The notes beneath the pieces were generated by a model. That model was given only the letters and a program-made list of their open reading frames with translations. It had not been told where the DNA came from and ran no database searches. A DNA stretch of 64,000 bases from Torymus aiolomorphi (taxonomy: Eukaryota; Arthropoda; Insecta; Hymenoptera; Torymidae). The position numbers and the translations under genes are program-made. Of the stretch, positions 1 to 64,000 are shown piece by piece. Location: positions 7,902,501-7,966,500 of the forward strand of contig CM070875.1 in the NCBI GenBank assembly GCA_036365515.1, read 5' to 3'. Each line of letters opens with the position of its first letter. The first letter of the stretch is position 1.

Positions 1-229
1 ATATTAATAGACCTATTTGCTTTATCGCATTATGTATTGAATAAATTTCATACAAAACAGTTTATAGAAATTTATAAGTTTTTAAATTACTTCAAGAAGA
101 TGTTGAATCTGATTAAAGCTCCTTATATCTTGCATATCAACATAATAGTTTCAATATAAATCTTTAAGCCCACAGCTCTCAGGATGAAAGTATTTAAATT
201 TGTTTTTAGGCTAGCTTAATTTGGTTCAG
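1..229. other. AT-rich upstream stretch
   Basis: This is probably intron of the serine protease gene that follows: a splice acceptor ends at 229, and no signal peptide or activation-site exon (IVGG-type) can be read here. The missing 5' exons should lie left of the window. Confidence 0.4.
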
Positions 230-1236
230 AATAAACGACATCTGCGGCGCAGCTATTATACATCGATCTTGGATTATAACTGCAGCACACTGTGTCAAGT
301 AAGCTTTCATTTAATTTTTATAATTACATTAAGTATTTCTATATAATAGAACTTCTTACAAAAAATTAAATTAATCTCTTCATTGCAAAATAGAAATAAA
401 TCGCATTTATCAGTAAGAACTGGCAGCGGATCAAGAAAAATTTCAGGTAAAGAACACACAGTTGAGAAAATTATAATGCATGCGGATTTTGATATCCACG
501 CCAGAAGCAATAACGACATTGCTTTAATCATGGTAATTAGATATGTTTATTTTACTTATGAATTGCTTAGAAAGGATTTATTATAGATACAATATCACTA
601 TTCATGACAATGTTAGTATTTCCATGTGTGTAATAATAGTTTTATACAAGTTCGAAACTTGTTAAATAAATTTCAGTACAAAATTTAATTTTTGATTAAG
701 AACTAAGAACTTGTGACTAATACGAATATTTTCATTATATTTTTCATCCAGCTTGCACAGCCTATTCAATTTAATAATAAACAACAATCTATAGAACTTG
801 CAAAACCACACGATATTCCCAAAGAAGGTGAATTGATGCGGATTTCTGGTTTTGGAAGGGTAGGGGTAAGTTCTTATCCCCGACAGAGAAAGGTTTTCTT
901 TTTTCTAGAATTTCTTTAATTAATTTAATTAACTATTTTCAGCTAAATCTGAGGAAAAGTGATGTTTTGATGGCTGCATACGTACCTGTAGTGAAGCAAG
1001 AAAATTGTGAAAGATTTTTCAGGTCAGATCCCATAACCGATAATATGTTTTGTGCGGGCAGTGGAAACGCTGGTGTGTGCCATGGTGATTCTGGTGGACC
1101 TGGTGTTATTCATGGTAAACTCTACGGAATCATTTCCACTTCTACAAATTGTGAATTGGGAATATTTCCTGGAGTGTACACAAGGGTGCACAAATACTAT
1201 GATTGGATTGTAGAAAAAACTGGACTTATATTCTAA
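230..1236 (+). CDS. trypsin-fold serine protease, 3' part (four exons)
   Basis: Secreted S1-family endopeptidase, 5'-truncated by the window edge. Exons read 230-298, 394-532, 752-865 and 943-1236. All joins are GT-AG and the reading frame is kept across every junction. Exon 1 gives ICGAAIIHRSWIITAAHCV with the catalytic His (TAAHC). Exon 2 gives NNDIAL with the catalytic Asp. Exon 4 gives CHGDSGGPG with the catalytic Ser and ends PGVYTRVHKYYDWIVEKTGLIF, the normal family C-terminus. Six residues before the Ser, where trypsin has Asp189, there is Gly (GVCHGDSGG), so cleavage after Lys/Arg is unlikely and chymotrypsin- or elastase-like preference is inferred. Cysteines flank the active-site loops as usual. 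A polyadenylation signal AATAAA lies at 1286-1291. The gene is probably functional in digestion, venom or immunity; which one cannot be told from the sequence. Confidence 0.88.
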
Positions 1237-1791
1237 TATTTATAAACTTAACTTAGTATAAAAAATACTTGTTTTATGTGATAAAAATAAAATTTTGAAT
1301 ATAATGAAAAAATTAAGCTTGATTTTTATTTAATTTATTTAATACCAGAGTAAAGTACAATAACTTATAACAATTTGTAACTATTATACATATCTTACAT
1401 TACAAGTAATCCAGCAGAGGAAAATTTCCTGTTCGCTGGTCCGGCATACTTAAATTAACTTAACTTAGAATTAATTTGGTTAGTAATTACAATTTGTGTA
1501 GTATAGCTATGAGAGTTGCTACTGCTTAAATATTCCTAGGAATATTTAGCAGAGCCCACTCCCAATTTTTGTTATTGGTTTACAATTAATATTTAAATAT
1601 AACAATATTTAACGATTAATACTCTGTTATTTAACAATTTATATATATTTTTCCTATCTATAAATATAAATTTTTTTCATATAAAATAATTTAAATTCTG
1701 ACTTTTTGCTATATTAATTATACTTGTCGACAATCTATTTGTCTGAGGATAATTGGTTTTCTAATAAAAATTATAAATTTATTTTGTTGTT
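1237..1791. other. AT-rich intergenic stretch
   Basis: No coding potential seen. It holds a perfect 20-bp palindrome AAATATTCCTAGGAATATTT at 1528-1547. The 3' untranslated end of the LINE on the minus strand may extend into it, but no clear poly(T) or target duplication marks the end. Confidence 0.4.
1286..1291 (+). terminator. polyadenylation signal AATAAA
   Basis: AATAAA 50 bases after the protease stop codon, in an A/T-rich 3' UTR. Confidence 0.6.
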
Positions 1792-4085
1792 TCAGCTGCT
1801 TTCTCTTACCCATTGTTTTAGTTTTAGTTTTCTGCTGTGTTTGATTCTAATTGTTTTTAATTCATTCGGTAGATTATTGAATTGTGTTATTGATCTAATA
1901 TAACTGTTTTTAATACTAATGGTGAAATATCTTCTTGGAATCTGTATCCTTTTTTTCTTAGTGGAGCTATTGAAGTTTATATATGCTGTCTGTAAGTCTT
2001 CGTAATGATACAATAGTGATTCATAAGTAAAGATTTGATCTATGCTCATAGGATTTTTTTCGACTGTAAATTTGTTTTTATTGATTATTTTAAGTAATCT
2101 GCTCTGCAGTCTAATAAGCAAGTTTTTACTGTTAGAATACGCTCCTCCCCATGCTGTTATTCAATATGAAATAATGCTGTGAAAGAGGGCGTAATATATC
2201 ATTCTTAGGGTATCAGTATTCATGAGTTTAGATAGCTATAGAATACGAAAATGAGATGTTTAGTTTTGTTGTATATGTATTCGATGTGCTCGTTCGATCT
2301 CATGTAACTATCGAAAATTATGCCTAAATATTTGGTACTGTCCACTCTTTCAATTTGTGTGCCTTGTATATTTATGTCTAAATTTTTAGGTGTGCTGTCT
2401 ACTTGATTCCCAAATTCAATGTATACTGTTTTGTCCGTATTTAAAGAAAGCTTATTAAGAGCTAACCATGTTGATATTTTGTGCAGTGTTTCGTTCATTT
2501 TGGTTTCGACTTCTTTCCATGTTTTGGCTGAGGTTACTACTGCTGTATCATCTACGTATGCGAGTATGTTATCTTCAGGGATATCTAGTAGTAGATCGTT
2601 GATATATAGTAAGAAGAGTAGAGGTCCCAGAATTGTTCCTTGTGGAACACCCATGTTGACGGATTCGAGATGACTGATTGTGTTATTTAATTTTACTTTT
2701 TGCAGTCTATTTCTTAGATAATTTTTATTAGATTATGTGTACTTCCTCTAATACCCTAATTGTATAGTTTATCTAGTAGTATTTGATGGTTTACAGTATC
2801 AAAAGCTTTTGCGAGTCTAAGAAAATTATGGCGATTGGTGTACTCTTATCTAACTTCTCATACATTACAGTTGATATTAGTATTAGCGCATCTTTTGTAT
2901 TATTATTTTTCCTGAAGCCATACTTATTTTTGACAAGTATGTCGCATTTATTGATAAAAGTAATTATTCTTTTGTGTATTATTTTTTCTAGAACTTTTGC
3001 TAAATTAGTGGCAATGTGTTTTTCTTTTGATTTATGTATAGGTATAACTTCAGCTAATTTCAAGGCATCTGGCCAGATGGCTTTATCTATATAGAGGTTG
3101 TAAATGTGGGTTAGAGGGTCTACTAAATGTTCTACTAGGGTTTTTAATGTTTTAGTGTTGATATTATCAACTCCCCCATTTTTGTTTACCATACTGTTGA
3201 TGATATTTTCGATTTCGTGATCGTTTGTTGGCTCAAAGAAAATACTTTTGCAGTTCATTGTAGGGAGTTTAATTTCCTCATTTATCGGAGGTCTTATTTT
3301 GTCACTTAGCTTTTTGCCAATGTTACCAAAAAATGTGTTCAAGTGCTCAGCAATTTTTTTAGGATCTCATATTTTCTTATTGTTATCTATTATGTAGTTA
3401 ATGTTATTTTTCTTTTTACAATTTTTACCAATTTTTTGATTTATCACATTCCACATACTCTTGATATTATTCATGCTGAATTCGATTAGTTTTTTATCAT
3501 ACGACTCCTTTGCTTTATTTATAATATTCTTGAGGATATTTGTAAATTTCTTATACTCTTCTCTTTTTCTAGTACTACTAGGGTCTTTTTTCCATAATTT
3601 ATATAGTTTTTCTTTGGTATTACATGATATCATAATTGCCTTTGTTATCCAATCTTTCCTTGGTTTCATGTTGTTAGTTTTGTTAGTTTTTCTGGTATAT
3701 TCAGCTTTGCTTAGACATATTTTTATTTTATCAATAAGGTTATTTAAAGCAATATTCGGATCATTTATTTGTATCAGTTCACTCCAATTTATTGTAGAAG
3801 TATCTGTCCTGAGTTTATTGTAATTTATGCGATTTATAGTATGTATATTTTCAGTTCTTCTTATCTTATTTAATGACATAAAAAGTGGGAAATGGTCTGT
3901 TAGTGGTATACGGAATGTAAATGTTTTATAGTCTAATTTTATCTAGTTTAATAAAAATATTGTCTATGCATGTTCCAGAGTTACCTGTTTATCAGATGGT
4001 CTGGTAATATTACAAAAGCCTGGACAGTAACCATGTTCTAAGCGTATATGTAAAAATTCCTGATTGAGTGTATCTTGATTTGAAA
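1792..4085 (-). pseudogene. decayed non-LTR retrotransposon (LINE), endonuclease end plus reverse transcriptase
   Basis: Minus-strand remnant of a Jockey/CR1-like LINE ORF2, broken into several frames. From 5' to 3' on the minus strand: the end of the endonuclease domain (about 4085-3880, containing IPLTDHFPLF, the SDH-type motif); a linker of 170 aa (3879-3367); the reverse transcriptase N-part (3342-2791) with the GGVDNINTK and AEVIPIHKS blocks; the core (2654-2220) with MGVPQGTILGPLLFLLYIND and the catalytic YVDDT box; and the C-terminal part (2121-1792). Frameshifts or deletions separate these pieces: the expected NYRPIS block is lost after KEKHIATN, and an in-frame stop interrupts the segment SIISY*ITAWGGAY near 2150. 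The element is dead. The clade is inferred only from motif style. Confidence 0.85.
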
Positions 4086-4097
4086 TGTCAAAGTTTT

Positions 4098-5781
4098 TTT
4101 AGATTTTGCTTACACAGTTGGGGTCAATAGTCTATTTTTGTCAAAATCGATTTTTTTATAGCTATTTTTTAATTTTACAAATTTTAATTTTCCATTTTTT
4201 TAATATTTAGAACTAATATTGTTTATATATTATGAATTATCTGTATGCAGGATAAAATTCTCTACAATTTATATATATTATATTTAGTCACAAGTTATTA
4301 ATGAAAACGTAATTTTTTGAAAATAGGTTATATTTTCAAATTAAAAAAAGACATTATGAATATTTTTTTGGTCATAGAGAATATGGAGTACTATAACTTG
4401 CTAAATTTTTATGTTTTTTTTGGAGAAAAAAATAATTTATAAAAAAAAAGTGATTTTCATTCCCGTTGTATAACTAGAGGAAAATTGACTTAATCGCTTT
4501 AAAATTAATTGTACGATTTTGGATACCTTTCAAATGAGTTCTTTGGGTCAATAAATTTCTGAGATATTTCAGGTTAACATTTTTTTAAGGTTTTTTTCAA
4601 ATCGTAATATCTCTAGAACGGCTCGATGTATCATCTTGAAATTTATAGAAAATTTAGAGAAATTTATAGAAAATATAGACAATATGTGCGCAAAATTTTA
4701 TCAATATTAGTTGATTATTTTTGGAGATATGTGACATTGAAAAATGATTTTTTTTTGTCGCACGATGAAGGGAGTAATTGACTTAATCGCTTTGATCACA
4801 TTTTTTATTCGAGAATTAATTAATGATAAATCATTTTTTGCTAAATTGTTGAGAGTATTAATAAAATATTCATCATTCTGTTAACGCATTATTGTTTTCA
4901 ATGGATAATATTTGAATTCTTCCCATAAAATGTTATAAAAAAATGCTAAGTTCTGTCGTAGTTGGTGTAACAAAACTTGGCCGATCCATTACTGTTGGTA
5001 ATTGATATAAGTCTCCTACTAATATGACTGATAATCCTCCAAAACTCTGATTAACACCAAAAATTTGTCGCAATCTAGTATCAATGCGAGTGAACATATT
5101 CGATCCTACCATAGAAGTTTCATCTATTATTAATAATTTTAAATGATATAAATTTTCTTTTTTAGTATTTGCTATATCTGCTGATAATTCAGGCATTTGT
5201 TTGTTAAATTGAGTAAAGGGTAAAGTCAAAGCTGTATGACATGTTACTCCTCCAATCAAAAAAGCAGCTTTTCATGAAGGTGCGCATAATAATATTTTTA
5301 ATTTGTCTGTATTTTCTCCGGGAATTTCATTAAGGTGAATAGATAGCAATTGATAAATTATATTAATTACTGTACTTTTCCCAACTCCAGACGAATCACA
5401 CTTAAAAATATTTTTAAAGGTAATTTATTGGTTTTATAACAGTGCCAATTTGATAACAAAAAAAATCGTACATGGGTCGAACCCTCCCAGAGTTTGATAG
5501 ATTAACCGTCTAGTGCAGAAGCCACAGCAGCAAGAGACAAGAATAAAACAGAGAAGAAGCTGTCCAGATCAATTGATGCGCTATCGCTTGTCCGGCCTTT
5601 TTGTTTCGCAAAATGAGTTGGTCTTCATCGGGTTATTTATATTTTTCGAAGAAAATGAAATGAGAGCCGTTGTATTTTAAACATTAATAAATAAACATAT
5701 TTTATATTTGAACAATATACTATGCATATAGGACCGATAAATTAATTTGGAGGAAGCTACGTGCCAATGAATTGGCAGCGG
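4098..5781 (+). mobile_element. Helentron/HINE-like repeat, copy A (left end missing)
   Basis: Bases 4098-4900 match the body of copy D (from about 47856) in order and orientation: the block beginning GATTTTGCTT, the 'ATATTTAGAAC' block and the recurring 'ATAAATTTCWGAGATATTT' and 'CTCGAGAACGGCTC'-type blocks. The right end is GAGGAAGC (5750-5757) followed by the hairpin TGCCAATGAATTGGCA (5762-5777) and GCGG, then a T-run. The outer-left GCTTCCTC end is absent, so this copy is truncated against the LINE. A helicase remnant lies inside on the opposite strand. Confidence 0.6.
4933..5405 (-). pseudogene. Pif1-type helicase remnant (Helitron family)
   Basis: Minus-strand reading contains a Walker A motif, CDSSGVGKSTVIN (codons around 5371-5400), then QLLSIHLNEIPGENTDKLKI and LLCAPS, an in-frame TGA (5272-5274), KAAFLIGGVTCHTALTLPF, Walker B LLIIDETSMV and motif III FGGLSVILVGDLYQLPTV. 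This order is that of Pif1-like DNA helicases, and insect genomic copies of this kind usually come from the RepHel protein of Helitron or Helentron elements. Only the first third of a helicase remains and no Rep domain is visible. The stop codon makes it a pseudogene. It could be an old host PIF1 pseudogene, but the repeat context favours a Helitron origin. Confidence 0.75.
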
Positions 5782-6251
5782 GTTTTTCCTCTATAGGAAC
5801 AAAAGGATTCTATTTGCTATCAATAGACCTTTCTGTGCGTGTGTTCGAATGGAATTTCATCATTTGTGCAATTCTCTCATCGCCTTTTCGAATGAGCTCT
5901 GAAACTGGAAAACGCTCCTTCCAGGTACAAGCTGCTCATCTCTGGAATTCCCTGCCTGTTGAGATTCGAAATCTTTCCTCTCTCAGCAGATTCAAAGCGG
6001 CAGACACTTCCTTGCACTCCATTAATGACTGTTAATTCGTTAATTGTATCGTCCCATATATTATCTATAGTTTTAATAGTATGAATGTATTGAAGGGGCG
6101 ACTGCGAAGGATGTGTGAGCCGTGTGTTTGAATGAGGGTTTTTATTCTTTTTTTACAAAGTCCGTGAATTATGCGGCAGATCCGATCGGGCGACTGTCTC
6201 TTTCGCGGCCAACACGGGGATCATGCCCCCCGCGCGACAACGGACATTTTT
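5782..6251 (+). pseudogene. LINE 3' tail (reverse transcriptase C-terminus)
   Basis: Bases 5883-6035 read FRMSSETGKRSFQVQAAHLW and then NSLPVEIRNLSSLSRFKAA, the typical C-terminal tail of CR1/L2-like reverse transcriptases (the 'LWNSLP' block). A stop follows at 6033-6035. Bases 6036-6250 are moderately GC-rich, non-coding and plausibly its 3' UTR. It is wedged exactly between the right end of repeat copy A and the left end of copy B. No catalytic domain is present. Confidence 0.65.
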
Positions 6252-6372
6252 GCTTCCTCATAGAGGAAGCTTTGTAATAGTAAAATTTTAATTTTCTTTA
6301 AATTGCTCTAAAACATGAATAAAGGTGTTAGAAGTTTGTGTCACATGATTTTAGAAAATGTCTGTATGGATG

Positions 6373-6405
<33 letters not shown>

Positions 6406-8353
6406 ACCGCTTTATTTTCGGATCTACGCGGTCGATTTTAACCGGAAGGGTCTCATTTTTTTTGTTTTTTGATTCTGAATTCGGGAAAAAAATAATTTTG
6501 TAGGACTAACTGATTCGTTTTTGTTTTATGTCGAATTTTTCATTTTCGAAAAATTTATTTTTGATTTTTTTTAATGATTGGATTTAAATTTTATAATCGG
6601 ATGGGTAGCGTTCGAAAGAGCATAAAAACCTATATTTAAAAAAAAAAAATTCTCTAACTATCACGGTTATTTTGTTATTAACAAAAACGTGTTTTTTTAA
6701 AATGCTTATAACTCCCAAACTAAATGGTCAATTTTTTTGAGAAAAATCATGATAATGGAGATTATGAATAGCTATAATCTGTATAAAATTGAATCCATTC
6801 TGTTGGTTAGTTTTTGAGAAAAAAATGAAAAAATGAAAAAAACGTGTTTTAGGTGGTGAAAATTTACGGGAGTAAAATTGTGTTAATCGCTTCAAAATTC
6901 CTTGTAGAGGTAGATTTTTGGTTGCCACCTGCATCTTTTTTTGGGATAGATGATTGGTTCATAAATTTCAGAGATTTTTGAGGTTAAAATTTTTGTAACC
7001 TCTTTTTCGAATCCTAATTTCTCGAGAACGGCTTTATGTATCAGAATGGGATAGGTAGCATTTAAAAGAGAATTAAAATACCTATATTTTCTAAAAAAAA
7101 GTTGCTAGCTATCACGGTTCATTGGTTATTAACAAAAACGTAAAATATGAAAAATGAAAAAAATGAGTTTTGTATGTCCAACGATTCCGAAGGGAAAATT
7201 GTCGTAATTTCTTCAAAATTCCTTGTGGAGGTAGATTTTGGATAGCTCTTGGTCGAGTTCTTTGGGGAAAATAATTGGTTCATAAATTTCAGAGATATTT
7301 AAGATTAAAATTTTTTAAACTTTTTTTTAAATCGTAATTTCTCGAGAACGGTTCTATGAATCAGCTACAGATTTCTAGACAATTTTGTATGTGATATAGA
7401 TATTATGCATGTGAATTTTCATCAAGATTGTACGATTACTTTTTGATATTCAAAATTTTCCTATTTTACAAAGTTATTTTATTTGTCGCCTGATAACTAG
7501 AGAAAACTTGTTTTAATTTTTTTTTAATTTAGCGGAGATGTAGAGTGTATATTATTTATTATATGCGTTTTTAGAGTAAAAGAATTCGTTTATGAATTTC
7601 AGAGATATTCGAGGTTAAAACTGATTTAGCCTTCTTTTCAAATCGTAATATTTTGGATATATCTATACTAGAAAATGGAAATAACACGTGCTATGCGTGC
7701 GTGTTGTTCACTTGCTTTTGTTTTTTATTGAGGGTAATTTACAGCGCGATCAAATTTTAACCACTTATACTCATTGAAGAATATATTTGGTTGAAATTTC
7801 AAAAGATTGTCTTTATTTTTTACTCAAAATATCGAAATTTTTTGTATAGAACATTGATTGGGAAAAAGTTTGCATTTTACTTGTAGAATATGACAGTATT
7901 TTTGTTGTAACCTTTTTGGAAAGTCTCTTGACTGATTGACTTGATTGGTGACTTTATAATAAACATTCATATGTGTAATAAACGAATATATGTAATACAG
8001 AGTTTGGTAATTTGTTCGAATTTATTTTTAAGTTTTCAAAATATTATGGATTTAAAATATTACCCAAAGTTGCCCAATAAAATCGAACTATTACGACGAA
8101 AGATATTTGAGGTTTAAAATAAAACTAATTGAACATGTGATAATATTTTTAAAAAATTGATTTATAAAAATATCGGGTTGTCGCACGAGAAAAAGAGTAA
8201 CAAGAATGAATTTTCGAAAAATATATATTAATTTATTACGAATATTCATAAAGAAAATTGGGTATGATACAATTAATTATTGTTATAAAAAATAAAAAAA
8301 AATGAATAAATAGATTATTTTGAGGAAGCTAAGTGCCAATGTATTGGCAGCGG
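6252..8353 (+). mobile_element. Helentron/HINE-like repeat, copy B (full length)
   Basis: Left end is GCTTCCTCATAGAGGAAGC (6252-6270), itself a hairpin. A conserved leader AGAAAATGTCTGTATGGATG and a (GT)n tract (6371-6394) follow. The body is AT-rich and non-coding, with internally repeated blocks such as 'ATAAATTTCAGAGATATTT..AGGTTAAAA' and 'TTTCTCGAGAACGGCT'. The right end is GAGGAAGC, then hairpin TGCCAATGTATTGGCA, then GCGG and a T-run (8322-8359). Length 2.1 kb, near that of copy D (2.17 kb). The plan of subterminal inverted repeat, microsatellite near one end and stem-loop at the other matches HINE/DINE-1 elements; this class assignment is inference. Confidence 0.65.
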
Positions 8354-8892
8354 TTTTTTATTATTGAAGCTGATGGTAGTTTTGATTAATGTTTTGTTAT
8401 GAACAGCTGATGGCCATCCTACCCAGGTTGGACATTTTGGATTAAATCTTCAATCTTCAGATCGTGCGTTGTCGCTGTTAATGGGCTGCACCGCTCTGAT
8501 TATATAGCGGAAACCCGAGCAAGACGGAACACCTGGTCAAGAAAAAACACCAAATTTTCTTTGATATTACAATTGATAGCGCTAAAAACCTTGTGTGTGG
8601 ACATTAATAGATAACACCATTGTTGACTACATAACAGTGTAAATTAGGCGCCCGCGCTGATCAAGTTCAAAACATAGACGAAATTCTTTTTGAGCGTCGA
8701 TTCTTACGATTTCATCAACAAAAGTAAACGTGTTTATTTTGGGTTTTAGATGCGCGATTTAGTTCAAACTTTGTAAGAATATTATATTTCATTTATATTT
8801 AAAGAAGTCCCTGTTATAATTGAGTCATTCATTGTACTGCATAATTATTTTTAACAAATGTTAAAAAGTATTAGTGCCGAGCAAGATGATGC
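8354..8892. other. non-coding stretch
   Basis: No gene recognised. A segment near 8517-8540 (GCAAGACGGAACACC) resembles the terminal repeat of the small MITE that follows, so older copies may be present. Confidence 0.3.
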
Positions 8893-9046
8893 GAACAAGA
8901 TGGAACACTTCGCTCGTAATAATTTGTTTTATTTTTCGTTTCTTATATTTTCTATTGTATATTACAATAATAAATTCAATTTTTGCACAGAACGCGACGT
9001 TATTTATGACTTCTGCAAAAATTAAAAAGGTGTTCCATCTTGTTCT
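8893..9046. mobile_element. small MITE, 16-bp terminal inverted repeats
   Basis: GAACAAGATGGAACAC at 8893-8908 and its exact reverse complement at 9031-9046 bound a 154-bp AT-rich insert without coding potential. The open frames on both strands across it are by-products of the palindromic ends. Confidence 0.6.
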
Positions 9047-9147
9047 CATATTGCAAGGTAAGAAACGATACAGTATAATAATAGACGAGTATTTTAAGTA
9101 CAGGGAAACAAATTTTTTAACAAAATTTCAGTACCAATAAAATAGAT

Positions 9148-9518
9148 GTCGTCAATTTGAAAAATGATTTAACAAATTATCTCTATCTTTTTCATTTTTT
9201 CTCCGATTTTAATTAATTGGAAAGTGGCTCATTGTCATCTTTGTATGATTTCATTAGGAGGTATCGTAGGACAATAGTACAATTTTCAAAACCTGAAAAG
9301 TTACAAGCAATTGTTCAACTGAACTTAACGAATTCATATTAGATTCGTACAAAACTTGATAAACAATTGCCTTTTTCATGCGAAAAAAAATTTAATTTGT
9401 GCCACGATACCTCGTAATGACACCTAACAAAGATGAAAATGAACCTTTCCAAATTAAAATCGGAGCAAACATGAGAAAGATAGAGATGATTTGTTGCATA
9501 ATTTTTCAAATTGACGAT
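9148..9518. mobile_element. fold-back repeat with ~120-bp arms
   Basis: The left arm (9148-9270) contains GTCAATTTGAAAAATGATTT, TCTCTATCTTTTTCAT and GGTATCGTAGGACAA. The right arm (9398-9518) repeats these in reverse complement, with about 80% match by eye. The spacer is about 130 bp and no coding potential is seen. Probably an old palindromic MITE. Confidence 0.6.
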
Positions 9519-9639
9519 TGAAAAATACGACTCTATAGCGATGATAAAAAATTTTCAGATATTAGACACCATATTACCAAATTAACGACAATTTGAAAAT
9601 AACCCCTCATCTGGACCGACTATGGCCCATTTAAAATGA

Positions 9640-11050
9640 AGATTCAAAGATCAGGTGTATTACACATGGATGATGGATCAATACGAAAATTTTTGAACTT
9701 TCGATTTCGTCTTGCCTGCTGAACGTCGAAGTAACACATATCACCTTCCTCGTACCGAAGACCCCATACTCCAACACTCGACTTTTACTCCTGCCTCCAC
9801 TACCCCCCGCAGCTCTCTCCCACACATCTACACTTACACCTTTCCATCACCGCTCACGCACGGGCGCGCGACCCACATCCACGTCGCCGTCGTCGTCGTC
9901 GCGCGTGCATCCTCGATCGAGCGTCGAACCTGCACGCGCGAATCCGACCCCCCCCCCCCCCTCCCAGTTGTCTGGAGCAGTGTTGTGAACGGAGCCTGCG
10001 GGGGGGGGGGGGGTCGAGAGCGCAACGCGGATCAATACGCGACCCCCGCCGCCGCACGTGGACCGCGCGCGCGCAGCTTCCCCCGTCGCGAGGGATGAAC
10101 GCCCCTCGGATGCTGCTGGTGCTGCTCCTGCAGACAGTAACGCGCGGTCGCTCGCGCGTGTGCGGCTACTCGCTCCCGCAAGTCCGAGGGATATATACAT
10201 ATAGATACCTTGAACCACGTTACCGAGGGCGCCAAGTATACACGTCGTGTGGCCCTGCAGCACCGGCGAGCTCCTCGGGGAGTGCGTTTGTCATCGAAAC
10301 GAGGCATATATACGGAGGAGGAGGACGAGAGAGGAAGGGAGAAGGCGAGGGCGCGGTGCCGCGGGTATAAGAGGTGAACGGCTGATGCTGCGGGGACGGG
10401 AACGCGCTGCGGTGCGTGTTTGAACCGGGGTTTGAGTACAACTTTTGCTGGGATAAAGGATATAAGTTTCTCGTGTGTCGCGAAGATGACTGCCAAAGGC
10501 ATCAGCGGGTAAAACTTCGTATCGAACTTATTACGCTCGAGACGGATGCTGTGGACTTAATCTCGTCGCGTTGCAAAGCCGGGCGAACAAACGATACTTA
10601 AGTCGCCGTCCGAGACTCTGTATCACTCGCCTCCTCGCGCTACTGGCTGAACGAAGAAGAAGTAGCAGCAACGACGCAGCACTCTGAGAGAAGCTCTGAC
10701 TTCTTCTCTTTCTCTCTCTCGTTCTTCAGTACCCAAACAAACGTAACTCGATCCCGCATCATTGCCGACAGCGGCACGACGAGGTGTCGACGCAGGGCAA
10801 AGGGGAGCGAAAGGGAGAGAGAGAAAAAGAGAAGGAGCGAAAGGGAGGATATCGAGCGAGCGCGGAAGATGAGAATAGAATCGTCCTGAATACAGAGGTG
10901 CCAAGGGAAGACGAGAGCGCGGGGATGTCGCGCTGAATTGAAAGATCCGAGGATCAATTCGCGCCGCCGGGAGGAAGAGAGATAGAAGAGAAGAAGAGAG
11001 AACGAGGGCGGAGGAGAGGATGAGGTGAAGCACGGAAATAGCGTCTCAGG
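9640..11050 (+). other. GC-rich island 1 (skew switch), possible promoter/first exon
   Basis: CpG-rich DNA in an AT-rich setting. The left part (9720-9870) is C-rich with CCCCCC runs; the right part (10300-11040) is G/A-rich (GGAGGAGGAGGACGAGAG and similar). It holds C10+ and G10+ homopolymers (9950-10012), a TATAAGAG at 10366-10373 and a fair splice-donor context CAG|GTTAGT near 11049. This would fit a promoter with a 5' untranslated exon on the + strand, but no coding exon can be attached to it. Open frames on both strands here follow from high GC content. Confidence 0.45.
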
Positions 11051-13500
11051 TTAGTGCGGCGCGACTGAAGCGCGCCAAGCTCTTTTTTTAAAACGCACCC
11101 GTAAGATTTTCTGCGATCTTCGAGAAGAGCGAGCTGTCTTTTACTCGATAAAGGAAGTTTTAATTACCCGCGTGGTTCTCTAGTAGAGGGGATTGAATTT
11201 ATTGTTTTTGGTTTTGATTCCTGCTAAAATCGAAATTAGATTGTACATTTTTATGGTTTCCAGAGTACATTAGGACATGCGAGATATGATCATTTATGAT
11301 TCAATTAGCTAGACAGTAATAATTTAGTTTTCACATACGTTGCTGATATCGAACAATTCGAACGTAAGCATGAGCTGTGCACAAGAATCGTCTTTAAATA
11401 GATGTTCTCGTGTAAATCGAGTCTAATTCAACAGCGAATCCGTATAGAAGTCACACAATCGTTCATAAAGGGTAAGAGAATAATAATACATTTAACCATT
11501 TCTTTGTCATTGATATTAATAGTTTTTAATGTCCACATAATAATACGACTAAAGGCACATAACAAACAGTGTTTACAAGGTATCCCCCTATCATAAACAA
11601 TTTCCAAAGGATAATGTATTTTTAATTAATCGATACGCACAACAGAAACGCAGTTATACCGTGAACGGGACCACGGTTGCCGGTTATTTTAAAATTTCTG
11701 CATCGAAGAATGAAAAAAAAATCCTCTATATTCACCGCACTAATCGATATTTCTGTTCGGCATTAACAAATCCATTCAGGAGAGTGTAATAGAAACGTGC
11801 GACATTATTGAAATATTCTGACTATTTATTGCAGGACTCACAGTGCAACCGCAATAGTTTTAAAGCAAACCATAATTTTTCCTGATACATCTGTCTCGTC
11901 CGGGCTAATCGTAAAACGAAACGAGACGTGCGCGTAACGCGTGTGTGACCATCGATATGAATAATCCTACAGTCGTATTCAGGAAGGATGCGCGCGGTGT
12001 ACCGCGTGTCGTTGGGAAACTGCGAGTTTGATGGCGAAATAACGGCGGAGCGAAATTGCGTGACACGTTGGTTATTTTTGCGCGGACGCTAGAATGATTT
12101 GGTTTGACGTGCCTAGAAAAATATGTGTCGTAAATCGATGTGCGGGTGGGATGTTACTTCGCTGTTGTGTATAAAAATGTTAAACATTGAACGAATCGAA
12201 ACATTTCTTGTTGATTTTTAGTGGCCAAAGACTGCAAAATAAATTTGGAACACTTGTTTTTAATATAGCCTTATTGCTCGGTTTCCGACATTTCGTGTAA
12301 ATTTTACAGAGCTGGCTTGTAACTCAGCAGTTTTAAATATCTTGAGTTTTAAAAGGAGCTTTTATAATACCGAGCTAGTACGTTCTGGAATCGTTTTATT
12401 CATTGATCGTGCCAAAAAATAAACACAAGTCAAGCATACGAAACTCTATTTATATTACATCATTCCATTTACAATCATTATGTTTAGTGGCTGATAATAT
12501 TAACACTTATTTATCAAGGATATCATTTCTTTATTGATTAAATCTTATATACATTTGCACAATTGTACAGTGGATTTAGAATACTTACTCGGAATTTTAG
12601 TCTTACCTGGACTTATTGTTTCAAGTGACACATATATGTAATTCGGATTCTCACTCAAATAGAAACTTCACTCTCTTTCTAGACTCTTTCCACTAAAGAA
12701 GTACGCATAACAGTTGCGTGTATAAACCCAAGATGAAATTCCTTTCTTCATTCTCTCACAAGCGCCGAAACATCCTGTGAATGACAAATAATCCAGTTCA
12801 TACCAACGTCGTTAATTTTTCAAATCACAAAAATCGTTGGCATTTCATAATCTGGCGGTGTTTTTGCCAGTTTTCAGTCAACTCCGCGATCTACTATTCA
12901 CCAATGCATCTTGCAACAGTATTTATATGGAACTAACTAACGCGAGTCACGCGGTATGACAAGCGTCGTTTCCCTCTTTGCCTTTCTGTAATGGAACTAA
13001 ATTTTTATAAACGAGCGATACTGTGCACTTAAAAAAATGTTTTAGTGTAATATTATACCAACAAATTTATACACGGAGCACGTGAGCGTCAGTTATTCTC
13101 TCAAGATTTAAATAAACACAGCAACATATGACAAAAATTTTAAAATTAATTTCACGTTAACTTCAATTGTTTCCTTCTCATTCCCTTTCATTCTCCATTC
13201 ATTCCTTGTCAAAGCTTAAAAATTCGGTTAAAATGCGTGTTCGATGAAATAACAAAGATATACTAATAAGCAAGTAGAACTTAATTTCTCACTTTACGTT
13301 CCCAGTTTACGTGGTATTTATTTTTTTTACCTTTTTTGCATTACCGAAGACGTTTCGATAATATACTCATATGAAAACTTGGCCAAAGTTCTCGTGGCGC
13401 TTTAAAAGTAAATCTCTGCATATTACGATACTTACAGCTTGTATATTTCGTATACTATCTAACCCGCAATAATAAGCACAGAGTAAAACAAAAAGTAAAG
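11051..13500. other. non-coding AT-rich stretch, possibly intronic
   Basis: No open frame of note, no inverted repeat and no recognised family. If island 1 is a first exon, this is its intron. Confidence 0.3.
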
Positions 13501-14337
13501 CTAACATTCATTTTGACATACATAATTGTACAACGTATAACAGTTGTTAATAATGGTTATGAACTAAAACGCGTAGTATTATACGAAAAACAGAACACAC
13601 CCCTATACAATAATTTAGCCATTCGACAGTTTTCCACTATATCCTTACAGACAGGCCGCCTCTTCAAAACGAACGCCAACCTCTTCGAACCCAATCCGCC
13701 GCCGAAACAGCTCCTAAGACAATGCTCCCATCGAACATAAACGCACGCGCATAACACACACGCACACATACACACACGCTGCTCTTCTAGCCTGGAGCCA
13801 AACCAAATCCCTTACCTCCCACCCCGCTCTATACTCTCGCCCCCGACAAATCTCCTGAACCTCCGCTGCGCGCGGAGAGAAATTGCGCTTCCCCTCTTCT
13901 CCTCCTCCTTCGAAGGGGATATAAATCCTCGCTCGCTGCATCTCGCGGACGGTGCTGGAAGGGGTGAAAAAGCGCGAGCGCGAATCTTCTTGGCCTGAAA
14001 AAGCTCTCGGCTGTGCGCGCAGCGCCGCCGCCGCCGCCGCCCTCGTAAAAGGTTTACGCTCCCGGCTCTCTCTCTCTCTCTCTCTCGCTCACTCACTCCC
14101 ATCAGTCGGTGTGTGGCGGCAGTAGCCGGGCATTTCCGGGATCCGCTCTCGAGCTTCCGGGCTTACGTTCCACTTTTCAATTCAGAGACTCGCTCGCTCG
14201 ATTTACCCGTGTGTGGGTGTGTGTTACGTATATATGGGACTATGCGTATGTGTGTGTGTGTGTGTGCGCATGGGCTCGCATTGAGCGCGACTCGTGAAAA
14301 GTTTTCTAAAGGGGCGCGTGAGCGCGCTTGCGCGACG

Positions 14338-14345
14338 TATAAAAG
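14338..14345 (+). promoter_or_regulatory. possible TATA box (TATAAAAG)
   Basis: Consensus-like TATA box inside the G-rich half of island 2, surrounded by CpG-rich DNA. No coding exon can be assigned downstream, so this is only a motif match. Confidence 0.3.
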
Positions 14346-14393
14346 CTGTACCGTAGTACCACGCGCTGTCGATTCAACGCTCGTACAATGGAT

Positions 14394-14395
<2 letters not shown>

Positions 14396-14450
<55 letters not shown>

Positions 14451-14510
14451 CAGAGAGTGAGCGAGAGTGACAGAGAGGAAGAGACATAGAGAAGAGAAAG
14501 GGAGAGAGAG
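14396..14510 (+). repeat. (GA)n microsatellite, interrupted
   Basis: Pure GA run of about 50 bp, followed by interrupted GA-rich sequence to about 14510. Confidence 0.9.
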
Positions 14511-14660
14511 AGCTGCTCTCGCCTTGCCGGATAATGTAGCGGTTTAATTGAACCAATGAGGATGAGAGAATCAGGGGAGGGGGTTGAATTAGAACGGAGA
14601 AGAGAGGATCCCTGTGACGCGCGACACCTTGATGTAAAGCACTTCTTTTGAAGCTTCGCT

Positions 14661-16500
14661 CAGAAGCAGCGGTCATTACGTTTGATCATAACTCCACTAT
14701 TCGTAATTTTTCTTTTGCACAGCTTTGTTAGCTTCAATCTAAAATAGAAGATATGAAATTTTAAAGTTTGTGTCAGGATTACTTCCAACAGTTTGGTATA
14801 CTCATATATTGCATAAGATATATATGAGAAATTATACGGAAAACATCAAACAACTGGGTACAAAGGTAAAAAAAATTCTTTGGACTATTATGAATGTACA
14901 AAAAATCGGGAACTTGGTCGATTTCGAAAAAATGTTTAAAACTTACTTCCTTGAAACATAAATCATTGTCAGGAAAAAGAGAATAAAACTAGAGAATACG
15001 AGCTTTCATTTGTTTTTCCCGGATGAAAAAATCTTGATTCCTTCAAATGTTACATGAATTGAAAGATAAGCGTAGAATATACAAAATAATGTGAAAATGA
15101 TCAAAAGCGGGTTTAGCCATTTTTCAATGTATTTTTAAAAACTCGTGTATTTTACATTTACCATTGAACGCACGCAACTTTTGAAGAAGTTAAAATTTTT
15201 TCATCCGGTCAAAAGCAAATTAAAGCTCGAATTCTTTAGTTTTATTTTCTGTGTATGTATGACCCTCTTTTTTTCAGCATTTTAAAAAAATAAATTTTAT
15301 ACTGTTAGCAAAAAAGCTTGCCACCAGATTCACGATTTTTTAATATTCAGGATGATCTAGAGAACCAGAAAAACCTGACCCGGAAAGTGTGCCCAACGAA
15401 AAATTGTTATGATTGTTTTCTATATAGAATTGCTCATATGCATACTCAAAGGAAGCTCACAATACTGGCACCGTATCTTTATTTCTTTGAGTTCAATAAA
15501 AATGTATGTAGACACACCAATTACACTGACAAAGATGATTCCAGTGTTCAGGAAAAAGGGGTTTTTCGGACATCCAGAAGCCTTTCCTGGCACCAAAAAA
15601 TTTAGCCTAGTACCCTTATTTTTTAATACCGTATCTCTACTAAAATGACTAAGAGAGCTTTCACTTACCTATATTTTCTTTTTGAAAACTTAAAAAATTT
15701 CTCTTACATTTGCTATTTTTAGTATTTTATAAAAAGTCGCTAATGCTACTTCAAACCACTTGCAGTAGGGACACTCCGAGCCATAAATAATTTTCAACAA
15801 AAACAATCGATGAAAATATTGAGAGACACTTTCAGGCGCAATACAGCATGACAAAAAAAAACAATAGGCAAACTGTAATTTCGGATTTTTTCCGTCGGCC
15901 CTCTTAAGGTAGTTAGACTCACGGTGCTCACTACAATAGTTAATGCATCATAGTCTAAAAAATCAGAGTAGCACATGTGTGTATAAAAGAATGTGAGTGT
16001 ACAGTATTCCTATAAATAATACGCAAACATACAGTTACTTGAAAAACGCATTTTTTTGTATGTTTTCCTCTTTCGAATCTGTCTTAGCTCAAATATTCCA
16101 TACTTATACGACCTTTACAATAGCTTTTCTCAGAAACTATACGTGTCATATTTCTCAATTTTGGTGACAAGCTTTTAACCATAATGATAAATAATAGGTT
16201 AGTTTTTTATTATGATCTTAAGAAACGTTTTTCAACAATGAATTTAAATGCTGTTTTTCCGGTGGTTGTTCCTATGCTTCCCATGTTGAAATGCCCAACT
16301 TTGATATTGAATATCTCAAAATCGGCACGTGTCATCTCTTGGAAATTTCGCACACGCGTGGGCATCGGCAAGATGCACGTGTGCTCGAAGTTTCAAAAGG
16401 TTCCTAAGAAACTCGTTTTTTGACACAACTACCTTAAAGAATATTAAAGACAGAGTTCTTTCGAACGATACGCAAAGTTTCGCCGAGGTAAGCGTCTTAC
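14661..16500. other. non-coding stretch with a fold-back
   Basis: Contains an inverted repeat with arms of about 80 bp (14979-15060 and 15170-15250; outermost AGAATAAAACTAGAGAAT against a close reverse complement). Its arm sequence (GAGCTTTCATTTG, TTGATTCCTTCAAA) resembles the fold-back at 34.5-35.3 kb. Nothing else recognised; short open frames (15318-15648) match no family I know. Confidence 0.45.
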
Positions 16501-17580
16501 GTTCTTGCCAGTGGTAACGACCCAGACACACTCAGATTCAAAGCTTCTTTTCGTGAGAGAGTGAGAGAGAGAAAGAAAAAGCTCCTCGGGTCTTCTTTTC
16601 AATCTTCGCGCTGTAGCATATGTTAAAGAGCATCAAAGTTGCTCGGCCGCCGCGGGAAAAAACGAGCTCTCGCAGCGCTCTAAGAATGAAAAAGGCGTAA
16701 TTACAGCGGAAGGAAAAGAAACTCGGGAAAATTAAATACGTCGAGAAGATTGACACTATAATATCGGTGTACAGGAAGACCATTCGAAAATAAATTTAAA
16801 ACCACAATATATACTTTGATCATTTATTAAACAACTTTTGAAGCCCACAATACCATTATGATACATAGTTTCTAGTTCTACGCTATAGAATTCTTTTAAA
16901 TTACGAAATTCATAGCATGCCACAGCATTGCCGCACATCAAGTCACTCCGACACTACAGGGAAGCATCAAAATTCCTCGGCGTGACTATATAATAACGCG
17001 ATTCCCGCAAATTCAACTCGACCCACTTGCTCGTCCAACTTCGAATCAGCTGCGCGTACATACATATACATAAATGTCCCTCGGAGCCGGCATCAGGCGC
17101 ACGATTAGCCTCCAATGTCATCTCTAATCTGCCTGCGCGAGACGAACTTCCATATGCGCCGCAATTTCACGCGACGCCGAGCGATGCCTCGAATAGCTCC
17201 TCGAGGGGACGCCCACGACATTAACGTATGCGATATATACCTGCTATACGTACCTATATGTGACTGGAGGGGATAGCGTCGAAATTTTCTACGAAGTCTG
17301 AGACAAGGCTGTATACGTTGCGAGAAGGGTGTGGATTATGCATGGGATAGAGGGGGAGTGGCAGGGTTTACGATGGGTACTTGTATAGATGGTAGAAGTA
17401 AAAGCATGGATGGGTATAAGCTCTTATCTTTTTTTAAAGATTATCTTGATAGAAATTCAGAGAATTTCCATAGGAGTCCTGTGGGTACATGTTAGAGAAA
17501 CAGAAATATTAATCCTATCAGTGATGGGCTTAGGTCTGACGTATTGTATTTTGAGAATAGCATATGAAATTTGAATTCAG
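16501..17580. other. GC-rich island 3 (skew switch)
   Basis: The left flank is C-rich: 16981-17040 has 20 C and 8 G. The right flank is G-rich: 17341-17400 has 25 G and 4 C. The centre, around 17080-17225, is CpG-rich. No gene recognised. Confidence 0.5.
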
Positions 17581-19000
17581 AAGTTAACAATTTGATGTGG
17601 TTTAGAGATACTGAAGGTATTGATATAATTTTAGATATTGACGCATTTACATGAACGTAACATTGTTATGCGTTATTATATAGTAAAATCAATAGCTGAT
17701 ATATTAGAATCAGAAAAATATTTTGAAACTATAATTAACGTCGATTAATACGTTCAATTAACTTTGAAAAAGTGGCTACGTTACCAAATCATTATTGAAA
17801 CAGGGATAAACTTTAAAGTGACGTTTAAATTTGATAAAGCAAATGCTTCGTTATAAGTTTCTTTTTTTTTTAAATCCGTCCGGGAACTTTGCGAAACAAA
17901 GACACGTTCAATTTCATTAAAACTTTGGAACGTGAACCTCAGGTCAAATAAACTCATTTACGTGCAAATTTTTGTTCAGATATTTTAAATGGTTTACTGC
18001 AAGCTTCAAGTGACCTACACTTGTTACTCTCGGGCGTGTACGACCTAAAATCTGAAAAAAAAAGTATATAGCTTCAATCATTTTGCCAGTTTGTGCTCTT
18101 CTATTGTGCAAACGAGGTCATCGTAATAGTCTAGTTATTATACGAGGTGCTAATCTATTGTATGTTATTGGTTTTACTTTATTGATTTAACTCTTATTTA
18201 ATTCTACGATATAGATAACACTTTTATATGAGGTTGATTAAACAGAATGTTTTATTGATCATACGGACGCAGATAAACTAAAAAACTTCGCTAAAACTGA
18301 TCTTATCATTTCTACGAGAATTCCAATTATAGTTTAAAATTTCTATTCTAATATACACTTAATAACGATAAAAATAATTTCCAAGAATTTTGACTTTATT
18401 TAAGATGTGAAAATACTTAATTATTTTGAAGGAATTTATAAAAGGTTGTAGTACGTGGAATAAAAAACAGATTAAAGATTTTTAGTTTCTTTATTTCTTT
18501 CTCTAGCGGTTTCTCTAATATCATATCAATATTCACAAAGTTATAGAACAAAAAAGGAAATAATATTTTTTATTTAAAAATACGCTAATTTTAATTATAA
18601 TATCTCAGATTTTAGAAATAGCGGGCTTTGAGATAAAACTATTTGTTAGTATACGTATACATTTTAAATCGTGAGAGTGTTGAATCATCTCTACAGTAGA
18701 GTAAGCTCATTAAATGAAATGATTTGTAATAAATTTTATCTTCTTTACTTAGGTATGGATGACAGTCTTCGTTATGACATCATATACAATGATATCTAGA
18801 ACTAGAACTAGATAATTTAAGTGGAAAAAATCTATTTTTAGTTTCTATTTGCAAAATCGATTTAATTTAAATTTGGTTTCAGCCATCGCATTTTTCATTA
18901 CTTTAATAAGTGTTTCTAAAGTTAAAGAATTATCATTAGTAATAACCTATTATATAATTCTTAAAAAAGGAAAAATGTAACCCAGATCCCCGTAACCTTT
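17581..19000. other. AT-rich stretch, nothing recognised
   Basis: No open frame, inverted repeat or family match seen by eye. Confidence 0.3.
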
Positions 19001-19770
19001 ACATTGTTCACAATCACAATTCGCTGCTCAATTTCTTAGCATAAAACACATCTCGCAATTACATAAAAAAACCAATACCAACACACATATTTTGACATCA
19101 ATCAATTCAAACCGCATTCTAAAACATTCCGCTAAACGTTTCCCGCCTTCTGCAAAAATCCCTCAAGTCACCCTTCAAACACCACACTAAAAAGAACCAC
19201 TGAACCAGCCAATCAGCCACCAAGGACTCGATGACACACACATACAACCGTGTACAGTATCCCCATATTAAATGCCATGTATTTACCGCGATCGAGACAC
19301 ACAGCTCTGATAACGAGGCGCTTGTATAACAGCAGCAGCAGCATCGTCGCCGTATTCTCTCTCCTCTTCCACGTATATCGATCGACATAAGTATCGGCCG
19401 GACCCCACACGCGCCGTAATAGACCGGACTCGTGCGCGCGCGCGCATTATTAATCGCATTATCTCGTCAATTGGCCCTGACGCCCGCTCGTCTCGCACAC
19501 CCCTTCGTGCGTTATACAGGGAGGCAGCGTCGTCGCCTGGGTCGATTTATATACACACTACAGCAGCCTTGTCCTCAGCGCGGTTACCTATACGTGGAGG
19601 CCGACCGAGAACTTGCGAGCGGTCGTGCATATGGTTGTATGGGAGTATAGTGCGGAGAGGTGCGCGGGATAAAGGCTTGTACACAGAAGTGTGCTGGGAG
19701 TTAAGGTTTTGCGATTATGATTGACAGTCGGGGACGATTGCTGGTTACGGCGTAGGTATGAGAATCCGTT
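19001..19770. other. GC-rich island 4 (skew switch)
   Basis: C/A-rich left flank (19080-19260, with many CAC/CCA), CpG-rich centre with alternating CGCGCG at 19436-19446, and G/T-rich right flank (19620-19760). No coding exon recognised. Confidence 0.5.
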
Positions 19771-19817
19771 GAAATGTTGTTTTCACTCGCGCTTATGGTC
19801 GGAATGATTTAAAAGTG

Positions 19818-20077
19818 TACACGGATAGAATTTTTCAGGAAAAATTACCGTGAAATTCACGGCAATCAGGGAACTCCAAATTCTCTGGGAATTTTTACTG
19901 TTGTCACGGTAATTTTTACTAACCTTCCCTACAAATTTTCTCTGAGTGTAAAGGAAAATTTGTAAGGAAGGTTAGTAAAAATTACCCTGACAACGGTAAA
20001 AATTCCCAGAGACTTCGATTATTCTCTGATTGCCGTGACTTTCACGGTAATTTTTCCTGAAAAATCCTATCCGTGTA
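19818..20077. mobile_element. palindromic MITE (260 bp)
   Basis: Nearly perfect inverted repeat, with arms of about 125 bp either side of about 19950. The ends are TACACGGATAGAATTTTTCA and its complement with one change. No open frame. The end sequence resembles the TACACGGAGAGAAATTTT ends of the element at 38348-39072, so the two may share a transposase source. Confidence 0.8.
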
Positions 20078-20497
20078 TATAGAGATTAAAGTAACTTCGT
20101 GCTGGACGAAATTGAGTTTCTACGTATGTGGGTCTGCTGTACCGTGGATACTTTTATCTTTGCCGCGTCTGCTATATGTATTTCAGGACAGAGTTGAACT
20201 CTTTGCTGCAGAAAAAGGGAAAGAGAGGGTTATCTGAATTGCGTTGCATAAAATGCGCTGTTTACGGTTATTCGCGACGTTTGCGGTGTCGCGTATAATG
20301 TGCGCGAAAGAGAAGAATATATCGCGGACATTATTAAAACGTTATCTTGAAATGTAATATAATACAACACGAATAATATGCGATGATGATATAACATTAA
20401 ATATGCTAGTATACTGAAAAGATGCCAATTTCTTTTGATTTGCACAAATTAGTATAAAAAACAGAATAGTAAACAATTATAAATCTTTTTTCTTTAA

Positions 20498-20731
20498 CCC
20501 TTTGCATCATAGTGGTAAGTATTCTTACCACCTATTTTATATCCGTTTTTAAAAAATTTGGAGTACTTTTCGACATAATTCAGTGCGATTTTTTTCTATT
20601 TCTGATAGAACAGTAATACATCTCCAAGACCCAGTAGTAATTATTGCAATATATTGTTTATTGCGATTGTTATAAACGAATTGAGTGATAAAAAGCATAA
20701 AAAATCAAGGAATTATTCGTGAATCAAAGGG
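20498..20731. mobile_element. TTAA-flanked MITE (piggyBac-type), 234 bp
   Basis: TTAA (20494-20497) then CCCTTTG at the left; CAAAGGG (20725-20731) then TTAA at the right. A TTAA target duplication with CCCTTTG ends is the piggyBac-family signature. Interior AT-rich and non-coding. Confidence 0.65.
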
Positions 20732-21310
20732 TTAAAAAAATCATAAATATTTTAAAATAATAGATCAACACCAATACGAGAATAACAATTATATAAATTA
20801 TTTGTTTACAGTTAAAAATTAAAAAAAAACTAAATACGTCCAGTTAGTAAAAGCAAATTAAATGTTCTTCCATTAATCTTCACTTTCAGCCGGTATGCAT
20901 CACCGTTTTAAAGGTGGAAAAACGGGGCGTGCAGTAAATGCCCGCGGAGATCGTAATATATGACCTTATCCCTCCTGAGAGCCTATTACAGAATCTATAA
21001 ATCTATTAGTCAATGCTAAAAAGTTTCTGTCCAGAATGACTCGTGTCCGTATTACGAAATTTAGTATCTGTGTATTAATGCTTGCACTTTTATTTTACAT
21101 TATAACACGAAAATAATTCGCAGTCGATATAAAGAAAAAAAAAACAAATATTTAGGTTTTTATGAGCATCTTCAATGTGACTTTCAATGTGGCTTGTAGA
21201 AAGTAGGTGTTTCAAAAATGAATGTAAGTTTGAAACGCATAGTTTGAATAATCTTATATAAATCGAAAGTTATTTTGTATTTTCTATTAATTTGTTATAA
21301 CACACTATAA
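20732..21310. other. AT-rich stretch, nothing recognised
   Basis: A moderately GC-rich bit at 20890-20960; otherwise no feature seen. Confidence 0.3.
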
Positions 21311-21316
21311 TCTTAG

Positions 21317-21317
21317 A

Positions 21318-21409
<92 letters not shown>

Positions 21410-21418
21410 ATGTGTGTG

Positions 21419-21459
<41 letters not shown>

Positions 21460-21462
21460 AAA
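21317..21462 (+). repeat. (TC)n-(GT)n compound microsatellite
   Basis: About 78 bp of TC repeats, then about 65 bp of interrupted GT repeats. In the Helentron-like family a GT tract sits at this place, next to the conserved 'CGAATCGACCGATTTTCGTCGG' block. Confidence 0.9.
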
Positions 21463-23147
21463 CTCTTTATATCTCGGTAACGAATCGACCGATTTTCGTC
21501 GGACAGAAACTATTGTCTTCGTCCAGCGAAAAAAACTCGTAATCTTGATGGATTTGAGTTTTTATTGATTTTCATTTCTTTTATAACCAAAAAATGATTT
21601 TGAACCTTTAGTTTTCTTTATTTTTTTATGTCTTACAGCTATTATTACATAATATAACAAACTTTTCTTGATAGGTATTTAAATTACCTATATTTTCTTT
21701 TTTTAATATTTAAATTATCTTCATTCTGTCACTTGTTAAGGAAAACGTTTTTATATTTCATAAATTAATTTCTCAAAAAATATTTTATTTATCGACTTGA
21801 GATTCAACCACTTATTATACTCATTGAAGACTATATTTGGTTAAAATTTCAAGAGATTATCTTCATTTGTTTTTTAGAAAAAACTTATTTTAGAAAAAAT
21901 TTGCGTTTTCATTGTCGCACGATAACAAGAGTAAAAATTATCCACTCGTCCTGAAATTTGAAACAGATATAGCTTTTATATATCGTCAGATCGAGTTCAT
22001 TGCTTAAAAAAATCTGTACATTACGACCAAAGATATTTCAGGTTAAAAGTTTTGTTAAAAATGTTCGAATATCGGTTTTTTCAGAGAGTAATTGATTTAT
22101 GGACTTAAAATTTTGACCAATTATTAAACTCGTCGCAGACTATATTTGATTAAAATTTAAAGAGATTATCTTCATTTTTTTAGAAAAAAAAAGTTTTATA
22201 AAAAAGTAGAGTTTCCGTCGTCTTACGATAATAAGAGTAAAAATCAACTAATCATTCTAAAATTTGGCAGAGATATAGCATACAATAATACACGTAAATA
22301 GACATTATTAAAAAATAAATGCTATCATTTTGAATACGGAGAAATATTTATATAGGATATACAAAGGAGCAGAGAAACAGATATTTTTTGTCTTAAGTCA
22401 AATTGTTGAACGGACAGTAAAGTCAACGAAAAAATAGCATCAGCCTTAAAATATAATAATGTAAGTACACACGGATATCAAAGACAAATACTTTCTGAAC
22501 CGAAATAGTACATTACTAACGCGGGCGGAAGAGGATTATTTATCTCATGCGACGTTTTTCGGCCGAGCGAAGCGAGGTCGAAAAGTCGCATGAGGTAAAA
22601 ATTCTCTTACGTCCACGTTTCAGTAACGTATTTTTCCGTCCGAGGCCGCAAAATGACATTTAAGATGGCATTTTGAGGTTAAAGGGCGGAAAAAAATATT
22701 GCGATAAAAAGTTGTTAATCGAACACGTAGATATCGTTCAAATAAGTAAAAAGTTACTTTCGCAACTTACCAACATTTATTTTTTATTCGATTTTAATGT
22801 TTAACGTTTCATTTTGCTTATTAAAGATTTGTATACGACCAATCATGGCTTATATTATGGAATAATTAATATATACGAAGCAACATGTAATTGTTTCTAG
22901 TTAAAGCAGAAACAACTTGAAGTTTATTGTGGGCAATGAATTTTTTTGTAAAATATAAAATTGTATAATAATAATTGCTTTTTAATGATAAAAAATAGAA
23001 AGAGTAAAAATAAAAAGTCACAAACCATTTAATATAGTCTCACCGTACAAAATAAAGTATTAAATTTTAAATATTGGAATTAAAAATTAATTAAAGGAAT
23101 CAGTAAATTAAGTTTGAGGAAGCTACGAGCCAATGAATTGGCAGCGG
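21463..23147 (+). mobile_element. Helentron/HINE-like repeat, copy C
   Basis: Begins after the microsatellite with the family block (AACGAATCGACCGATTTTCG) and ends with GAGGAAGC (23116-23123), hairpin GCCAATGAATTGGC and GCGG at 23147. It is about 800 bp longer between 22270 and 23018 than its inverted partner, which suggests an insertion here. That extra part includes a GC-rich hairpin at 22540-22598. No coding potential. Confidence 0.6.
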
Positions 23148-23177
23148 ATTTTTTTGTATGTTATGACAGCATAAAAG

Positions 23178-24295
23178 CCGCTGCCAATTCATTGGCACGT
23201 AGTTTCCTCAAACTTAATTTACTGATTCCTTTAATTAATTTTTAATTTCTACATTTAAAATTTAATACTTTATTTTGTACGGTGAGACTATGTTAAATGG
23301 TTTGTGACTTTTGTGAAAGCTACATCTGGTCCAAATTTCAAAACGATTGGATAATTTTTACTCTTGTTATCGTCCGCCAACGGAAACTCTACTTTTATAT
23401 AAAACATTTTTTTCTGAAAAACAAATGAAGATAATCAATTGAAATTTTAACCAAATATAGTCATCAATGAGTTTAATAAGTGATGAAAATTTTAAACAGA
23501 TAAATCAAGTATTCACTGAGAAAACGCGATTCGAAAATTTTTAAAACAAATTTTTAACCTCAAATATCTTTGGTTGTAATGGACCGGTTTTTTTGGGCAA
23601 CGAACTCGATTTGAAGATAGATAAAAGCTACATCTGTGCCAAATTTTAGGATGATTAGATAATTTTTACTTTTGTTATCGTGCGACAACGGTAACGTACA
23701 TTTTTTCTAAAGTAATTTTTTTCTAAAAAAAAAAAAAAAAAAAAACAAATGAAGATAATCTTTTGAAATTTTAACCAAATATAGTCTTCAATGAGTGTAA
23801 TAAGAGTTAAAATTTCAAGTCGATAAATCAAGTATTCTCTGAGAAAACGCGATTCGAAAATGAAAAAAAAAATTTTAACCTGAAATATCTTTTTTCGTAA
23901 TGGACCGATTTTTTGGGCAACGAACTCGATCTGAAGATATATATATATATAAAAGCTGCATCTGTGCCAAATAATTTTTGAGCAATTAACTTATGAAATA
24001 TAATAACGTTTGCTTTAATAACAGATGACAGAGTAAAGATAATTTAAATATTAAAAAAAGAAAATATAAGTAATTTAAATACCTTTCAATAAAAGTTCAT
24101 TAGATTATGTAATAATGGCTATAAGATATAAAAAAATCAAAAAAACTCAAAAATTAAAGTTGTTTTTTGGTTATGAAAAAAAAGAAAATCAATAAAAACT
24201 CAAATCCATAAGGGTGTCGAGTTCTTTTCGCGAGACGAAGAGAATAGTCTTTGTTCGACGAAAATCGGTCGATTCGTTTGGAATATATATGTATC
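23178..24295 (-). mobile_element. Helentron/HINE-like repeat, copy C' (inverted)
   Basis: Reverse-orientation copy beginning with the complement of the GCGG/hairpin end (23178-23209). Its first 130 bp (23178-23307) match 23018-23147 almost base for base in inverse orientation, with a spacer of only 30 bp. It then follows the family body to the 'CGACGAAAATCGGTCGATTCG' block (24256-24278). It lacks the microsatellite end. Internal blocks with 'TGAAGATAATC..TGAAATTTTAACCAAATATAG' occur at least twice. Confidence 0.65.
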
Positions 24296-24533
24296 TTATA
24301 ACCAAAATAAGTTAACAATGTATATAATATTATAAATGGGGTAAAATAAATTTAAGAACAAAATTTTGAGTTATTTTTGTATTTAATTAAAAAAGAAATG
24401 GTACCTACAATTACAAAATTATTTAAACATTATGCACAAGTCGGCCATCATTGACCCAGTACCTTCGCTCTTTCTTTAACAATAATCTTAAAGCTACACA
24501 TTAAAGTAATAAAATATCTAATCCAAGGCAAAA

Positions 24534-24579
24534 AAAGCCTGATGAAGTCAGCGCACCAATGCTGACGAAACGTCGCTTT
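24534..24579 (+). ncRNA. hammerhead-ribozyme-like motif
   Basis: The conserved core CTGATGA (24539-24545) is followed by stem II, GTCAGC (24547-24552) pairing perfectly with GCTGAC (24561-24566) around an 8-base loop, then GAAA and CGTC (24567-24574), the GUC cleavage triplet with a minimal AC/GT stem III. Stem I is AAAGC (24534-24538) pairing with GCTTT (24575-24579). One extra A (24546) sits between the core and stem II. Type I hammerheads with minimal stem III are known from animal Penelope-like elements and retrozymes, so this may be the trace of such an element. It lies about 105 bp beyond the stop codon of the F-box gene, on the opposite strand. Confidence 0.6.
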
Positions 24580-24684
24580 GTTCAAAAAGCAAAATTAGAG
24601 TTTCTTAATATCTAACTCACCTGGCCCTGTAAGATCGACAAAAGCTTCTAAATAGTAAAATATATAATCGTTTAGTCTAAGAAG

Positions 24685-25914
24685 TTATCTTAGTAGCATG
24701 TAATTAGATACCCTTCGTATTTCATACGCGCTTGAAATGTAGAATTCAGGGACGCTATGCAAATAGATTTCTACGATCACCTTTCTGCCCAAGACCCCCT
24801 GTGCGCCCACCATCCAGGGTGGATATCGGCCCAAGCTACAGCTACACACCGAAAAGTATTTCAAAGCTGGTAACCGATCTATGAGGCTCTTGTAAGCCTC
24901 TTCATTCATCGTCCTCGAACAGCCCAATGTCAGTCGCTCAATCTTCTCAAATGATTTATTTATGAGCACATCCTCGCCGGCGGGCATTTCGCTCGTGATC
25001 GTCAGTTCCTTGAGGTTCGGTAGATTTAATAAAAGCGTAATGTCATGGTCCTTCTTGCCCAAGAGCGACTTGCCCAGATCCACGGCCTCCAGCAATGAAC
25101 ATCTTCGGACTATATTGTTGAGTAGGCTCTTGGTCAGCTGACCGCCACTCACGCGAATTGAAAGTCGACGCAGATTCGGCAGTTGCGTAATGTTTTCCAA
25201 GTTCTGCTTATATTCCGCGCAGTCTCCGCTGTAAGAGAATGTCGTGAGCGACGGTGCGAGGAACGCAGCTATCTCTGGTGTCAGGTGGAAGAAAATACAA
25301 TCTTCTATCTGCAGGCTCTCCAGTATTCCGGGCGCCAACTTCAGCAGACATGTGCCAGTCATAGACATCTGATATTTCACGGTGAATCGTTTTAGGCGCT
25401 TGGCCCCACTGAAGAACTCGCCCAGCTGATCCTCGTTGATCGTTGGATTCCAGCCCAATATCAGTTCTTCCAAGTTCGGGCAGCCCCTGACCAGGTTAGT
25501 CAAATTATCGTTAGATACTATCAAGTACTGAGCGTCGAGGCGTTTCAGCTTGGGGCACCACTGCGACAGCAGCGGGATTGCCCGGGTGAACAGTGTATGC
25601 CTACATGTTCTTGTAAAATTGACATCTTCTATGTACTTACAGTGATAGCGTAGTATTTTATTTAGCTTGGATTCGTTCTCGATGACACTTTTATTTAAGA
25701 ACGTCAATTTACCAGTGTCGGTGTCAATCGTCAGACGTTTTGAATACAGGTGACCATATTCCCGACTCGTAGTTTTCCAGCGTTTGCACACTCGCTCGAC
25801 TTTCATTCTCTCGATCAGAGAAAGATATTGAAAGATATGCGCCAGAGTATATTCGTCAATATCCTTGAACGAGGAGGTCGTCACTACCTCAGATGCGCTG
25901 CTTGTTGATGCCAT
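24685..25914 (-). CDS. F-box / leucine-rich-repeat protein, 409 aa, single exon
   Basis: Intronless gene. The start chosen is the ATG at 25914-25912 (CATCAAGATGG context, protein MASTSSASEVV), because the frame's further 52 upstream codons come from short tandem repeats. Residues about 14-55 (FKDIDEYTLAHIFQYLSLIE and VKRWK-like RVCKRWK) form an F-box, which binds Skp1 in SCF ubiquitin ligases. Residues about 95-395 hold degenerate leucine-rich repeats, for example CPNLEELILGW, LPNLRRLSIRV, LLEAVDLGK, LPNLKELTITS and LPALKYFSVCS, expected to bind the substrate. Length fits FBXL-type proteins. The frame is intact. The substrate is unknown. Insects carry many lineage-specific single-exon F-box/LRR genes, and this looks like one; orthology to a named FBXL cannot be claimed. 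Confidence 0.9.
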   Translation of the reverse strand: MASTSSASEVVTTSSFKDIDEYTLAHIFQYLSLIERMKVERVCKRWKTTSREYGHLYSKRLTIDTDTGKLTFLNKSVIENESKLNKILRYHCKYIEDVNFTRTCRHTLFTRAIPLLSQWCPKLKRLDAQYLIVSNDNLTNLVRGCPNLEELILGWNPTINEDQLGEFFSGAKRLKRFTVKYQMSMTGTCLLKLAPGILESLQIEDCIFFHLTPEIAAFLAPSLTTFSYSGDCAEYKQNLENITQLPNLRRLSIRVSGGQLTKSLLNNIVRRCSLLEAVDLGKSLLGKKDHDITLLLNLPNLKELTITSEMPAGEDVLINKSFEKIERLTLGCSRTMNEEAYKSLIDRLPALKYFSVCSCSLGRYPPWMVGAQGVLGRKVIVEIYLHSVPEFYISSAYEIRRVSNYMLLR

Positions 25915-25931
25915 CTTGATGTTGGATGATT

Positions 25932-26120
25932 GGCAAAAGAACACGAAAAATGCAAGATGAGAAGCTGTCAAATTCCTGTTGAATACTTTCAATTGGCACA
26001 AGAACACGGAAGATGCGAGAAGATTGCTGTCAAAGTTTCGTTGGCCACTGTCTGGTTTGTAAAAGTACACGGAAGATGCGAGAAGGAAAGCTGTAAGAGT
26101 GCTATTGACGACTGCCTAGT
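25932..26120. repeat. three 63-bp tandem repeats at the 5' end of the F-box gene
   Basis: Units start at 25932, 25995 and 26058, exactly 63 bp apart. Units 2 and 3 share ACACGGAAGATGCGAGAAG, and unit 1 has a diverged version. The spacing is a multiple of three, and no stop falls in the F-box frame through the first two units and part of the third (to 26070), so an N-terminally extended protein of 461 aa is formally possible. More likely these are promoter or 5' UTR repeats. Confidence 0.8.
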
Positions 26121-26850
26121 TTTGAGTACGATACGAAACTGTTGCCTAAACCACGGCCGCCGGATACTTTCTAGAAGCAGGTATGGGCCCTTTTGCCAGT
26201 AGCGCCACCCATCACCGGCTTGCTGCAGCTGAAGTTCCCCTCCCCCTTTCCACTACATGTATCTACAGAATACCTACCTGGCAGGCTAGGTACCATAATA
26301 CGTGCATGAAAATATGCTAAAATATTTTTATTTAAGAATTGTAACCAACAAGTTATTTTGTGTATTACGGTCATGATACGTCGACAGCTTGGGAAAAAGC
26401 GGCACTAACCTAGGATCCACTCAACGAAGGAGACAACTGGAAAAATTCTCTTTGAGATATTATTAGCTTAAACGAATTAAAACGTCGTTAAATTATTCCG
26501 GAGCTACCTCAAATAAATTTTTAAACTGAAAATTTCGAAGAGATTCAACTGGAACGAATTTTACAACATAGCTTTTTCTCTAAAGAAGTGCTTTACCGAC
26601 TAAGTTTTTTAAGATTTTGACTTAAACTTTTCCGAGTTCAGTGGATAAAATTCTTATAGTTTATGTTAAAAAACAATAATACAATAATTTTTATTCCTTT
26701 TTAGTAATCAATCATGAATACATATTGAACGTAAAATATAATATTAAATATAAAAATACTATACAGATATTCTGCAAATGTATTTTCATTAAAATTTAGT
26801 GTTTCTATACATACAATTCACCAAAAATCAAAGTAATATCAAAATCCTCC
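26121..26850. other. intergenic stretch upstream of the F-box gene
   Basis: Moderate GC content to about 26270, then AT-rich. Likely contains the F-box promoter; no specific element seen. Confidence 0.3.
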
Positions 26851-27187
26851 ATACCATTTCGTCGCATCCCCTTTAAACCGAACAAAGTAACTGTATACCT
26901 TGACTTCCGTCAGACCCAAATTTCTCTACTCTGTCCCCAATATATCGTACAGTGTCAAGACAATACACGATCCCGACGAAGCCGCAGTCTCAGCTCGACC
27001 GCTCGCTATCGTCGAATAATTGATCAATTGGCCGTAGAACGCGTTTGAGACCCCCCCCCCGCCCCCCTTACATTGTGGCGAGATCCGATCGATTGCGGCG
27101 GGGTTTCTATTTTCGCGGCCGCGCGGAGGACCTTTTTCCGCGAGGACGAGCTCATTCACTGGGCCGTAATTGGCTCTCGCCTGTCTG
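26851..27187. other. GC-rich island 5 (skew switch, right side interrupted)
   Basis: C-rich left flank (26850-26990) and GC-rich centre (27050-27140, with a C10 run). The right flank is cut off by the MITE that starts at 27188. Confidence 0.4.
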
Positions 27188-27695
27188 CACAGAAAAAAAT
27201 TTTGAACTGCCGAGGTACAGAGACTCTCTGCCCCAATAAAGTACAATGCATTCGGGCTCCTAGAGTACAAACAGAGTTTGAACTACAAAATCACCAGCGT
27301 TATACCTAGTACAGCTCAATATTTGTACTGCGACAGTACAGCTCTGCACTGTACTGCTACAGTCTAGCGCTTGATGCGTCTCGGTCCGGCGTTGGGACTC
27401 TGTCAAACACAGTTGTACAAACACAGTTGTACTACGGGAGTTCAGTGCTTTGACCTCCCAGAGCCCCAACGCCGGACTGTAGCAGTACAGAGCAGAGCTG
27501 TACTATCGCAGTACAAATATTGAGCTGTGCTAGGTATAACGCTGGTGATTTTGTAGTTCAAATGTATTCTGTGCTATTGTAGCCTGATTTTTGTACCATA
27601 AAGCATCAATCTACAAGCTAATACAGTACAGTGATTATTTGTACTATTACAGTTCCAAACGGTTGTACTTCCCTGGATTAAAATTTTTTTCTGTG
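27188..27695. mobile_element. MITE with CACAGAAAAAAATTTT ends (508 bp)
   Basis: Left end CACAGAAAAAAATTTT (27188-27203), right end its complement with one change (27680-27695). Inner arms form a fold-back: TTGAACTACAAAATCACCAG (27279-27298) and TACAGCTCAATATTTGTACT recur in inverse order at 27490-27560, and CCGGCGTTG pairs with CAACGCCGG. Non-coding. Confidence 0.75.
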
Positions 27696-28489
27696 TGTGT
27701 ATGTGTACAGAGAACTGATGCCATGTGATCAGGGCCGTATTACCGCCTACGCCACCAACGCCATGGCGTAGGGGCGCGGCAGCATCTGGGGGGCGGCAAC
27801 ATCTCAAAAATCCCAAACCCATGAGACACAAACTTAAAAATATTTCCAAAAAGTTATCCAATAGAATTTTATTTTCTAAATAGTTTTTATGGCCTTTAAC
27901 TAAAAAATGGTTGTTTTTTAAATAATTATCTCAGTAGAACGATAGAAAAATTTATTATATAAAAATATAAAAATCTGCGAACCATAAATAAAAAAACTAT
28001 GAACCATAAATAAATAGTATAACTTTTGGATGGATAATTTTTGGATATTATTTGATAAACGTTTTCTGGATAAGTTTTGGACAATTTTCTGATAATTTTT
28101 CGATAATTTTTGGATAATTGTTGGATAAAATTAAAACAAAAAAACATCACGTGATGACAAAGAAATTTTTGAACGCATGACAAGATGAAATTTACTTGTA
28201 ATTAGTAGATTTCTCCTCGTAGTAGAAATAATTTTATTTTTCAAATGTAACTAATATTATAGAAAGAGAAAATTCTACTCGAATGGAGAAGTCGATAATT
28301 TTGTAGGGAGTCTCGATATACTAGCTGTTAGTAGGTTTTGTTTTAATGGAAACTGGTGTTGCTCAAGTGGATTATTCTACTTGCTTCCAGAATCAACTTT
28401 TTTCAGTGTGTGATCACTGAGTGAACTCACACGCGGGAATAATCTGCGACTTTCGCCCCTCGTTACATAATGTAATATTTAAACCCAAG

Positions 28490-29183
28490 TAACTGAGGAC
28501 GCTAGTTCCACGCATATAACGAAGTTACGTAGACGTGCGACGTAGGCAAGACTTTTATTTGCAAAATTCTTAACCTCTATAACTTGACTCCCTTATATGC
28601 GTGGACCTCGCGGCCCCGGCTACATGGGTTTAAAAATTATTTAAATAATCGTTTTGCTTATTGTTTCATGTCATCATGACTCTCTTATATGCGTGATCCT
28701 CGCGTCCCCCGGCTACTTGGATTTAAACATTATTTAAATAATCGTTTTGCTTATTGTTTCATGTCTTCATAACTCCCTTATATGCGTGAACCTTGCGTCT
28801 CTCAGCTAGTAGGGTTTACAAACTATTTAAATAATCGCTTTGCTTATTGTTTCATGTCTTCATGACTCCTTCATATTCGTGGACCTTGCGTTCCCCGGCT
28901 ACTTGGATTTAAAAATTATTCAAATAATCGTCTTACTTATTGTTCCACGTTTACGTAATTCCCTAACATGCGTGGACCTCGCGTCCTCCGGCTACTTGGG
29001 TTTAAAAATTATTTAAATAATCGTTTTGCTTATTTTTTCATGTCTACATGACTCCTTTACATGCGTGGACATCATATCTCCCGCCTACTTGGGTTTAAAA
29101 ATTGTTTAAATAATTGTCTTGCTTATTGTTGCATGTCTACGTAATTCCCTAACATGCGTCGACCTCATATACCCCGCCTACTT
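28490..29183 (+). repeat. 93-bp satellite, left block
   Basis: At least six units, recognised by CGTTTTGCTTATTGTTTCATG at about 28650, 28743, 28836, 28929 (variant), 29021 and 29115. Each also holds CTTGGGTTTAAAAATTATTT and ATGCGTGGACCTCGCG. A diverged unit precedes them. Confidence 0.85.
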
Positions 29184-30710
29184 CCCTGGTAGAAATTGTA
29201 ACCAACCGTACGCCATCCGTTCGCCAAATCGCGAGGATTTGGCCAACCGTCTAACCAACAGTTAGCGATAAATACCGCTTATTTCGTCACGGAATCACCC
29301 TTGCGCTTGGTCAATGAATGCTTAAGGGGATGTGCAACCATAATTTCATTATTTTTTTAAATCAACATTCAAACATTTATTTAGAAAAAGACGGCTGTCA
29401 AGCGCTCCGTACACGCAAACACTATATGCAGATTTTTTTCTGGATAATTCTATTGATATTTGCGTGAGTTATGCTCGTTCGAAAAGTAGGTCAATTGTAG
29501 ATTCCTACTTACCGACAGTACGGTTTTTATTTAATTAAATAAATTCTCATCGTTTTTTTGGAAAAAGACGTCTGTCAAGTGCTCCGTACACGCAAACACT
29601 ATATGCAGATTTTTTTCTGGATAATTCTATTGATATTTGCGTGAGTTATGCTCGTTTGAAAAATAACGTCGGTACTCACATCCCCTTAATATTAAAAATC
29701 TTAAATAACAATCATTTACACAACTTATTATTTAAATAAAACTCTCAAAATTTGTATTATTCATAGAATAATCAAAACCCACATATTAATAGTATTTTTC
29801 TTCAGATAAATATGGTTAAATCGGTAACGGGTATAGTTTTGTTTGTTCAAATTGAGGTTAGGGCGTGTTAATGTGTAGTGTGCGTGACTTTTTGACGAAA
29901 GTCAGGACATGTACAGGTGGATACTTACATTTTTTTAAATTTAAAAGTATCCTATGTTTAAAATTTGAAAGAATCCTACATAAAAGGTATTCTACATTTA
30001 AAATTTGAAAGTATCCTACATAAATTCTTCGTACTCGTAGTTTTGTACACGGTGCTCCGTTACCATCTGACCTTTACAGTGAAGCAAAACCACGCGATCC
30101 CGGCAATTCCGACACGTGACTCGTATGAGTCTGCGCAGTTAAATACTTTTACCTATACATAACACATGAACCTGCGATCGCACTCGTGTGTATGTAATAT
30201 GTGTGTATTTATGTGCATGTATGCTTGTCTTGCGGAAAGCGGGATGCGGACAGTAATTTCGGAGCATAGCCCACGTGCTACGCTGTCTACTTAACCTCTA
30301 GGCTGTCGGAAAGCCTAAATATAGGCTCTACCTGTGATCGGAACATTGTATAAGTTATATCTAAGATATAGTGACATAGTTTGGGCCTTTTCTAAGGGGA
30401 TTAAAGCCCTTCAAATCCCGGCAGTCTAAAGGTTAACCTTCAAATAAATTTACTCCCAACTTCATTCAAATATTTTTTTAATACATTACAATAATTTTTA
30501 TTATTGTTTATGTATCAAAATCTTTTTACATATCTATATTTCTTATTAATTTCTATTATTGTTTTATGAGTTACTCAATGTTTTATTAGTGATTGATAGT
30601 CCACCAACCGTTAGTTGACCGTTGGTCAATATTTTTCTTATTCGTTGGCCTAAATTATTGGCCAACAGTTAGTAGATAAGCCATCCGAGTTGGTTTATTT
30701 TCTACCAGGG
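29184..30710. mobile_element. CCCTGGTAGAAA-ended element inserted in the satellite
   Basis: Starts CCCTGGTAGAAA, ends TTTCTACCAGGG. The satellite sequence CTACTT|GGGTTTAAA is interrupted exactly here and resumes at 30711, with TT on both sides. Subterminal copies of (C/T)CAACCGT..GTTAGT-type motifs lie near both ends. A TTAA element lies inside it. No transposase recognised. Confidence 0.7.
29326..29685. mobile_element. TTAA-flanked element (360 bp)
   Basis: TTAA at 29322-29325 and 29686-29689; ends GGGGATGTG and CACATCCCC. The interior holds two direct copies of a block with CTGTCAAGYGCTCCGTACAC and TATATGCAGATTTTTTTCTG, about 193 bp apart. The same block occurs in the palindrome at 52044-52837 and in a partial copy at 44190-44394. 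Confidence 0.75.
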
Positions 30711-30835
30711 TTGCGTTTAAAAATTATTTAAATAATCGTTTTGCTTTTTTTCATGTCTTCATGACTCCTTCATATTCGTGGACCTCGCGCCCCCCCTACT
30801 TGGGTTTAAAAATGGTTTAAATAATTGTAAAATTT
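30711..30835 (+). repeat. 93-bp satellite, right block
   Basis: Continuation of the satellite after the insertion, slightly more than one unit long. Confidence 0.75.
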
Positions 30836-31048
30836 GTAATTGTCCATTGCCTGACACTATACATATTATTAGTTATTTTAAGGGCCGCGAGCTCCAAATA
30901 TCCCGGGCCGTCTTGGTGGCCCAGTCCGTCCCTGAATAAGAGGAAAATTTTTTAATCGATTTTTTATAATTTGACTCCCCTTACAAGGGGCGGCACAAGA
31001 TGCTTGGCGAAGAGGCGGCAAATCCCGTAGTCCGGCCCTGCATGTGAT

Positions 31049-31930
31049 GCGATATAATTATGGCTTTGTACTGTTCGAAGGCTTATAGAATTTGAAGATT
31101 TTCTTGATAATCTAAGAGATTGATAAATGACGTAAAAAGGATATTTCTTTATCACAAAATCGAACAAATAATAAATTTCAATGAGAAAACGTGGAGCTAC
31201 TACTAGAAGAAAACACGCCGCATTACGAAGCAATAAAAAGCCCCGGGAGCTTCGAAAAAGCATCAGCGGCAGCTGGAAACTATACGAGTGAAATACCAAT
31301 ACATCAACATCAGCCCTTCACTTGCGTATACGTGAAATCCGCTATATAACGAAAAGCCCCAGACGTTTTCCCGATATACACACAATTCTGCCTCCTGCGG
31401 CTCCTTCGCAGAGCTCGCTCGCACGCACGCGTCGAAACCGGCGCCGCGTGAAAAATCCGCAGTACATATATGTATATATACGTTCTGCGGTAACCGCGAC
31501 GAGGAACAAAACTATCTCGCTGCGCCCGAAATTCTCGACGTCGAGGAGCAAACGAAGATACATCGGGTCGAGTTCAGGTGCGGCCAAATAGCCGTTATCT
31601 AGGTCACTTTTGAATTTTAATCCCGTGACCGGCCAAGCGTGTATATATTTCTCTCCCTCTCTCGAGAAGCGCGCGCCTCTGGTGCAATTTCGAATTATTG
31701 AGCACTCGGCGGCCCCCGCGGGCGATTCCATGTGGAATCGATATATCCGCTGCAGTGCGCGCTCGTGCGCATCACGATGTCTGTTTTAATAAAGACGCGA
31801 TAGCCATTCGCCTTGATAAGGATTTTTAGAGTCGCTCGGTGTGGTGCGCTTTTTTTCATTGTCGGAGAGATAATGTTGTCGCAGTTTTGAGGGTCGCGAG
31901 AGAATTTGGTTATAGAAGAGCTTCTGAAAA
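31049..31930. other. GC-rich island 6 (skew switch)
   Basis: C/A-rich left flank (31290-31420), CpG-rich centre (31400-31580) and G/T-rich right flank (31820-31930). Both strands carry open frames of about 90-130 aa, as expected for GC-rich DNA; none matches a family I recognise. Confidence 0.45.
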
Positions 31931-33180
<1,250 letters not shown>

Positions 33181-33556
33181 GAAATAGATGATGCCTTTCC
33201 ATCTTTGCACTCTTAAATTTTGCCTAGTCGAATTATTTGAATTCAATTATACCAAAATTATTCCAGTCGAAATTATATGGAATTTTCCACTTTCGATAGA
33301 AACGAAGGAATTCAAGCCGATTAGTACAGCAGAAGAGAGAGAAATAGAAAGATCCAGACACAACAAAAGCGGCCTTGGCTGCCGTACTCCGGCTAGGATG
33401 ATTTTCAAGGGGCAATTAGCGCAAACCGCATCGATCACGATCGAGGCATTAGCGCGCTGGACGACTTGATGCTTGGTGATTCCCTTCCTGCCCGCCGACG
33501 GGGTAATATCGTGGAACCATCTAAGCAGTACCGATCTACCGCTTCGCGCTTTCTAT

Positions 33557-33611
<55 letters not shown>

Positions 33612-34109
33612 GCACTATAGTAAAAGATAAATGTCCCGAAGGACTTGCCGATATGATCAATATTGCAAACATCGTAACTAACGTATAGTCACATAGAAGA
33701 TAAGGTATACATTGGTATTGGTTTACTATAGCGGTCCCACATAGATTTGGTAAGAACTGCACAATTTTGATGGGATCGCAAAACCTCAGCACGCAAATGA
33801 GTTCTGTTTGTGTAAAGGTACAGTCCTAATGGAACATTTTATTGGACAGAGCTAAATTAACCGACTTATTTACAGTGCGTATTTACTGAACACTTAAATC
33901 AGCAAATTTTACCATTGTCAATAGATCTCCAGTAAATGCATAAACTCTTTCATGTAATATTTATATACTAAATTAATTCAATTAAAAGAAATATAAAACT
34001 ATAATGCCTTATAAAAGCTAAAATAAAAATCAGAAATCGAGTATTCATGTATGAAATCAATAAAAAAATCCGATTAATAACCTTTCATACACGAAAGTAC
34101 GTACACACA
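33181..34109. other. non-coding stretch with (TA)n at 33560-33610
   Basis: An open frame of 93 aa (33188-33469, +) matches nothing known to me. A second short TA run follows. Otherwise AT-rich. Confidence 0.3.
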
Positions 34110-34543
34110 CCCAGGTAGAAAATTAACGATATTTTGTAGTTAATGTGTTAAGCAAATGGAACCATTTTTAATAAAAATCAATATCTAACAATAACACAAT
34201 GTACCTAAAACTATTACTAGTATCTGAAATATCAATGTTATTAAATGTAAATGTCAAAATTAACTTTAAATTGTTACGTAATTATTAAATAAAAGCAGAA
34301 TATTGTTCTTACCCTTGTAAAAAAAAAGTCTGGCGCCAGTCTGGAGGCAGTCTGGTGAAGGTTTGGCAGTGGTCTGGCGAAAGTCTGGCAGCGGTCTGGT
34401 TACGGCCACTTTTATTTCTTTTTGCTCTCTAAAGTTGAATTACTGAAAAAACAACTAATTATTAGTTAAAATTGCTTTACCGCCGAATTAGTGAATATTC
34501 ACTGATGAAATGGTATATTTCCACTAAGAATTAATGCATACGA

Positions 34544-35256
34544 AACTGGTCAAAATTTTTTTGGAAGCACACCTTCCGGACGCATTTTTTCTTCTTTCTT
34601 ATTTCACAAAGTATAGGGGAAAAATCGGGTACAATTATTAAAAACGTCTTTGTCTCACATTTTTTTTTAAACTTGAAATTTTTTTAAAAAATGGCAAAAG
34701 AGCCTCTTTAAACCTCAGCCATTTAGCCCAGAAACGTCTAACATAAAGCTTAAAAAAAAAAAATAAATAAATAAATAAAACTAGAAAGAAAGAGCTTTGA
34801 TTTGTTTTTTTGAAAATTAAAAAATGTTGATTCGTCCATAAGTTATATGAGTGGGTTTAAAGTTGAACGTCGAAAAAGCATAAAAATAATCTCAACTACG
34901 GGGCTGCTGATTCCCGCGATTTGTCCCTTTTTATGCCTTTTCGGAGTTCAACTTTAAACTCTTATAACTTTTGAAGGAATCAACATTTTTTAATTTTCAA
35001 AAAGCCAAATGAAAGCTCTTTCTTTCTAGTTTGAATTTCTTTTTTGAAACTTGGAGTAGAAAATTTCTGGGCTGAATTTCTGAGGTTTAAAAAAGTGGTT
35101 TTTTGCCATTTTCTTCAAAAATTTCAACTATAAAAAAAATATGAGACAAAGACGTTTTTGATTGTACATGATTTTTTCCCTATAATTTGTAACATAAGAA
35201 AGAAGAAAAAATTACAACCGGAAGGTGTATCTTCAAAAAAAACTTTGACCAGTTTT
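34544..35256. repeat. fold-back with ~350-bp arms
   Basis: AACTGGTCAAAATTTTTTTG with ACACCTTCCGG at the left is mirrored by CCGGAAGGTGTATC and ACTTTGACCAGTTTT at the right; the centre is near 34900. Its arms share GAAAGCTCTTTCTTTCTAG and TTGATTCCTTCAAAAGTTAT with the fold-back at 15 kb. Confidence 0.75.
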
Positions 35257-35700
35257 GAGAACGCCTAAAGTTGAAATTTTTTTCTGATTTCCTCATATGC
35301 GCAATTTTCCTGAAAATTTCCCTTAATCCGGTCATAAAAACGACGGAAAAAAAATTTGATATACACCACTGCAATAAGTTTTTTCTTATTCTATATACCA
35401 CACAATACGCGAAAAAACCTTGCAACACAGAAAAACCGTTTTTTGACACAATTTTAAACGCATATAAATTTTTGTTCGATGGAAATTTAAGATGGAAAAA
35501 ATGAATGAAACGAGTCACTGATGATTAATCAATAGCAAGATATTAAAGATGCCAATCGATATTCCACAAAAAGCGATTAAAGTAGAAGAAAAGAGCTTTA
35601 ATTAAGCTAAAGATCGCTAAAATAGGTCGATTCTGTGAAAGTTACGTGTGTTTGAAAATCGCGAAAAATGACAAAAAAAAGATAAAAATTATCTCTCTTA
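35257..35700 (+). repeat. diverged copy of the terminal repeat found at 57.85/63.5 kb
   Basis: Shares, in order, GATGATTAATCAATAGCAA, ATTAAAGTAGAAGAA, GAGCTTTAATT and GTCGATTCTGTG with the terminal repeats of the large element at 57850-63540. It sits directly against the fold-back. Confidence 0.55.
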
Positions 35701-36599
35701 AAAGAATGATGACGGAAATGTGAAGCCGAAATAAAACCTTTGCGATTGGTCAAGTCCGTTTAAATGGAATCCGTGATTGGTCTGCAGTGGCGTTAGCTAT
35801 TAGCTTAAGGTCTTAACTGATTCGTCCAAATAAAATCCATATAATTTGAAATTATGAAATTTTTAAACTGAAGATATAAGTTATAAATTGTATTAATGAC
35901 TTAAAGTTTAATATTGTATAACAAAGAAGTGTTATTATTTTGTCTGTATTAGTTAATAATGAAGGACTATGAAAACTGTTCTGAATATACGGTTAAATTT
36001 CTAACCTCGAAATTTTTGTATTTTAGGAATAAACTAAAATAAATACAAATACAACCCAAATTTTAATAGAAAATATTGGATAAATTTGTGTATGTTAAAA
36101 AATAAAATGAATTTTAAATTCATAATATTTCAATATTAATTGTATAAGACAAGGTGAAGCGAACAGCGCGCGCAGCGCGCTTGAACTGGCTAGTTACGTA
36201 AATTGGCGAATTTTCCCAGAAAAGCGGCTGTAAATATTTTCCTGATCATTTCCCGGGAAAATACTCTCGATATTCGTATTCCGCGAGTTAAAAACATAAA
36301 AAAAAAACTTTGATGTAGCCGTAGAACTCCATAGACTACGGAAACCCTCCTAACGCCCGGAATAACACACGCAACGAACAGTATTCGCTCATGCCAGTCA
36401 GTGATTCTCGGCACTGTCATCGTGCACTGTCTCACCAAAAAGAGACAAAAGTGTCCGTAACCAGACCGCTGCCAGAGTTTGGTCAGAATTTTGCCAGACT
36501 TTTGTTTTGCACGGGTAGCCATAAAGTTAACGGAAAATAGGTAATTTATGGTTAAAATTTCTACCAGGGCATCTGAATCACCAAGCAAAATTGTTTTAA

Positions 36600-37130
36600 A
36601 ATAACGATAGCGCATGAAAATGCTCCGATCAAAACATACCTACTCCTATGCCATCGCGAAAAAAACAATTCCATCTCTCAACAATTAAATCATCACACAG
36701 GACTGCGCGCGCGCAAGAATTCCCGTACAATATATACAGACGCTATCGCCGTACTATATATATCGACCTCCGGTACTGTAATTGGAACCGTCGTTTCGCG
36801 TCTATTTGACTTTCGGAATCGATACTCTCTCGCGCCGGATGGAAAATGTGCAAGAGCAAATTTGAGTTAAAATCGCGGCCGATTGCTAATTAGCGAGGTG
36901 AGAGCAGCGAGAATCGCGCCGAGCGCAAGGCTAATTCGCGAGCGCGCGCGCCGTCTAGTGCTGCTAATAAGCGAGAATTTCGCGCGCCGAGAGGGGCGGA
37001 GGTCGGATTTTCGAGTCTTTTCGACGCGAGGAGTTTGCCGATCGGGTTTGTAGAGCGAATTGATGTTTGCCGAGTGATTTTTCGGGAACGGGAGCGCTGA
37101 GATCGGGAAAGCGATGCGAATAAATGTTTG
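36600..37130. other. GC-rich island 7 (skew switch)
   Basis: C/A-rich left flank (36630-36710), centre with GCGCGCG runs (36700-36960) and G-rich right flank (36985-37110). No coding exon recognised. Confidence 0.5.
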
Positions 37131-37211
37131 AAATTTGATACTTTTTTTTTTGTTTACTGGAATTGGTATTTAGATACTTTTCCGTCATACTATTTTATGC
37201 ATCTATGTATA

Positions 37212-38164
37212 ATATGGGTAACTTCATGTCAACTGTTCAGCTCAAAATTTTAAGATCGCTCGAAATTTTTTTACTCATTCCAAATTAGCTCCAAAACACA
37301 AATATAACATTTTAGAGCAAAATATGCAATCGTTCTAAAGTTACAATTAATTGAAAATTTGAAAATTTTATAAATTTTTTCGTAAATCTTCAATTTTTAT
37401 GATTTTTTAACTCGAAAACTTGAAACTTTTTGTATAGCATATTAAATGGGAAAAAGTTTGCAAATTGTAAGTAGAATTGCTCAGAATTTTTGCAGATCGA
37501 TGCCAATTATTTTGCTAATTTATACTTTACAGAACACCATTCAAAATATGCTTAAGGCGAATGCGACAGTATCAATATCCCTCACCAAAGGCTAAAAAAT
37601 TTGTAAAAAATGTTACCTTTAAAAGGCGACCTTGATGAAGATGGAAATAGATCACAGAAAAAAGTTATGTGCAATTAAAACTGTAAAAACAGTGAAAATA
37701 GTGCTTTTTCACTGTTTTGACAATTTTAATTGCCCGTAACTTTTTTCTGTGATCTATTTCCACCTTCATCAAGGTCGCACTTTAAAGGTAACCTTTTTTT
37801 ACAAATTTTTTAGCCTTTGGTGAGGGATATTGATACTGTGGTGTTCTGTCAAGTATAAATTAGCAAAATAATTGGCATCGATATGCAAAAATTCTGAGTA
37901 ATTCTACTTACAATTTGCAAACTTTTTTGTATTTAATATGCTGCACAAAAAGTTTCAAGTTTTCGAATTAAAAAATCATAAAAATTGAAGATTTACGAAA
38001 AAATTCAAAATTTTCAAAATTTCAATTAATTATAACTTTAGAACGATTGCATATTTTGCTCTAAAACGTTATATTTGTGTTTTGGGGCTAATTTGGAGTA
38101 AGTAAAAAAATTTCGAGCGATTTTAAAATTTTGAGCTGAACAGTTGACATGAAGTTACCCATAT
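37212..38164. mobile_element. 953-bp palindromic fold-back element
   Basis: Ends ATATGGGTAACTTCATGTCA and its exact complement. The two halves mirror each other with few differences across about 470 bp each, with the centre near 37690 (GTGAAAATAGTGCTTTTTCAC). Non-coding. Confidence 0.85.
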
Positions 38165-38347
38165 ATATTAAAATATGATAAATAAAAATATGATCAAGTA
38201 CAAAACTGACGTGTGAATTTGAAGAGTTTATAAAGATCGAATATCAGCGAATATGAATTCTAAAAACGTACTTCTAGAAACACAATAGTTACCGCAATAT
38301 CCGTGTACAGTCCGCAATCAAAAGGTTTTAAATTGCAACACTCGCAA

Positions 38348-39072
38348 TACACGGAGAGAAATTTTGTAGTGAAAATTACAAATATTCGAGACAAAATTAC
38401 CAGTTTCTATGGTAATGGATGGACAGACTGACAATTTCAAACTTTTTACCAAAGTGCCTTGGTAAATTTTTTTTTTTAGTTAATTTAAATTTAAAAAATT
38501 AACTTTTTTTATCCATATTGATGGATATATAGTATTTTAATATAGAAATAGAAACAGAAACAAGGATGAAAAAACATTAAACTGAAAAAAAATTTTTACG
38601 GAAGCGGGATTCGATCCGACGATTTTTGGGTTGAGAGTCCGACGTTCTACCGACTGCGCCACAGAAGCTGTTACCAATAGTCATTTGAATCGCCGTTATT
38701 ACTTACTGAAAATATGTGTATTGTTTTCATTTTAACGTCGCGCACGCCTCTAGTATCAATCTTCTGAAACACAATAATGCGCAGTGCGCATGCGCGAGTA
38801 CACAAATACCAGGTTATTTGGTAAAATTTATCAGTTTTCTTAGTAAAAATTCTTAGGTTACCTTGTAAAAATGACTAGATCTCAATTTTTATCAGTGTGT
38901 CTGGTAATTTTTATTCCGATAATTTGGTATTTTTTTTAAGTGGTTATGGTAGTTTTTCCTGGGAAACTTATAAATTGTATTAGAAACCTGGGAATATCAC
39001 GGCTTTTGATAGTCTATCCATGCGCTACCAAGGCACCTTGGTAATTTTTACTCTAAAATTTCTCTCCGTGTA
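38348..39072. mobile_element. 725-bp MITE with 18-bp ends and a tRNA-like segment inside
   Basis: TACACGGAGAGAAATTTT at the left and its exact complement at the right. Internal 'TTACCAAGGTGCCTTGG'-type and 'GGTAATTTT' blocks recur in both orientations. A tRNA-like segment (38598-38668, minus) is embedded. Confidence 0.8.
38598..38668 (-). pseudogene. tRNA-like sequence with A and B boxes (SINE head or tRNA pseudogene)
   Basis: Minus strand reads an A box TGGCGCAGTCGG and a B box GGATCGAATCC at tRNA spacing, with an anticodon-loop-like CTCTCAA (would be CTC, Glu). Anticodon, T and acceptor stems have several mismatches, so a working tRNA is unlikely. The internal Pol III promoter may still be readable. 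Confidence 0.6.
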
Positions 39073-39199
39073 CGAAACCCTATATAGCCGCGACCTGTGT
39101 TATATTTAAAAATCTGTCCACGAAAAAAAAAGAAAAAAAACGAACCCAATCCACTTATAACAGCAATCCATATACATACAGGATAGCGAAAACCTTGTT

Positions 39200-39900
39200 G
39201 ATTCCGTTTAAAGTGACGTAGCTTTATCCAGCACATACACATACGGGCCTATATCGAATTTCGATACGACCCTAGTAAGCTATATACCTATACGTACAAT
39301 TAAAGGTTATAAGTTGCAGCGCACACCGCTGGAAATCCATACAGTATACGACCATCATATCCACTTCCAACTATAATTCCCTTACTAAATAACCTTCGCT
39401 CGCCATTTAGATGATCGTCCGCCCGCGCGGCATTTCCCTCCGCTATATCAGTACAGTCTAACCGAGCCAATACAGAGCGCTCCCCAATTACGCGCGCCGC
39501 AGCCCTCGAAACAATCGCTCGCGCACACGCCCCCGGCAGGAAGAAAACTGTAGGTAATATACGTTCCCCCTCGCGCCGAAACGGACGCGCGCACTTCTAG
39601 TGGAAAAAAAGGCAGAGCGAGATAGCGGAAGCGTTTGAGGATGCCGCAGGCGACGGCTTCGATTGTGCGCTCTATTATATCTATATACACAGACCCCCTG
39701 GAGGTGGAGCGGGCATTCTTTGCCTTTGTAGTCTCGCGATGGTTCTTTTTTCGAATTGTTTACGCGGTATTTTTACGATAGGGTGGGGAAGAGTTTTGGC
39801 CGACGATGGTATATCGGCGTTTTAAGGTAGGTGATTTGGAATTGGCTTGGAAGGAGTTTTCGTGATCGTTTTTTTTTTTTTTTTTTTGGTGGAGTATGGT
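39200..39900. other. GC-rich island 8 (skew switch)
   Basis: C/A-rich left flank (39300-39470), CpG-rich centre (39480-39620) and G/T-rich right flank (39700-39900), ending in a T-run. Confidence 0.5.
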
Positions 39901-40379
39901 ATATATAAATTGCTATCTTGGAAGAGGGTTATTGGCAATATTGCACTTTCTCGGCAAATTTAAGAAAAGTTTCGCATAGGCCTTTTTTTTTAATTTTTCT
40001 ATTAATTATTTTGCCTCAAACTAATATATAGTTTGAAATTAGGGATAGAATGGAATATTAAAAATTCGAGAAGGCTACTATTGTCACCGTTGTTTAGTTA
40101 GGGCAATTATAAACACGTAAATCTAATACAATTAATTCTTCCGTACGATATATATTCCGTACGATGGTAAAGATAGATGCAGAGGCTCATACTAAATCCC
40201 GTTGTTATTAATTTTATTAACTTTTTATACACCTTCGCATTGCTTTGATTATAAGGTGGCAAACTATACTATCTTAACTTTAAATAATTCTATTATTTTG
40301 TAATATCTTATAAAAAAATTAACCTTTTACTAAATCACTTCCATTAAAAATTCATTAAACATTTAGAAGAATTTTCAAC
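39901..40379. other. AT-rich spacer between islands
   Basis: Nothing recognised. Confidence 0.3.
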
Positions 40380-40860
40380 TCCTGCTATTCTATATAAGAT
40401 CGAAGCAGGCCAACATCCTAAACATAAACCCAAACACCTGGAAACCAGTCGACACTCACGCCACCACCACTACTATCCGCAAATATTTCTCGACTCTTTC
40501 GAAAATTTGCATAATACCTCGTCCTTCGTATACACTTACACATGCCCACATATAACCCCTCCCGCTGAATGGCGCGGAAGCGTCGCGCGCGAATATAAGA
40601 ACGAGCGTCGCGTCGTCGTCCCCTCCTGCCGCCGCCTGTGTTTGCCCCGCGCAAAGACACTTGGCAGCCCAGCGCGGTGACGGAGTTACAAATACGCAGC
40701 GGGATATAAGTATAAGAAGGTACAGACTCGGCGCGCGCTCAGCCCATCGGTGAGCGATCCGCGCGAGGGGGAAGATATGGACCATGCGGGGTGGATTAGG
40801 AGATTTTCACGGTTGTATTTGCATATTGGAAAATTATTCTTTTTTTTTAGTAAGGAGGTT
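40380..40860. other. GC-rich island 9 (skew switch)
   Basis: C/A-rich left flank (40400-40560), CpG-rich centre (40560-40760) and G-rich right flank (40755-40805). A GTATAAG lies in the right half near 40707. Confidence 0.5.
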
Positions 40861-41199
40861 TTTTAGAAGGTAGTAGTGTAGGTTAATTTTATCACGAAAG
40901 TGATCATCTTGTTTGTTTCTGGTGTATGTTAACGGATCGAAGTATTTTCTGAAGTTCAATGAAAATCACTTACTTAAAGGTTTTAAACCTTTCAAATAAT
41001 ATTTGTGTTAGAAAAATGTACTTTTTAAAAAATTCTGATTCTGTTTCAAATGGCCTTTTATTATATTGTGAATATAATATTGTGAATTTCTTTCAAAGTT
41101 GAAAGCTATCATAAAAGTTACTAATCTGGTTCAACTATACAGACAAAATAAATATATAACCGGATTCAAACTCCTCAACCCCTATAAATACGAATCGGA

Positions 41200-41870
41200 T
41201 CCAGCAGTTATATATTCCTTTAAAATAACCACTTAACCAAATTTTCGCGACAATAGAAACAAAAGAAAAGATTCTTCAATCCACCGAAACCAACATTCTA
41301 ACCACCCGCAGAATTCTTACATTACACCAACCCCTTGCCCAAACATAAAAATAAAAAAAACCGCTCCACCAACCGCACACCGTTCATCAAGCATTTATCC
41401 ATCCAAAAAGAAAACCATCCCCCATACTTCAGCCTCAGGTTCTAATAGCCGCGGACTTCATCCTCAGCACCACTATAAAAAAACCGTGCGCGCGCTACAA
41501 TAAATAATCCGGCTTCCCTCCCACGCGCAGAGACCCATAAATCTCTAGGGGCAGCCGTCGAAGTCTATGCTACTATAGCTACATGCTGCTCGCGCCCTTT
41601 GTCGCCCGCACGCGACCTCCCTGCAACAGCATCAGGGGCGAGGCATCGCGCCTCTAGAGGGTCGAAAGTCCTTTCGCCCGCGCGCGCGTGCGTGTGTGTG
41701 TGTGTCGCGCAGAAGAGGGCGCGGGTCGGGTAGAGTTTGGAGGAATGTTTCGTACATAGCGCGGTGATGTGGTTCTGCGATGCTGGAATGGAATTCCAGC
41801 GGTTGATATTGAGTATATAGCTGGTATGCCGTGGACGTTGAGTTTTGGAGTTCGTTTATTAATGTGGTTC
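41200..41870. other. GC-rich island 10 (skew switch)
   Basis: The clearest case: 41341-41400 has 19 C and 4 G, while 41701-41760 has 25 G and 9 C. The centre at 41490-41700 is CpG-rich with alternating CG and GT tracts. Confidence 0.55.
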
Positions 41871-41999
41871 GAGGAATTATCGTGTACGAAATTATTCATT
41901 TTACAAATGAGGAAGTCAACTTTTCCCGTGATCCTTTGACAACACTAACCACGGCTAATTACAAGAGAAACATTATACACACACATATATATATCAAGG

Positions 42000-42720
42000 A
42001 ACACCCCAATCAAAGTAAACAACGAATAATTATACTTAATGCCCCATCAGCTCTAATTCCTCCGATCCAATCGCCGTGTCCAAGCTCTCGTCTCTATCAC
42101 CAATCTCCGTTAAAATCCTTCGGAATCACCCTGCAGGCGCAATCGAAGATACTTCCACTTCCAGGATTACCCGAGTAAAACTCTACTCATTTCTCGCTCT
42201 CTCACTCTCTGTTTCCTCCCATCAGAGATAAATATATCTCTCAATCCATCGATCGCCGAAAAAAGGCTCACCAGGGTCCGCGAGTTTCGCGGGCATATCG
42301 TACGCGCGCAGACTTTGCTATATACGTATATCTATACAGTATAACATCGTCGAGCGGTATATACTCGTTAAGTTCCCCCGCGCGGCGTAAAAGCTGCGAG
42401 AGTCGAGTGCCGACGCGGCCGCACCCCGCGCGCGTCTGAAAAGTTCGCGCAGCTTTAATTGAGCCGCCGCTGGAAATTCGCTGCGTGCCCGGGATTTTTC
42501 CGTGTTCTTCCGTTTCTTTTGTTTGATTTTGCCGAAAGGAGGTGGGAGAGGAAGGAAGAAGAAAGAGTTGATTCGTTGAATAATCGTGGTATAGCGACTC
42601 TGTTGTATATTAGTAGAGTTTTGGAGAGTGGTAAAGTTAAGTGTCCACTTGTAAAAAGGATATTGGAAAGCGTTGCGAATCTTAGGTTGTCGGTACTTTT
42701 TATGGAAAGACGGATCAAGG
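42000..42720. other. GC-rich island 11 (skew switch)
   Basis: C-rich left flank (42000-42130), CpG-rich centre (42280-42440) and G-rich right flank (42535-42660). Confidence 0.5.
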
Positions 42721-42904
42721 TAATAAAGAAACTCTAAATTGCGATAAAACTGATTGGGAAAGAAATGTCAAGTATAAAAACGTAAAAGTTTCATATATGT
42801 GCGATGAGAAATAGGGTAAATTGAGTGAACAATATAAAAATGTGTTTTATTATACATGTTTTAAAAACGGAGAATTCTACGTTTTTATACTTCACTATTG
42901 TTAA

Positions 42905-43133
42905 CCCCTTCGGTCACGAATTAAATTCATGAAAACACGTTTTTTTTACATAGGTATACATGTTTATAACAATTATAATCAATTATGGATTGACAAAAAA
43001 TCCTATTCGATTTAAAGTTTAAGTCTTTAAATACCTGTAAATGCAAACAAAAATCAGGATTTTGCAAGAGCCTAAAAAAAAAAGAACAAAAAAAAAACAG
43101 CGTGCTGATATATCGGCTCCTGGACTGAAAGGG
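42905..43133. mobile_element. TTAA-flanked MITE (piggyBac-type), 229 bp
   Basis: TTAA (42901-42904), then CCCCTTCGGTC; at the right GGACTGAAAGGG, then TTAA (43134-43137). Similar in length and termini to the 234-bp MITE at 20498-20731. Confidence 0.55.
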
Positions 43134-43199
43134 TTAAACAAACGGAACTACGACACCACTTCACATTCTTTATATCAATATTTTATGATAAAAAAATAT

Positions 43200-43433
43200 C
43201 TAAAAACACTTTCATAATTCAAATCAAAACCAACGACGCGCTCAACTCACGGTGACCATCTCCCCACCCGAACTTCTCTATATTACCCATCACGTCAGCT
43301 GACACCTCACGCATCTCGCACTATTCAGTCGCATCACTATCCTACACCCATATATAAACACACACACACAGAGTCACACGAGCAACGATGGATTTCAGAA
43401 AACCCCAACCATCATCAACGTCGTCGTCGACTG
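43200..43433. other. C-rich half-island
   Basis: C/A-rich like the left flanks of the other islands, but followed by the CATTAA-repeat domain instead of a GC-rich core. A G/T-rich stretch reappears after that domain (46205-46260). Confidence 0.3.
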
Positions 43434-44189
43434 TTAAAAATATCATTAAATTTAATGCACTTTTAATGTACACTTGCGCATTAATTTTCATGAACTTGTA
43501 ACTTAAATATCATTTAATGCACATTTACCATAAAATTAATGTGAATCTATACAATATTAATGAAAGTACATTAAAATTATTGTACCTGTACATAGAAATT
43601 ACTGTACGAGTACATGAAATATCTGTATTATTATTAAATTACGAGTGTAAATTAAAATTAATGTCTCATGCACAAAGTTTAATGAACATGATGATAAAAA
43701 TTACAGTTCACGTGCATTAAAATTAATGTTGAAGATAACGAAATTTAATTACATTTCATAATATTACATTACATTATACGAATAATTAAATCAACTAATG
43801 CACATTAAATTTAAAGTACCATGCTTTAAACTTCATGTACATAAACATAAATTATGCAGTTCGTGTGCATTAAAATTAATGTGAATGTGAAACAAATTTA
43901 ATAAACTTTACATGAAATTTCATGACAAAACGAAATAGGCTTTTCCAGTACTGAGCATTAAATTTGAGTAACGATCCATTGAATTTCATTCACATCCGCA
44001 TAAATAACACAGTTCACATGCATTAAAATTAATGTCATGATATTAAAAATTTAATTAACTTTACATAAAATTTTATGACAAAACGAAAAAGGATATTCCA
44101 GTTCTGAGCATTACATTTGACTAACGATCCATGGAATTTCTTTTCCATCGGCATAAATAATACAGTTCACGTGCATTCAGATAAAATGA

Positions 44190-44394
44190 TAAAAATGTAG
44201 ATTCCCCTACTTATCGACCACAACGGTTTTTATTTAATTAAACAATTTTTTAATATTTTTTCGGAAAGATACATCAATTATGCACTCCGTATATGTAAAT
44301 ACTGCATTCAGAAATTTTTTTGAAGGGTTCTACCAGTAATGGCCCGAGAAATATTTTTTGTATTATGTCGGTATCTCACATCACCTTATGTAGA
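44190..44394. mobile_element. partial copy of the TTAA element family
   Basis: Shares CCCTACTTATCGAC, TTTTTATTTAATTAAA, GCACTCCGTATAT and the end GTCGGTATCTCACATCACCT with the elements at 29326-29685 and 52044-52837. Only one end is preserved. Confidence 0.6.
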
Positions 44395-45082
44395 TATGTA
44401 TGTACCGGTACTTGAATTTTATTTTTATTATCGTATTGAAACACTAATTTTAGAACAAAGTGTTCTGTCACGCTTTCCGGAATGCCATTAAGTACACTCT
44501 ATTAAATTTTCAAATGATTTCACTGATTACATTTTTCAAAAATCGTTTTTGAAATGTTTGAGGCTTAGTTCTGATTAATTACAAATAACAAAAACATTTT
44601 TGGAAAAATCTAATGGATGGAATGATTTGGGAATTTAATAGAATTACTTAACGCCATTTCGAAGGGCGTGAAAGAACGCATTTTTCTAAAATTTTTGTGT
44701 ATATGTGATGCAAGAAATAAAATTTAGGTGCTGATAAGGTAGGGATCTATATTGGAGTTGAACATGATCTTAAAATTAATAACATTTTTAACAGAGATAG
44801 ATGCAAGATACTTAATATTAAAGTCTCTTGTTTAAACACGATAAAAAAATGAAATTCAGGTGCCGGTAAGGTAGAGATCGTCACGGTACATATGGCTTTA
44901 AGAAACATTTTTAAGTTAATCAAATTTAATTAATTAATGTCTTAAAGTAAGTTACTCATTTTCTTAAAATATTATCTAAATAAATAATTACTAAAAACCA
45001 TTAATATTTTAGATGAATGTATAATATCAATTGATATGGATAGTGCACCTTATGTAGATGAAAATGTCCAAACTGTGACATG

Positions 45083-45156
45083 CGAGTGATAGCGTAACGG
45101 ATAGCGTGCGTGCGTAGTAACCCAAGGGTTGCGGGTTCGATTCCCGGTTAGGTCGA
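45083..45156 (+). pseudogene. tRNA-like sequence with A and B boxes (SINE head)
   Basis: A box TAGCGTAACGG (45090-45100) and a strong B box GGGTTCGATTCCC (45133-45145) in a CGGG/CCCG stem. The D and anticodon arms do not pair properly, so this is not a normal tRNA gene. Likely a SINE head or tRNA pseudogene with a readable Pol III promoter. Confidence 0.6.
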
Positions 45157-46190
45157 AAATTTTGTGTAAGTTTTTTTCTGCGATAATAATAATGCGATTA
45201 ATTTAAAAGACAAGTTTCTTTAATGAAAATGCGAAAATTTATAATATTAAAGAGTTTATATGCATAAATTAACAATTGCTGCTGACACAACATAAAGACG
45301 GTGAGGTAAGTAAATATATTATAATAAATTTGAATCAATATAAAAATTTCAACTACAAACTGTGTAGCATTATTAAATTTTGTAACAATTTTTTATTTTT
45401 ACAAAATAAAAAAATAATTTGTTAAATAAAAACAAAAAAAAATTATTTTTCAACCAAGTAAATAATGTTTTGACCTAAGTAAAATTTTACTAGAAATTTC
45501 AAATACGTTTATGTTAAGTTTTATGCATTCAATTGAAATTTCAGTTTACGGCAATTTTTTTTAATAGGTAGCAATTAAATTTTCCAGTTCATTAATTGTA
45601 ATGCAAATTTGCATTAATTGTAATGCAGATTTGCCTTAATTGTAATGCGGATTTGAATTAAGAATAATGCACATTGCATTAAATTCAATTTACTTGTACA
45701 TTAAATTTCATATTTTTTCTAAAACAAGCTGCATTAAAAATAATGCACATTGCATTAAATTTAATGTATATTTACATTAAATTTACGTTACATGTACATG
45801 GAAAATCTTAAGTTTCATTTCGAAATTTACATTAAAAGTAATATAAAATTGATTTAAAATTAATATTTATTTGCATTAAAATTCATGGTCTTTACTCGAA
45901 AATTTACTTTACTAGTACTGTAAAATTCATGGTCCTTACTTGAAAATATGTAATAAAAATCAAATACATTGCATGAACTTTACCTTACTCGTGCATTAAA
46001 ATTCATTACATTTCTTTGAAAATCTCTAGTAAAAATAAAGTACATTACATTAAATTTACGTTATATGTACATGGAAAATCTTGAGTTTCATTTCGAAATT
46101 TACATTAAAAGTAATATAAAATTGCTTTAAAATTAATATTCATTTGCATTAAAATTCATTTACGTCATTAAACTACTTTAATGTACACGA

Positions 46191-47602
46191 AAGACTTTAT
46201 TTGTATATGAGAATTGGTTTGGTTTTAATCCGAACGAGTGACGAGATTGTGTTTTACTCTATGAAAACATACATAGATTGTATTTTTATTATTTTATGGT
46301 ATTGACTGAAAATAAGGCCCATTCATTTATTAGGTGAAAGAAATAAGTATAGTTAACGTCGCAATTTTTTATAGTGGAAGGGTAATGAATTTACTGTGAC
46401 AGTGTTTGCGCATTTTATCTGGAGTACACAATTTAATGAGTTGTAAATTACTCTTAGTTATAAATTAGCCTATTTTTAAGATTAGTCTATTTCCAATTTC
46501 TTGATATAATATCGTGTATAATGTATATAAAATAAATAATAATAATAATATGCGTTATTATCACTTCCTATATCGTGTTTACATTTATTAAATATGTTTT
46601 GACAATCAATAGCACCGCGGTACAGCAGTTATTTGAGGTAATGACGATCAATGGTAAATATCCGTCTGGTGATGAGAGAATATCAACAACATTTAATATT
46701 AATGGGTGTAATTCAGCAAAACTTTTATGAAATTTTTAATTTTTGCAAGAGTAAAAAAAAATATTTCAACTCATTAGGAGCTTCCAGAATTTATTTTTAT
46801 CGTGTTCCCTAAATTCATATTCATATAATTTTTTTTCGTTTCAACGTTAATACGTCTATGAGAATTTAAGCAGCATAAGGCGCACGAACGTGCGTAGAGT
46901 TTTTAAAAGTTGAGAAATGCCCCTGGTACTGAAAAACATTTCATTAACTCCCGTACAGTTTTTTTATAACAATAAAAATTGTACGGAGCTAATATTTAAG
47001 TTCAATGGTAGCGCCTTGTTGACGCTATTATTGAATACACGACGTATACGCATTCAAAGACTTTACGAAATAAACTTGAAACTTTCCACTTAGTGCCCTT
47101 ATGGTAAATATGAACATATACACAGAAATTTTGAAGAACACTTTATTGAAATAAACTACGTCGAGGAAAAGTCTCTCGATTTTGCTGTAGACGTTGGACT
47201 ATATTTTCTAAGCGAAACTCCAAAACTCAATCTCTTTAATCTTTGTAGACAAAGAGAGTCGAAATTCTTTGAAGATCTCCTAACTTTGTTACAAACTGGT
47301 GAGACGATACGCGAAAATTTTGCTTTCAACTTCTATACGTCTTGTCGAAAAATTCTAGATTGCAAAAAGCAAGGTACCCTATCTCTTTCGAAGAATCCGA
47401 AACTTTAGAAGAACCTTACATCTTTTTTCGTCAAGTACTGATCAATTTACAAACTTCTGTCGTGTATGTTCCCTGCATATATGTAAAGAATGTATTTTTT
47501 TTAGATCTTTTTATTATTCAGAAGAATTAAATGTATCCTACAACTCTAATTTACTGAAAAAATATATACTTTAAAACTTTTTTAATAATCGTTGTAGGTA
47601 TT
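46191..47602. other. AT-rich stretch, nothing recognised
   Basis: G/T-rich at its left edge. Short open frames only (for example 47342-47530), none recognised. Confidence 0.3.
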
Positions 47603-47722
47603 GCTTCCTCATAGAGGAAGATTTGTGATAGTAAAAAAAAAAGTTTATGAGATAATATGTTAGAAATGTTATTTAGCAAATTTGGAATCGAAATACACTA
47701 TTTTTAGAAAATGTCCGTATGG

Positions 47723-47796
<74 letters not shown>

Positions 47797-49773
47797 CCGT
47801 ATACGCTGATATCTCATGATCTATTCGACCGATTTTAACGGGAGAGTGATCATTTTTTAAGATTTTGCTTCCACAATTGGGGTCAATATTCTATTTTTGT
47901 AAAATTTATTTTTTTTTTTATAGCCATTTTTTAATTTTCAAAATTTTTATTTTCGATTTTTTTAATATTTAGAACAAATATTGTTTATATATCATGAATT
48001 CTCTGTATGTAGGATAAAATTATCTACAATTTAAAAAAAAAAAGTCGGTAGCTATATTTCGTCATAAGTTATTGATGAAAACGTAATTTTTTGTAAATAG
48101 GTTATATTTCGAAATTAAAAAAAGATATTAACATAAATATTTTTTTGGTTATAAAGGATATTAAGTACTATAAGTTACTAAATTTTTAGGTTTTTTTATT
48201 CATTATTTTTTGAGAAAAAAAATAATTTATAAAAAAAGTGATTTTTTGTCGTTCAATAACTATAGTAAAATTGGCTTAATCACTTTGAAATTCTTTGTAG
48301 GAGTAGATTTTGTATACCAATCGAGTGAGTTCTTTGGGCAAAAGGATTGATCCATAAATTTCGGAGATATTTGAGGTTAAAATTTTTTTCAATTTTTTTT
48401 TAAATCGTAATTTCTCGAGAACGGCTCTATGTATCTAAATGGGGTGGATGGCATTCGAAAGAGAATTAAATTACCTATATTTTCTAAACAAAAATTAATT
48501 CTCTAGCTATCACGGTTCTTTTGTTATTAACAAAAACGTAAAAATTTAAAAATGAAAAAAAATGAGTTTTATATGTTCAATTATTACAAGAGTAAAGTTG
48601 TCTTATTCGCTTCAAAATTCATTGTAGAGGTATATTATTGATAGTTATCGGATGAGTTCTTTTGGCAAAATTATTGGTTCATAAATTTCAGAGATATTTG
48701 AGGTTAAAATTTTTCTAGACATTTTTAAAATGTATTTCTTGAGGATGGCTCTGTGTATCTGAATGGGATGGGTAGCATTTGAAAGAGAATTAAAATATTT
48801 ATATTTTCTAAAAAGAAAAATTTTTTAGTTATCACGGTTTTTTATTATTAACAAAAATGTAAAACTTGAAAAATTGAAAAATGAAAAAAAATCTGTCTTT
48901 ATCAAATTTTTTAAAATACATCATTTAAAGTACATTTAAAATACGCACACATATCCGAAGAACAATCGAACAGACGACAACATGCGTGAGTAACTGAAGA
49001 AAACGAATATTCAGCAAAGAGAAGTCGATCGAATCGTCAAACCATAGTTATTAAAAAACGATGATCTTGTACGAGATGTAGAATCATTCTCTGGATATTA
49101 AAAGAAACAAGCTTACTCTCTAGCACGACACTAGACGAATCCACAACCTTCGATGTTATTTATTTTATAGTTTAAAAATATGAATTTTTCTTATGAAATT
49201 TTTTGTAATCAATCTCAAAATGTAATAATATCAAAATATTAAATAAAATGAATATATTGAACTAACATGTGAATAATATTTATATAAAAAAATTTATTTA
49301 TAAAATCCGAATACAACGTTTTTTATGGAATAATATATAATTATATTATAATTTTTACAGAAATATAATAGAAAATAAAATTGCTTTACTGTATTGCATG
49401 CTGTGCCGCATGTGCGTTGTCTCCCATACAATAATTTTTCTTGTGAACACAATCAAAGAACAACTTTGGAATATTTTTTTTATTTCGAACCAATGTACGA
49501 CGAGAAGCCGTTGACAGTGGACTTGAAAAAGAAAAATTTGATGAAGAATAGAACTTGAAGAAGATTGTTTTCCATTCATATAAGAATTAAAATCACAAAC
49601 AAATAAATTACAAATGGAACCTCAATGAATAGCCATGAAAAAATTACAAGTTAATATTTTCCAAAAAAATTTTCAAATTTTTTTCGTGAAAAATTTATTT
49701 TTCGAATTTTAATTTAATAAAAGGAATCAAAAAATTATTTTGAGGAAGCTACGTGCCAATGAATTGGCAGCGG
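47603..49773 (+). mobile_element. Helentron/HINE-like repeat, copy D (full length)
   Basis: Left end GCTTCCTCATAGAGGAAG (47603-47620), leader AGAAAATGTCCGTATGGATG, pure (GT)n of about 66 bp (47721-47787), then the block CTATTCGACCGATTTTAACG. The body repeats the family blocks at least three times (near 48310, 48620 and 48740). Right end GAGGAAGC (49742-49749), hairpin TGCCAATGAATTGGCA (49754-49769), GCGG and a T-run. Non-coding. Confidence 0.7.
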
Positions 49774-50255
49774 TTTTTGGAATATTTCGTATATTTTATA
49801 TATATACAGAAACAGATATAACTACTGTAATATTAATAACAATTAAATTTGTATCATTAATGGTAATTTAATATTCAAATACAGGTTGTATCTATTATAA
49901 TTACATCATTGGCAATGTTAATAGGCGAAATTATATAACTCATAGGGACGTTAATACTATGACATCTACTTATAGATGAAAAATATAATAATGAAAACCT
50001 CCCTATCTCACAATGAAACATACTTCACTAGGGGAGGGCGGGGCACGTGTGACACCCTAACTTTGATTAAAAATAACAACTAAACCGTGTATTATTTCAA
50101 AATGTACAAAAACGGAATAATTAGATCAGAAAAAATAAAATAAAATAACTATTAACTTTTTCTTCATTTTCTTTTAATTATTGATAAAATACAGAAAAGA
50201 AATTCTGAAAAAAATGCTCTACGTGCCCCACCGGCGGGTGGATTGTGGCACCCGA
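49774..50255. other. AT-rich stretch with a GGGGCACGTGTGACAC segment
   Basis: Mostly AT-rich. The G-rich segment at 50032-50064 may be the left end of the element discussed below for 50256-52995. Confidence 0.3.
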
Positions 50256-50652
50256 CGGGGCACGCATGGCACGATCAAATTTAATATTTTACTATAGGTA
50301 TTTTTCAATTATTTTTTCCAATAATTAATTCTTTAATAATTATGCCATAATAAAATTTTCAAAAATCAAATAATTAATCAGTCTATTGAAAATTTAAAAT
50401 TTTATTTTTATTAAGGAACATGACAATTTTTATTTTAAAATAGATTATTACATTTTAATAAATGATTATATATTATAAATTCCTTCTTATAAAATATGAT
50501 CACAACATAATACTTTTGTTTGATTAACAAATTATCATTATTATTACAATAAGTTTAAATTTAAAGATTTCGCATCATTTTCACTATGTAGCATATTTGA
50601 ACTACCTGACCATTGAAAAAGGCAGTTGAGTATCTACAATTGATTCTTCAGG

Positions 50653-51844
50653 TAGGGATGCACGAATACTCGACTCGACGTGTTTGAACAGTATCGAACT
50701 ATTTTTTCGAACTCGAGTCGAATACTCGATACTTCGAACTGTTCAATATCATCCGAACTACTCGAACACAATCAAACTGTTCGAACCAAATGAACTATTC
50801 GGACGTAACCGAACTACTCGGACGTGATCGAACTGTTCGGATGAGATCGAACTACTCGATTTTATCGAACTGTTCGGACCATGTCGGACTACTCGATTTC
50901 GTCGAACTGTTCGAACGAGATCGAACTATTCGGTTTCATCGAACTGTTCGAACCAAGTCGGACTATTCGATTTTATCGAACTATTCGGACCAGATCGGAC
51001 TATTCGATTTCGTCAAATTGTTCGAATCAGGTCGGACTATTCAATTTATGTCAAATTATTCGAATCACGTCGAATGCGAACCCTAGAGTCTCGAATCTCA
51101 AAAGGAGTAACAAAAAAAGATAAACATAGACCGGTAGGCGTGCTTAACGCACTAAGTAACTATAACAGATAATATTTTATTGTATCAGATATGAATATAG
51201 AGATTGTCAGCACTCTGTAGAAAAAGTGAGGCGGCTTCATACATTGCACACGGTATGCTGCTACTTCTCACGGCCAAGGAGATTCGGTAAAAAATTCAGG
51301 AAAAAATAGAGAGGTAGAAGTGCTAGAAACCACTTTTCAACCGTCATTGAACTATTCAATCGGACTTCGAATATAGTTTAATTATATCGCATAGTTTGAT
51401 CATTTGCAACAGTTTAAATATATTGAACAATTCGATCATATCAAACTGTTCGATTTAACTTCGAACAGTTTGATTATTTCGAACAGTTCGACACGATCGA
51501 CTAGTTCGATTATTTCGGATAGTTCGAAGTCGATCGAACTGTCCGATCATTTTGAACTCTTCCATCATGTCGAACAGTTCGAAGTCGATCGAACTGTCCG
51601 ATCATTTCGAACTGTTCGATCATGTCGAACAGTTCGAAGTCGATCGAACTGTCCAATCATTTCGAACTGTCTGATCATTTTGAACTATTCGCTCATGTCG
51701 AACAGTTCGAAGTCGATCGAACTGTCCGATCATTTCGAACTATTCGATTGAGTTCGAGTAGTTTGATACATTCGAGTAATCAGTTCGACTCGACTCGAGA
51801 ATTTGGACCGAGTAGTTCGAATTTCGAACAGTCCGACACCCCTA
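50653..51844. mobile_element. hAT-type element filled with TTCGAAC-type repeats
   Basis: The 8-bp duplication TCTTCAGG lies at 50645-50652 and 51845-51852. Ends TAGGGATGCACG and, in complement, TAGGGGTGTCGG. The interior is a degenerate array of about 20-24-bp units built on CGAACTGTTCGA-type imperfect palindromes; the right third has a regular long unit (GAACAGTTCGAAGTCGATCG at about 51514, 51573, 51627 and 51698). Open frames through it (for example 50790-51086) are periodic by-products. Confidence 0.75.
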
Positions 51845-52043
51845 TCTTCAGGTATTACTTCTCTAAAGTAATTTTCATTATTTACGGAAGCTGAATTATT
51901 ATTAACAATGGATAAATCAAGCTGATTTATTAATAAGCACATTTTCAATAGCCAAGTGCATTTGTTCATTGCTCCAATTATATTTATCTGTTTTTTTTTT
52001 ATACTTTCTTACCATTGTTTTTTCTACTCTAAATATAACTTAA

Positions 52044-52837
52044 GGTAATGTGTACTTACCGACAAATTTTAGAACATATATATCTTTTGCAAATAATAAT
52101 AGAATTACTAAAAAAAAAAATTGAGTATAGTATTTATATATACGGAGCGCCTGACAGAGCTGTTTTTCCAAAAATCTACTCAGAATTTATTTAATTAAAT
52201 AAAAGCCGCAATGTCGATAAGTAGGGATCTGTAATACTTCGAATTTTGCCAGTTTTAAAACGAGCGTATCTCATGGAAATGCTGATAGAATCGCACAAAA
52301 AAAAATCTGAGCATAGTATTTACATACACGGAGCGCCTGACAGAATTGTTTTTCCAAATAAACGTTCGAATGTTTATTAATTAAATAATGAAATTGGGTT
52401 GATTTTGAGGTTCACATCGCCTTAATACGCAGTCGAAATAATCGTTATTTACTTATTAAGGCGATGTGAACCTCAAAATCAACCCAATTTCATTATTTAA
52501 TTCATAAACATTCGAACGTTTATTTGGAAAAACAATTCTGTCAGGCGCTCCGTGTATGTAAATACTATGCTCAGATTTTTTTTTGTGCGATTCTATCAGC
52601 ATTTCCATGAGATACGCTCGTTTTAATACTGGCAAAATTCGAAGTATTACAGATCCCTACTTATCGGCATTGCGGCTTTTATTTAATTAAATAAATTCTG
52701 AGTAGATTTTTGGAAAAACAGCTCTGTCAGGCGCTCCGTATATATAAATACTATACTCAATTTTTTTTTTTAGTAATTCAATTATTATTTGCAAAAGATA
52801 TACATGTTCTAAAATTTGTCGGTAAGTACACATTATC
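52044..52837. mobile_element. TTAA-flanked palindromic element (794 bp)
   Basis: TTAA at 52040-52043 and 52838-52841. The arms of about 395 bp are nearly perfect complements around about 52440. Each arm holds two CGGAGCGCCTGACAGA blocks, the same motif as in the 29.3-kb element. Confidence 0.85.
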
Positions 52838-53029
52838 TTAATGTAATAATTGAAACTAAAAATTAGTTAAAACTAAATTATTGCACTGCGTAGTTGTTAG
52901 CCCATCTTGCTCCGTTTTTGGTTTGTAGGTTACATCACTTCGCTCGGCGGCTGCCGCGGCGCACTGATACGCCCGAGTGTGCCATGCGTGCCCCGCCAAG
53001 GTGTCACGTCATGCCCCATTTTAATACCA

Positions 53030-53340
53030 TTTTCATTTTTTAATTATATTATTTATAAAGATTTTCTGAAAATAACAAAAACAGGGCTTGAAAGATAAAA
53101 GTTGAAACTATCAAATAGGCAACTGGTATTATCTAACAGCAGTCAAAGCTATATATATATATATATTCCACCAGAAGGCAAAACCATGCTTTTTTACCAT
53201 GCGGGGAAAAATCAAATCAGTTACCTCTCAAACCTCCAAAAATAACAAAGACAAATCGCTCGCTCTTCTCCCTTTTACCCCGCGTGCAATTAAAAACCTC
53301 CCACTCAGCGAATTAATTACAACGAATTAATAACGCGGCT
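53030..53340. promoter_or_regulatory. region upstream of the transporter exon (C-rich flank)
   Basis: Contains a short (TA)n and a C/A-rich segment (53200-53310), as at the left of the other islands. Core promoter not identified. Confidence 0.3.
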
Positions 53341-53348
53341 ATACGCAT

Positions 53349-53523
<175 letters not shown>

Positions 53524-53617
53524 TCGGCAACTACCGCACGGGCTAGCGAGACACTAATTGCTCATATACATATACGTTTTTGCAGGAGGTCGGAGGAGGT
53601 CGAAGGCTGCTGCAGCC

Positions 53618-53858
53618 ATGGGAGGGGGGATATACGTGGCGGGGACGGCGGGCCTGCTGGTCCTCTACGTCGCGGTCCTGATCGTGGGCGCCTGGGCCGC
53701 GGCCGCCACGGCGGTGAGGCGCCGACGCGACGGCCCCCGGCATCATCAACATCATCATCAGCAGCAGCGGCATTATCCGCACGCCGGTGCCGGGCAGAAC
53801 GAGCTGAACCTCGCCAGCCGCAGGATCGGACTAATGCTCGGCATCTTGTCCCTCGTAG
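53618..53858 (+). CDS. sodium:solute symporter, first coding exon (choline-transporter-like)
   Basis: The exon starts after a good acceptor (TTTTTGCAG, ending 53585). The ATG is at 53618 and the donor G|GTAATG at 53859, leaving phase 1. The 80 residues begin MGGGIYVAGTAGLLVLYVAV and continue LIVGAWAA, a first transmembrane helix. A basic and His/Gln-rich loop (RRRR, HHQHHHQQQ) follows, then ELNLASRRIGLMLGILSLVG, which matches the start of helix 2 in SLC5-type transporters, where high-affinity choline transporters read LAGRNIGL. The family imports choline with sodium into cholinergic terminals. The His-rich loop looks longer than usual. No later exon (expected TATWVGGGY-like) is found before 64000, so the first intron exceeds 10 kb. 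Other SLC5 members are possible. Confidence 0.6.
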
Positions 53859-53879
53859 GTAATGGATAACGCGCGCCAT

Positions 53880-54699
53880 TTAAGTGTTGTTGTTGTTGGT
53901 TTTGACATTTTTTCTTTCGATATGCCATGGATGCGGATAATAATGGGTGTGTCTATATATGCTGAATTTTATTTGATATTGTTTTGGAGCTGGATTTGTT
54001 GTTTTTACGCTCTATAGGGAGGATGCTAATCCTTCTTTATATACAGTATAATATTTAAAAAATTCGTTTTGCCTAAAGGAGGCTAATTACGAATTGTTAA
54101 CGGTAAAAAGATTGAACGTTTAACTGTGTTGAGGTTTTCGTTATTCCAGTTTTAAGTTTGTTTATGCTTTTATTAAAGCATTTTTCATTCAATGATTTAT
54201 AATATAATTATATTTGGTTATGAATTCAGAAACGACATAAAGTGTCAAGTCATATGATTTAATAATTTAATTGTTTTACGATAAGAGAACAAAATTTCTG
54301 TGACCTTTAATAGCACTTCTTTAATTTCGATTGACAATTAATTAACTAGAAGTTCATGTACTATCTCCGATTTACGAATTTCGCTGAAACTTTATATTTT
54401 TTAGGCGTTAAAATGTTGAGGGAGCCGAGATAGTAAGCCCGAGCACTTCGAAAAACTAAAATTAAGCACTTTTTTAGTTTTATTTACAAAATAATTTTGA
54501 AAAAAGCCCTCTTTTCAAACGGTACTTATTTAAGTTTAGAAAACGCGTACATACAATTTTAAAACTTTAAACTAGTTATACTTCAGGTGATTAATCATGG
54601 TCTTAGTGATTAATCATAGGCTCCTCCCTTCTTGCATCTTTACCAATATAATAAATTGATATAACTGCATTTATAATAGTAAATACTATAGTTTCATGT
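53880..54699. other. intron of the transporter gene
   Basis: G/T-rich at first (53885-53970), then AT-rich. Nothing recognised. Confidence 0.35.
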
Positions 54700-55195
54700 C
54701 CCTGGTGGAAATATAAGACATTTTATAACTAATAACTGACTATTTATTTTAGAAACTTGCTATAAAATGGGAATTTATCTTGTCCAGTTTCTAGCTCCCG
54801 GTGAAACGCTTTTCCCCCTATTATATGACCATTTAATAGATTGATAAATAGAATGATTTTTTCGAAGACAAGCACAAACTTGTTCTTGAGTATTTTAATA
54901 GTACATTACGATACATGTGCCTTAAGTAGCCTATTATTGCACGGCGTGAAGTTAGGGCCCGAGCGCAGCGAGGGTTCATGATCAGTTTTAATACCTTTAA
55001 AATACTCAAGAACAAGCTTGTGTTTGTCTTCGCAAAACTCATTCTATTTTTCAATCTATTAAATGTTCGAATAATAGGGAAAAAAGTGTTTTACCGGGAG
55101 CTAGAAACTGGAAAAGGGAAATTCCCATTTTATAGCAAGTTTCTAATATAAATGGCCAGTTAATAGTTAGAAAATGTTTTGAATTTCCACCAGGG
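54700..55195. mobile_element. CCCTGGTGGAAAT-ended fold-back (496 bp)
   Basis: CCCTGGTGGAAAT at the left and ATTTCCACCAGGG at the right. Arms of about 230 bp mirror each other: for example TGCTATAAAATGGGAATTTA against AATTCCCATTTTATAGCA, and TACTCAAGAACAAG in inverse at 54880-54895. The unpaired centre (54940-54985) holds GGGCCCGAGCGCAGCGAGGG. Confidence 0.8.
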
Positions 55196-55230
55196 AAGTG
55201 TACTTATAAATTTTAAATTAATCATAACTC

Positions 55231-55451
55231 AGTTTTCCCACGTGTAAAAGTTAATAAGGATTACTTTTAAACAAGTTTCATGAATTTAAATGAATAAATG
55301 AACTTGTATTTTGTAGAGAAAATTCAAACGTTCAGTGGACATTTAAAATGACTCCAAATTTTTCTCTACAAAATACAGATTTATTAATGGAATTTAATTT
55401 GGGAAAACTCTTGTAATCGTGCGTTTAATACTAATTACACGTGGGAAAACT
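55231..55451. mobile_element. small MITE, 17-bp ends (221 bp)
   Basis: AGTTTTCCCACGTGTAA at 55231-55247 and its exact complement at 55435-55451. Inner arms pair as well (TTGTAGAGAAAATT against AATTTTTCTCTACAA). Confidence 0.7.
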
Positions 55452-56219
55452 TTATTTTTACGTTAATATTGCCCCAAATTTTTGTAATTAACAAAAAACA
55501 CTTTTGACAGTAGGTGGCGTTCCAATCGGGGTAGAGAGCACTCTTAAGTGCGGGCTTAGGTCACACTGTGCTATAAAGGTATTAAAACTGATCAGTTTTT
55601 TAGTCTGGAAATAGCTAGTAGAAGGCTTGCTATTATGACAAGGAGTGAGAGAGACAGAATGAGATGGAGAAATAAAAGTTTTACTGAATTATTTATAGAA
55701 GGAGTACAACGAATGATTTTTTAGTTAATGTTATTTATTTATATTTTGGTAAGCCATCCAATGCACTTTAATGCCCTTTCATATACGATCGAATTAGTAA
55801 AAAAATCAAATACGAATATTTTTTGTGACATCAATCTAAGAAATAGGCAAATAATGGTCAAAAAATCGTTTCATCATAGCCATTAATTAGACAGTTTTAC
55901 TAAAATTTTCTAACTTCTTGGCCATTTCATATAGATCAATTTCTTCCAGGGGTACTTTCTTCCTTTTCTTATATTCATAAATAAGCGAAATCTGTCTTAT
56001 CCATAAGCACTGAAACTGTTAAAGCTATATTTTCGCATATTAAATTTTAACGTCAAATTAAATATGTTACACATCTTGGTTAAATTTTTTTCCAGCATGA
56101 TCTTGCTACGATTTTTAAAATTTATATTAGAAAAAACACCAGACCTAATCGAGGACCTAATACTCGTCACAAAAAAGAAAAAATTCAAAATCCAGTAAAA
56201 ATGAAAAGATTGCTCCAAA
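55452..56219. other. intronic AT-rich stretch
   Basis: Contains AAAGGTATTAAAACTGATCAG (about 55577-55597), the inverse of a segment in the centre of the fold-back at 54.98 kb. Nothing else recognised. Confidence 0.3.
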
Positions 56220-56850
56220 AATTGAAACCATCAAAGTCAACAGACGACTATAACTCACCTCCTGGGGCCATAAAAAACAAACCCCCAACAAACGCAAACT
56301 AACCTAATATCTTATTAACGAAATCTCCGTTCCTCGTTGGACGCGCGCGCGCGCGGCGTTGAATTTTCGAGAAGGACGAGCGTTTTGCAGACTCACTTAA
56401 TCCGCCACAAAAGCCGCAATCTCAGCGCGGAAAAGTGAGCAAGAGGAGTTCCGGGGTCGCGCGACTCGCGCGTTTTATATACACAGCGCGCGCGCGCGCG
56501 TAATCCCGTTGCCCCGGCAATAAAGAGCGGCGGCCGCGAGGCTTTATTAACCTCCCGAAGATGAAGCAGAGGAAAGAAGAGGAAAGAAGAGAAATAGACA
56601 TGCTTTCATTGGCCGAGAAGGAGTCGAGTGCGGAAGAAAAAATCCGAACAATGCGAGGAAAGCAGCGCGCACAGCCGAATGGCTCGCCTTAATTAGCGGT
56701 TGTTGTTATATATCTCTTCGCGCACGGCGGCTGTTTTAATCATGAGGAGGGTAAAGGTAGTTTTTCAACGTTGCGCCTGATTAAAATCCATCGCGATCGG
56801 TTGATTTGATGCATGGAGGGACCGTGAGAGTTCGTGCATATTTATCGATA
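56220..56850. other. GC-rich island 12 (skew switch)
   Basis: C/A-rich left flank (56250-56310), GCGCGCGC-rich centre (56340-56550) and G-rich right flank (56740-56850). Lies in the transporter intron. Confidence 0.5.
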
Positions 56851-57299
56851 AATAGAGTGCAAAATGTTTTTTTTTTTAATGTGGAAAGAAATGAGCGGAA
56901 ACATGCTACTAATTAGTAGGTGATGCAGTAAAATTTGCGAAATTATTGGAAATCATTAAGTATAATCGACTTTTTTAATCTTCCGATGATTTGATTTATA
57001 AACATTTGGTTATTTAAGTGCCGAATACTGTTCGTATAATCGGATTATTTTAAATTAATATTTGCCTGATTTATTGAACTAGAAATATCTATTTTCGCGA
57101 TTCACTTAAAATACATATTACTCTGTTATATTTTCAATCTGAATTTTCGCTTACAATTCATTTTCATCAATTTTTTTTCTTTTTATTATATTTATTATCG
57201 ATTTCATTATATCTTCACATCGTGTTCATTCTGAATAACCCACGTACTTTCATTAAATATTATTAATTCCGCGTATTATATAGAAAATATTTCGGAAAT

Positions 57300-57780
57300 T
57301 AACCCTGAAGAAAAAACGAGGAAAAACGAGGCCCGCTCACCTCACCGCTATATACCACACTGATTCTTCCTCCCTTTCTCAACAAACTGCCACAAAGACA
57401 AAGCTTCTGTACTCGAGGAGTGAGAGTCCCACGGGCGTTCCCCGCCTCCAAACTTCTCGCGGCGGTTATTCGGGAAAGTTTGCGCGAAGCGAAATTAAAC
57501 GGCGCGAACGTCGTCGCGGGATTCGTCGTCTTAGGTATACACTATTGTACGCGACCGCTGCGGTCACCGGGGAAATCGAGGAACAACGTCGTGATATATA
57601 TTTTGGATGTAAACGGCTGACGGGCGGCGAGACATGCGACGGTAGGCCGAAAAGTGGCATTGTTTCGGTGCGCGCGACTTTGGGGTTTGATTAATGCAGG
57701 AGAGGCGTGATGACTGACGGTTGTTTTCGAATAGTTATAGAATGTTCTAATTTGACGGTGGAATGTATGCGAGTTTATTA
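57300..57780. other. GC-rich island 13 (skew switch)
   Basis: 57361-57420 has 18 C and 9 G; 57661-57720 has 24 G and 9 C. The CpG-rich centre is at 57420-57580. Confidence 0.5.
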
Positions 57781-58262
57781 ACGAATTTTGAGCCGTAATT
57801 ATATCGAACGAAATCTTATAATATTTTTTCAAACTGTGTATATATTATACTATAGTTTACTGATTATTAATTTATTATGGGAAACATAAATTAATAATAT
57901 ATATGTACAAATCCGCGGAGTGCAAAGAACAACTTGCGTACAAAAACGGAAAAAATTTTTTTTGAGGGCACACCTACCACATATAAGGTTTTTTCAGTTC
58001 TTTGGGGGTCCCCCAACATGAAAATACACGTGAACACTCATTATTCGTTGCCAAGCTTTTTTGCCGACGAAATCAATTTTTCTTATGGAAATCTAACATG
58101 GGAAAAATGGAGGAAAAGTAGTCATGATGATTAACCGATAGCAAACTATTGAAAAGGATTAAAGTTGAAGAACAGAGCTTTAATTTGAGACTAGAATCGT
58201 TAAAATCGGTCGATTCTGTGCAAAGCTACGTAAATTTGAAAATGGCGAATAATTACGAAAAT

Positions 58263-60720
58263 GAGCGATTTTTTCAAACCCACTGTAACGGAACCGTCTA
58301 CGATGGGAAAATTTTTTTTTGTATATATTTTTATGCGATGAACCATAGTCATAACCCTGAACACCTACTACCCTACCGATACTATTGCACCAAGGGTTGT
58401 AGATGTGACCTGCGCTTCTCGGAGTCTCAAGCTGTCATAAAACACCGACGCGGCGCATGCTTTAAAATTTCTGAATTTTTAATCTTGTAATTTCCTTTTC
58501 CTTAAAAGGCTATATTTAGACTTAATATAAAAACGGACTGTAAACTTTCCTTTCTTCTTGATAAAGACAAACACTACTTTTAAATAAATAAAAATTATAT
58601 CCGATTATACCTACGATCACAGATACTGTAAAATTATAATACGCAATTGTTTATCGAAGATTATTATATTCTCTTGTACAAAAGTAAGTAACCTCACTCT
58701 AATAAAAAAATGTTCAATAGTAAAACCTTTAGTTGAATTACAATATTTCTGCAATACAATTTTATTTAGAAATACTTCAGTTGTATTAATGAGTTAGTTA
58801 TAAATTAGGGTTAATTTTCTACAAGGATATATTTTAAATAATAATTTAAGTACGAATTGTTAAACAAACCCTTGTGCAATAATCACAATTGTAATTCTTC
58901 CTTTATACGTTTGACCTAACTAGCAAACCGTTCCAAACGCGAGGTATAAGAGTTTATAAGGTTTTCCATTCACAATCACAAACAAATATAAAATTACAAT
59001 AACTACTTTAAGACACATTCATGAAAGAATATTTTTCCTACTCAAATAATGAAACTTATTCAACCTTCTGTTTTTCTTCTGCTATAAATAAATAAACTGT
59101 TTTATTACATATCACAAATTTAACAAACATTTTTGGATTTTGAACAATTACTGTGAGTTGAAAATATTCCTTCAAAATGTGGAATTAGCCTTAAGAAGAC
59201 GATAGCCCTAGCGGATGCGTAATCTTGGGGCTGTAAAACACATGGCCCATACTAAATATAGATACGACGCTTTCCCACGCAGGGACGCGCTTTTCCGAGT
59301 TTTTCAAAACATGACTTATACTATACATTGAAATATTATTTTACATTATCTCTCAAACCGTTATCAATAAAATTATTTTAACAACAACCGATATTAAATA
59401 TAACAGTAAGGAAATTAGGAAAAATAATATTAATTATATATATTCTTTGTTAAATTGCAATCAACAGCTTTGTTGTTTTTGTATTAATAATACAAAGATC
59501 TAGTAACAAAAACCCAAAAATATAGCTCTATGAGTAACCATATGCATTTTATAAACGCAACCTATAACCATGTAAAGAATCTTTATTAACCAACGATAAA
59601 TAATTACTATAATAGCTATTATATTATATAAATCAACAAGTTTTGATAACAAAGCATTTAGGTTTTAGTTTATTTTAGATAATTGACTGTTATTATAAAT
59701 TTATCATATATGATTTCATTGTAAATTAGATTATTAAGTTAGTAAAATTTTGTATTCCGAATAACTATCATTAAAATAGTCGTAGCATTTTCATTCAAGT
59801 TGTAATATCTTGCTACATAATTATTTAGTAAGATAAATAATTCAATTCATGGTAGAATATCTAGATTGTTAATTATAGGAAAAACCGAGACAAAGAAGAT
59901 GTTTGTCAGCTACATCAGCCCCAAAACACATGGCTCGTCTAAAAATAGATTTTTCTCAGTCTTCCTGCGCGGAGACGCATTTTCCAGCATCTTTTGGGAC
60001 TCAATGTACTATAGCATAAGAATATTATTTTAGAATAACGCTAGATATCTCATTAATTATAATTAGAAAAATAATTTTTGTTTAAGATAAAAGTTGCATT
60101 ATGTTAAGTAAAAATTAAGAGATGAGAAAATCCATTATTATAATATGTTTTTAGTAATAATAATCCATTTGTCTATTTCTACTAGATTAACTAACTAGAC
60201 TTTAAGTTTAGATGATAAACTGTTTAGAATTTGAATAATACATTTGTAATTCGTACGTTTTCTTAATAATAATTAACTATTATGACTATTTATAAGTAAT
60301 TTTCATTGTTAATGCAAGTTTTATGAAATATACACATTAGATAAAACATTTTACTGGACAATAGTTGTATTTTAACACATTGTTACTTACGAAAACTAAT
60401 TAAATTTCAAATATTTTAAATAAATAATAGAAAATCTAAGGAAAATGTATTAATTTAATAAAATAACTTAATAATATGATTGATATATTAGCTAGAATGA
60501 ATAGTCTAATGTTTTTATAAAGTTTGCATAAGAAATTTCATTGTTTAATGTATAATTAAGTTTATAAAATTTGTAATGCGTTTAACTCCTGTTGTAATAG
60601 ACCGATAACTTCCGTTCAAATTTGTATTTTCATTTTAGAACAAAATGTAATAGAATAACATATTTTATAATTTATAAACTGCCAACATTGTATAATTTTC
60701 AGCAAGTAACAGAAAATTGA
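58263..60720. other. AT-rich interior of the large element
   Basis: A 113-aa frame (58149-58490, +) partly lies in the terminal repeat and matches nothing known to me. Two related GC-richer segments occur about 0.7 kb apart: both contain AAAACACATGGC followed by TAAAxATAGAT and GxGACGCxxTTTCC (about 59225-59300 and 59920-59990). Confidence 0.4.
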
Positions 60721-61145
60721 TCATTTTTGACTCGAAAGAAAGAGAAGGATATATCTTTTGTCTCTCTCATCTCTCTTTCTCTGTCGCACATATATCGTTC
60801 TCTCTCGCTCCTTAAAGAAGATACGAGCCGCCGGAAAATACCCTAGAAAAGGGATAAGGGACCGCTCTCTGCCGCTCTCTGTGTTAAAACATAGGATTTT
60901 CCCCACTATCACAAAAATCGACGTTTGGAAGGGATGACGCCCCGCACCATTGGGCACCGCTTTCCCGCACCACTCGCTCCATTTAACATTATGGGTATGC
61001 AAAGCATCAACCGCCGCCGAAAAATATCATCGATGACTCGTTGACCCAAGATGACGCAACTACCCGATTCGACACCGCAGTTTTTCCAGCCGAAGAAGAG
61101 GAGGAGCAATGGATTTAAATACGCCGAACGCGCACTACACGGGTG
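60721..61145. other. moderately GC-rich unique stretch
   Basis: Begins with CT-rich DNA (60755-60810). Two overlapping minus-strand frames of 93 and 106 aa are present, but neither matches a family I recognise. Confidence 0.3.
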
Positions 61146-61390
61146 CAGTTCACCACAAGCCTCACAAGCTTTACTGAACTGACCAAGGCAGTTCACCACA
61201 AGCTTCACAAGCTTTACTGAACTGACCAAGGCAGTTCACCACAAGCCTCACAAGCTTTGCTGACTGTACAGCAGTTCACCACAAGCCTCACAAGCTTTAC
61301 TGAACTGACCAAGTCAGATCAACATAAGCCTCACAAGCTTTGCTGACTGTACAGCAGATCGACACAAGCCTCACAAGCTTAAAGACTCTG
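61146..61390 (+). repeat. tandem array C: six ~40-bp hairpin units
   Basis: Units start at about 61146, 61189, 61232, 61272, 61315 and 61352. Each can fold: CAGTTCA pairs with TGAACTG outside, and AAGC pairs with GCTT inside (AAGCCTCACAAGCTT). Later units have CAGATC in place of CAGTTC. Confidence 0.8.
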
Positions 61391-61532
61391 TACACAAATT
61401 CAAACTCTCAAATAAAATATTCAAATTTTTTTTCCAAAATCAAATTTTCGAAATTCATTTTTCCAAAACTTCTAAAAAATTTTAACATACTAATTCCAAA
61501 ATTATCAAATTAATTATATTCGAAACTACTTT

Positions 61533-62523
61533 TCTAAACCATAGTTGTTACGACCTTACGGGTAAGCATACTCCTATTGGTTTAGAAAAGAATTAAGTAA
61601 ACATAACGGCAGTTGTACGACCTTACGGGTAAGCCTCACTGGTTGTGTTTACAAAGAATATTATTAATTATAATAAATTTCATATTACAAGATTCAAAGG
61701 AACTTATATTGAAAGAAAAAAATATAAAGAACACAAAAATAAGAAGGTAAATAAAATCTTCAATTAACTGTATTCAGTATTTCTTCTCTAAACCATAGTT
61801 GTTACGACCTTACGGGTAAGCATACTCCTATTGGTTTAGAAAAGGATTAAGCAAACATAACGGCAGTTGTACGACCTTACGGGTAAGCCTCACTGGTTGT
61901 GTTTGCAAAGAATATAATTAAATTATATTAAATGTTCTCATTACAATAAAGAAAATAATAAAATCTTCAATTAGATATATCCTAAATTACTTCTCTAAAC
62001 CATAATTGTTACGACCTTACGGGTAAGCATACTCCTATTGGTTTAGAAAAGAATTAAGTAAACATAACGGCAGTTGTACGACCTTACGGGTAAGCCTCAC
62101 TGGTTGTGTTTACAAGGAATATTTTAATTTATAAGATTTTTCCAGTTTACAATAAGAAAGTAATAAAATCTTCAATTAGATATATCCTAAATTACTTCTC
62201 TAAACCATAGTTGTTACGACCTTACAGGTAAGCATACTCCTATTGGTTTAGAAAAGAATTAAGTAAACATAACGGCAGTTGTACGACCTTACGGGTAAGC
62301 CTCACTGGTTGTGTTTACAAGGAATATTTTAATTTATAAGATTTTTCCAGTTTACAATAAGAAAGTAATAAAATCTTCAATTAGATATATCCTAAATTAC
62401 TTCTCTAAACCATAGTTGTTACGACCTTACGGGTAAGCATACTCCTATTGGTTTAGAAAAGAATTAAGTAAACATAACGGCAGTTGTACGACCTTACGGG
62501 TAAGCCTCACTGGTTGTGTTTAC
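61533..62523 (+). repeat. tandem array of five units, each with two structured hairpins
   Basis: Hairpin A (54 nt) at 61533, 61787, 61994, 62199 and 62404. Hairpin B (56 nt) at 61597, 61851, 62058, 62263 and 62468. Unit period is 254, then 205-207 bp. A and B have different outer stems (TCTAAACCA/TGGTTTAGA; GTAAACA/TGTTTAC) but share the core ACGACCTTACGGGTAAGC, whose inner part CTTAC-GG-GTAAG is itself a hairpin. In the second B copy, T-A in the stem is replaced by C-G on both sides (GCAAACA/TGTTTGC). Function unknown. Confidence 0.85.
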
Positions 62524-63097
62524 AAGGAATATTTTAATTTATAAGAAATTTCAGATTACAACTCTAAAACAATTTATATTAGAAAAAATTAAGAAACAAG
62601 AAAATCGTAGGAAAATTCTAAAGAAATTATCCTTTACTAAGATAAAAATTTATTTATTAAAAAGAAAAATATATATCAATCCCAAGAGGGATAAGTTACA
62701 TAAATAAAAATTAAATTCACACACGAGCTCTGCTCTTGATAGGGAAGGGCGAATCTGAGAATAACCTGAGACCGGGAAAAGTTATTAGAATCTCAAACTC
62801 CAGGTATCCAAGGAAAATCGTGCCCTTATTCCTAGTCCATACGGGGGTACATGCGGCCAAACGATCTTTACGAGACGTTCGTGCTACTCACCGTTGGTCC
62901 TTACGATAACCAAATCCTAAACCAAAAATTAGTCAAACTTAAATCTCAGCGATTAACAGTGAATTTGATATTACACTCCTGTCCACAGCTCGTCCATGGT
63001 TTATTAGCTAACGCAGCTACGACCAGAAAAGAGCATAACTCTTAATCGAGTTAAACATCCCAGTAATGTCGTGTCTTAGGACGTGACACCACGTAAT
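62524..63097. other. unique stretch right of the hairpin array
   Basis: AT-rich to 62720, then moderately GC-rich (62730-63060) without a recognisable gene. Confidence 0.35.
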
Positions 63098-63540
63098 TCT
63101 TCAAATTTTTGTCATTTTTCGCCATTTTCAAACTCACGTAGCTTTGCACAGAATTTACCGATTTTAACGATTCTAGTCTCAAATTAAAGCTCTGTTCTTC
63201 AACTTTAATAATTTTTTTTGTGAAATTTCGTTTGGCCTCTTCAATAGTTTGCAATTGGTTAATCATCAATGACTACTTTTCGTCCATTTTTCTCATGTTA
63301 GATTTCCATAAGAAAAATTGTTTTCGTCGGCAAAAAAGCTTGGCAACGGATAATGAGTGTTCGTGTGTATTTTCATGTTGAGGAACCCCCAAAGAACCGA
63401 AAAAACTTTATGTGGTAGGTGGGCCCTCAAAAAAAATTTTGTCCGTTTTTGTACCCAAGTTGTTGTCTGTAGTCCGCGGATTTGCACATATATATTATTA
63501 ATTTGTTTCCCATAATAAATTAATAATCAGTAAACTATAG

Positions 63541-63552
63541 TATGTGTGTGTG

Positions 63553-63588
<36 letters not shown>

Positions 63589-63662
63589 GTTTTCGAGGTG
63601 TTATAGGAATCAAAATACATGATTTTTGAAAAATGTCTGTATCGATGTATGTGCGCGCGCGC

Positions 63663-63699
<37 letters not shown>

Positions 63700-63740
63700 T
63701 GTGAGTGAATGAGTGTGTATGTGTGTGTGTGTAAGTGGCC
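63541..63740 (+). mobile_element. left-end fragment of the Helentron-like family with GT tract
   Basis: Contains TTTTTGAAAAATGTCTGTAT followed by a GT microsatellite (63663-63695), matching the leader of copies B and D. It is preceded by a (TA/CA)n tract that abuts the large element's right end. Confidence 0.5.
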
Positions 63741-64000
63741 CATATGTACAAACATTTCGCAATAACCACGTTTTCAGTCTGCATCTACAAAATCACGCCG
63801 AATTTACACAATTATTCCATTAAACGCAATAATAACATTATTGCAACGTGGATCACGCTTGAATTACAATAGCCATTTTCCTAAAATTCAAATTCGCAAA
63901 TTGATAGACGTAATGATTATATAACATAATAACATTCAAATACGCTTATGACAAACATTATGATAAGCTTCAATATATAATATTATACAAAATCGTCGCG
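63741..64000. other. AT-rich end of window
   Basis: C/A-biased, no gene seen. It could be the left flank of another island beyond the window. Confidence 0.3.

Follow-up and report, generated by a model that had tools for sequence, protein, structure and literature searches.

The tandem hairpin array at positions 61488-62563 of the window (the 64,000-nucleotide stretch of Torymus aiolomorphi contig CM070875.1 analysed here) belongs to the interior of an LTR of 4.8 kb and is no free-standing RNA gene. It is an RNA-like module without an Rfam match, situated in the LTR of a retrovirus-like family, and its structure is supported. The hairpins most likely act within the transcript of the element itself, as folded RNA signals, and not as a host RNA. 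As for the function of such signals, comparison of element copies leads us to put first, tentatively, a cis-acting leader signal for recognition and packaging by Gag.

Units, Core, and Fold of the Array

The array consists of five direct copies of a ~205-bp unit, with spacings of 254, 207, 205, and 205 bases, and each unit contains a hairpin A and a hairpin B built around the common core ACGACCTTACGGGTAAGC. When up to three mismatches are allowed, this 18-base core is found at 10 places in the window, all of them inside the array, nine exact and one (in A4, the hairpin A of unit 4) with a single mismatch. As shuffled sequence gives a mean of 0.02 places per window (100 shuffles), the five units with paired hairpins and a common core, first described in an earlier note made from the letters alone, are confirmed.

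All ten hairpins are read on the forward strand. Those of unit 1 (A, 61534-61585; B, 61597-61652) were delimited by sequence, fold, and core search; those of unit 2 (A, 61788-61839; B, 61851-61906), unit 3 (A, 61995-62046; B, 62058-62113), and unit 5 (A, 62405-62456; B, 62468-62523) by sequence, unit comparison, and core search; and those of unit 4 (A, 62200-62251, with the core ACGACCTTACAGGTAAGC; B, 62263-62318) by fold, unit comparison, and core search. In the window array, the outer stem of hairpin A is CTAAACCA/TGGTTTAG and that of hairpin B is GTAAACATAAC/GTTGTGTTTAC. Hairpin B of unit 2 carries the compensated pair GCAAACA/TGTTTGC instead, and this double change, also remarked on before, is present as described and keeps the pairing.

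The single change in A4 (G to A) is likewise present, but the proposal that it merely alters the two-base loop of an inner CTTAC/GTAAG hairpin calls for correction. The inner stem is better read as a predicted ACCU-UAC-RGGU hairpin, in which A4 converts an apical U.G pair to U-A; the same pair is C-G in some units of family II (defined below). Over a larger set of units, ACCU/RGGU explains both the CCC-GGG and the CCU-AGG variants, whereas a CUUA/UAAG stem is broken by the first and unchanged by the second. Exceptions exist to both readings, and GGAT variants break ACCU/RGGU in 3 of 62 hairpins A.

The folding energy of unit 1 has a z score of -3.4 relative to shuffles, and that of the complementary strand -3.2; both strands fold nearly equally well, so folding energy cannot pick the strand. 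The Rfam search that had been suggested as a check was run with the Rfam 15 covariance models and gave no match at the gathering score across the window. At E values up to 10, three matches fall in positions 61000-63000 (E 3.4-8.7), all of them sub-gathering and none on the hairpins. Known ribozymes and riboswitches were set aside on this ground. The earlier statement that the core belongs to no known ribozyme, riboswitch, or viral repeat thus holds as far as Rfam 15 goes, but it has to be amended in that the array belongs to the LTR of a retroelement. By eye, hairpin A bears what we take to be a likeness to the complement of the 3' end of 18S rRNA, which enters none of the explanations below. 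Among collections that cover non-eukaryotes only, the core pattern has no match in the viral contigs and a longer pattern none in the genome contigs. We found no description of such a hairpin array in the available parts of the literature, a negative result of little weight.

The Array Is Part of a Solo LTR

For the LTR comparison, 20 loci of 9.5-10 kb were fetched, the window locus included, and a long block is common to the window locus and all of the others (19/19). In the window, comparison of ends and length with these loci places a 4,805-bp solo LTR on the forward strand at 58284-63088 (TGTAAC...GTGACA), containing the array and bordered by the target site duplication CCAC (left copy, 58280-58283; right copy, 63089-63092). 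LTRs of the array family are 4.5-5.0 kb long and, wherever the ends could be located, begin with TGTAAC and end with GTGACA next to 4-bp duplications. Both ends could be located in 14 elements (12 solo LTRs and two LTR pairs), and the duplication is exact in all 14; four further elements, in which the 5' end was not found, are excluded from this count. Members of the two pairs have the same orientation, lie about 11 kb apart, and are 99.7% identical over 4,632 aligned bases and 99.9% identical over 4,320 aligned bases, the latter covering part of the LTR. With TG...CA ends, a short duplication, and near-identical pairs that have PBS-like and PPT-like regions between them, these are LTR retrotransposons.

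The insertion target of the window LTR is itself another repeat, whose two sides (57847-58262 and 63105-63543) are mutually inverted and 85.6% identical over 443 aligned positions. Elsewhere in the window, a 476-codon open frame on the reverse strand (24685-26115) has an F-box/leucine-rich look by eye, and broken frames on the same strand (2220-3942) look like a non-LTR reverse transcriptase. Other tandem arrays, made up of a 93-bp unit and of TCGAACTG-rich units, are found at 28585-29166 and 50827-51748.

Copies and Subfamilies in the Genome

The unit occurs at many dispersed places in the 1.08-Gb genome, with at least 193 matches when 40 of 266 candidates were scored. The core pattern with one base left free is found at 1,151 places (638 forward and 513 reverse), compared with none for a reversed control. 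Family I, which includes the window copy, has tandem units with 8-14 cores per locus (20 loci). Family II (for example L029-L032, L035-L037, L039, and L043) has the stems CCAAGCCA/TGGTTTGG and GTAAACATAAC/GTTATGTTTAC. Family III is the single-module form of the two-hairpin module, with one unit in L034, L041, and L047, two in L048, and units on both strands in L049; its hairpin A core differs, and the exact pattern of that core is found at four genomic places. Beside one family III solo LTR, open frames at L046:1995-3021 look carboxylesterase-like by eye.

Gag-only and Autonomous Elements Carry the Array

Two kinds of element have these LTRs. Gag-only elements contain a PBS-like stretch (TGGAGGCCCC), a PPT-like stretch (AGTAGGGGGG), and one long ORF with CCHC knuckles, which starts about 2.4 kb past the LTR. 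In L016 this gag-like ORF has at least 682 codons; L011 has it in two parts, of 226 and 495 codons. The match to the CCHC knuckle passes the Pfam cut-off in L011 but not in L016. There is no second ORF of 90 codons or more at 5400-9901 of L016, and no pol was found in the internal region of this copy. The gag-only protein (L011:7644-9781) has its CCHC knuckles at the N-terminal end and a capsid-like region that is tandemly duplicated, the two copies being 54% identical over 138 aligned positions. A search of a protein collection returned one match of 73% identity together with three weak ones. By eye, the capsid-like region of P0001 is seemingly a single copy.

One pair of family I arrays lies 17 kb apart and encloses a gag-like ORF with CCHC knuckles, a protease, an RT-RNase H-integrase, and a fusion-glycoprotein-like ORF. 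The autonomous copy (G000 C2:26827446-26849870, covered by L056-L062) is 22 kb long, with LTRs of about 5.35 kb and the duplication ATCA, and its ORFs match the Pfam families RVP, RVT_1, RNase H, integrase, and Monjiviricetes_fusion. The order of protease followed by RT-RNase H-integrase is found in the ORFs of L056 and L057, and by domain order alone the copy is assigned to the Ty3/gypsy type (Metaviridae). In the glycoprotein-like ORF after pol, the first 273 residues match Monjiviricetes_fusion at 5.8e-83. The elements presented in the available part of PMC12440569 were considered and set aside, since they have other ends and duplications.

The LTR borders, PBS-like region, and PPT-like region of the autonomous copy correspond to those of the gag-only elements, and its first LTR contains seven hairpin-pair units. 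Common to both kinds of copy are the LTR ends, the array, about 80 bp after the LTR, and the PPT-like region, as well as a leader piece of about 100 bp that is 90-93% identical between them and is repeated in the gag-only element. The two gag-like proteins both have CCHC knuckles and are alike chiefly there; neither reaches a Pfam gag domain.

Compared with the autonomous copy, the window copy is a mosaic of identity levels. The block at 61312-62546, which includes the hairpins, is 97.7% identical, compared with 75.4% over the 500 bp upstream of the TATA-like box described below and 86.6% in the LTR tail. This pattern points to recombination. One spacer measured within the block is 100% identical, and as the spacer is as identical as the hairpins, the 97.7% block would reflect recombination and not selection.

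Position of the Array in the Predicted Leader

A TATA-like box (TTTAAATA, 61114-61121, forward strand) lies within TTTAAATACGCCGA, which is present with up to two mismatches in 26 of the 36 loci from L009 to L044; it is missing from ten, namely L028 and nine short fetches. The box is a putative promoter element. L027 has an additional match to TTTAAATACGCCGA on the opposite strand, taken as chance. Many copies have GGTCAGTCAGATT about 20-30 bases past the TATA-like box, where the window copy reads differently. We infer from this arrangement a transcription start near 61145. A tandem-repeat search identified a 43-bp repeat at 61145-61380 of the forward strand, directly after the predicted start.

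In the DNA sequence, the array is 3' of the conserved TATA-like box and 5' of the PBS-like region. Because it is downstream of that box, it should sit in the transcribed leader, probably some 0.4-1.4 kb from the 5' end of the transcript and ahead of the PBS. Further downstream, a single conserved, hairpin-like element (ACGAGACGTTCGT, 62870-62882, forward strand) can form ACGAG/YUCGU. Counting overlapping loci, ACGAGACGYTCGT is present in 32 of 41 matches. In family II, ACGAG is replaced by ACAAG, and the element, near the LTR end, belongs to an island conserved between families I and II. It may or may not be part of the same signal as the hairpins.

Evidence for Selection on the Hairpin Structure

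The hairpins appear to be selected as structures. This conclusion follows from a contrast between changes on internal and on terminal branches and, in the comparison of family I with family II, from a higher conservation of the hairpins than of the flanks close by. Our structure test used 149 units from L009-L055 (143 plus six of family III), of which 70 are unique; stem strands were read by anchors, and parsimony served to assign the changes to branches of a FastTree tree, itself built from a MAFFT alignment. On internal branches, 11 of 14 stem changes keep the pairing (null 0.443; reached in 0 of 2000 replicates), compared with 22 of 54 on terminal branches, where changes are private to single copies (Fisher p=0.016). 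Selection in replicating lineages together with decay in dead copies would give this contrast. When all branches are pooled, 33 of 68 changes keep pairing, and this proportion (0.485) does not differ significantly from the null of 0.446 (224 of 2000).

The first unit was compared between families I and II (L035) in 30-base windows, of which those within the hairpins have 25-28 of 29-30 bases identical. The count is 9-23 of 28-30 in the six windows just upstream, returns to 26-28 of 27-30 at greater distance upstream, and ranges from 14 to 28 of 30 downstream. Between families I and III (L034), the hairpins have 24-27 of 29-30. Upstream of them the flank has 9-22 of 23-30, but the one close downstream, at 24-27 of 30, is about as well conserved as the hairpins.

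In a 17-sequence alignment, 94.3% of cells pair, compared with 30-45% when the partners are slid; the CTTAC/GTAAG inner stem reaches 94.0% in the same slide test. The RNAalifold covariation term is -0.73. Four pairs have double changes, compared with 3.6 in shuffles (266 of 500 shuffles reach four), whereas the number of cells with double changes (11 versus 5.5) and the covariation score both exceed the shuffles (3 of 500 each), in a control that ignores relatedness. With relatedness taken into account, the tree of 70 unique units has one double change on a single branch where 0.93 are expected. Classical covariation by double changes is therefore not significant on the tree, and of the earlier case for selection on a folded RNA, the covariation argument falls away; what carries the case now is the internal-terminal contrast and the conservation between families I and II.

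The sense RNA is more likely the strand that folds, because subfamily-wide G.U pairs, at columns 27-72 of the A stem (family II), at 98-139 of the B stem (family I), and at the apical U.G, can pair only there. Two subfamily-wide A-C positions, at the stem foot (21-78) and in the middle of B (106-133), speak against the sense strand. Changes towards G.U and towards A-C number 20 and 21 over all branches, and four and two on internal branches. The suggestion of either a folded RNA or single-stranded DNA can thus be narrowed to the first: the G.U pairs favour sense RNA, the two A-C positions notwithstanding, and single-stranded DNA is not needed.

Possible Functions of the Hairpins

The explanation that we put first, with a confidence that stops somewhat short of even, is that the array may serve as a cis-acting leader signal for Gag recognition and packaging, common to the autonomous and the gag-only elements. 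It takes this place because CCHC knuckles are found in both gag-like proteins, because the module is kept by helper and parasite alike, and because the array block is 97.7% identical in the window copy and in the autonomous one, in spite of the lower identity upstream and in the LTR tail. Each A/B pair would form a putative binding site for a protein that recognizes the conserved part of the hairpins, most likely a zinc-knuckle Gag. Tandem copies would raise the avidity of RNA recognition and packaging, and perhaps of pairing or export, and the RNA of a gag-only parasite would compete for particles made by the helper. The mosaic around the array block would be expected if two RNAs had recombined after co-packaging, which is easiest with both in one particle. 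Several findings weigh against this explanation: double changes and the pooled kept fraction are not significant on the tree, elements can have LTRs in common for many reasons (promoter, poly(A), and ends), the hairpin A core of family III is different, the downstream flank in L034 is conserved like the hairpins, and the gag-like proteins are alike chiefly in the knuckles and lack a Pfam gag domain. As an extension, which we regard as doubtful, the array might be a dosage-amplified recognition signal, with the env-bearing element and gag-only parasites swapping whole arrays and module number being a trait in a packaging contest.

The cores also resemble 5' splice sites presented in hairpins (CRG|GUAAGC), and they might instead be U1 snRNP sites that suppress premature polyadenylation in the 5' LTR or act as splice donors. 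In the predicted leader of 1,944 bases, the ten best U1-complementary 11-mers are the ten cores, with a complementarity of 9.5-10 of 11 in hairpin A and 8.5 in hairpin B; the next site has 8. AATAAA is present in the spacers of family I, and a precedent exists in foamy virus (available part of PMC3694450). However, the best site of one unit (9.5) is reached in 41 of 2000 shuffles, a p of about 0.02 obtained after several ideas had been tried, and seven sites of at least 9.5 occur on both strands of window positions 1-58000. Within the core, GGTAAGC shows no clear excess of constraint over the other bases (two internal plus 12 terminal changes, versus nine plus 18, not counting the additional T in hairpin A of family III), and the apical stem pairing of RGGU is itself kept. 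Hairpin A of family III reads GGTTAAG, and AATAAA is inconsistent in the spacers of families II and III, so inter-unit poly(A) signals were rejected as a conserved feature. On balance, we consider a U1 function unlikely.

A little less credit still goes to a constitutive nuclear-export element, in which the hairpins would recruit an mRNA export receptor for a long unspliced RNA. Folded cis-acting export elements are known in simple retroviruses, according to the partial sources at hand, and the very long leader of the gag-only element, where the gag ORF starts about 2.4 kb past the LTR, would suit such a role. On the other hand, the array matches no Rfam model and we see no evidence for an intron in the element.

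We give about the same small weight to the absence of any function of the array's own, whereby duplication and recombination would have spread an incidental fold, or palindromes would bind a protein as DNA. The spacer is homogenized along with the hairpins, the same LTR contains a second tandem repeat, and both strands fold, all of which would fit; however, the single-unit copies of family III keep the fold without an array, pairing differs between internal and terminal changes, and subfamily-wide G.U pairs would be A-C mismatches on the other strand, although two A-C positions are subfamily-wide too.

A new self-cleaving ribozyme of the retrozyme kind would account for a conserved core within variable paired stems, and retrozymes carry hammerhead ribozymes in their LTRs (as partial sources describe), but this is very improbable, since no Rfam ribozyme falls on the array even at E values up to 10 and many cleaving hairpins per LTR would presumably fragment the genomic RNA. 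Scarcely credible is an H/ACA snoRNA cluster carried by the LTR: the H/ACA layout of two hairpins, a hinge, and a tail, with an ACA box after the second hairpin, is approached by two hairpins in about 130 nt, an A-rich hinge (AGAAAAG), and, in many units of family I, an ACA that follows hairpin B, yet the apical stems are very short, Rfam gives no match, and the ACA box is not kept, the tail being GTTTACGAAG in family II and GTTTGCAAAG in copies of the unit-2 type.

Comparison with Known Systems and Implications

To our knowledge, the cis-acting RNA signals of insect-type retrovirus-like elements have been little studied. The partial sources at hand allow some comparison with other systems. 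Like the retroviral psi hairpins of MMTV and FIV, to which Gag binds, the array would be folded leader RNA with a conserved core in an element that encodes Gag, its leader position here being predicted; unlike them, the candidate signal is inside the LTR and repeated (each of the 20 family I loci has 8-14 cores), with Gag binding a proposal. Foamy virus has a 5'-splice-site-like sequence at the major splice donor of its R region, within a folded LTR leader, and a U1-dependent control of polyadenylation (available part of PMC3694450); it has one such site, whereas the window copy has ten in tandem, and the U1 statistics here are weak. The constitutive transport elements of simple retroviruses are similarly structured RNAs in a non-coding part of a retroelement, but the array is in the LTR and has no Rfam match. 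The gag-only elements share with TR-GAG elements the LTRs, PBS-like and PPT-like regions, a gag-like ORF, and the lack of a pol in the copy read; the TR-GAG papers at hand, however, concern plants, while the family described here is animal, and its LTR, 4.5-5.0 kb long, contains an RNA array.

The autonomous element, with its Monjiviricetes_fusion-type ORF, may be a useful case for the study of glycoprotein capture, for which the available part of PMC10084718 reports no clear evidence as regards capture of Jingchuvirales glycoproteins by Gypsy elements. The array also illustrates that a pattern resembling a host RNA gene can be part of an LTR. In this one genome a candidate signal occurs at more than 1,000 places, both as single units and in tandem, in an autonomous element and in gag-only elements with apparently the same ends. 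Such a compact RNA module would make competition between helper and parasite, whether over packaging, export, or poly(A) control, testable.
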